Shown here piece by piece: positions 1 to 37,110 of a stretch of DNA of 37,110 bases; position 1 is the first letter of the stretch; each line of letters opens with the position of its first letter. The stretch comes from Clostridiales bacterium. Lineage in GTDB: Bacteria > Actinomycetota > Coriobacteriia > Anaerosomatales > SLCP01. Location: contig JAGXSG010000015.1 of the NCBI GenBank assembly GCA_018333995.1, positions 1-37,110 on the forward strand, in the 5' to 3' direction. The notes beneath the pieces are model-generated. The model was not told where the DNA came from, ran no database searches, and saw only the letters and a program-made list of their open reading frames with translations. The position numbers were made by a program, and so were the translations under genes.

Positions 1-228
1 CGACAGAATCGCATCGTCCTGGAGGCCGAGAGCCTCACTAAACGACTCCACAGCTGCTTCCAGCCTCGTGGGGGCGGACACGTCTTCCGCGACTTCGGTC
101 GGGCCTTGAGTTGCCCTGTCACAACCGGCCAAGCACACGAAACACGCAGCGAGGACCAGGGCGAGACACGCTTGCCAACGCCTGTTGGCCGAAACGCTGC
201 TTCTCCTGACGACGGTAGGCGTGTCCAT
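1..228 (-). CDS. Putative lipoprotein, N-terminal part only (runs off left edge)
   Basis: An open frame starts at ATG 226-228 and stays open for 76 codons to the window edge. The N-terminus has a basic region, a hydrophobic stretch (ALVLAACFVCLAGC) and a lipobox-like LAGC near residue 37, followed by an acidic, Ala/Thr-rich segment. This suggests export and lipid anchoring on the outer face of the membrane. The start ATG shares one base with the stop codon of the PepSY-like gene (TGATG), so the two are probably translationally coupled. No function can be assigned from the visible part; a substrate-binding or sensor lipoprotein is possible. The start and frame are well supported, the role is unknown. 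Confidence 0.6.
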   Translation of the reverse strand, partial: MDTPTVVRRSSVSANRRWQACLALVLAACFVCLAGCDRATQGPTEVAEDVSAPTRLEAAVESFSEALGLQDDAILS

Positions 229-1052
229 CACATCCCGAGACCGAGCAGTTCCCCAGTGTGCAAGTCCACGAAGCCCTCTGCCTTGGCGCCAAAGTACTGG
301 TCGCCCGTTTCGAGCACAACCCTGAGCACAAGATGTGGCTCACGGGTTGATGGCGCACGCCATACCATACGCTCGGATTCCTTGACCGTGTGAACCGGCA
401 TGTGTGCGGCCTTTGCCACGACTTCGATCGCGTCGCGGTCGCTCATCGCTGTCCGGCTCATGTCAAGCTCGATAGGCCCGTCACTTTGAAGGAACCCGAT
501 CAACTCACCAGTTTCTGCATTGAGGGTGAGTTCAAGGAAGTTGCAGGTGGGAAGTCCGTATCGATACTCTCTGAACGTGCACCGGATCGTTTTGTGCTCG
601 CTGCCGTCCGTTCGTATTCCTTCCGAACGGTATTCGACAATCAGATTATGCCCCAGCCAGCGAGGGAAACGCTCGCTGGCAAGCTCTAGCGCGATTCTCC
701 GGACTTGCCCGTCGGTCAGGTACTTCGCCTCACCAGCCGCGCCGCCCTGAGCAGACCTGTCGGAAGCTGTGATGCTGCCGTAGAAGACAACCTGACCTGA
801 CTTGTCATCCACGATGTAGATGTCGCCCGTAGCGCTATCGCGATAATCGGAAAAACCTAAGGAGTCGGCCCCCGTGCGCTCGAGCGCGACCTCTCGTCCA
901 GCCACCTGAGAAGCCACTGACTCAATGGCTCCCGTCTGGGTTGCAAGATAGGGGTCCGAGGGACCCTCGTGAGCGAATGCGAGCAGAAAACCCCCCACGA
1001 GGAACAGGGACAGCAGTCCACACACCAACCCCAAGCGAATCATCCTGGACAT
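228..1052 (-). CDS. Exported PepSY/YcdB-like protein
   Basis: A 274-residue protein with an N-terminal signal or anchor segment (LGLVCGLLSLFLVGGFLLAF) ending near AHEG. The rest is extracytoplasmic and contains two PepSY-like repeats: one near residues 105-200, with the pattern LTLNAETGELIGF, and one at the C-terminus, ending FVDLHTGELLGLGM. PepSY domains are small alpha/beta folds in secreted proteins, often thought to inhibit proteases or sense ligands. The start at 1052 was chosen over 1094 because GCGAGG lies 9 bases upstream and the shorter N-terminus gives a normal signal peptide. It overlaps the downstream lipoprotein gene by one base. Family assignment is by pattern only; the function is unknown. 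Confidence 0.6.
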   Translation of the reverse strand: MSRMIRLGLVCGLLSLFLVGGFLLAFAHEGPSDPYLATQTGAIESVASQVAGREVALERTGADSLGFSDYRDSATGDIYIVDDKSGQVVFYGSITASDRSAQGGAAGEAKYLTDGQVRRIALELASERFPRWLGHNLIVEYRSEGIRTDGSEHKTIRCTFREYRYGLPTCNFLELTLNAETGELIGFLQSDGPIELDMSRTAMSDRDAIEVVAKAAHMPVHTVKESERMVWRAPSTREPHLVLRVVLETGDQYFGAKAEGFVDLHTGELLGLGM

Positions 1053-1181
1053 TGCCCTCATCCTCGCATGAATCGAGGCCCCACTCACAGCCATTCGGAT
1101 AGTCTGTCTCTGGATTCACTATCTGAAGAACAAACTACCCCCCCCCGCGACCAATGTCAATCGTGTGGCCTGCTTTGCCGC

Positions 1182-3839
1182 TTACTTCGCGCTCGCCCAG
1201 TCCGGCCCGCTCGCCACGCCGACCTCGAGCGGCACCGCAAGCTCGGCGACCCCGCTCATCGCCTCGCGCACCATCACGCCGAGCCGGTCGATCTCCTCGG
1301 CAGGTGACTCGAACACGAGCTCGTCATGCACCTGCAGGACCATTCTTGCCGAGAAACCCTCAGCCCGCAGCCTGCGGTCGACCTCAATCATCGCGAGCTT
1401 CATGATGTCGGCGGCCGTGCCCTGCATCGGGTGGTTCATCGCGGTGCGCTCGCCAAACGAGCGCAGGGGGTAGTTGCGGCTCGCAAGCTCGGGGATGCGG
1501 CGCTTGCGGCCAAAGAGCGTAGTCGCGACGCCGGTGCGGTGAGCCTCGGTGACTGTTGCATCGAGGTATGCGCGGACGCGCGGGTACGCGGCGTAGTAGC
1601 GGTCGATCATCTCCTGGGCCTCGGCGTGGCCGATCTTGAGCGTGTCGGCAAGCCCGTGCGCGCTCTGACCGTACACGATGCCGAAGTTCACCGCCTTGGC
1701 CCGCGCGCGCAGACCTGGCGGAACGTCGTCGACGGCCACGCCGAAGACGCGCGCGGCGGTCGCCGCATGAAAGTCCTCGCCGCTCGTGAACGCCTCGATG
1801 AGACCGGAATCCGCCGAGAGGTGCGCGAGGATACGCAGCTCGATCTGCGAGTAGTCGGCGGCCACCATGAGGTGGCCTTCCTCGGCGGGGACAAACGCCG
1901 CGCGGATACGGCGGCCAAGCTCCGTGCGCACGGGGATATTCTGCAGGTTCGGGTTGCTGCTCGAAAGCCGGCCTGTGGCCGCGACCGTCTGGTTGAACGT
2001 CGTGTGCAGCCGCCCGTCCTCGCCGAGGAGTCGAGGCAAAGCAAGCAGGTACGTCGAGGTGAGCTTCGCGAGTTCGCGGTAGTCCATGATGAGCTGGGCG
2101 ATCGGGTAGCCCTCCGCGAGACCGCGGAGCACCGACGCGTCGGTCGAATTCCCGGTCTTGGTCTTCTTGGTGGGCGGGATGCCCATCTTCTCGAAGAGCA
2201 CCTCGCCGAGCTGCTTGGGAGAGTCGATGTTGAACTCGACGCCGGCCTCGGCGAAGACCTGCGCACGGATTGTCTCGATGCGGCCCTGGGTCTCGGTCGC
2301 GAGCGCGGCGAGCACAGCGGTGTCAACGCCTACGCCGGCCCGCTCCATCCGTGCGAGCACCGGCACAAGCGGCATCTCTATGCGTTCGAAGACCTCCGTC
2401 GAGCCGTCTTGGGCGAGGCGGTTCGCAAGCACCTGCGCAAGATCGGCGACCGCCCGGGCCTCGATCGCCGCACGTCCATGCCCCTCATTTGCTACCTGCG
2501 AAAGCGGCCTGCCGAGGTAGTCGCTCGCGAGCGCGCCTACGTCGTAGGCGGAGCGGTTCGACTCGAGCAGGTACGCCGCGAGCGCGCAGTCGAACAGGCG
2601 CGCCGGGTCGGCCGCGTCGAAGGACAGGTCGCATCGTGCGACGGCCACCGGCGGGCACAACTCGTGCAGCAGCGCCTTCACATCACCAGCCGCCACACGT
2701 CCCCCGCCGAGAAGGACCGCGAACACGGTCGAGGCGTCGTCCCCGGCGACGAGCGCCACCTCGCCCGCGTGTGCGACCGCAAGGTCGCGGCGCTCGGCGA
2801 AGAGCGACTCGCTCGTGCCGTCGTCGAGCGCAACCCCTAGCCACCCGCCGCCGCGCACCCACGCACGCACCCGCTCTGCGGCCGCCGCTCCCTCGATAAG
2901 CGCCCACTCGGCGGTGCCCGCCGCAGGAACCGGCTCGAGCGCAGGGAGAGCGCCGGCGACCACCCCGCCACCCGCCGCCATTACCCGCTCGATGAGCGAG
3001 GTGAACCTGAGCTCACCAAACGCCTCGGCCACCGCCTTAGCGTCGAAGCGGCCCCACGACACGCTCGCAAGGTCGAGCTCGATAGGCACATCACACACGA
3101 TCGTCGCGACGGTGCGGCTCACCCGGGCGTCCTCGGCGTGCGCGACGAGGTTCTCACCGAGCTTGCCCTTGATAGCGGGTGCGGCCTTGAGCACCGCCTC
3201 AAGCGAACCATACTCCACGATGAGTTTCGCGGCGGTCTTCTCGCCCACCCCGGGAACGCCGGGGATGTTATCGCTCGTGTCGCCCTTCAGGCCGAGGTAG
3301 TCGGGTACCTGCGACGGAGTCACCCCGTAGCGCTCAAGCACCGCTGCCGGGTCGTAGACGACGATGTCGGTTATGCCCTTGCGAGTGGTCACGACCGAGA
3401 CGTGATCGCTCACGAGCTGGAGCGCGTCGCGGTCGCCGGTGACAAGGAGAGCGCGCATGTCGCCCTGCTCGGCCAAGCACGCCACCGTGCCGAGTATGTC
3501 GTCGCCCTCCCACCCTTCGACCTCAACGATCGGCACCCTCATCGCCTCAAGCAGCCGCTTGACCATCGGGAACTGCACTTTGAGCTCGTCAGCGGTAGGG
3601 GGACGGTGGATCTTGTATGCGGCGAGCGCTTCTGTGCGAAACGTCGGCTTGCCCTTGTCGAAGGCGACCACGACGCCATCGGGCGAAAGCTCCTGCACGA
3701 ATTTGAGCAGCATCGAAATGAACCCGAACGCCGCGTTAGTGGGACGCCCGTCGGGCGCGGTCATGGTGGGCGGAAGCGCGTGGAACGCGCGGTGTAGCAG
3801 GCTGTTGCCGTCGATGACGGCGATGGTGCGCAGGGCCAT
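1182..3839 (-). CDS. polA: DNA polymerase I
   Basis: DNA polymerase I, 885 residues, for gap filling and Okazaki-fragment and repair synthesis. Residues 1-290 are the 5'-3' nuclease, starting AVIDGNSLLHRAFHALPP, with the metal-binding EGWEGDDILGT and the helix-hairpin-helix region PGVPGVGEKTAAKL. The middle domain, about 300-490, aligns with the 3'-5' exonuclease but lacks its acidic metal ligands (VALDDG where an active enzyme has an Asp-x-Glu motif), so proofreading is probably absent, as in many Gram-positive PolI. The polymerase carries motif A (DYSQIELRILAHLS), motif B (RAKAVNFGIVYG) and motif C (QVHDELVFE). The start at 3839 has GAAAGG about 10 bases upstream and begins at the family N-terminus; the longer upstream frame is not conserved-looking. 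Confidence 0.97.
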   Translation of the reverse strand: MALRTIAVIDGNSLLHRAFHALPPTMTAPDGRPTNAAFGFISMLLKFVQELSPDGVVVAFDKGKPTFRTEALAAYKIHRPPTADELKVQFPMVKRLLEAMRVPIVEVEGWEGDDILGTVACLAEQGDMRALLVTGDRDALQLVSDHVSVVTTRKGITDIVVYDPAAVLERYGVTPSQVPDYLGLKGDTSDNIPGVPGVGEKTAAKLIVEYGSLEAVLKAAPAIKGKLGENLVAHAEDARVSRTVATIVCDVPIELDLASVSWGRFDAKAVAEAFGELRFTSLIERVMAAGGGVVAGALPALEPVPAAGTAEWALIEGAAAAERVRAWVRGGGWLGVALDDGTSESLFAERRDLAVAHAGEVALVAGDDASTVFAVLLGGGRVAAGDVKALLHELCPPVAVARCDLSFDAADPARLFDCALAAYLLESNRSAYDVGALASDYLGRPLSQVANEGHGRAAIEARAVADLAQVLANRLAQDGSTEVFERIEMPLVPVLARMERAGVGVDTAVLAALATETQGRIETIRAQVFAEAGVEFNIDSPKQLGEVLFEKMGIPPTKKTKTGNSTDASVLRGLAEGYPIAQLIMDYRELAKLTSTYLLALPRLLGEDGRLHTTFNQTVAATGRLSSSNPNLQNIPVRTELGRRIRAAFVPAEEGHLMVAADYSQIELRILAHLSADSGLIEAFTSGEDFHAATAARVFGVAVDDVPPGLRARAKAVNFGIVYGQSAHGLADTLKIGHAEAQEMIDRYYAAYPRVRAYLDATVTEAHRTGVATTLFGRKRRIPELASRNYPLRSFGERTAMNHPMQGTAADIMKLAMIEVDRRLRAEGFSARMVLQVHDELVFESPAEEIDRLGVMVREAMSGVAELAVPLEVGVASGPDWASAK

Positions 3840-3924
3840 CGGGCGGGCGCCTTTCGGGTTGTGGCCAGTGGCGTGCGGCGAGGCTGCGCGCCTGTCCGTC
3901 GCGTCGCGCTCCGCCGCGATTCGG

Positions 3925-3930
3925 ATTGTA
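3925..3930 (-). promoter_or_regulatory. Possible polA promoter (-10 TACAAT)
   Basis: On the minus strand TACAAT lies about 85 bases upstream of the polA start, inside the 212-base divergent gap between polA and the methyltransferase. No convincing -35 hexamer was found at the usual spacing, so only the -10 supports this call. Confidence 0.25.
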
Positions 3931-4051
3931 CCCGAGTGCGTATGGCGCGGCGCCACGTGACTCGATCGCCGAAGACACGCGCACCATCTGGTTGTCTTCC
4001 GGGAACACTGTCACCAGTACGTAGACCTCAACGAGCGACAGGGCGCACGAC

Positions 4052-4648
4052 ATGGGCTTCTTCAACTGGGCCGCACCGATGTTCAACAAGGTCTCCAACC
4101 GCTGGTCTCCCGACACGATCAGCGAGATCGCAGGATGGCTCGACCCGTTCATGAACGGTGACGGCTCCACGCGCCACGTCCTCGACGTCGGCGGCGGTAC
4201 CGGCGCACTCGCCGCCCGGCTCAACGCCGAGACCGGCGTACGCGTCACCGTGCTCGATCCCACGCCTGAGATGCTCGCCTACCTGCCCAGAAACGACGAC
4301 ATCACCGGTGTCCTCGGCGTCGCGGAGAAGATGCCGTTTGCCGCCGACACCTTCGACGCGGTGATCGTCACCGACGCCTTCCACCACTTCCGCGACCAGG
4401 ACGCCGCAGCACGCGAGTTCCAGCGGGTGGTTCGGTGCGACGGCGGCGTCATCGTCGTCGAGCTCGATCCGAGCGTGTGGTTCATGCGGCTCATCGTCGC
4501 CGCCGAGAAGGCGCTCGGCGAACCCGGCGCGTTCTTCACGCCTGAGGAGATGTGCGCGTTCTTCGCCGGACACGGCATCGACGGGACGTGCGAGCGGCTC
4601 AAAGGCCCCTCGTACCGGTTCACAGGAGCAGTGCGGCGTCAGGGCTGA
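4052..4648 (+). CDS. Class I SAM-dependent methyltransferase (UbiE/type 11-like)
   Basis: A 198-residue protein with the Rossmann methyltransferase fold. Motif I, the SAM-binding glycine loop, is VLDVGGGTGALAARL near residues 45-60. It is followed by VTVLDPTPEML (acidic residue binding the ribose) and VIVTDAFHHFRD (motif IV-like). It resembles the Methyltransf_11 group that methylates small molecules, lipids or quinone precursors; the substrate cannot be read from the sequence. It is transcribed divergently from polA and convergently with the regulator gene downstream. The start was taken as the first Met of the frame (MGFFNWAAPMFNKVS), which fits the family's N-terminal helix; the ribosome binding site is weak. 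Confidence 0.85.
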   Translation: MGFFNWAAPMFNKVSNRWSPDTISEIAGWLDPFMNGDGSTRHVLDVGGGTGALAARLNAETGVRVTVLDPTPEMLAYLPRNDDITGVLGVAEKMPFAADTFDAVIVTDAFHHFRDQDAAAREFQRVVRCDGGVIVVELDPSVWFMRLIVAAEKALGEPGAFFTPEEMCAFFAGHGIDGTCERLKGPSYRFTGAVRRQG

Positions 4649-4673
4649 GCGGATGTTCGCCCGACATCCCGCT
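4648..4673. terminator. Stem-loop between convergent genes
   Basis: AGCGG-ATGT pairs with ACAT-C-CCGCT around a 7-base loop, with one bulged base. It sits exactly between the end of the methyltransferase and the end of the regulator gene, where a bidirectional terminator is expected. There is no strong T-tract on either side, so function is only probable. Confidence 0.4.
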
Positions 4674-4678
4674 TCCGT

Positions 4679-5350
4679 CTACGCACTCCAAAGATATCCG
4701 ACATTGCGTACCGTTTCGAGGCGGCGTCCGAGCTCCGCTCCGATCTTCGCGCGAATGCGCCTCACGTGCACGTCGACCGTGCGTGAGCCACCATAGTAGT
4801 TCGAGCCCCACACGCGGCGCAGTAGCACTTCCCGGCTGTAGGCCCGGTTCGGGTGGGTAATAAGGAACGCGAACAGCGCATATTCTAGGTACGTGAAGTC
4901 GATCGGCTCGCCATCCCGGTACGCCTGGTAGGTGGCGAGGTTGACGGTGAGGTCATCGACGCGCAACAACTCCTGAGAGCCAACCTCCTCACCCGGCCAC
5001 ATGAGCGTACGGGCCCGGACCACCATCTCCTCGGAAGATGAGCCGCGCACCATGAAATCGGCGGGCATGCGGGTAGGGAGCCGCAACGCCGACAACGCCG
5101 GGGGCTCGATCAGCACGAGAACTGAGGGTTCCGCGCCCTCAGTTCTCGCCTGCTCGACCACGCTTATGAGCGGCTCCGGATCTAGGCGACCCTCGATCAG
5201 CACCAGTGCGAACGGCTCGGCGGCCAGCGTCGCGGCAAGCTCGCTCGTTGCACACTCCGCAACAGTGACGTCGAGGGACTCGATCGCGGCGCGCGCCCAT
5301 GCACGGGTGTGCACGTCATCGGATGTGATGAGGACCCGTTTCATGTGCAT
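4679..5350 (-). CDS. GlnR-like orphan OmpR-family regulator
   Basis: A 223-residue protein with an N-terminal receiver-like domain (1-115) and a C-terminal winged-helix OmpR/PhoB DNA-binding domain (about 125-223; FTYLEYALFAFLITHPNRAY, then SRTVDVHVRRIRAKIG and VRNVGYLW). The receiver is degenerate. The acidic pair is present (TSDD), but the phosphoacceptor position reads LVLIEGRL, Glu for Asp, and the conserved Thr/Lys positions are not recognisable. It therefore probably acts without a kinase, like actinobacterial GlnR. It lies 44 bases downstream of glnA on the same strand, which supports a nitrogen role. The start at 5350 (ATG CAC ATG AAA) has GGGGAG 10 bases upstream; 5344 is the alternative. 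Assignment as the GlnR counterpart is an inference. Confidence 0.75.
   Translation of the reverse strand: MHMKRVLITSDDVHTRAWARAAIESLDVTVAECATSELAATLAAEPFALVLIEGRLDPEPLISVVEQARTEGAEPSVLVLIEPPALSALRLPTRMPADFMVRGSSSEEMVVRARTLMWPGEEVGSQELLRVDDLTVNLATYQAYRDGEPIDFTYLEYALFAFLITHPNRAYSREVLLRRVWGSNYYGGSRTVDVHVRRIRAKIGAELGRRLETVRNVGYLWSA
5117..5147. repeat. Perfect 12-bp inverted repeat inside the regulator gene
   Basis: GAGAACTGAGGG and CCCTCAGTTCTC form a perfect 12-base-pair stem around a 7-base loop, inside the receiver-domain coding sequence of the GlnR-like gene. A stem this long is unusual within a coding region. Confidence 0.8.
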
Positions 5351-5394
5351 GATTGTAGCGCTCCCCATCAATTGAGCGACGCGCGAATCGACCG

Positions 5395-6732
5395 CTAGAA
5401 CGTGCTGAGATAGCGATCGAGTTCCCACTTCGAGACGTGCTGAATGTACTGGGACCACTCGGCCTTCTTGTTGGCCGTGTAGTACTTATGGATGTGATCG
5501 CCGAGTATCTCGCGCATCGTCTCAGATTCCTCGAACTTCTCGATCGCCTCACCGAGGTTCTTTGGCAACGTTGTAATTCCGGCTTCCGCCAGCTCGGCAT
5601 CGGTCATCTCGAAGATGTCGTTTGTCGCCTCGGGCATGAGCTCGAGGCCCTCCTCGATACCCTTAAGACCGGCGCCAAGCATGACCGCGAAGGCGAGGTA
5701 GGGGTTGGCCGAGGGATCCGGCGAGCGCAACTCGACGCGGGTCGCTGCCTCCTTGCCGGGCTTGTACATCGGCACGCGCACCATCGCCGAGCGATTGCGA
5801 CGCGCCCATGAGACGTAGACCGGCGCCTCAAAGCCGGGCACGAGGCGCTTGTAGGAGTTCACGAGCGGGTTGGTCACGGCGCAGAACTCGGGAGCGTACT
5901 TGAGCAGACCTGCGATGTACTGCTTCCCGATTGTGGAGAGGTTGAAGCCCTGCGGATCGTTGGGATCAAAGAACGCGTTTCCGTTTGCGGTAAAGAGCGA
6001 CTGGTGCGTGTGCATGCCCGAGCCGTTCTCGCCCTGAATAGGCTTGGGCATGAAGGTGGCGTACACGCCGTTGGCGTAGGCGACCTCTTTGACGACAAGC
6101 CGATACGTCATGACCGCATCGGCCATAGTGAGCGCGTCTTGGTAGCGCAAGTCGATCTCGTGCTGCGATGGAGCGACCTCGTGGTGGCTGTACTCGACCG
6201 GGATGCCCATCTTCTCGAGAGTAAGCACCGTCTCGCGGCGCAGGTTGCTCGCCACATCGAGCGGGGTGAGATCAAAGTAGCCGCCCTTGTCGAGCGTCTC
6301 GGTCCCGTGCTCATCGGCGAAGTAGAAAAACTCAAGCTCGGGACCGACATACATCGTATAGCCCATGTCCGCGGCCTTCGCGAGCACGCGTTTGAGCGCA
6401 TAGCGGGGATCGCCCTCGAAGGGCGAACCATCGGGCTTGACGATGTCGGCGAACATGCGTGCGACACCCTGCTCCTCGGGGCGCCACGGAATGACCTGGA
6501 ACGTGCCCGCGTCCGGGAACGCGACCATGTCGGACTCCTGGATGCGAGTAAAACCGTTGATCGAGGAGCCATCGAAGCCCATGCCCTCCTCGAACGCGTT
6601 CTCGAGTTCTGAATCGGTGACCGCAAATGACTTCAGCACGCCGAGAACGTCGGTGAACCAGAAGCGAATGAACTTGATGTCCCGCTCCTGCACCGTCGTT
6701 AGCACGTAGTCCCTGTCCATCATGGCTCCCAT
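5395..6732 (-). CDS. glnA: Glutamine synthetase, type I-alpha
   Basis: Glutamine synthetase converts glutamate, ammonia and ATP to glutamine; it forms cytoplasmic dodecamers. At 445 residues it matches the short Gram-positive GSI-alpha length. Visible motifs are GFDGSSINGF near residue 50, PELEFFYF (metal ligands), EVAPSQHEID, NGSGMHTHQS, VPGFEAPVYVSWARRNRS and RVELRSPDPSANPYLAF. The segment matching the adenylylation loop reads NDIFEMT, with Phe where GSI-beta enzymes have the modified Tyr, so covalent control is unlikely. The start at 6732 has AAGGAGG 7 bases upstream; the longer frame extends into the regulatory region. The GlnR-like gene follows directly. Confidence 0.97.
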   Translation of the reverse strand: MGAMMDRDYVLTTVQERDIKFIRFWFTDVLGVLKSFAVTDSELENAFEEGMGFDGSSINGFTRIQESDMVAFPDAGTFQVIPWRPEEQGVARMFADIVKPDGSPFEGDPRYALKRVLAKAADMGYTMYVGPELEFFYFADEHGTETLDKGGYFDLTPLDVASNLRRETVLTLEKMGIPVEYSHHEVAPSQHEIDLRYQDALTMADAVMTYRLVVKEVAYANGVYATFMPKPIQGENGSGMHTHQSLFTANGNAFFDPNDPQGFNLSTIGKQYIAGLLKYAPEFCAVTNPLVNSYKRLVPGFEAPVYVSWARRNRSAMVRVPMYKPGKEAATRVELRSPDPSANPYLAFAVMLGAGLKGIEEGLELMPEATNDIFEMTDAELAEAGITTLPKNLGEAIEKFEESETMREILGDHIHKYYTANKKAEWSQYIQHVSKWELDRYLSTF

Positions 6733-6827
6733 GCCACTTCCTCCTTGTCTGGATGACGTCAAACACCTTCGCGGCACGTGTGCAAAAGCACGCGTCGCAC
6801 GCGTGAACATCAGAGTAGACGCGGATT

Positions 6828-6843
6828 GTTTCGGAAGCGTTTC
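6828..6843 (-). promoter_or_regulatory. GlnR-box-like direct repeat upstream of glnA
   Basis: On the minus strand GAAAC-6 bases-GAAAC lies about 95-110 bases upstream of the glnA start. Actinobacterial GlnR boxes are direct repeats of GTnAC/GaAAC half-sites at an 11-base period, and this matches that arrangement. A GlnR-like regulator is encoded just downstream of glnA, so autogenous control of the pair is a reasonable inference. No binding data are available here. Confidence 0.5.
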
Positions 6844-6883
6844 AGGGACCTTTGGAATGTGGGAGGGAGCGATCAGATCGGTC

Positions 6884-7576
6884 TTACGAGTCATCCCGGG
6901 TAGGCAGTGACCGAGCCATGTGGCAGTATGCGCAATCGTCCATCACGGCCTCGTGACATTCGGCGCATGAATCCATCGGGGGGACCGAAGTTCCCCTAAC
7001 ACCTTCGTGTCCAGCACCCTGGTGGCAATCCATGCACGACATGCCTTCTCCCTCGACGTGCACCCGGTGGTTGACCCGAATTTGGCCAGAAAGCGAAAAC
7101 ACCCTGTTAAGCGAGTGACATCCACTCTGCTGGCATGACTCGTTAGTCACTTCTGAGGTGCGAAACAACGTGACCCGGCCGCCGGTGATCACGATGACGA
7201 TATCTTTGTAGATCGTCGCCCGATAGATCGCCCGATTGATCACTCCGGGCTTTGCATGACAGTGCAGACACGTATAGGCCGCACCACGATGGCGGGATGT
7301 TGACCATGTCTCGTAGTACGGCCTCATAGCGTGACACGTCGCACACGCTCGAGGATTAGCGGTGAACGCGGCGGGAATCGTGTAGAAGACCAAGAACGCC
7401 ACTCCTGCAATGATCCACACCTTGACTCTGCGGCTCATTCTCTTGCGTGGAGGAACAGCGGAAGATGCGGCATCCTGGCCCTCCGCTTTGTCGCTTTGAA
7501 CGGTTGCTCCCGAGTCGTCGGAAACCATCGGTTCCTCAGGTGCGCTCGCGCCACTCTGTGGCGTGAAGCCGGTCAC
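6884..7576 (-). CDS. Membrane-anchored hexaheme cytochrome c, NapC/NrfH-like
   Basis: A 230-residue protein with a cytoplasmic N-terminus (about 48 residues), one membrane helix (VWIIAGVAFLVFYTIPAAF) and an exported heme domain. It has five CXXCH sites (CATCH, CLHCH, CMDCH, CAECH, CAYCH) and one CX4CH site (CQQSGCH), so probably six hemes. The first pair, CATCHAMRPYYETW ... SRH ... CLHCH, matches the NapC/NirT/NrfH quinol-oxidising pattern with a Met after heme 1. It is the last gene of the seven-gene operon. The start is GTG at 7576 with AGGTGG 7 bases upstream, 11 bases after the previous stop. Likely role: moving electrons from the quinone pool to the exported cytochromes. The partner is unknown. 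Confidence 0.85.
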   Translation of the reverse strand: MTGFTPQSGASAPEEPMVSDDSGATVQSDKAEGQDAASSAVPPRKRMSRRVKVWIIAGVAFLVFYTIPAAFTANPRACATCHAMRPYYETWSTSRHRGAAYTCLHCHAKPGVINRAIYRATIYKDIVIVITGGRVTLFRTSEVTNESCQQSGCHSLNRVFSLSGQIRVNHRVHVEGEGMSCMDCHQGAGHEGVRGTSVPPMDSCAECHEAVMDDCAYCHMARSLPTRDDS

Positions 7577-7587
7577 GGACGTACCAC

Positions 7588-8502
7588 CTATCGGACGAAC
7601 TCTACAGCGGGATCGTAGTTGCCCGGCGGGAGTTCACCGTGACACTCGATACAGAACGAATCTTCATGGCACACCTCGCAGTTGCGTGGAGAACGCGCGG
7701 CGACTATGTCCCGGTGCGCAGCTCGCCACTCTGAAGGATTGGTTCCCGTTCCGTGTGAACGCGGACGCCTCTCGTGACACTCCCTGCACCAGTCTTCGCG
7801 CCAAGCGTGGCATGTCTGACAGTCGATCTCAGACTGTCTCTCTGCGTGATCAACGATGAACGTCGGTTCCTGGTGGTTCGCGGGTATTCCTTTTTCGGTA
7901 TGACACGCGTCGCACGCTTCGTCCGCTGTCACTCCGTCGTGACACGTCAGACATGTTGCCATCCGGGGGGTGGTAGAGATTGCCGGGTCGGCGTTATGCA
8001 CGAGTTCACCGACGTGACACACGATGCAGTCGACCCCTAGCGCATCGACATGCGCGGTGTGCGGAATAAGCAGATCCCCAGCTGGAGAAACGCTCCTCAG
8101 GTCAACATGGCATCCATTACACGCTGCGGTAGGTGGCGTGCTCAGCGTCGCAGGTTCACGCAGCGCGGGCAGAAGGGCGAGATATGCCTCTCCGACCATG
8201 CGTACCGCATAGATCGACTGGGCCACGGGACCAGGATCGACATGGCAGCTCTGGCACGGCACGTTCGCATGGGTCGAGTTGGCCCATGTCGCCTGGTATG
8301 CGCCCAGTCCCTCAAAGCGCTCATAGAAGGATGGTTGATTAGCGGTGTAGCCTGGGCCAAGAACCAGCACAGAAAAGACCACGAGTAGCAGTGCGGCGCG
8401 CCAGTACCTCCGGGCATACGCGACGACGGCGCGCATGCCCCGGCCCGCCGCCTCTGCGACCCGTCGCACTCCTTGGTTCCTCTTGGCGCTCTCCGCTGAC
8501 AA
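7588..8502 (-). CDS. Membrane-anchored nonaheme cytochrome c
   Basis: A 304-residue protein with a basic N-terminus, one membrane helix (ALLLVVFSVLVLGPGYTA, about 35-55) and a large exported domain carrying nine CXXCH sites (CQSCH, CNGCH, CIVCH, CLTCH, CDACH, CQTCH, CRECH, CEVCH, CIECH). No CXXCK or other active-site variant is seen, so it is probably an electron carrier rather than a reductase. Its C-terminal third (CRECHERRPRSHG ... AH ... CEVCHEDSFCIECH) shares a module with the neighbouring cytochromes. The start is TTG at 8502, with GAGGAG 5 bases upstream. It is the sixth gene of the operon. The heme count is read from motifs only. Confidence 0.85.
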   Translation of the reverse strand: MSAESAKRNQGVRRVAEAAGRGMRAVVAYARRYWRAALLLVVFSVLVLGPGYTANQPSFYERFEGLGAYQATWANSTHANVPCQSCHVDPGPVAQSIYAVRMVGEAYLALLPALREPATLSTPPTAACNGCHVDLRSVSPAGDLLIPHTAHVDALGVDCIVCHVGELVHNADPAISTTPRMATCLTCHDGVTADEACDACHTEKGIPANHQEPTFIVDHAERQSEIDCQTCHAWREDWCRECHERRPRSHGTGTNPSEWRAAHRDIVAARSPRNCEVCHEDSFCIECHGELPPGNYDPAVEFVR

Positions 8503-8532
8503 CGTCTCTCCTCGGCAGTCAGAATGTCATCG

Positions 8533-9354
8533 TTAGTGGCAGTTCAGGCAGTACTGCTCGTCGTGACAGAACATGCAGCCCTCGCTGTTCGCGGCCGCTC
8601 GCGGCGCGTGCAACGTCTTGAAGTTGCCCTCGTGGCTGCGCGGCCGTTCTTGGTGGCACTCAGCACAGAAATCTGGTGTCCACGCATGGCACTGTCCACA
8701 GTCCTGTTTCGCGCTCTCTTCTTGATGGACCTGGAGCCAATCAGGCTGCAGATGGTCTTCGGGTACATCCTTTCGCGTGTGGCACTTGATGCACTCCTCG
8801 CCCGCAGTCTCACCGTCATGACACGTGTCCATGCACATCTCCATAGGCGGCCGATTCAGACCGAGGGGGTTCTCGTAGTGTACAAGCTGCAAGTGACAGT
8901 CGACGCACTCGACTTCGAGTATCTCGATGTGCGCTCGGTGCGGGATCAGAAGATCGCCATCCGCGGAGACCGTCCGGTTGATGGTATGACACCTCAGACA
9001 CGCCTCCGTCGGGGGCGGACCAAACAGGTGCTCTTCACCCGGCCCGCGCAGGAGCTGCGCGTAGAAAGCGGGAACCGACTGAAAGCCATGAAGAATGTGC
9101 GGCCAGACACCCGGCGAAATGTGGCAATCCGCGCAACTCATGAGCGCGTGCGTCGATTCCTCCCAGAAGTGCATGGACTCGCGCAACTCCGGATAGCGCT
9201 CGTAGTAGGGCGACTGCAGCTTAACGATTCCCGGAAGAATGAGCAGAACCGCGACAACGAGCAAGGCGAGGAGGACTAGAACGGTTCTGCGCCTCTTCCC
9301 TGGCCGAGCGGGCTTCTCGCCCGCCACGAGCGTCTGGCCGTCATCGCGGTCCAC
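8533..9354 (-). CDS. Membrane-anchored nonaheme cytochrome c (paralogue)
   Basis: A 273-residue protein with one N-terminal membrane helix (VLVLLALLVVAVLLILPGIV) and eight CXXCH sites (CADCH, CLRCH, CVDCH, CIKCH, CGQCH, CAECH, CMFCH, CLNCH) plus one CX3CH (CMDTCH), so about nine hemes. It is clearly a paralogue of the adjacent gene at 7588-8502: same length class, matching spacing, and the segment LLIPHRAH versus LLIPHTAH. The protein ends directly at its last heme motif (YCLNCH). The GTG start at 9352-9354 abuts the TAA stop of the upstream gene, with AAGGAG 9 bases before it. Exported electron-transfer role inferred. Confidence 0.85.
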   Translation of the reverse strand: MDRDDGQTLVAGEKPARPGKRRRTVLVLLALLVVAVLLILPGIVKLQSPYYERYPELRESMHFWEESTHALMSCADCHISPGVWPHILHGFQSVPAFYAQLLRGPGEEHLFGPPPTEACLRCHTINRTVSADGDLLIPHRAHIEILEVECVDCHLQLVHYENPLGLNRPPMEMCMDTCHDGETAGEECIKCHTRKDVPEDHLQPDWLQVHQEESAKQDCGQCHAWTPDFCAECHQERPRSHEGNFKTLHAPRAAANSEGCMFCHDEQYCLNCH

Positions 9355-10371
9355 TTACCGCATCTCCTTAAACTGGTCGTGGCAATGATCGCAGTATGTC
9401 TGCTCGTGACACGTCATGCACTGACCCTCAACCTTCACGGCATCCTGGTGAGCACCAATCCACATCCCCTCAGGCCCGTGTGATGCTGGCCGCTGTGCGT
9501 GACAGTTCTGACACGGCCCAAGAGAAATGTGGCACGTAAGGCACGCGGACTGATCGCGAAGCGCGCGTGGACCGTGAGTTCTGGTCCAATCCGCTTGTGC
9601 ATGTTCCGCCTCGAGGGCATCGCGCTCCGTCTGATCCGGCACTCCCTCAAACGGCGACTCTCCCGTGGTGTGACACTGGCGGCACTGTGACACATCGTGA
9701 CACAACTCGAGACATCCACCGTCGCCGCTTGTGAACACCACGCTTGGATGGAGTGTGGCCCACTCCTCCGGCTCCTCAAGCAGTGAGTGGTGGCAACTAG
9801 CGCATTCGTCCATGCGCTTCCATCCCGAGTGACATCCGTACGCCGAGCACAAGCCGCTGAACTCCATCGTCTTGTGCTCTTCCATGTATGGTTCCTGATG
9901 CGCCGTCCACTTATGACACTCGACGCACTCTCGTGTTTCCTCAGACAGCCGCAAGTGCGCAGGATGGGGAATTCGGGTGGTTCTCTCCGCGTCGGCACTC
10001 CAGGTTTCCTCGTGGCACACAATGCACGCGTCGGCGCGGGGTGTCTCAAACTCGATGTACGCGAGCTCAGTCTCCGGCGAAAGAACCGTGCGGTAGAAGT
10101 CGGCGACACGGGCAAACGTACCGAGCAAGCGACCGCGCGAGTCAACGTGACACTGACCGCATGTCATCCCGGTATGCATGGACGCCTGCAACGAGGCGCT
10201 GTTGTCTGTGAGCTCAGCGACCCGCCCGATGACGGCAGGCTGAGACATGAGCGTTGCGGGAAGCCCGATCGTGATAATCAGCAAAACCGCCACCAGCCCG
10301 ACCAAGACCTTCACCCGTCTAGGCGTCTTGCGCAGGCGAGCGGCGCACTTCTCGAGGAAGTCGGTGATCAC
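9355..10371 (-). CDS. Membrane-anchored cytochrome c with about eleven hemes
   Basis: A 338-residue protein with one N-terminal membrane helix (VLVGLVAVLLIITIGLPATL) and an exported heme domain. Nine CXXCH sites are visible (CGQCH, CIVCH, CVECH, CASCH, CRQCH, CLTCH, CQNCH, CMTCH, CDHCH), plus one CX4CH (CSAYGCH) and one CX3CH (CLELCH). The C-terminal module CQNCHAQRPASHG ... CMTCHEQTYCDHCH is shared with the neighbouring cytochromes. The GTG start overlaps the stop of the NrfD-like gene by four bases (GTGA), which indicates tight coupling to the quinone-site subunit. No catalytic heme variant is seen. Confidence 0.85.
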   Translation of the reverse strand: MITDFLEKCAARLRKTPRRVKVLVGLVAVLLIITIGLPATLMSQPAVIGRVAELTDNSASLQASMHTGMTCGQCHVDSRGRLLGTFARVADFYRTVLSPETELAYIEFETPRADACIVCHEETWSADAERTTRIPHPAHLRLSEETRECVECHKWTAHQEPYMEEHKTMEFSGLCSAYGCHSGWKRMDECASCHHSLLEEPEEWATLHPSVVFTSGDGGCLELCHDVSQCRQCHTTGESPFEGVPDQTERDALEAEHAQADWTRTHGPRALRDQSACLTCHISLGPCQNCHAQRPASHGPEGMWIGAHQDAVKVEGQCMTCHEQTYCDHCHDQFKEMR

Positions 10372-11684
10372 GGGCCGCTCACCCCTCTTTCGGTCACCGG
10401 TCCAGCCATGTGCGCCGACACGACCGGTGCCGTGCCACCTGGCGCAGGATACAAAGCGTGAGCATCGCCGTGCCCGTGAGCGTGCCCGTGGCCGTGCTCA
10501 CTTTCCGGCTCCTCCATCGGCAGCACCTTGACCGCGAGCGTCACGAGAGCGATGCCGAAGGCAAGGACTCCCACCGCAAGCAGTATCTCGACCAGACTAG
10601 GCACATAAACCCCCTGGAACTGGCCGAGCGTGTCGTACACGAAGCCCATTCCCAGTAAGGAGTAGCGCTTAAAGAAGATCGCAACGACATAGAGTATGGC
10701 TGCCGTGATCTGAACGGAAGCCAGGTGTCTCGTAGAGCGACGCGACAGCAACACGAAAGATGTGAGACCAAGAGCGAGCACCGGCAGAAAGATCGGCGCA
10801 TAGGCACCGGTGAAGAACTCGGCCATCCTGATAGAGTAATACGGCGAGGTCGACGTTCCCCAGAAGACGACGATCATCTCGACGGCCAACAGGAACAGGT
10901 CGATGATGATGACTGTGGCCAGCAGGGTGGACAGACTCCTGAACATTGATGGCTTGAACTTGTAGCCCGCGAAGTGCTGGACGATATACGCGAAGATAAG
11001 TAGCAGCGCGATTCCTGATGCTGTCGCGGAAGTCAGGAATATCGGAACCATGATCGCGGTATGCCACAGTTCACGTGACTTGTTGAGCGCGAGGACAAAC
11101 GCCGTCGTGGTGTGCAGGTAGATCGCGAATGGTAACGCGATGAGCGTCATGCGATGAGCGAGTTTCTCTCCACCCTTGCGGGTGATCATGACCCACAGGT
11201 CGATGAAGCAGATGATCATATATATTGCGGCCGCGCTACCGGTGAAAACGAATGGAGCGGTAAAGTTAGGTGTGATCATGAACCACACCGCACGCCACGG
11301 GAGCTTCATGTCGCTCAAGAGGCCGAGCAAAGCGAGCATGACGAGTACTCCGGCCTGGAGCACCGCGAACCGCGCGAGAGGACGGTACTGTTCCGCGCCG
11401 AACAGATGAACGCTCGCGTACACCACGAGCCCGCCGGCTGAAAGGCCTACGTAGTACATGTAGTTCACGAACCACAGGCCCCACGGACTGGAGTCGCGCA
11501 TCGCGAGCACCGCGCCGCCGTGCCTGAGCAGCTCCGTCCATGAAATGGCCGCTAGTCCGATGAAGATGCCGAGAATGGCCATAAATGCCCAGTACCGCGG
11601 ACCCGCCGTCTTGAGCGCCCCAAAGTTCCAGTCGATCCCAATGAACCGCTTGACTCCTGGGCGCTTCACTACGATTTCACTCAC
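10368..11684 (-). CDS. NrfD/PsrC-family membrane quinone-site subunit with His-rich tail
   Basis: A 438-residue polytopic protein with about ten hydrophobic segments, of the NrfD/PsrC/DsrP/HybB type that exchanges electrons with membrane quinones. It follows a Tat-exported ferredoxin, the usual partner arrangement, and overlaps the 11-heme cytochrome gene by four bases. The C-terminus after residue about 395 is unusual: HGHGHAHGHGDAH, a metal-binding-like His cluster, then a Pro/Ala-rich tail. No molybdopterin subunit is encoded nearby, so electrons probably pass to or from the cytochromes. The GTG start at 11684 has AGGGTG 7 bases upstream. DsrP- or QrcD-like is the closest description; the exact subfamily cannot be settled by reading. 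Confidence 0.88.
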   Translation of the reverse strand: MSEIVVKRPGVKRFIGIDWNFGALKTAGPRYWAFMAILGIFIGLAAISWTELLRHGGAVLAMRDSSPWGLWFVNYMYYVGLSAGGLVVYASVHLFGAEQYRPLARFAVLQAGVLVMLALLGLLSDMKLPWRAVWFMITPNFTAPFVFTGSAAAIYMIICFIDLWVMITRKGGEKLAHRMTLIALPFAIYLHTTTAFVLALNKSRELWHTAIMVPIFLTSATASGIALLLIFAYIVQHFAGYKFKPSMFRSLSTLLATVIIIDLFLLAVEMIVVFWGTSTSPYYSIRMAEFFTGAYAPIFLPVLALGLTSFVLLSRRSTRHLASVQITAAILYVVAIFFKRYSLLGMGFVYDTLGQFQGVYVPSLVEILLAVGVLAFGIALVTLAVKVLPMEEPESEHGHGHAHGHGDAHALYPAPGGTAPVVSAHMAGPVTERGVSGP

Positions 11685-11690
11685 GCGGCA

Positions 11691-12626
11691 TCACCCTACG
11701 TACCAGATCATGGGCTCGCAACCGAGGCCCTCTTTAAGACGGAAAACCTTCTTGGTCTTGAGAATCTGTGTCACAGCGCTCTCCGGATCATTGAGATCTC
11801 CAAAGGTTCGAGCGCCGACCGGACACGCCTCAGTACACGCTGTGTTCATGCCATTCCTTGTCCGGTGGATACAAAACGTACACTTCTCGATCACCTTCGC
11901 CTTGTCCTTGTGCGGGACCTTCGGATTGATGTCGTTTTCCGGAATGTATGGGTACGCCCAGTTGGCGTGCCGAGCACCATACGGGCAGGTGACCAGGCAA
12001 TTCTTGCAGGAAATACACTTCTTGTAGTCCATGACTACGATTCCGTCAGGCTCTTTCCACGTGGCCTTGATAGGACATCCCAGTACACAGGGCGGTATGC
12101 CGCAGTGCATGCACTGCACCGGGAGATACCAAAAATCCCTATCTCCGGCCTCCGTGAAATCGAGACGCGCATACTCCAGCTTGAGCGCGGCAAGCGGCAT
12201 CTCCAGGATCTTGATGTACTGGAATCCGCCGTTCCGAGGAAGGTTGTTCTCGCGAACACACGCGTATACACACCGGCGACATCCCACACACGCGTTGACG
12301 TCAATGACCATGGCCCAACTCTGGTCGCCCGCTTTGTCTGCGTAATAGACGGGCTCGCCTGGATAACACATTGGATCATTCACGTCGCGGAAGTAGTCCA
12401 GCGGATCACCGCCCTCGGGAGCGGCCGCGCCAGCCGAAGAGGCGAACAGCGTAGCGAACGCCGGTACCGTACCTGCGGCAAACACACCGAGAAGCACGCC
12501 AGCACCCTTAAGAAACCCCCTCCGCGTCACGTCATCCGCGATCCGTTCGGCACGCGTTTCGTACGTCTCCTCAGCGCCAATGGCGGCCTCGGAATAGCCA
12601 GCGTCCGAGTGTCGCTCGTCAGTCAT
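11691..12626 (-). CDS. Tat-exported 4x[4Fe-4S] ferredoxin subunit (HybA/DsrO/NrfC-like)
   Basis: A 311-residue protein with a twin-arginine signal (TRRGFLKG near residues 34-41, then GVLLGVFAAGTVPAF). The mature part has four cysteine clusters typical of electron-transfer subunits of respiratory complexes: CVGCRRCVYAC, CMHCGIPPCVLGC, CISCKNCLVTC and CTFCIHRTRNGMNTAC/CTEACPVGA. It would sit on the outer membrane face and pass electrons between the NrfD-like quinone site (next gene, 6-base gap) and cytochromes. Its start shares one base with the stop of the tetraheme gene. In DsrMKJOP and Qrc complexes the same pair occurs; here the catalytic subunit is missing. Confidence 0.92.
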   Translation of the reverse strand: MTDERHSDAGYSEAAIGAEETYETRAERIADDVTRRGFLKGAGVLLGVFAAGTVPAFATLFASSAGAAAPEGGDPLDYFRDVNDPMCYPGEPVYYADKAGDQSWAMVIDVNACVGCRRCVYACVRENNLPRNGGFQYIKILEMPLAALKLEYARLDFTEAGDRDFWYLPVQCMHCGIPPCVLGCPIKATWKEPDGIVVMDYKKCISCKNCLVTCPYGARHANWAYPYIPENDINPKVPHKDKAKVIEKCTFCIHRTRNGMNTACTEACPVGARTFGDLNDPESAVTQILKTKKVFRLKEGLGCEPMIWYVG

Positions 12627-13366
12627 CAGTTCGACCTCCCTCGGACAAGTGCGATAGCTAGACCTGCGGCCAGTGCCACGCCAAGGATCGCGAGCACCTG
12701 AAGGTACTCAGGATCTCGATGACCGGCTTGCACAGGCGGTCCAGCCATCGGGGTAAATGTGGTGGACTCCGAAAGGATTGAGAACTGAAAGCCGTTGCCC
12801 ACGAACGGGAGCAATCCCTCAGCGAAGATGAAGCCCGGCGTGTGCGGGTCGTGACAGCCGGCGGACGAACACTTCTGCTCGCCCGCACCGTGTATCCCCG
12901 CCTCAAACTCACGGTATATCGCAGAGTGGCACCGATAGCACACCCGCGACACATCGCCTGTGATAGCTACGAGCGTACCGTCCGCTAGCTTGAGTCTGCC
13001 GGGATCTCCCGCCGCAGTGTCATGACAGGCAGCGCACGCGGCTCTTCCCTCGCCGAGCGACGCGTGGCCATGCAGCGTGATCTGGTGGCGAGTAAATCCG
13101 TTGGGTAGCGTACGCCCCTGCTCGATCTCGCGCTGGGTGACGGGGTGACACGCGGAGCACGGATAAAAGAGTGGCTCGCCCGTGGCCGCCCTACCCGTCA
13201 CCGGTAACGTCCCCTCGGCGGCTGAAGCGCTGCCGGCAAACGCAAGACATGCGACGGTGAACGAGAGTGCGACCCCGAAGATAGTGATCGATGTCCACCG
13301 ACTACTCAGTGCACGTATCGGGTACTGATCAGACGTTGCGTGTTCCACTGCGTCTATGGCGGACAC
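12626..13366 (-). CDS. Exported tetraheme cytochrome c with C-terminal membrane anchor
   Basis: First gene of the operon. It carries three CXXCH sites (CSACH, CAACH, CYRCH) and one CX4CH (CSSAGCH), so about four hemes. A signal-peptide-like region (ITIFGVALSFTVACLAFAGSASA) precedes them, and a membrane helix (VLAILGVALAAGLAIALV) lies at the C-terminus. By position it is the DsrJ/QrcA/ActE-like small cytochrome of the NrfD-ferredoxin complex. The start is uncertain: GTG at 13366 has GAAGG 5 bases upstream and gives 246 residues; frames as far as 13450 are open but do not improve the signal peptide. The stop overlaps the ferredoxin start by one base (TGATG). Confidence 0.8.
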   Translation of the reverse strand: MSAIDAVEHATSDQYPIRALSSRWTSITIFGVALSFTVACLAFAGSASAAEGTLPVTGRAATGEPLFYPCSACHPVTQREIEQGRTLPNGFTRHQITLHGHASLGEGRAACAACHDTAAGDPGRLKLADGTLVAITGDVSRVCYRCHSAIYREFEAGIHGAGEQKCSSAGCHDPHTPGFIFAEGLLPFVGNGFQFSILSESTTFTPMAGPPVQAGHRDPEYLQVLAILGVALAAGLAIALVRGRSN

Positions 13367-13632
13367 ACCACCCTTCGTCACGTGGCGAGGAAGAGCGTCA
13401 GCCTCTATTAGCCGTTCTCCTCCGCTACCACACATCTTACACAAACACATTCTGCACGATGATGCGGCCCCTGACGTACTTTGCTAATTGCTTCACGCAC
13501 CCTACAACACATTGTGCCACGATGCACGCAACAGCGTGTACGATACTGTAGGAAGACAAGAAGTCGCAAGCACTCTATCAATTTGCCCGTCGCCAATGAA
13601 ATCACCCCGGCGACCGGTGACGCGGAGGCAGG
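13367..13632. promoter_or_regulatory. Divergent control region between the two cytochrome operons
   Basis: A 266-base AT-richer gap, part of which may encode the N-terminus of the tetraheme protein. It should hold the promoters of both cytochrome transcripts. For the plus strand a weak pair is TTGCTA-16-TACAAC near 13482-13509. An inverted repeat CACGC-AACA-GCGTG lies at 13525-13538 and could be an operator. No FNR-type TTGAT-n4-ATCAA site was seen. All are low-confidence readings. Confidence 0.35.
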
Positions 13633-14685
13633 ATGCACGTCTCGATCCGGAGAAAACGCGTGAAGCGCTCGCCTGGGCGTTCTTGGCGTCCGCGGCTTCC
13701 CCGCGTGAGTGGCGCGCTCATTCTCGGCGCAATCGTGGGAGTCGTCTTTGCGGCGCTGCTCGCAACCGCCGCCCTCCTCGAAGGAGCCGGACGCTCCCCC
13801 GCTCTGGCCGGCGTGTGCGGCTCGTGTCATGAGATCGCCCCCCACGTCGCCGCGTGGAGAGCTTCTACGCATGCGAACACGGGGTGCCGCTCATGTCACA
13901 CCGAGTACGCGTGGTACCAGGGTCCACTGTATCGAATCACCGCGCTTGCCGACGATGTCTCCAGATTCGTGTCCCGAGAGCCCACGCCAGCGAGAGAACC
14001 TGAGCTCCCCCGTCCGGCAACCCTGGGGATTCCCGATAACGTCTGCCTGCGCTGCCACTCGATGACCCGCGAGCCGAGCACGGGCGACCGGGTCATCATC
14101 GACCACGCCGATCATGCCGAGCGCAACGACGCGTGCCTGTCGTGTCACCTCAACACCACGCACCCTGACCCGGAGACCGACATCGTGCTCCTCATGATGG
14201 AGCAGTGCTACGAGTGCCACTCGCTCACCCCCGCCCCCGGCGAGCCTTCCGGGGAGTGCGCGGTGTGCCACCCCGCGCACTTGGAGCTGACACCCGCATC
14301 GCACGACCCGATCGGCGAGTGGCTCAGGCCAGCTCACGGTGACAGCGCCAAGACAGACACCACGCAGTGCATGATGTGTCACACCGAGCAGTACTGCGTC
14401 GACTGCCACGGTGTCTTGATGCCTCATCCGCCCACGTTCGCGCAGGATCACGGCGAGGAGGCCGCGCTGAAGCGCGATGCCTGCGACATGTGCCATGCCC
14501 CAGCAGCCGACATCGACCCGTGCAGCGCGTGCCATCATCAAGGATCCGAACCCACCCAACCCTGGGTCCAGCAACACATGTACGCCGTGCGCGACGCCGG
14601 ACCTTCCGCCTGCTTCGACTGCCACAAGCCCCGGTACTGTGGGCGATGCCACGTGCGTGGCCGACCGAACGCTGGTTCGCTATAG
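13633..14685 (+). CDS. Membrane-anchored 12-heme cytochrome c, twin A
   Basis: A 350-residue protein: basic N-terminus, one membrane helix (ALILGAIVGVVFAALLATAA, about 28-48), then an exported domain with twelve CXXCH sites (CGSCH, CRSCH, CLRCH, CLSCH, CYECH, CAVCH, CMMCH, CVDCH, CDMCH, CSACH, CFDCH, CGRCH). The first pair (CGSCHEIAPHVAAW ... SHA/THA ... CRSCH) resembles the NapC/NrfH quinol-side pattern. The start ATG at 13633 has GGAGG 4-5 bases upstream. It is transcribed away from the seven-gene cytochrome operon and directly before a near-identical twin. Likely an electron carrier; no active-site variant heme motif is visible. Confidence 0.87.
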   Translation: MHVSIRRKRVKRSPGRSWRPRLPRVSGALILGAIVGVVFAALLATAALLEGAGRSPALAGVCGSCHEIAPHVAAWRASTHANTGCRSCHTEYAWYQGPLYRITALADDVSRFVSREPTPAREPELPRPATLGIPDNVCLRCHSMTREPSTGDRVIIDHADHAERNDACLSCHLNTTHPDPETDIVLLMMEQCYECHSLTPAPGEPSGECAVCHPAHLELTPASHDPIGEWLRPAHGDSAKTDTTQCMMCHTEQYCVDCHGVLMPHPPTFAQDHGEEAALKRDACDMCHAPAADIDPCSACHHQGSEPTQPWVQQHMYAVRDAGPSACFDCHKPRYCGRCHVRGRPNAGSL

Positions 14686-15615
14686 TGGGAACGGATTTGG
14701 CTACGCATCGTGTTTCTGCTGGTAGCCAGCGGGGATTCGCGATAGCTTGGAGCTTGCGAAATGGCGTCTTCAGGGTCGCGACCCGCTAACCGGAGGGTTC
14801 GCATGAAAAGACCGGACATCACAGGGGCATGGAATCGAGCGCGGCGCCATCGCGGGGCGATGATCGCGATCTCTTTAGTGGGCGCCATGCTGGTGATCGT
14901 GCTCGCAACCGCCGCCCTCCTCGAAGGAGCCGCCCGCACCCCCGCTCTCGCCGGCGTGTGCGGCTCGTGTCATGAGATCGCCCCCCACGTCGCGGCGTGG
15001 AGAGCTTCTTCGCATGCCAACACAGGGTGCCGTTCATGTCACACCGAGTACGCGTGGCACGATGGCTTCAGGTATCGCGCAACAGACTTCGCCGATGAGG
15101 TCTCGCAGTACCTCTCGGGCGATGCCGCCCAAGCCGCGCAACCCGAGCGCCGAGGAGCCGTCGGTCCGATTGCCGAGACTCCCGATAACGTCTGCCTGCG
15201 CTGCCACTCGATGACCCGCGAGCCGAGCACGGGCGACCGGGTCATCATCGACCACGCCGATCATGCCGAGCGCAACGACGCGTGCCTGTCGTGCCATCTC
15301 AACACCACGCACCCTGACCCGGAGACCGACATCGTGCTCGTCATGATGGAGCAGTGCTACGAGTGCCACTCGCTCACCCCCGCCCCAGGCGAGCCTTCCG
15401 GGGAGTGCGCGGTGTGCCACCCCGCGCACCTTGAACTGACACCCGCATCGCACGACCCGATCGGCGAGTGGCAGCGGCCAGCTCACGGTGACAGCGCCAA
15501 GACAGACACCACGCAGTGCATGATGTGTCACACCGAGCAGTACTGCGTCGACTGCCACGGTGTCCTGATGCCTCATCCGCCCACGTTCGCGCAGGATCAC
15601 GGCGTGGAGGCCGCG
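13758..15615 (+). repeat. Tandem duplication of cytochrome coding sequence
   Basis: The twin genes share two long blocks. Block 1 is 13758-13914 versus 14901-15057, covering the end of the membrane helix and hemes 1-2. Block 2 is 14031-14466 versus 15180-15615, 436 bases with about a dozen differences, covering hemes 3-8. Between the blocks and after block 2 the genes diverge strongly. The pattern points to recent duplication or repeated gene conversion of the core. Confidence 0.9.
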
Positions 15616-15825
15616 TCTCTCGACCGCGTCGTGTGTTCCGGGTGCCACTACGCAGCCCCCGATCCCTGCAGCGCGTGCCATCACTCGCTCGAAGGCGCTG
15701 TCATCGATACGTGGGGGACACAGCACTACCGTGTGACGCGGATACAGGGACCAGCCGCTTGCATGCGTTGCCACGAAGCGGTCTTCTGCGCGCAGTGCCA
15801 CGGACGAGGCTCTACGCCTCAATAG
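14803..15825 (+). CDS. Membrane-anchored 12-heme cytochrome c, twin B
   Basis: A 340-residue tandem paralogue of twin A with the same plan: one membrane helix (ISLVGAMLVIVLATAALL) and twelve CXXCH sites (CGSCH, CRSCH, CLRCH, CLSCH, CYECH, CAVCH, CMMCH, CVDCH, CSGCH, CSACH, CMRCH, CAQCH). Hemes 3-8 are nearly identical in protein sequence to twin A. The linker after heme 2 and the C-terminal third with hemes 9-12 differ, which may change the docking partner. The start at 14803 (ATG AAA AGA) has GGAGG 6 bases upstream; the longer frame from 14761 has none. It ends 15 bases before the convergent sensor kinase gene. Confidence 0.87.
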   Translation: MKRPDITGAWNRARRHRGAMIAISLVGAMLVIVLATAALLEGAARTPALAGVCGSCHEIAPHVAAWRASSHANTGCRSCHTEYAWHDGFRYRATDFADEVSQYLSGDAAQAAQPERRGAVGPIAETPDNVCLRCHSMTREPSTGDRVIIDHADHAERNDACLSCHLNTTHPDPETDIVLVMMEQCYECHSLTPAPGEPSGECAVCHPAHLELTPASHDPIGEWQRPAHGDSAKTDTTQCMMCHTEQYCVDCHGVLMPHPPTFAQDHGVEAASLDRVVCSGCHYAAPDPCSACHHSLEGAVIDTWGTQHYRVTRIQGPAACMRCHEAVFCAQCHGRGSTPQ

Positions 15826-15840
15826 CATGCCGAGGCGGGC

Positions 15841-17403
15841 TTATCCGCCGATCGGCCATGCAAGGGCAGGTGCCGCGTGCGTACGTCCGTGGTCCATGAC
15901 CGCCAGCATGAAGGTCGAACCGTGTCCGAGCTCGCTCGCCGCGTCGAGTCTGCCGCCGAGTATCTCGCTCAACCGTCGCGAAATGGCAAGCCCGAGTCCG
16001 GTACCGGGATTCTTGGCGCCCTGCACCGCTTCGAGTTGCACGAAGTCTTCGAATACCCGGTCGAGGTCTGCGAAACCGATTCCGGCGCCTGTATCGGTGA
16101 CAGATATCTCCGCACCCCCGGGAGCCGGGCGCACCGCCAGTGTGATGCAGCCGTGATCTGTGAACTTGACCGCGTTGTCGAGCAGGTTCCACACGATCTG
16201 CTCGATGAGCTGACGGTCGGTCACGAGCAGACACGACTGGTGTTCGCCGCAACCTTCGACCCGAAACTCAAGGTCTTGCTCCGCGCAACGCGGCTCAACA
16301 TTTGTGGCCAGCTCCTTGACAACATCGCAAAGATCGACAACCGCTAGCGACGGTTTGGTGCGACCGGAATCGATTGCTGACACGTCGAGCAGATCATTCA
16401 CGAGGGCAAGAAGGTGACGCCCGGACGACCGCACCATCGCGATCTGTCGCCGCTGCTCTGCGGTCAGGTCACCGGCAAGTCCTTCAGCGAGCAGCCCAGA
16501 AAACCCGATAATCGAATTTAGGGGGGTACGAAGCTCGTGACTCATGTTGGCAAGAAACCCGTCCTTTGCCTTCTGCGCCGCTTCAAGCCGGCGGTTGGTG
16601 GCGAGCAACTCGCCGGTCCTCTCCTCAACGAGCGCCTCCAGTCTGTCCTTGTGCTCGGCGAGTTCCCGCTCGACCCTGCGCCGGTCACTGATGTCGTGAA
16701 TGATCGAGTAGAGCAACTTGCGACCGTCCACGTCAGCAGGCCCCGTGTATACCTCAACCTCGCGCACAGACCCATCCGCCAACCGGTGCGAGAACAGGAA
16801 GTGGGAACGCTCGGCTGCCGCCTTCGCCATCTCCGTCTTGACCTCTTCGGGCGTCAGCGTGTTGATGTCGATGATGCGCATAGCGGTGAGTGCATCATGC
16901 GACCAACCGTAGTAGTGCTCCGCCGCTTCGTTCGCGTCAACAATCGATCCGTCGCGCGGGTCTATAAGGAGCATCACCGAAGCACTGCGATGGAAAAGTT
17001 CACGGTAGCGCCGTTCACTTGCTGAAAGGCTCGCCCGTATCTTCTCGAAATGGGCCACGAGCACTGAGAATGCCGCAAGCAACGCAAGAAAGGCGCCTAC
17101 GCCGTATCCAACTGGGGCGAACCAATCGACATCGCGCAGCAACGGATAGTTGAGGCGGTGAACGCCCCATACGATGAAAACCCATCCTGACAGTCGCGCC
17201 CAAACCCCAGCGGTCGCGCGAAGCCAGGCCAGACCCGTCACGATGCTCGCAAGCCCGAGAAAGACGAACCCCGGCATCCTCACCACAAGTGAAGTGGCGT
17301 CAACGAGGAGTCCCGTGACCGTCCAGGCCACAACAACACCAGCAGCCACGTACCATGCGTGAGAGATCCTGCTGCCGAGAAACTTAAGCGTACCGGCGAA
17401 CAA
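15841..17403 (-). CDS. PAS sensor histidine kinase, main part of a frameshifted gene
   Basis: The frame gives 520 residues: four membrane helices (about 15-120), a PAS domain (about 130-245, LLIDPRDGSIVDANEAAEHY), a coiled-coil linker, HisKA with the H-box FLANMSHELRTPLNSIIGF, and an HATPase domain with N-box (NLLDNAVKF), G1 (DTGAGIG) and G2 (GTGLGLAIS). The kinase motifs are intact. The frame opens only at a TTG with no sensible N-terminus, and the preceding reading frame at 17280-17633 encodes three further membrane helices that fit its start. The intact protein would be about 597 residues with a 7TM sensor. No response regulator is adjacent. It converges on the 12-heme cytochromes, so a link to their control is possible but unproven. 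Confidence 0.8.
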   Translation of the reverse strand: MFAGTLKFLGSRISHAWYVAAGVVVAWTVTGLLVDATSLVVRMPGFVFLGLASIVTGLAWLRATAGVWARLSGWVFIVWGVHRLNYPLLRDVDWFAPVGYGVGAFLALLAAFSVLVAHFEKIRASLSASERRYRELFHRSASVMLLIDPRDGSIVDANEAAEHYYGWSHDALTAMRIIDINTLTPEEVKTEMAKAAAERSHFLFSHRLADGSVREVEVYTGPADVDGRKLLYSIIHDISDRRRVERELAEHKDRLEALVEERTGELLATNRRLEAAQKAKDGFLANMSHELRTPLNSIIGFSGLLAEGLAGDLTAEQRRQIAMVRSSGRHLLALVNDLLDVSAIDSGRTKPSLAVVDLCDVVKELATNVEPRCAEQDLEFRVEGCGEHQSCLLVTDRQLIEQIVWNLLDNAVKFTDHGCITLAVRPAPGGAEISVTDTGAGIGFADLDRVFEDFVQLEAVQGAKNPGTGLGLAISRRLSEILGGRLDAASELGHGSTFMLAVMDHGRTHAAPALAWPIGG

Positions 17404-17633
17404 GAGACGCTCGCCACGTTCATCACCTGAGCGCCCGCAAACAGCAAGTCAGCCTGTTCTGTGACGAGTGAGTGGGCTATGTCGAATCCCGCACGCGCGG
17501 CGTACGCGACCCACGCTGCAGTCCATAACCCAAGATGCGTCTCACGTGACGATGCGTACAGGTATCCAAAGACCGCAACCAGCACGATGGCACCGATCAG
17601 CACCGCGACCTGTGCTGGCGTCAACCAGTCCAC
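17280..17633 (-). pseudogene. N-terminal part of the 7TM sensor kinase, separated by a frameshift
   Basis: This frame starts at GTG 17633, with GAGAAGGG 9 bases upstream and 20 bases after the thrS stop. It encodes membrane helices VAVLIGAIVLVAVFGYLY, LGLWTAAWVAYAARAGFD and LLFAGAQVMNVA. The sequence becomes non-membrane-like after about residue 75, near 17400, where the other frame continues with LLFAGTLKFLG. Supplying one base near 17390-17405 would join the two into a single seven-helix kinase. No slippery heptamer is visible, so a lesion or an assembly error is likelier than programmed frameshifting. Confidence 0.7.
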
Positions 17634-17653
17634 CAGAAGTAACCCTTCTCGCG

Positions 17654-19558
<1,905 letters not shown>

Positions 19559-19582
19559 GAATGTTCTCCTTGGACAAGGAAC

Positions 19583-19606
19583 GACGTCCCGCCAAGGCGA
19601 GACGTC
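19583..19606 (-). promoter_or_regulatory. Strong hairpin in the thrS leader
   Basis: GACGTCTCGCC and GGCGGGACGTC form an 11-base-pair stem (one G-T pair) separated by only two bases. It ends about 12 bases before the AAGGAG ribosome binding site of thrS, and 28 bases after the stop of the upstream gene. No T-tract follows, which argues against an intrinsic terminator. A translational or processing control element is possible. Confidence 0.5.
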
Positions 19607-19633
19607 GGCGGCGTTCATGACAATGGTACTACG

Positions 19634-20068
19634 CTACTGCTTGGTCCTGCAGTAAGGACACACGCTCCAGTTGAGCTTGAGGGCACGTTCGCACTCAATA
19701 CACGGCTTGCGGAGCTTCTTCATGCAACTCGGACAAATGAGGAAATCATTGTCGACTGGCTTGTGACAAGAAGGGCAGCTCTCGAAATCTCGCTGGAGCT
19801 GCATCTCCTTCGCACGGATCTCAAGATCACGCTCCAGCGCGTCCTCCGCGAACTCTGGAGGCCGGACCACGAGGTAGACCACCCATCCGGCGAAGGGAAA
19901 GATGAGCGCGGCAAGAGCCCAGAACCATCCCATCGCGCCGCGACGCTCCGCGTCGCGATAGGTCCAAAAGACAAGTGCGATGTGGAGTACTACGAAAAAG
20001 AGGGTACAGAGCTGGCGCACGAGAACGAACTCGGCGCTTGCCGTGATCGGGTCAAAAATCCCTTCCAT
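19634..20068 (-). CDS. Two-helix membrane protein with double zinc ribbon
   Basis: A 144-residue protein. Two membrane helices (QLCTLFFVVLHIALVFWTY and FWALAALIFPFAGWVVYLVV) occupy residues 15-70. A charged helical linker follows, then a C-terminal double zinc ribbon: CPSC ... CPSC near 97-118 and CIEC ... CPYC near 124-141. Such zinc ribbons in membrane proteins usually mediate protein contacts; no enzymatic function is expected. The start at 20068 was chosen because GAGAGGGAGG lies just upstream and the longer frame crosses a likely promoter. Function unknown. Its neighbours are folC upstream and thrS downstream. Confidence 0.78.
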   Translation of the reverse strand: MEGIFDPITASAEFVLVRQLCTLFFVVLHIALVFWTYRDAERRGAMGWFWALAALIFPFAGWVVYLVVRPPEFAEDALERDLEIRAKEMQLQRDFESCPSCHKPVDNDFLICPSCMKKLRKPCIECERALKLNWSVCPYCRTKQ

Positions 20069-20155
20069 GTCCTCCCTCTCGCGTACGTGCCAACACCGTG
20101 TACGCTCCAGACGAGCGGCCGAAGCTCTCGAATGACACCGCAACGAGCTAGAGGG

Positions 20156-20161
20156 ATTCTA
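20156..20161 (-). promoter_or_regulatory. Possible promoter of the zinc-ribbon/thrS transcript (-10 TAGAAT)
   Basis: TAGAAT on the minus strand lies between the folC stop and the zinc-ribbon gene, about 90 bases before its start. No good -35 is seen. The same TAGAAT hexamer recurs upstream of valS, dsrE2 and the ATPase operon. Confidence 0.3.
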
Positions 20162-20176
20162 GCAGAACAGCAGGCG

Positions 20177-21502
20177 CTAGCCACTGACGATGGCCTCCGC
20201 GGCGGTCCTGACGCTGCCGGTGACAACCGCGCCCGCTGAGTTTGCGGCCAGCGCGGACACGACACCTGCGGAAACGCTGTGGGCAACCTGAGGCGTCTTT
20301 CCGGTCACACGCACAATCGTGTTCGCGAGTTCGGCAGCCGGAAGAGCACGCGGCGACCCGGGCGCTACAGCGACAAAGCGTCCGCACACTCGCGCGAGCG
20401 CAGAGACGATGCCCTCAGCATCCTTGTCGGCCAGTACGCCGAGAACGACCGCCGGGCGCGCCTCACAGTCAGGCCATGCCAATGCAATAGCCGCGGCGAG
20501 TACCTCGGCGCCCTCCGCATTATGGGCGGTGTCGACGACGAGCCATGGTTCACGCCTCACCACCTCAAACCGGCCCGGAATCCTCGTCTCCGACGCAACA
20601 CGGCCAACGATCGCTGAATCGAGCGCCCTGCCCAGATAGGCCTCCCCAGCGGCGATGGCGGTTGCCAGATTGGCGCCTTGGTACGACGGGCCGCGGAGTG
20701 CGAGGTTCCCGTACGCCGCCTCAACTCCCCAGACATCAACGATGGTGGCCGCATCGGGCGCGTCGGGGTTGCGCGTGACGGCGTAGCGGATTGTCTCGTC
20801 TTCGGCAACGGGACTCTCGGCGTGCTTGGAACGAACCGCGCGCAGGAGCGCGGCATCACCCACGGCAGCAAGTCGCCGCTGAAACGTTCGCTCGACTCCC
20901 CGGGTACCCGGCCCGAGAATCGCCATCGACCGCGCCTTGATGATGTGCGCCTTGTCACTCGCGATCTCACCGCGCGTCTCACCCAGGTACTCGGTGTGAT
21001 CGAGCGCGACTCCAGTAACGACAGCCACCTTGGGTTCGACCACACTCGTTGCGTCCCACCGCCCACCCATTCCCACCTCGAGTACGGCTACCTCGACCGC
21101 GCACTCTCGATACGTCCACAGAGCGGCCGCGGTGAGGATTTCAAACTCAGTGGGCTCCACCCCGGCACGACGGGCCGCGTCGAGCGCCACCTTCACTCCC
21201 CGTGCAAACATCTCTTCGTCTACGGGAGTGCCATCTACTTCGATGCGCTCGGTGTAGGAGTGCAGCTCGGGACTGGTGTACAAGCCGGTCCGCAACCCAT
21301 GAAACCGGAGCAAAGCTTCGATGAAACGCGCGGTGGATGATTTTCCGTTGGTTCCAGTGACTTGAACCGCATCGAACTTTCGGTGAGGCCAGCCGAGAAC
21401 TTCGGTCATGGCGGTGATAGCCGTCAAGGACGGATTGACCCCGAACGTGAGTGCGTTACCGAGCGCCGAGACCGCATCCCGATACGTGAAACAGTGGTCC
21501 AC
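20177..21502 (-). CDS. folC: Folylpolyglutamate synthase / dihydrofolate synthase
   Basis: A 441-residue Mur-ligase-family enzyme that adds glutamate to dihydropteroate and folates with ATP. The P-loop is VTGTNGKSSTARF near residue 45, followed by the family segment TSPELHSYTERIEVDG. VAVLEVGMGGRWDATSVV and VVTGVALDHTEYLG form the central ATPase region, and VVDTAHNAEGAEVLA starts the C-terminal domain. The start is GTG at 21502, 9 bases after the valS stop, so it is the second gene of a valS-folC operon, a common bacterial arrangement. Whether both synthase activities are present cannot be read directly. Confidence 0.94.
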   Translation of the reverse strand: MDHCFTYRDAVSALGNALTFGVNPSLTAITAMTEVLGWPHRKFDAVQVTGTNGKSSTARFIEALLRFHGLRTGLYTSPELHSYTERIEVDGTPVDEEMFARGVKVALDAARRAGVEPTEFEILTAAALWTYRECAVEVAVLEVGMGGRWDATSVVEPKVAVVTGVALDHTEYLGETRGEIASDKAHIIKARSMAILGPGTRGVERTFQRRLAAVGDAALLRAVRSKHAESPVAEDETIRYAVTRNPDAPDAATIVDVWGVEAAYGNLALRGPSYQGANLATAIAAGEAYLGRALDSAIVGRVASETRIPGRFEVVRREPWLVVDTAHNAEGAEVLAAAIALAWPDCEARPAVVLGVLADKDAEGIVSALARVCGRFVAVAPGSPRALPAAELANTIVRVTGKTPQVAHSVSAGVVSALAANSAGAVVTGSVRTAAEAIVSG

Positions 21503-21511
21503 CGCGCCGCG

Positions 21512-24226
21512 CTACCCTTCCAGTTCGTCGAGTTGCCCGCGCAGTGCCGACACCCGATCGGCTAGGTCAGCTTCCTTGGCGCGCTCTTTCGCGATCACGT
21601 CAGCGGCGGCCTTAGCGATGAAGTGCTCGTTTGCGAGTTTTCGTTCCACCTTCGCAAGATCATCAATGGCCGATGCGAGCGCCTTTGCGATCCTGGCGCG
21701 CTCGGCCTCGAGATCGACGAGTCCTTCGAGCGGGACGTAGACCTCCATGCCAGCCGCTACCGCATTCACAGAGTGGGCCGGCTTCTCGACATCTGCTCCA
21801 GCCGTGACGCTGTCGATGCCGGCCAACGCGTGCAAATAGCCGAACTCCGTGGAGATGAGGCGGTCGTCAGCGTCTGATTGCGTCTTGATGAACACGGGTA
21901 GGCCCCGCTTAGGAGAAATCCCGTAGCGCGCGCGAACCGCCCGCACCCCGGCGACGATCTGAAGCATCCGACCGACCGAGTGCTCGGCATCTTCGTCAAT
22001 GAAGTGGGCAAGCGAATCAGGCTCTGGCCACGTGGCGACCATGAGCGAAGGGGCGCGTTCCGACTCCGCGAGCGGTAGATTGCGCCAGATCTCCTCGGTC
22101 ACGAAAGGCATCATGGGGTGTAGCAAACGAAGCGCTGTGTCGAGGACGAACACGAGGTTTCGTTGCGCGACCACGCGAGCGGCGCGCTCCTCGGCAGTCG
22201 CATGGTCGGCCGCGCCCGCGTTGATGCGGGTCTTGGTGAGTTCGATGTACCAATCGCAGAACTCGTTCCAGAAGAACTCGTAAAGAGCGCGGGCCACCTC
22301 GCCAAAGTGATACGACGCGATCCCCCTGTCCACCGCGACCGCAAGTTTGGCGAGACGTGACAAGACCCACGCGTCGGCGACCGTACCAACTTCAGGAGGC
22401 CCAGGCACGTAGTCATCGCCGAGATTCATGAGCACAAAACGGCTCGCATTCCAAACCTTGTTTGCGAAGTTGCGCGAGGACAGAAGCTTCTCCTCGGCGA
22501 ATCGGATGTCTTGTGTACCCGTCGTCTGAAGCATGAGGCCAAAACGCATGCCGTCAGCGCCGTAACGCTCCATGAGTTCAAGTGGATCGACCCCCGTGCC
22601 AAGCGATTTGCTCATCCGCTTGCCCTCAGCGTTGAAGACGGTCGGGTGAATGATCACGTCCTCAAAGGGAACCTTTCCGTCAACGCAGTGCATGCCGCTC
22701 ATGATCATCCGGGCAACCCAGAGGAAAAGGATGTCGCGGGCGGTCGACAGCGCGCCAGTGGGATAAAAGTAGTCGAGATCCGCACTCTGGGTGGGCCATC
22801 CAAACGTCGCGAACGGCCAGAGCTGCGATGAGAACCACGTGTCGAGAACGTCCTCGTCCTGCCGGACGGCAGCGCCGCACTCCGGGCACACGTCGAGGTC
22901 GGTCATCGACGCGATAGGGCGAGGAGTCGATCCGTCAGCTCCGGTACACCGCTCGTCATCACAGTAGAACACCGGAATGCGATGTCCCCACCACAACTGC
23001 CGAGAAATGCACCAGTCGCGAATGTTCTCCATCCAGTGATAGTAGACGCTCTCCCACCGCGGAGGATGGAACGTGACGCGTCCATCCCGAACTGCGTCGA
23101 TCGCGGGCGCGGCGAGCGGCCTCATGTCGACGAACCACTGGTCGGAGAGGTACGGCTCGATAGTGGTGTGACACCGGTAACAGTGTCCTACAGAGTGCAC
23201 GTGCGGATCCACGCGCACGAGCAGGCCAGCGGCATCCATGTCAGCCACCACTCTGCGTCGCGCCTCGTATCGGTCGAGACCGGCGTACGGGCCACCCTCT
23301 TGAGAGATGGTGGCGTCAGGATTCATCATGATGATCTTGGGGCACCCGTGGCGTTCGGCGATCTCAAAATCATCAGGATCGTGGGCCGGGGTGACCTTGA
23401 CAACTCCGGTCCCGAACGTCGGATCCACGTGGGCGTCAGCCACTATGGGAATCCTTCGACCCAGTAAAGGCAGCAGCACCTCGGATCCAACGAGGTGGCG
23501 ATAGCGCTCGTCGTCCGGGTGGACCGCCACGCACGTATCCCCGAGCATCGTCTCAGGCCGGGTAGTGGCCACAACAACGTGATCGACGTCGCCAACGGGC
23601 TCGACAAGCGGGTAGCGGAAGCGCCACAAGCTGCTTTCGAGGTCCTCGTGTTCGACCTCTATGTCGGAGAGCGCCGTCGTGCAGCGGGGGCACCAGTTTA
23701 TGATGCGCTTACCACGGTAGATGAGCCCCGCCTCGTACCAGTCGACAAAGACCTTGCGCACCGCCTCCTGGTAGCTGGGATCCATGGTGAACCACTCATC
23801 AGAGTAATCGCACGAACAGCCCATCGCCTTGAGCTGCTGGATGATGGTGGAGCCATGTTCCTCGCGCCACTCCCAGCACCGTTCGATAAAGGCCTCTCTT
23901 CCGATCTCGTGCCTTGACACCCCCTCGGCGGCAAGTTTCTGCTCCACTTTGTTCTGTGTCGCAATGCCGGCATGATCGGTCCCCACCACCCACTTGGCAG
24001 GTCGTCCAGTCATCCGCATCCGGCGCACAACCACATCTTGAATGGTGTTGTTGAGCGCGTGCCCCATGTGCAGCGATCCAGTCACGTTTGGAGGGGGTAT
24101 GACCACCGAAAACGGTCGAACGCCGTCGTGCCGCAACGCCTGCTCGAAGTAGCGGCCGCGTATCCACGAATCGAACACCGCCGATTCGACCGCCGTTGGA
24201 TCGTACGCTTTAGGCATTTCGCTCAT
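21512..24226 (-). CDS. valS: Valine-tRNA ligase
   Basis: Valyl-tRNA synthetase, 904 residues, class I. Visible features are the HIGH motif in PPPNVTGSLHMGHALNN near residue 45, the editing domain beginning after VVVATTRPETMLGDT, the core segment DWCISRQLWWGHRIPVFY, the KMSKS motif as GKRMSKSLGTG, the anticodon-binding helical domain, and a C-terminal coiled coil (ERARIAKALASAIDDLAKVE) typical of ValRS. The start at 24226 precedes the conserved MPKAYDPTAVE segment and has a weak AGAAG upstream; the longer frame overlaps a likely promoter. folC follows after 9 bases. Confidence 0.97.
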   Translation of the reverse strand: MSEMPKAYDPTAVESAVFDSWIRGRYFEQALRHDGVRPFSVVIPPPNVTGSLHMGHALNNTIQDVVVRRMRMTGRPAKWVVGTDHAGIATQNKVEQKLAAEGVSRHEIGREAFIERCWEWREEHGSTIIQQLKAMGCSCDYSDEWFTMDPSYQEAVRKVFVDWYEAGLIYRGKRIINWCPRCTTALSDIEVEHEDLESSLWRFRYPLVEPVGDVDHVVVATTRPETMLGDTCVAVHPDDERYRHLVGSEVLLPLLGRRIPIVADAHVDPTFGTGVVKVTPAHDPDDFEIAERHGCPKIIMMNPDATISQEGGPYAGLDRYEARRRVVADMDAAGLLVRVDPHVHSVGHCYRCHTTIEPYLSDQWFVDMRPLAAPAIDAVRDGRVTFHPPRWESVYYHWMENIRDWCISRQLWWGHRIPVFYCDDERCTGADGSTPRPIASMTDLDVCPECGAAVRQDEDVLDTWFSSQLWPFATFGWPTQSADLDYFYPTGALSTARDILFLWVARMIMSGMHCVDGKVPFEDVIIHPTVFNAEGKRMSKSLGTGVDPLELMERYGADGMRFGLMLQTTGTQDIRFAEEKLLSSRNFANKVWNASRFVLMNLGDDYVPGPPEVGTVADAWVLSRLAKLAVAVDRGIASYHFGEVARALYEFFWNEFCDWYIELTKTRINAGAADHATAEERAARVVAQRNLVFVLDTALRLLHPMMPFVTEEIWRNLPLAESERAPSLMVATWPEPDSLAHFIDEDAEHSVGRMLQIVAGVRAVRARYGISPKRGLPVFIKTQSDADDRLISTEFGYLHALAGIDSVTAGADVEKPAHSVNAVAAGMEVYVPLEGLVDLEAERARIAKALASAIDDLAKVERKLANEHFIAKAAADVIAKERAKEADLADRVSALRGQLDELEG

Positions 24227-24565
24227 GTGTGCAGCTTCTCTCTCGCCGTCCGTACCGTGCACCGATTCTAGCGCACAGTGACGAGCGCACACATGCGTCA
24301 TCTCTGAGGCCATCGCAAGCCCTGTCGCATACTTTCGACGTATCGGCGAATACCAATACTCCTATAAGTATGCGGCACGGACTCGGACCGGTGATGTGCG
24401 GACACCCTGTGAGCTGGTATACAATGCCCAGGAGAGGCACCTTGCGTGGTGCTCTCTTCACAGTACCGACGGCGTCGGCTTGGATGAACCGGCGCCGTCG
24501 CGTCGTTTTGGAACCTATCGCCGCCGCACGAGTACTCTCGCGCGCCCCCACCCAACGGCTAACCT
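24227..24565 (-). other. Gene-free stretch with consecutive stem-loops between clpX and valS
   Basis: 339 bases without a credible gene. Reading on the minus strand from the clpX stop there are three stem-loops. The first is 24525-24544, an 8-bp stem with loop AGTA and one G-T pair. The second is 24467-24500, an 8-bp perfect stem of CGACGGCG with CGCCGTCG. The third is 24432-24456, a 9-bp stem with one bulged base. None is followed by a clear T-tract. They could be clpX 3' processing or termination signals or a structured RNA. A T-box leader for valS was considered, but the conserved antiterminator sequence is not found. Confidence 0.5.
24265..24270 (-). promoter_or_regulatory. Possible valS promoter (-10 TAGAAT)
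   Basis: TAGAAT on the minus strand lies about 40 bases upstream of the valS start, which would give a short leader of about 30 bases. No strong -35 hexamer is present at 16-18 bases. Confidence 0.35.
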
Positions 24566-25828
24566 TTAGGCGCTCGCCTCGATTTCAATATCGCGCACGA
24601 GCGTGGGCGGTGCCGTCCCGTCCACCGCCTCTTGCGTCACGATTACACCTTGGATGTCATCCGCGTCAGGCAAATCGTACATTGTGTCGAGCAATATCCC
24701 CTCGAGAATCGATCTCAGCCCGCGCGCTCCCGTTCCGTGCGTGATCGCCTGCCGCGCGATCGCCCGTAGCGCGTCGCCAGTGAACTCGAGAGTGACACCC
24801 TCGAGCTCAAAGAGACGTCGATACTGCTTGACGAGCGCATTCTTTGGCTCGGTCAAGATGGACACAAGGTCGTCTTCGGTGAGGTCGTCAACCGAGGCGA
24901 GCACCGGCAGGCGACCGACGAATTCCGGGATGAGTCCGTATTTGTGCAGGTCTTCCGGGAGCACTTGGCCGAGCAGCTCTCCCGCGCCCGTCTCTGATGA
25001 GTGGGCAAGCTCCGCGCCGAACCCGAGGCCGCGCTTGCCCACGCGGTCGGCGACGATTTTGTCGAGGCCCACGAACGCTCCTCCGAGAATAAAGAGCACG
25101 TTGGTGGTGTCGATGCGGATGAGCTCCTGCTGCGGGTGCTTGCGGCCACCCTGCGGCGGAACAGCTGCCTCGGTTCCTTCGAGGATCTTCAGGAGAGCTT
25201 GCTGCACGCCCTCGCCAGAGACATCACGGGTGATCGAAAGGTTTTCCGCCTTGCGGGCGACCTTGTCGATCTCATCGATGTAGACGATGCCCACCTCGGC
25301 GCGCTTCACATCGAAATCTGCCGCGGTTATCAGCTTGAGCAAGATGTTCTCTACGTCTTCGCCAACGTATCCAGCCTCGGTCAGAGCGGTGGCGTCTGCG
25401 ATAGCGAATGGAACCTTGAGGATTCGTGCGAGCGTTTGGGCGAGAAGGGTCTTTCCGCATCCGGTAGGGCCGAGCATCAAGATGTTGCTCTTGGCGAGTT
25501 CCACATCGTCCGGCCCAGATGACGGCATCGAACGGACTCTCTTGTAGTGGTTGTACACGGCGACCGAGAGAACCTTCTTGGCTCGATCTTGTCCCACCAC
25601 ATAGTCATCAAGGATCGAAAAGATCTGCTGCGGCGTCGGCAGTTCTTCACTCACCGGAACGACGGCTTTGGCGGCAGGCAGCTCGTCTTCTACGATGTCG
25701 TTACACAACTCGATGCACTCATCGCAGATGTAGACGCCCGGACCGGCGATGAGCTTGCGCACCTGCCGCTGCGTCTTACCACAAAATGAGCAAATCAGCT
25801 GCTCGGCGCTATCAGAAGAACGGGCCAC
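24566..25828 (-). CDS. clpX: ClpXP ATPase subunit ClpX
   Basis: The AAA+ unfoldase that feeds substrates to ClpP, 420 residues. The N-terminal zinc-binding domain has CSFCGK ... CDECIELC at about residues 13-42. The ATPase has Walker A (GPTGCGKT), Walker B ([13 protein letters not shown]) and the downstream [12 protein letters not shown]-like segment ([16 protein letters not shown]). The RKH pore loop is visible as GGRKHPQQE. The GTG start at 25826-25828 directly abuts the clpP stop, with GGAGG 5 bases upstream. It is the last gene of tig-clpP-clpX. Confidence 0.98.
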
Positions 25829-26443
25829 CTACGCCTCCGTCTTTGCGCCACGGCTCACCACAACTTCGTCGACGAGGCCGTAGGCCTTGGCTTCCTCAGC
25901 TGTCATGATGTTGTCGCGATCAGTGTCGGAATGTATCTTCTCCGTGGGCTGCCCAGTGTGCTCAGCCATGATATTGTCGAGCGCCTCTCGCATACGAAGC
26001 ATCTCGCGGGCCTGGATCTCAATATCGCTCACCTGACCCTGAGTGCCGCCCCACGGCTGATGGATGAGGATGCGGCTGTTAGGAAGTGCGAACCTCTTGC
26101 CCGCGGCGCCTGACGCGAGCAGCACCGCCGCCATCGACGCGCACTGTCCGATGCAGATAGTCGAAACATCGCACTTGATGTACTGCATCGTGTCGTAGAT
26201 GGCCAGACCCGCTGTGACCGATCCGCCTGGCGAGTTGATGTAGAGGTTGATGTCTTTGTCCGGCTCCGCGCTCTCAAGGTGCAGCAGCTGCGCGATGACA
26301 AGGTTGGCGATGTCGTCATTGATCTCATGTCCGAGAAAAACGACCCGCTCATTGAGCAAGCGCGAAAAGATGTCGAAGCTGCGCTCGCCACGGCTCGTCT
26401 GCTCGACGACGATCGGGACAAGGTTCATCGCGCCGTGATCCAT
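25829..26443 (-). CDS. clpP: ATP-dependent Clp protease proteolytic subunit
   Basis: A serine peptidase of 204 residues forming the 14-subunit chamber that works with ClpX. The catalytic Ser lies in [16 protein letters not shown], the His in ILIHQPWGG, and the Asp in [14 protein letters not shown]. The segment [11 protein letters not shown] is the family signature. The start at 26443 (ATG GAT CAC) has AGGAG 5 bases upstream; the longer frame overlaps the end of tig. It lies 43 bases after tig and abuts clpX. Confidence 0.98.
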
Positions 26444-26486
26444 GGATGCTCCTGTCTTGGTGCGGGCATGCGCTTCACGCCCGATT

Positions 26487-27860
26487 CTACTGTGTCTCAT
26501 CGGACTCGTCGTCCTCCGCGCCGTCGCTGCCATCAGAAGGGTCCGATTCGACGATTTCGACGTTAGCAGGATCGGTCAACCACTCGACCGCCTTGCGACG
26601 AGTGAGGGTTTCGGCAATGACCTCAGCGGCCATCGTGTCGGCCCAACGCTCTTTGAGCTCCTCTACCGCCACCTCACCAACCTCGGCGAACCGTAGGTAC
26701 TCCTGTTCGACATCATCCTCGGTGATCTCAAGTCCAGCCGCTCGGAAGAGCGCCTCGAGGGCGAGTTCCTCCCTCACCAAGACCTCTGCCTGCTTGGAGA
26801 TGTCACCGGCTATGCGCTCCATCTCGAACCCGGTCGCCTCGGCATACTGCTCTAGCGTCATTCCCCGCTGCTCTAGGCCCTCGACAAACTCCTTGAGCAT
26901 CGAATCGCGCTTCGAATCAACCATCGCCTGCGGCGCCTCGCCTTCGAGCCGCTTGGCGATCTCGGTTCGCACGTTGCGCTCCAAGACACGCTCACGACCC
27001 GCGGCCTTGGCCTCATCGAGCCTCATCTTGATGTCGGACCGCATGGCCTCCATGCTCTCGAACCCGCCCGCGCTCTCGGCGAACTCGTCGTCGATCAGGG
27101 GCAGCACCTTCGCCTTGATCTCGTGAACCTCGACGTCAAACGCGGCGGTCTTTCCAACAAAATCCGGGTTCGATGATGTATCGGGCACCTCAAACTCGAT
27201 CCGAGTGGTCTCGCCCGCCTTCAGGCCCAGAAGACCCGCATCGAACTCAGACGGCATGAGCCCTTTGCTCATCTCGTAGAGGTATTTATCGACTGAGTTG
27301 CCCTCGTAGGTCGCCCCGTCAACTGTTCCCGTGAATGAGATCAAGACATAATCGCTGTCGGCCACGCCCCGGTCTTCGACCGGTTCAAGACTGGCGAAGC
27401 GCTCTCGAAGGTGCTCGATCTGCGCATCGAGCTCTCGCTCCGACGCCTCAGCCGGGGGAACCTTCACCGAGATGCCCTCGATCGATGAAACGGTCAACTC
27501 CGGCTTGACCGGCACCTTTGCCGTGAACACGAAGGGCTCTCCTTGGACGAGGTCCGCGATCTCGTCAACCTCAGGATGCGCGATGGCGCTGAGCTTCTCG
27601 GCACGAACCGCCTGCGGGTAGACCGTATTGAAGAGTTCTTCCTGCGCCTCGCCGAGGACATAATCACGACCGACATGGGTGTCGAGCACCGGACGCGGGA
27701 TCTTGCCTTTGCGAAAGCCGGGAATCTTCACGCTCTTGGCAAGCTTCGCGTACGCTTGGTTGATCGCCTGCTCAACCGCTTCCGGCGGAACTGTGACGGT
27801 CAACGCGACGGTGTTAAGGTCAACCGGCTCGACCGAAGTCTTCAAGGCGTCAGTGCTCAA
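26487..27860 (-). CDS. tig: Trigger factor
   Basis: A ribosome-bound chaperone and prolyl isomerase, 457 residues. The N-terminal ribosome-binding domain includes the signature [12 protein letters not shown] near residue 45. The FKBP-type domain is visible around [15 protein letters not shown] ... [15 protein letters not shown]. The long helical C-terminal domain forms the chaperone arms, and an acidic tail ([19 protein letters not shown]) ends the protein. The start is TTG at 27860, with GGAGG about 5 bases before it; there is no ATG at the conserved N-terminus, so a TTG start is well supported. First gene of tig-clpP-clpX, 44 bases after tRNA-Leu. Confidence 0.96.
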
Positions 27861-27904
27861 TGGTCCTCCTCGACGGTACTCGCACGAACAGTGGTATCCG
27901 TTGC

Positions 27905-27987
27905 TGGTGCGGGCGAGAGGACTCGAACCTCCACGGTTGCCCACCAGGACCTAAACCTGGCGCGTCTGCCAATTCCGCCACGCCCGC
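27905..27987 (-). tRNA. tRNA-Leu (anticodon UAG)
   Basis: The minus strand folds as a class II tRNA: acceptor GCGGGCG/CGCCCGC, D-arm, anticodon stem CCAGG/CCTGG with loop TTTAGGT (anticodon TAG), a short variable arm, T-arm GGTTCGAGTCC and an encoded CCA. It lies just upstream of tig on the same strand. Confidence 0.95.
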
Positions 27988-28005
27988 TCGGCAAAGCGAC
28001 TCACT

Positions 28006-28011
28006 AGTATA
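28006..28011 (-). promoter_or_regulatory. Possible tRNA-Leu promoter (-10 TATACT)
   Basis: TATACT on the minus strand begins about 24 bases before the mature tRNA 5' end, a normal distance. The -35 region is weak. It may also drive tig. Confidence 0.45.
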
Positions 28012-28032
28012 GCGAAACAACCACTGGGCCGT

Positions 28033-28662
28033 TTACTCCGCCCTGAACAGCTCCTCGTAAAACCCTGCCGTGCTCACGGTCACCTCGACTGGACCTTCAC
28101 CGCGATTGCGCCAGAACCAGCCATGCGTACCGTCGATTGGCGCGACAAACGTCCCTGCACCCGATTCGGTCGCGGCTCCCGCCCAGTAACTGGTGGTTGC
28201 CACGGCCGCGCCCTCCCCGTGCATGTCGAAGTTGACGGGCCCACCTTCACTGATCCACTCGAAGACGATACTCTCGCCTTCACTCATTCGCACCTTCACT
28301 TCCGCGCCTTCGCCAGGTTGCAGCGTCACCGACATCGAGTCGGCACGCTTGGCGAGGTCAGTCTGAGACACGATCGCCGCCGGGGTCACGTCCTCTTCGC
28401 CGGAGAGCGCATGCCCGTCAGCCTCTGCGGACCGGGTCAGGCCGAGTGCGTCTCCCGCTCCGGTGATGTCTATCCCGTACTCCACCGGCAACACAAAGAG
28501 GATGAGGATCGCCACAGCCACCACGATTGAGATCGCAACCGACTTAAACAGCTGCGCGCCAGTCGGTCCTGAAGCAACATCCGTCACGCTCCCACCGCTC
28601 TTTGCGCGCGAGCGTCGCTTCGCGGAAGAGCGGCTATTGGGGGATTCGTTCATCTCTGTCAT
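28033..28662 (-). CDS. Transmembrane-anchor protein accompanying HupE/UreJ
   Basis: A 209-residue protein with a basic, Ser/Arg-rich cytoplasmic N-terminus, one membrane helix (VAISIVVAVAILILFVLPVEY, about 43-63) and an exported domain. The C-terminal part has VNFDMHGEG, GTHGWFWRNRGEGPVEV and STAGFYEELF. To my recollection this resembles a family annotated as transmembrane anchor protein found beside HupE/UreJ-like genes; that match is from memory, not a search. The start at 28662 has GGAAGGA 8 bases upstream. It follows the HupE-like gene by 14 bases and ends the operon. The function is unknown; the conserved His and aromatic residues could bind a metal or ligand. Confidence 0.7.
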   Translation of the reverse strand: MTEMNESPNSRSSAKRRSRAKSGGSVTDVASGPTGAQLFKSVAISIVVAVAILILFVLPVEYGIDITGAGDALGLTRSAEADGHALSGEEDVTPAAIVSQTDLAKRADSMSVTLQPGEGAEVKVRMSEGESIVFEWISEGGPVNFDMHGEGAAVATTSYWAGAATESGAGTFVAPIDGTHGWFWRNRGEGPVEVTVSTAGFYEELFRAE

Positions 28663-28676
28663 CAGTGTGTTCCTTC

Positions 28677-29387
28677 CTAGCCGGCAAACAGCCCGGCAAG
28701 TTGGTATCCGGTAAGGACAAAGCCCGCGGTCATCAGCACCATGTTCGCGGCGAACGCGTGCCGCTCGAACGTTGGAGACCTGCGCCATGCGTTCATTGCG
28801 ACAAGAATGGCGGCGAGCGCCAAGACCTGGCCGATTTCAACACCAACGTTGAACGCGAGCAAGTTTGCGACAAGACCTTCGCGAGCGAGATCGTACTCGA
28901 GGAACTGTGTAGCCAGGCCAAAGCCATGGATGAAACCAAAGCCAAGTACCATCATTCGAGGATCAGGCCTAAAGCCCAACATCCGCTTAAGCCCGCCCAC
29001 ATTGTCGAGCGCCTTGTACGCCACCGAAAGCCCGATGATGGCATCCACCATGTAGGCGCTCACATTGGTCTCGACGAGTACGCCCAGAATCAGCGTCACG
29101 CTGTGCCCAATCGCGAACAAGGTGACGTAGTGCCAGACGTCTCGCATTTTGTGCAGAAAGAAGATGACTCCGACCAAGAAAAGCAAATGGTCGTAGCCTG
29201 TCACCATATGTTTGGCGCCAAGGTAGATGAATGGAATCACCTGTGCGCCGGTGGTCTGAGCGATGAATATCTGATCAGCGGATGCAACACCGTGCGCGAA
29301 GGCGGCCGGTGCCACTGCAAGCGTGACCACTATGATCACTGCGGCTGCCACGATACCCAACTTTAAGAACGGAACGACTCGGTACAT
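28677..29387 (-). CDS. HupE/UreJ-family membrane protein
   Basis: A 236-residue polytopic protein with a cleavable signal (VVTLAVAPAAFAHG) and about six to seven further helices. The family pattern is clear: GAKHMVTGYDHLLFLVGV near residue 58, IGHSVTLILG, then FGFIHGFGLA. HupE/UreJ proteins are proposed metal (nickel or cobalt) permeases linked to hydrogenase or urease in some bacteria, but neither enzyme is encoded here, so the substrate is open. The start at 29387 (ATG TAC CGG) gives a normal signal peptide, although the ribosome binding site is weak. It sits between a small exported protein and the transmembrane-anchor protein. Confidence 0.82.
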   Translation of the reverse strand: MYRVVPFLKLGIVAAAVIIVVTLAVAPAAFAHGVASADQIFIAQTTGAQVIPFIYLGAKHMVTGYDHLLFLVGVIFFLHKMRDVWHYVTLFAIGHSVTLILGVLVETNVSAYMVDAIIGLSVAYKALDNVGGLKRMLGFRPDPRMMVLGFGFIHGFGLATQFLEYDLAREGLVANLLAFNVGVEIGQVLALAAILVAMNAWRRSPTFERHAFAANMVLMTAGFVLTGYQLAGLFAG

Positions 29388-29504
29388 GTGATTGGACCCG
29401 CCTCTAAGAATCGTAGGGACATGAGCGGTGTGAAACCGTCCGTGACAGTATCGCACCGAGCGAGCCACCGGAAGTGCCCCGGCAGGGATGCGAGCGCCGC
29501 AGTC

Positions 29505-29798
29505 TCAGATCCGCAAGATAGTGAACGAGCGCTCCGGCGGCGGCACCGATGACACCACACCCTGGAACGTCATTTCCAAATCGAGACAAGGACTGAACTC
29601 GCCGCCCGTGTGGGCGGCGAGCAGTCCGACGCATACAGTCGATGTCGCCACGGAGTCGCGTGGCCGGGTCGAATCGGCTTCAGCACACGTCGTGTCACAG
29701 GCGCTGGCTACGCAGGAAAATGCGTGGCCGCACCCGAGTACGATGACGGCCAGCACAACGGCAGCGCACGCAACGGAAAGTCTTCTCGTCAGCACCAT
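29505..29798 (-). CDS. Small Cys-containing exported protein
   Basis: A 97-residue frame with a good signal peptide (LTRRLSVACAAVVLAVIVLG) and six cysteines beyond the first, several as single spaced residues rather than CXXC pairs. No family is recognised. It lies between the DsrK-like gene (55-base gap) and the HupE-like gene (117-base gap) on the same strand. A TATTAT hexamer just before the start could be a -10 for a very short leader. The coding sequence contains a perfect 10-bp hairpin (29598-29621), which leaves room for this region being partly non-coding. The start could be 29810 instead. Confidence 0.45.
   Translation of the reverse strand: MVLTRRLSVACAAVVLAVIVLGCGHAFSCVASACDTTCAEADSTRPRDSVATSTVCVGLLAAHTGGEFSPCLDLEMTFQGVVSSVPPPERSFTILRI
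29598..29621. repeat. Perfect 10-bp hairpin
   Basis: CTCGCCGCCC and GGGCGGCGAG pair perfectly around a GTGT loop. The stem can be extended by ACTG/CAGT beyond a two-base bulge. It falls within the small exported-protein frame. No T-tract follows on either strand. Confidence 0.7.
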
Positions 29799-29853
29799 GG
29801 TGCGGCACATAATACACTGTGTGCCTCAACCACCGGGCTCATCCACGGATTCT

Positions 29854-31155
29854 TCACGCAATTGGAGCGTGCGGAGTGCGGCGGCCTGCGAGCGGCATCG
29901 CCTCGACCACGAGGTCCATCACTGGCACAACCCTGAGTCCCAAGCTGTGCACCTCGTTGAGCTCGGTGATCTGCAGGCGACAGTTCTCGCACGGACATGC
30001 GAGCACCTCTGCGCCGGTCTTGCGAATCTGCTCGACCTTCTTCGCGCCGCTCTTCAGCCGAACGCTATTGAACTCCTCCATCGCGACAATCCCGCCGCCG
30101 CCTCCGCAGCACCACTGCTTCTCGCGGTTGGGGGTCATGTCGACAAAATCATCGGCGATCGCACCGAGAATGCGACGAGGCTCCTCGAACACTCCACCGC
30201 ACCTCCCTGTCTGGCACGGGTCGTGGTAGGTGACCCGCTCGGCGATACCTTCTGCGTCAACCGTGATCCGCCCCGATGCGATGTATTCATCGATAACCTC
30301 GAGGATATGGCGGACCTTAAACGGCATCTTCTCCTTCGCCCACGCCTCGTAGAAGAGCTTCGCGACGCGATAGGCGTGCCCACACTCCGTGATCACGACC
30401 TCTTTCACGCCAAGTCGAAGCGCCTCATCCATGTAACGTTTCGCGATGATTCGCGCCTTCTCGGGATCGCCGTAGAAGTAGCCGTAGTTGGCCGATTCAA
30501 AAAACGAAAGTGTCCAGCTCGCGCCGGCCTGGTTGAAGATCACCGCCGCCGGCATGATCGAGTGCGATCCAGCAAGCGCCACGTAGAGGATGTCGGCTCC
30601 CTGCCTGTCGACGGGAATCTCCGCCGAGGGATCGCCGGTGAGCTCTCGAACCTCGGCCTCAATGTCTTTGAATCCCTCCACAAGACCGTCGCGGAACATC
30701 TCGGCGTTCTCGCCCTTGAAGATCGCCGCATCGGCGAGCTGGCCGAGCATATCGTTTCCTCTGCCAGCCGCGATAAGGATCCCCTTGGCGGCCGAGACGA
30801 CCCACTGCGTGTCGATCGAGAACGGACAGTAGTACATACACCTTCGACATCCCGTGCACGCGTACGTCGACTCGTACAGCTCATCAAGCATATTCTCGTC
30901 CGGATCACGCGCCTCGTAGAGGGCGGGAACGAACTCGCCCGCTTTGGTGAAGTACTTCCGATAAATCTCCCGGACAAGCTCGGCGCGGCGCGCGGGCAGG
31001 TACTTGATGTCACCGGTCGCGACATACTGATGGCACGCGTCCTTGCAGATCGCGCAACGCACACAGATGTCCATGTACTGCTTGAGCTGGCGGTTCATCC
31101 GCTTATCAAGCACGCCGATAATCGTGTCGATCTGATGTTTCTCCAACGGCGCCAT
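29854..31155 (-). CDS. DsrK/TmcB/HdrD-like iron-sulfur protein
   Basis: A 433-residue cytoplasmic-side electron-transfer protein. Two [4Fe-4S] ferredoxin motifs lie near residues 31-42 (CVRCAICKDACH) and 98-110 (CTGCRRCMYYCP). The C-terminal CCG domain has a cysteine in YHDPC, then CCGGGGG 34 residues on, then CPCENC 36 residues further. This fits the CX31-39CCX35-36CXXC signature of the noncubane cluster site in HdrD-type disulfide reductases. The first CCG repeat is degenerate, as in DsrK-like proteins. It follows the cytochrome b gene by 3 bases, so together they form a DsrMK/TmcBC-like membrane module. The start ATG at 31155 is the only good one. Substrate unknown; a DsrC-like or persulfide trisulfide is a possibility. 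Confidence 0.88.
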   Translation of the reverse strand: MAPLEKHQIDTIIGVLDKRMNRQLKQYMDICVRCAICKDACHQYVATGDIKYLPARRAELVREIYRKYFTKAGEFVPALYEARDPDENMLDELYESTYACTGCRRCMYYCPFSIDTQWVVSAAKGILIAAGRGNDMLGQLADAAIFKGENAEMFRDGLVEGFKDIEAEVRELTGDPSAEIPVDRQGADILYVALAGSHSIMPAAVIFNQAGASWTLSFFESANYGYFYGDPEKARIIAKRYMDEALRLGVKEVVITECGHAYRVAKLFYEAWAKEKMPFKVRHILEVIDEYIASGRITVDAEGIAERVTYHDPCQTGRCGGVFEEPRRILGAIADDFVDMTPNREKQWCCGGGGGIVAMEEFNSVRLKSGAKKVEQIRKTGAEVLACPCENCRLQITELNEVHSLGLRVVPVMDLVVEAMPLAGRRTPHAPIA

Positions 31156-31158
31156 GGA

Positions 31159-31881
31159 CTACTCAGAGCTCCTTATGAGGTTCGTCGCGAACACGCCGAT
31201 AGCATGCGTGAGCTTCGAGAACGGGAAGTACATCAGAAAAGCCGAGACAAACAGCATGTGCCAGTTGAGCGCCCACTTCTCACTCGACTGCGCGAGTGCT
31301 TCCGGAAAGGACGGCCGGAAGGCGAGGAGCGACTGGAACCACTCCATGTAGACCGATGAAGGCAGGTCGCCAAGGAATCTCATGTGGTTACCCATGATGA
31401 TGATGCCAAGGAGCAACGCGAGGAGCAGGTAGTCTTCGGGCGTGGACAGCGCCCGGTACGGCCCGAAGGTCCGCCGCGCCAGCCAGTACAGAACACATGC
31501 CAGCATCACGACACCGACGATGCCTCCGCTCCACGCCGCGAACACTTTCATCCCGTCTTGCCCGATGAGCGCCACGAGCGTGTCGAACTCGCCGATGAGT
31601 CTCAGGTGACCGATAAAGCCCGCGAGCGCCGCCACGTGGAACGCCATGGCCACCACCATGAGACGGGGTTCAATCTCGAAGCTCTGCGGAGCGACGAACG
31701 TGTCTTTGAGCAGCTTACCCAGCCTGCCGGATCGAGAGGCCGGTTTCGGGTAAATGCCGAGCCTCACCGGAGACGCGGGTGTCCGCGCCCACTGCCATAC
31801 ACGCCACGACATTCCCAGCACGAAAACCGCGATGCTCGCATAAACGAGCAGGCCCGATGCTATAAAGGAGAAGGTGTCCAT
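31159..31881 (-). CDS. DsrM/NarI-like membrane cytochrome b
   Basis: A 240-residue protein with about five membrane helices, including IASGLLVYASIAVFVLGMSW at the N-terminus. Conserved-looking histidines lie in AFHVAALAGFIGH, MGNHMRFLGD, ALNWHMLFV and FSKLTHAIG, consistent with two heme b groups as in NarI/DsrM/TmcC. It should connect the menaquinone pool to the DsrK-like subunit encoded 3 bases downstream. The start at 31881 has GGGAGG 5 bases upstream; the longer frame (to 31983) overlaps tusA and is a shadow. It follows tusA by 17 bases. Confidence 0.85.
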   Translation of the reverse strand: MDTFSFIASGLLVYASIAVFVLGMSWRVWQWARTPASPVRLGIYPKPASRSGRLGKLLKDTFVAPQSFEIEPRLMVVAMAFHVAALAGFIGHLRLIGEFDTLVALIGQDGMKVFAAWSGGIVGVVMLACVLYWLARRTFGPYRALSTPEDYLLLALLLGIIIMGNHMRFLGDLPSSVYMEWFQSLLAFRPSFPEALAQSSEKWALNWHMLFVSAFLMYFPFSKLTHAIGVFATNLIRSSE

Positions 31882-31898
31882 CTGTGCCTCCCTGGGGG

Positions 31899-32138
31899 CT
31901 ACTTGACCCGCCTGATGAGGAAGACGTACTCGCTGCCGACCTTCTCGGCCTGGAGGAGTTCCTGACCTGTCGACTTCGCCCACGCGGTGATGTCGGGAAT
32001 CGAACCGGCATCCGTGGCCGTCGCCTTAAGTACGCCACCGATAGGGACGCTCGCAATGTTCTGCGACACCCGGACCATGGGCATCGGGCAGAGCAGTCCG
32101 CGCAGGTCGAGATCGAGATCCGGGGTGATATCGCTCAT
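31899..32138 (-). CDS. tusA: Sulfur carrier protein TusA
   Basis: A 79-residue TusA/SirA-family protein. The signature is LDLRGLLCPMPMVRV near residues 9-23, in which the single Cys of the CPxP motif carries the persulfide. The rest matches the small alpha/beta fold (ATATDAGSIPDITAWAKSTG). It probably hands sulfur between DsrE2 (65 bases upstream) and an acceptor linked to the DsrMK-like complex. The start at 32138 has AAGGAG 8 bases upstream; the GTG nine bases earlier is too close to it. Confidence 0.92.
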   Translation of the reverse strand: MSDITPDLDLDLRGLLCPMPMVRVSQNIASVPIGGVLKATATDAGSIPDITAWAKSTGQELLQAEKVGSEYVFLIRRVK

Positions 32139-32203
32139 GATTCGCACTCCTTACGTAGTGGTGACGTACGGCAGGCCCGCTTCTGGGCGCCGCCGCGATT
32201 GGT

Positions 32204-32740
32204 TTAGATGAAGAACTGCACCTGCGACTCTTCGGCTTCAGCAAGCATGAATCCCACTCCCACAGGCTCCTGTACGCCTTTCACGAATGCCTCTTGCGGG
32301 ATCTCCATAACATCCATCGACATCTGGCATCCGTACATCCGAACGCCAAGTTCGACCGCGAGATCGCGCAGTTGCGGCAGTGTAGCGACGTTCTGGGCAC
32401 CCATCATCTTGCCGAACATCCACCGGCCCATCCCGCCAAAACTGAACTTGCTCGGATTGGCCTTTTCGATACCGCCGCCATACATGAGCCCGAGCATCTT
32501 CCCGAAGAGGGACGTGCCATGTCTCGCGTCGGCACGCTTGATGGCGCGCAGACCCCAGAAGGTGAAGAACATGACGACGTCGAAGCCCATCGCCTTGGCG
32601 CCTGTCGCGATAATGAACGCGCCAAACACCCGGTCCATGTCGCCGCTCATGACGACGAGCGTCATCTTCTTGGGCTTCTCCGACGGTTCATCCGCCACTC
32701 TACTGGCCTGACTGAGGGCCTCGCTCACATCAACACTCAT
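32204..32740 (-). CDS. DsrE2-like sulfur-transfer protein (DsrE/DsrF/DrsH family)
   Basis: A 178-residue protein of the DsrE2 type. The core begins MTLVVMSGDMDRVFGAFII near residue 26 and continues DVVMFFTFWGLRAIKRA. The conserved cysteine lies in VRMYGCQMSMDVM near residue 136, the expected sulfur-carrying position, and the protein ends VGFMLAEAEESQVQFFI. DsrE2 proteins transfer persulfide sulfur to or from TusA. The start at 32740 has GGAAGG 4 bases upstream. First gene of the sulfur operon, with a CsoR/CstR-like operator about 95 bases upstream. Confidence 0.9.
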   Translation of the reverse strand: MSVDVSEALSQASRVADEPSEKPKKMTLVVMSGDMDRVFGAFIIATGAKAMGFDVVMFFTFWGLRAIKRADARHGTSLFGKMLGLMYGGGIEKANPSKFSFGGMGRWMFGKMMGAQNVATLPQLRDLAVELGVRMYGCQMSMDVMEIPQEAFVKGVQEPVGVGFMLAEAEESQVQFFI

Positions 32741-32813
32741 TCTGCCTTCCTTCATTGATCGCCTGTCAGGACTCGCATCGCGCATTTCACCCGTTTACGC
32801 AAGATGTACGCCA

Positions 32814-32819
32814 TTCTAG
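32814..32819 (-). promoter_or_regulatory. Likely -10 (TAGAAT) of the dsrE2-tusA operon
   Basis: TAGAAT on the minus strand. The -35 position, 17 bases further upstream, falls inside the CsoR/CstR-like palindrome (32834-32849), which is the layout expected for a repressed promoter. Confidence 0.5.
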
Positions 32820-32833
32820 CGCACTCCACAAAA

Positions 32834-32849
32834 TATCCCAGGGGGTATT
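32834..32849 (-). promoter_or_regulatory. CsoR/CstR-like operator
   Basis: The minus strand reads ATACCCCCTGGGATAT, a pseudopalindrome of ATA-n-CCC-nn-GGG-TAT form with six of seven pairs matching. This resembles operators of CsoR-family repressors, including the persulfide sensor CstR, which controls TusA- and DsrE-type genes in other bacteria. No CsoR-family gene is visible in the window. Confidence 0.55.
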
Positions 32850-32896
32850 TTTTGGCGCAGTTCTCCGTGGACCCCCCGGCGAGAGAGCTTCACGCC

Positions 32897-33319
32897 CTAG
32901 AGTAGCAAACGTCGCCGATACGTGTAGAGATGATACGCGTTGAACGCGACAAAGAGCCCGCCTGCGACCATGTGAGCACGCTCCCTATCGAGGGCAGCCA
33001 GAAGCAGAAGCGCGCCGAGCGATCCGAGCATGCCGCGTTTCGCTATTCGCATCTTCTCGCGCTGGGTCATCGGCGCGCAGAGGCGCTGCTGCGCGATGGC
33101 CGACGCGGATGCCGGAAGCTGAGATGCTTCGACGACCTGCTCCGCAGTGATCACCTCGTGGTCGTACTTGACAAGCATGCTCCCTGTTCGCGCGTTGGAG
33201 GTGACAGACAGAATCCCGCGAGCGCCGCGAAGCGCGGATTCGACCTCGCTCACGATCGCGGGATCACGCAGCCCCGCATGACGAAAACGGAGCCTTCCGT
33301 CGATCTGACTAGCGACCAC
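32897..33319 (-). CDS. HMA-2-like domain protein with C-terminal membrane helices
   Basis: A 140-residue protein. The N-terminal 65 residues resemble the heavy-metal-associated-like fold without the CXXC metal site: IDGRLRFRHAGLRDP ... ARTGSMLVKYD. A basic linker and two hydrophobic segments (GMLGSLGALLLLAALD and AHMVAGGLFVAFNAYHLY) follow. The start GTG at 33319 has GGAGG 6 bases upstream and overlaps the end of the ATPase gene by 11 bases, so translation is coupled. It is probably an accessory or regulatory partner of the ATPase. What it binds is unknown. Confidence 0.75.
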   Translation of the reverse strand: MVASQIDGRLRFRHAGLRDPAIVSEVESALRGARGILSVTSNARTGSMLVKYDHEVITAEQVVEASQLPASASAIAQQRLCAPMTQREKMRIAKRGMLGSLGALLLLAALDRERAHMVAGGLFVAFNAYHLYTYRRRLLL

Positions 33320-35468
33320 GTTCGTCCTCCCCCCGGGCCGGTGACGGCGGAAGCATCGGGCGCATGGCATTCAGTGCAACACCCACCGTCGTCAGGTTGT
33401 GAAGCAGCGCAATTGTGCTCGGCTGAACTCGGCCGACGAGACCCAAACCGAGGTACCCTGTGTTGAGCGCCACGCTCGACCCGAAGTTCTGCCGTATGCG
33501 CCTGAGCGTCGTCTGCGCAATCTGCCGAGCGACAAGGAGCTCAGAGAGTTCATCTCCCAACAGCACGACGTCTGACACTTCGCGCGCCAAGTCCGCTCCA
33601 TCACGCATCGCTACGCCGACATCGGCGGCCGAGAGTGCCGGGGAGTCATTGACGCCGTCCCCCACCATGAGCACTATGTGCCCTTCGGCCTGGAGCTCAC
33701 GCACTATGTCGGCCTTATCCATCGGCATGACCTGGGCCCGCCACTCCTCGATACCAGCGGCGGCCGCAATCGTGGCCGCCGTTGCCGGAGTGTCACCCGT
33801 GAGCATGATAACCCGCTCGATACCCTGTTCCCTGAGACCGCGCACCACTTCAGCGGCCTCCTCGCGCATCGGGTCTTCTATGCAAAGCGCGCCAACGAGC
33901 TCGCCGTCGACCGCGAGGTGCAGCAGCGAGTAGCCCTGCCTTGCCCAGCGCTCGACTTCCTCATGCTTCCTCTCATCGAGCGCAATTCCCTCGTCCTCAT
34001 GCACAAAGTGCCGACTCCCCACAAGAACCCGTTTTCCATCGAGCCGCGAAGCGACACCATGTGCGACGACGTATTCGACCTCGGCGTGCTCCTCGTGATG
34101 ATCGATCCCGGCGGCCTCAGCGCTCCTCACGACCGCGCGGGCGACCGGGTGCGGGAAGTGCTCCTCAAGACATGCCGAGAGGCGCAGCACATCGTCAGCG
34201 TCCCACGCGTCGAACGGCACTACGTGCGCAACGCGCGGCTGGGCCCGAGTCAGCGTTCCCGTCTTGTCGAAGACGCAGACCGTTGCCGTCGCCATCGACT
34301 CGATGAATCGCCCGCCCTTCACGAGCACCCCCGCGCGGGCAGCTTCACGCATGCTCGTCAGAACGGCAAGCGGAGTGGCGAGCCTGATGGCGCACGAGTA
34401 GTCCACAAGCAACACCGACGCCGCCCTCGACAGATTCCGGGTAAGGAGGAACACGAGAGCGGCGAGCCAGAAGTTGAACGGCACTATCTTGTCGGCGAGC
34501 GCGTCAGCCCGGCTCTCCACATTGGCCTTGCGTGACTCGGACTCCTCGATGAAACGCACAATCTGGTTCACGCGTGTCTCGGCACCGACACGTGTCGGCC
34601 GGATGTAGAGCACGCCATCTTCGACCACACTTCCCGCGCAGACGCTCGCGCCAACGCCACGCAGGACCGGAAGAGCTTCCCCCGTCATCGCCGACTGGTT
34701 GACGCTTGCGTCACCCGCCGTGACGACGCCATCAACGGGTATGGAGGAACCGGTGCGAACGACGACCTCGTCACCGTGCTCAAGCTCTAGGAGGGAGATG
34801 TGCAGTTCAATGTCTCCCCGCCGCACCCAGACGGTATCGACGTCAACTACCAGGCTTCTGGCGAGGCTTGCGCGAGACTCTCGCCTCGTCCACTCCTCGA
34901 GCGTCCTTCCCAAAGCGAACATGAGGGTGATCGTCCCCACCGCGCGGAAGTCACGGCGTGCCAGTGAGATACCGATTGCGACAGCGTCGAGCACGTCCAC
35001 GTTGATGCGCCCGCGCCGAAAGGCGCGCACCCCGTTGCGCAAGTACGGCAGCGCGCGGAGTAACGACACGAACGCCTTGACGACAGGCGGCAGCAAAGGC
35101 CTGATGGCTACGTACGCGAAAAAACGCATCCAGCCGCCGCTCCCTGCCTGGCTCAGGGTCATGCCCGCGTCTTGCGCGGACTCCTGGCGATCGCCGTCGA
35201 GCGATACGGAGTAGCGGCCCAGGCGGCGCGCGATACCGAGCGCCGGGGTCGGCTCGTAGCCAGCAAGACCCGCACACACCTGTTCCCGGGCGGAGGGCTC
35301 GAACACTATGAGAACGTTTCCAGTGCGTCCGCTTATCGTGATTGAGCGAACGACACCGGTACCGCCAAGCAAGGGGATAAGATCGCGCGCGGTCTCCTCG
35401 GAAACGAGCTGCGGGGAAACCCTCACCCGCAACCGGCCCGGTAGCTCATGCGCGATCCGAAAGTGCAT
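33309..35468 (-). CDS. P1B-type ATPase with HMA-2-like N-terminus and YSC in place of CPC
   Basis: A 719-residue cation-transporting P-type ATPase. The N-terminal domain (HELPGRLRVRVSP, 1-75) is an HMA-like fold lacking GMxCxxC. The actuator has TGEALPV, the phosphorylation motif is VFDKTGTLT, the nucleotide-binding HP motif is EEHFPHPVARA, and the hinge is MVGDGVNDSPALSAADVGVAM. The transmembrane ion-binding motif, usually CPC before ALGLATP, reads YSC (DYSCAIRLATP), so the transported ion is unlikely to be the usual copper or zinc. The ribosome binding site is weak. It lies 9 bases after the small membrane protein gene and overlaps the HMA-2-like gene. Confidence 0.88.
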   Translation of the reverse strand: MHFRIAHELPGRLRVRVSPQLVSEETARDLIPLLGGTGVVRSITISGRTGNVLIVFEPSAREQVCAGLAGYEPTPALGIARRLGRYSVSLDGDRQESAQDAGMTLSQAGSGGWMRFFAYVAIRPLLPPVVKAFVSLLRALPYLRNGVRAFRRGRINVDVLDAVAIGISLARRDFRAVGTITLMFALGRTLEEWTRRESRASLARSLVVDVDTVWVRRGDIELHISLLELEHGDEVVVRTGSSIPVDGVVTAGDASVNQSAMTGEALPVLRGVGASVCAGSVVEDGVLYIRPTRVGAETRVNQIVRFIEESESRKANVESRADALADKIVPFNFWLAALVFLLTRNLSRAASVLLVDYSCAIRLATPLAVLTSMREAARAGVLVKGGRFIESMATATVCVFDKTGTLTRAQPRVAHVVPFDAWDADDVLRLSACLEEHFPHPVARAVVRSAEAAGIDHHEEHAEVEYVVAHGVASRLDGKRVLVGSRHFVHEDEGIALDERKHEEVERWARQGYSLLHLAVDGELVGALCIEDPMREEAAEVVRGLREQGIERVIMLTGDTPATAATIAAAAGIEEWRAQVMPMDKADIVRELQAEGHIVLMVGDGVNDSPALSAADVGVAMRDGADLAREVSDVVLLGDELSELLVARQIAQTTLRRIRQNFGSSVALNTGYLGLGLVGRVQPSTIALLHNLTTVGVALNAMRPMLPPSPARGEDERGR

Positions 35469-35477
35469 CGGGCGCGG

Positions 35478-35744
35478 CTACGCCTTCTCGCCTGTCGCGG
35501 CGGGCACGCCTGGCTCCGTTCGCTTGTTCTGGATGTCTTGCGCCTCGGCCACGATGTCTTCGATCTGCTCTTTGGCGGTCTCGGCCATCATGAGCGCACG
35601 ATCCTTGACATCAAGCCCACGGCTAATCAGATCGGCTGCGGCAGGACGCAGTCTGTCCTTCTCCCGGCCGTACAACGCAGCGGCGACCACACCTAGCGCG
35701 ATGCCTCCCGCTAGATACAGTCCCTTATGGTAGCCCTCGCCCAT
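35478..35744 (-). CDS. Small single-helix membrane protein (YtxH-like)
   Basis: An 88-residue protein with one membrane helix (LYLAGGIALGVVAAALYG) followed by a charged amphipathic helix (KDRALMMAETAKEQIEDIVAE) that could form a coiled coil. Similar small proteins often precede HMA-2/P-type ATPase genes; the role is unknown. The start at 35744 has GAAAGGGG 6 bases upstream. First gene of the three-gene ATPase operon, with a promoter about 90-120 bases upstream. Confidence 0.75.
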   Translation of the reverse strand: MGEGYHKGLYLAGGIALGVVAAALYGREKDRLRPAAADLISRGLDVKDRALMMAETAKEQIEDIVAEAQDIQNKRTEPGVPAATGEKA

Positions 35745-35835
35745 CGTTTACCCCTTTCCTCAATCCCATCCATCACGACGGTGCACACCAATCCTCGATA
35801 CAGCGATCGTGTCACAAACCGTGCGTCCTTCACAC

Positions 35836-35864
35836 AGTATACTTCCCGCACTTGGGTCTGACAC
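35836..35864 (-). promoter_or_regulatory. Promoter of the ATPase operon
   Basis: On the minus strand GTGTCA (-35) is followed after 17 bases by TATACT (-10), about 90 bases upstream of the small membrane protein start. A second -10-like TAGAAT occurs at 35879-35884. Confidence 0.5.
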
Positions 35865-35930
35865 GTCATAGTTCACCCATTCTAACACCCATTGCTAGCC
35901 ACTGCGAAGTTTCTGTTCTGTCGGAGCACG

Positions 35931-35961
35931 AAAAGACAGGCCCCGAAATCGGAACCTGCCT
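35931..35961 (-). terminator. Intrinsic terminator of the tRNA operon
   Basis: The minus strand forms a 13-bp stem (AGGCAGG-TT-CCGA paired with TCGG-GG-CCTGTCT, with three G-T pairs) around a two-base centre, followed directly by TTTT. It begins 11 bases after the CCA end of tRNA-Lys. Confidence 0.85.
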
Positions 35962-35971
35962 CGACTGTTGA

Positions 35972-36047
<76 letters not shown>

Positions 36048-36125
36048 GAAAACGCTCCGCTATTCTATCGCCTTACCGAGGAAATGCAAGCGGCCCGCTA
36101 CTGTGCGCGGGCCGCGATGCGCGCA

Positions 36126-36203
36126 TGGGGTGGGTAACGGGACTCGAACCCGCGACCTTCGGAGCCACAGTCCGACGCTCTAACCAACTGAGCTACACCC
36201 ACC
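36126..36203 (-). tRNA. tRNA-His (anticodon GUG)
   Basis: Acceptor GTGGGTG/TACCCAC with the His-specific extra G at -1 opposite discriminator C, anticodon loop CTGTGGC (anticodon GTG), T-arm GGGTTCGAGTCCC and encoded CCA. Confidence 0.95.
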
Positions 36204-36215
36204 ATGTGAAGACAG

Positions 36216-36292
36216 TGGCACGCCCGGAGGGATTCGAACCCCCGACCTAGAGATTAGAAGTCTCCCGCTCTATCCAGCTGAGCTACGGGCGC
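36216..36292 (-). tRNA. tRNA-Arg (anticodon UCU)
   Basis: Acceptor GCGCCCG/CGGGCGT, anticodon loop CTTCTAA (anticodon TCT), T-arm GGGTTCGAATCCC and encoded CCA. Confidence 0.95.
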
Positions 36293-36354
36293 ACATCACG
36301 CGTCCGAGGGAGTGCCAAGGCGACACGGTACCCTTCGACGCTTCTGGTTGTCAA

Positions 36355-36430
36355 TGGAGCGGCGGACGGGACTCGAACCCGCAACAATCAGCTTGGAAGG
36401 CTGATGCTCTACCAATTGAACTACCGCCGC
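36355..36430 (-). tRNA. tRNA-Gly (anticodon UCC)
   Basis: Acceptor GCGGCGG/CCGCCGC, anticodon stem TCAGC/GCTGA with loop CTTCCAA (anticodon TCC), T-arm GGGTTCGAGTCCC and encoded CCA. Confidence 0.95.
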
Positions 36431-36435
36431 AAACC

Positions 36436-36512
36436 TGGTCGGGCTGGCCGGATTCGAACCGACGACCCTCTGCTCCCAAAGCAGATGCGCTACCAAGCTG
36501 CGCTACAGCCCG
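36436..36512 (-). tRNA. tRNA-Pro (anticodon UGG)
   Basis: Acceptor CGGGCTG/CAGCCCG, anticodon stem TCTGC/GCAGA with loop TTTGGGA (anticodon TGG), T-arm CGGTTCGAATCCG and encoded CCA. First tRNA of the operon. Confidence 0.95.
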
Positions 36513-36570
36513 ACTCGTTCGCCCCGGCCCGCGAGACCCTTACGGGCCGTCGTGCCCTAGGGCAAGGGAC

Positions 36571-36599
36571 AGTATAGGCACACACTGGCCGTGGGGCAA
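36571..36599 (-). promoter_or_regulatory. Promoter of the five-tRNA operon
   Basis: On the minus strand TTGCCC (-35), a 17-base spacer and TATACT (-10) lie about 60 bases upstream of tRNA-Pro. Between them and the tRNA, CGGCCCG and CGGGCCG can form a 7-bp leader hairpin, perhaps used in processing. Confidence 0.7.
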
Positions 36600-36639
36600 A
36601 CATCGCGCCACCGCATGGAAACCGCGGCACGGGAACCGG

Positions 36640-37110
36640 CTACCGGAACGAGAACTGCTTCGACACCTCTTCGGCAAGGGGAAGAAGCTCCTCGAAAGGG
36701 CCGCTCGGTGCCGAGAGGGTGAGCACCGCTCCGTCCTGCGCCCACGAGACAGCGGAAAACGGATACACTGCCGTGGTCGGGGTCTTGCCATCAGCGGCGA
36801 AGGAATCGTACTCTCCCCTGGTCCATCCGGAGCCGGGGAGTCCGTTGACGCTCACGCGGTGTTCAAAACGGTTGGTGTCGACCGGTACGGCTTTGACATC
36901 CTGCGCGCTCTTGTGGACACCTAGCACCAAGTCCCCGTAGAAGACATACACAATCCACTCGCCTGCGGACTCTCCTTCGCCGTAGTAGACGATCGTGCAC
37001 GCCTGTTCGCCGAGGGAGTTGGGTAGTTCGGGCTGGCTGTCCAGACCGCGCGCTACCTCGCCAGGAGTCCTGACTGCGGTGTACCCATTCAACTCAACCC
37101 ATTCCGGTGT
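36640..37110 (-). CDS. Hypothetical protein, C-terminal 156 residues (cut by right edge)
   Basis: The reading frame is open from the window edge to the stop at 36640. An internal TTG at 37092 could be read as a start, but the residues before it (TPEWVELNGYTAVRTPGEVA) continue naturally, so the gene probably begins outside. The visible part is soluble, rich in beta-strand-like segments (GEWIVYVFYGDLVLGVH, AVYPFSAVSWAQDGAVLTL) and ends EEVSKQFSFR. It resembles the C-terminal domain of secreted or membrane-anchored proteins that follow an anti-sigma-like region, but no family can be named. It is upstream of and codirectional with the tRNA operon. Confidence 0.6.
   Translation of the reverse strand, partial: TPEWVELNGYTAVRTPGEVARGLDSQPELPNSLGEQACTIVYYGEGESAGEWIVYVFYGDLVLGVHKSAQDVKAVPVDTNRFEHRVSVNGLPGSGWTRGEYDSFAADGKTPTTAVYPFSAVSWAQDGAVLTLSAPSGPFEELLPLAEEVSKQFSFR

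Follow-up and report, generated by a model that had tools for sequence, protein, structure and literature searches.

A locus that joins a ferredoxin/NrfD pair to a long series of multiheme cytochromes, with no catalytic subunit among them, raises the question of where its electrons come from and where they are delivered. In the window (the whole stretch of 37,110 nucleotides from contig JAGXSG010000015.1 analysed here), all nine genes of this locus are found as the original prediction had drawn them: a seven-gene operon on the minus strand and two divergent genes for 12-heme cytochromes on the plus strand. The operon runs in the order 4-heme cytochrome, Tat ferredoxin with four [4Fe-4S] sites, NrfD, and 11-, 9-, 9- and 6-heme cytochromes, with successive genes spaced by -1, 6, -4, 0, 30 and 11 bases (negative values being overlaps). 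The heme motifs, previously put at about 63, come to 63 when Cx3CH and Cx4CH sites are counted together with CxxCH (4, 11, 9, 9, 6, 12 and 12 per cytochrome), 58 of them being CxxCH; on the DNA, the CxxCH pattern matches 65 times in the window, compared to 2.2 matches expected by shuffling (shuffle maximum 6).

The first three genes of the operon encode the candidate quinone module. The 4-heme cytochrome c7 (12626..13450, minus strand; 3 CxxCH and 1 Cx4CH) has a helix at residues 55-73, assigned as N-terminal signal or anchor, and a C-terminal transmembrane helix at residues 251-269. It is followed by the ferredoxin FeS (11691..12626, minus strand), whose profile matches are DsrO/QrcC/PsrB-like and which carries the twin-arginine motif TRRGF; Pfam confirms a four-cluster ferredoxin, and 16/16 cysteines are invariant across 25 sequences. 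NrfD itself (10368..11684, minus strand) matches Pfam PF03916 with 112 bits (cut-off 25.8) and exhibits nine hydrophobic helices, at least eight being expected of the family; its best-matching model is DsrP, and it is the single NrfD-family protein matched in the genome. A search with PF14589 (NrfD_2) gave no match in the genome and none in the controls either. Residue D125 of NrfD aligns with His139 of ActC, a position described as the quinone protonation site in the first helix bundle (PMC8076601), and either D or E occupies it in 14/14 sequences.

The remaining genes encode anchored cytochromes: the 11-heme c4 (9355..10371, minus strand), identified by its motifs and by orthologs in the order, with one N-terminal transmembrane helix; the 9-heme c3 (8533..9354, minus strand), with a NapC/NrfH-like N-terminus and one transmembrane helix; its paralog and sister clade, the 9-heme c2 (7588..8502, minus strand), with an N-terminal transmembrane helix; and the 6-heme c1 of the NapC/NrfH family (6884..7576, minus strand; 5 CxxCH and 1 Cx4CH). 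Divergently from these are transcribed the 12-heme NapC/NrfH-family cytochrome d1 (13633..14685, plus strand), whose family is kept in the order, and its tandem copy d2 (14761..15825, plus strand); the DNA of the two genes is mostly 90-100% identical in the core, with diverged ends. Matches of c1, c3, d1 and d2 to PF03264 reach 38.0, 25.9, 38.3 and 42.8 bits against a cut-off of 24.1, with one N-terminal helix each, and none of the four reaches the NrfH equivalog cut-off. Structure searches added little: AlphaFold models of c4 and d2 (pLDDT 59 and 49) are too poor for a complex or a reliable fold, Foldseek with the c4 model returned only NrfH (E 0.08), and sequence searches of the PDB (E 0.01) gave no relative of c4, while d2 and c2 drew nothing beyond weak matches to NrfH and to cytochrome c7. 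Domains of cell-wall or S-layer type were not detected in any gene of the locus.

Four named complexes that share such a trio were considered and rejected. The DsrO and DsrP models score highest for the ferredoxin and NrfD, and a small cytochrome lies beside them as in DsrJOP; however, this cytochrome has 4 hemes rather than 3, the DsrO and DsrP equivalog cut-offs are unreached (173.5 bits against 200 and 115.6 against 350), and genes for DsrM and DsrK are missing both from this locus and from among the operon genes of its relatives, so that DsrMKJOP was rejected. QrcABCD was likewise discarded, as the locus encodes no molybdopterin-family protein and the QrcC and QrcD equivalogs reach only 149 of 400 and 37 of 570 bits. 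Alternative complex III is excluded by a ferredoxin of 311 amino acids without the molybdo-like fusion of ActB and by a single NrfD where that complex has two, whilst for NrfABCD no match to PF02335 (NrfA) exists among the nine proteins. Scores against the Nhc-related HmcB and HmcC models are far under cut-off. We found no open-access paper that names the operon; the consulted passages of the published genome paper list multihemes and no NrfD-linked exit complex.

The gene order recurs: 4-heme/FeS/NrfD/11/9/9 is present in 21/21 orthologous loci read, which span many families of the order, and none of these loci encodes a molybdoenzyme. In total, the locus is present in 31 of the 69 genomes of the order surveyed (Anaerosomatales/OPB41), and its core order also occurs, again with no molybdoenzyme in the locus, in a single genome from a different class of actinobacteria (L125 = G577). 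NrfD orthologs and the 11-heme gene co-occur in nearly identical genome sets, while c1 is kept in some relatives and replaced by a 12-heme gene in others. Related 9/9/6/12-heme cytochromes are found elsewhere without NrfD, which suggests that quinone modules are exchangeable among related heme chains. Two further genomes of the order (G075, G141) contain a related trio, with NrfD 37-40% identical, followed by an NrfA-like protein (PF02335, E 2e-37). At first look, and with kinship ignored, locus-bearing genomes hold a median of 23 candidate cytochrome-like genes and the others 11.

The wider genome agrees with the host and electron donor foreseen at the outset: menaquinone synthesis of the futalosine type is encoded, and Omp85 is absent from the genome, as expected for a monoderm. 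Further multiheme genes are abundant, including ones for 20- and 24-heme proteins. Outside the locus, which was correctly described as having no catalytic subunit, the genome encodes two molybdoenzymes, neither of which is consistently present with it. A PhsA-like enzyme occurs in 2/69 genomes and was rejected as a conserved partner of a locus found in 31; a formate dehydrogenase-like gene is enriched (25/31 locus-bearing genomes against 15/38 others, Fisher p 0.0007), but is missing from six locus-bearing genomes and thus not an obligatory partner. Judged by gene content, a conserved molybdoenzyme partner is absent. From the order itself, two isolates have been described with undetectable respiratory quinones, and the one of them that reduces Fe(III) is reported to lack genes for the ferredoxin and membrane-anchor subunits of molybdoenzyme complexes (PMC9686372): the locus may therefore be absent there and may be dispensable for Fe(III) reduction, which speaks against the reading favoured below.

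What the sequence shows directly is which genes are present, how they are arranged in an operon, how well they are conserved, and which cofactor motifs and membrane anchors they encode. We favour, with real room for doubt, a membrane menaquinol:multiheme-cytochrome oxidoreductase that has no dedicated catalyst and feeds external acceptors in a monoderm. NrfD would bind menaquinol close to the membrane's outer face and probably couple its oxidation to ion translocation, with the four-cluster ferredoxin accepting the electrons; these would pass through the 4-heme c7 and the anchored 11-, 9- and 9-heme cytochromes to the 6- or 12-heme NapC/NrfH-type cytochrome. Some 40 to 60 hemes at the outer face probably carry quinol electrons in this manner to external or partner acceptors; the chain would act as a hub supplying cytochromes of the wall zone or cell surface whose genes lie elsewhere, and final acceptors could be extracellular, for example metal oxides or partner cells. 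That all subunits join in a single complex, that electrons run from quinol to cytochrome, that ions are translocated and that the chain ends outside the cell is what we infer from these features.

Such an arrangement has precedents. The original prediction, which held that the trio always stands with a catalytic partner, was mistaken in this: NhcABCD (PMC8076601), Geobacter Cbc4 (PMC11434368) and two cluster types of the Methanoperedenaceae (PMC7082337, PMC7327174) combine a ferredoxin, an NrfD-type protein and multiheme c cytochromes without a molybdo-subunit, and a dedicated conduit from quinol to cytochromes is hence of a known kind. Cbc4 (CbcSTU), matched here by gene content, is an operon of a c-type cytochrome, a DsrO-related iron-sulfur protein and a membrane subunit (CbcU, called a b-type cytochrome yet compared with NrfD), proposed as a menaquinol:ferricytochrome c oxidoreductase and tied to extracellular electron transfer (PMC11434368); it has three genes, whereas the conserved locus here adds four to six large anchored cytochromes in a monoderm lineage. 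In Methanoperedenaceae, also cells without an outer membrane, the NrfD-type menaquinone:cytochrome c oxidoreductase has been put forward as a way for electrons to reach metal oxides (PMC7082337, PMC7327174); the likeness is drawn from cluster descriptions, in another domain of life, and the cytochromes of one operon there carry 3 and 6 hemes as opposed to 4, 11, 9, 9, 6 and/or 12 here. Desulfovibrio NhcABCD, alike by description down to a ferredoxin with four clusters (PMC8076601), has one 9-heme subunit, in contrast to several anchored cytochromes here, some with NapC/NrfH-like N-termini. The Gram-positive conduit of Thermincola (ImdcA, PdcA, CwcA, OcwA) likewise starts electron exit from anchored multihemes without an outer membrane (PMC7911101), and c1, c3, d1 and d2 recall NapC/NrfH/CymA; unlike in these systems, the quinone module here is the NrfD/ferredoxin pair, and anchored cytochromes of 6 to 12 hemes share one locus. 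The dedicated conduit as first proposed is backed in part, by the recurrent gene order, menaquinone synthesis and the lack of Omp85. Among electron-exit complexes, whose general type was known before, the locus would be a new, order-wide variant of unusual size.

Nhc and Qrc are both described as cytochrome c3:quinone oxidoreductases (PMC8076601), and electrons could likewise run inwards here, from cytochromes reduced on the outside by way of c7, then the ferredoxin, to NrfD and on to menaquinone. Hydrogenase- or formate dehydrogenase-linked cytochromes, or an external donor, would be the sources: a [NiFeSe]-like hydrogenase and the formate dehydrogenase-like enzyme are each encoded near 20-heme cytochromes, and the latter gene is enriched with the locus. 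We consider this unlikely, however: six locus-bearing genomes manage without that gene, four or five large cytochromes far exceed the need of one soluble carrier, and the closest architectural analogs, those of metal reducers (Cbc4, Methanoperedenaceae), are interpreted as quinol oxidases.

The heme ligands bear on whether any cytochrome of the locus could act as a terminal reductase in its own right. Proximal histidines of c7, c4, c3, c2 and d are 100% conserved (21-22 sequences), including those at the Cx3CH/Cx4CH motifs in c4 and c7, with one of c1 at 67% (3 sequences). Invariant distal histidines number 11 for the 11 hemes of c4 and 4 for the 4 hemes of c7 (22 sequences each), and 8 for the 9 hemes of both c3 and c2, where an invariant methionine (Met171 and Met181, respectively) sits near the unpaired heme. 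Such counts are those of hemes serving as a wire, with no active site standing plainly open. An unrecognised Nrf- or Mcc-like reductase of nitrite, sulfite, polysulfide or another small molecule could be sought in the one or two hemes of c2, c3 and d that lack an invariant distal histidine, and the NrfA-like protein behind the related trio speaks for it; yet no window gene matches a catalytic cytochrome family, the ligands of c4 and c7 are complete, the methionines lie near the unpaired hemes, and unpaired NrfH-type hemes are usual at the quinol sites of NrfH/NapC, which makes this reading improbable. Weaker still, and very improbable, is a quinol-oxidising feeder for a molybdoenzyme from another part of the genome, for instance the PhsA-like one at the C1/C12 contig ends: neither molybdoenzyme adjoins an NrfD, leaving that of the locus as the only one found, and the PhsA-like gene neighbours a ferredoxin and 5- and 6-heme cytochromes, but this enzyme is far rarer than the locus and, at 91% identity to one in a distant family, looks like a recent transfer.

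The menaquinol:cytochrome oxidoreductase may be taken one step further, to a possible, though on balance doubtful, supercomplex, assembled in advance, of an NrfD quinol oxidase that pumps ions and a stack of four to five anchored NapC-type cytochromes (about 40-60 hemes), the stack by itself bridging the monoderm wall zone. This stack would be an exchangeable module, and elsewhere among the actinobacterial classes a cytochrome b would serve it, or it would have no quinone module of its own. With ligands and gene order conserved almost perfectly, the complex lends itself to biochemical tests. The locus offers a well-delimited and conserved candidate for how electron exit begins in Anaerosomatales, a little-known order of anaerobic subsurface Actinomycetota of which some members are iron-reducing. 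Because related cytochromes occur both with NrfD and without it, quinol oxidation that conserves energy could be compared with quinol oxidation that does not, each feeding related heme chains.

The locus proved to be organised as originally predicted, with a seven-gene operon, two divergent 12-heme genes and 63 heme motifs (CxxCH, Cx3CH and Cx4CH together; 58 are CxxCH). Across the window, the CxxCH DNA pattern matches 65 times against approximately 2 expected. On the minus strand, from 13450 to 6884, seven genes follow one another with spacings of -1, 6, -4, 0, 30 and 11 bases (negative values denoting overlap), distances small enough to indicate one operon: c7 (4-heme cytochrome), FeS (Tat ferredoxin), NrfD, c4 (11-heme), c3 and c2 (9-heme each) and c1 (6-heme). 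The 12-heme genes d1 and d2 (13633–15825, plus strand) run in the opposite direction and form a mosaic tandem pair: their core DNA is mostly 90–100% identical, interrupted by a diverged stretch around alignment positions 301–420, and both ends are only 37–60% identical, pointing to either gene conversion or a recent, partial duplication. Both carry Ile at the NrfH-type CxxCHxM methionine site, where most relatives have Met. Housekeeping genes surround the locus (polA, glutamine synthetase, threonyl- and valyl-tRNA synthetases, clpX, clpP and trigger factor).

Recurrence of the gene order in relatives was also confirmed: each of the 21 orthologous loci read preserves c7-FeS-NrfD-c4-c3-c2. In most of them a 12-heme or 6-heme gene comes next (some instead have a 12-heme gene upstream), and a response regulator and histidine kinase are close by in most. 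The c4 gene is present in 31 of the 69 genomes of the order (Anaerosomatales/OPB41), one being a weak match and possibly a paralog (genome G109), and is almost always accompanied by the orthologous NrfD, the exceptions being fragmentary contigs or weak matches. About 30 genomes of the order encode an NrfD ortholog with 60–72% identity, and the next-closest relatives stand at ~40%; the records with names comprise unclassified Coriobacteriia/Actinomycetota MAGs plus one that carries the label Anaerosomatales.

The operon NrfD, the sole NrfD-family protein found in this genome (98.9% complete), matches PF03916, with DsrP as best family model at a score under the DsrP cut-off, and nine hydrophobic helices are predicted. 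Its Asp125 aligns with ActC His139, a quinone-site residue (PMC8076601), and this position is D or E in 14/14 sequences. The ferredoxin has a twin-arginine motif and exactly 16 invariant Cys (25 sequences aligned), sufficient for four [4Fe-4S] clusters. An MqnA/D-family gene and a UbiD-UbiA-UbiX cluster (UbiD and UbiX recognised by eye) indicate futalosine-route menaquinone synthesis; in the published description of the order, respiratory quinones were not detectable in two isolates (PMC9686372). Omp85 was not found in the genome by a search positive in 7/14 control genomes, as would be expected of a monoderm cell. The most likely route is from menaquinol to surface cytochromes: NrfD would oxidise menaquinol near the outer face of the membrane, probably with ion translocation by analogy to its family (PMC8076601), and electrons would pass via the ferredoxin and c7 to the 11/9/9-heme proteins, from which, or from the NapC-type 6/12-heme proteins, they would reach surface cytochromes encoded elsewhere. 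The genome holds many further multiheme genes, the largest with 20 and 24 hemes; some of them lie near a [NiFeSe]-like hydrogenase and a formate dehydrogenase-like enzyme. First-look cytochrome-like candidates, a crude measure, have a median of 23 in genomes with the locus against 11 without (~2x). The 24-heme protein (670 aa; locus L090, 1896–3908, contig C21 of this genome, G000) has a NapC/NrfH-type N-terminal domain. Both hydrogenase subunits (large and small) are encoded a few genes away from a 20-heme cytochrome (L086, 77–8634; G000:C3, about 118–127 kb), where direct hydrogen-to-cytochrome wiring is possible. Electron flow through the complex in the opposite direction is a rival to the menaquinol-oxidising route.

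All cytochromes of the locus but c7 (c4, c3, c2, c1, d1 and d2) carry a single hydrophobic helix, at the N-terminus; c7 carries two, one at either end. NapC/NirT family matches were obtained for c1, c3, d1 and d2, and for the poorly modelled c4 NrfH was the sole plausible structural match (E 0.08, not significant). Counting invariant His outside the heme motifs as distal ligands (alignments of 21–22 sequences), c4 (11/11 hemes) and c7 (4/4) have a full complement and therefore look like pure bis-His wires. The counts for c3 and c2 (8/9 each) and the 12-heme family d (10/12) make an open or quinol-site heme possible; invariant Met residues near the ligand gap (c3 Met171, c2 Met181) are plausible sixth ligands. 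A hidden catalytic cytochrome among the locus products is a second rival.

That the locus feeds a molybdoenzyme is the remaining rival. The genome encodes two molybdopterin proteins: one PhsA-like, found in 2/69 genomes of the order (91% identity between distant families), and one formate dehydrogenase-like, found in 40/69, 15 of these lacking the locus, and missing from six locus-bearing genomes, some >90% complete. On these distributions neither can be an obligatory subunit; the locus has no conserved molybdoenzyme partner. The formate dehydrogenase-like gene is nevertheless associated with the locus (p 0.0007, genomes counted as independent of phylogeny), which fits a donor role. It lies at L091 2823–16221 (G000:C21, about 43–57 kb) beside a ferredoxin, 6-, 7-, 13- and 20-heme cytochromes and a b-type cytochrome, with an in-frame TGA, possibly selenocysteine, near its N-terminal part. 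The PhsA-like gene sits at a contig end (L092 502–3237, G000:C1; start of L089, G000:C12), where C1 and C12 apparently overlap; its 91% match is limited to a single further genome of the order, one from a different family.

This kind of complex is already known: catalyst-free combinations of iron-sulfur protein, quinone-reactive membrane subunit and multiheme cytochrome c occur in Nhc (PMC8076601), Cbc4 (PMC11434368) and Methanoperedenaceae NrfD clusters (PMC7082337, PMC7327174). The present locus differs from all three in the number and size of conserved anchored cytochromes and in lineage. We found no paper naming the operon in the open-access literature, and the accessible portion of the description of the order, which reports 17–18 multihemes per isolate, does not mention one of this kind (PMC9686372). 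There, the iron-reducing isolate is described as lacking the ferredoxin and anchor subunits that belong to molybdoenzyme complexes, so that the locus may be missing from it, which would count against a requirement for Fe(III) reduction.

Relatives of the parts of the locus also occur apart. In two genomes of family f6 (L083, 9452–12399 and 7449–9431; L095), a diverged 3-heme/ferredoxin/NrfD trio is directly followed by an NrfA-like protein (cytochrome c552-like, with extra hemes), possibly as an NrfD-linked nitrite reductase; the trio is hence modular and joined there to a catalyst. In other actinobacterial classes (L149, L151, L152), relatives of the 9-heme pair have 7-heme and small membrane proteins as neighbours, which by eye resemble b-type cytochromes, and no NrfD. 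In another class (L153, 6386–11150, genome G343), 10-, 10-, 6- and 12-heme relatives lie together, the 6-heme gene grouping with c1 and the 12-heme gene with d in the tree; neither NrfD, ferredoxin nor an evident cytochrome b/quinone module was found beside them, so quinol oxidation there may fall to the NapC-type members themselves. A complete, more distant copy (L125, genome G577, labelled Slackia, from African mines and placed in another class) has an NrfD of 42% identity and both 6-heme and 12-heme genes, and falls within the clade of each of c1, c2, c3, c4 and d. The paralog set is therefore older than the order or was transferred en bloc, and, with relatives of its cytochromes found beside different or no quinone modules, cytochrome chain and quinone module seem to be exchangeable.
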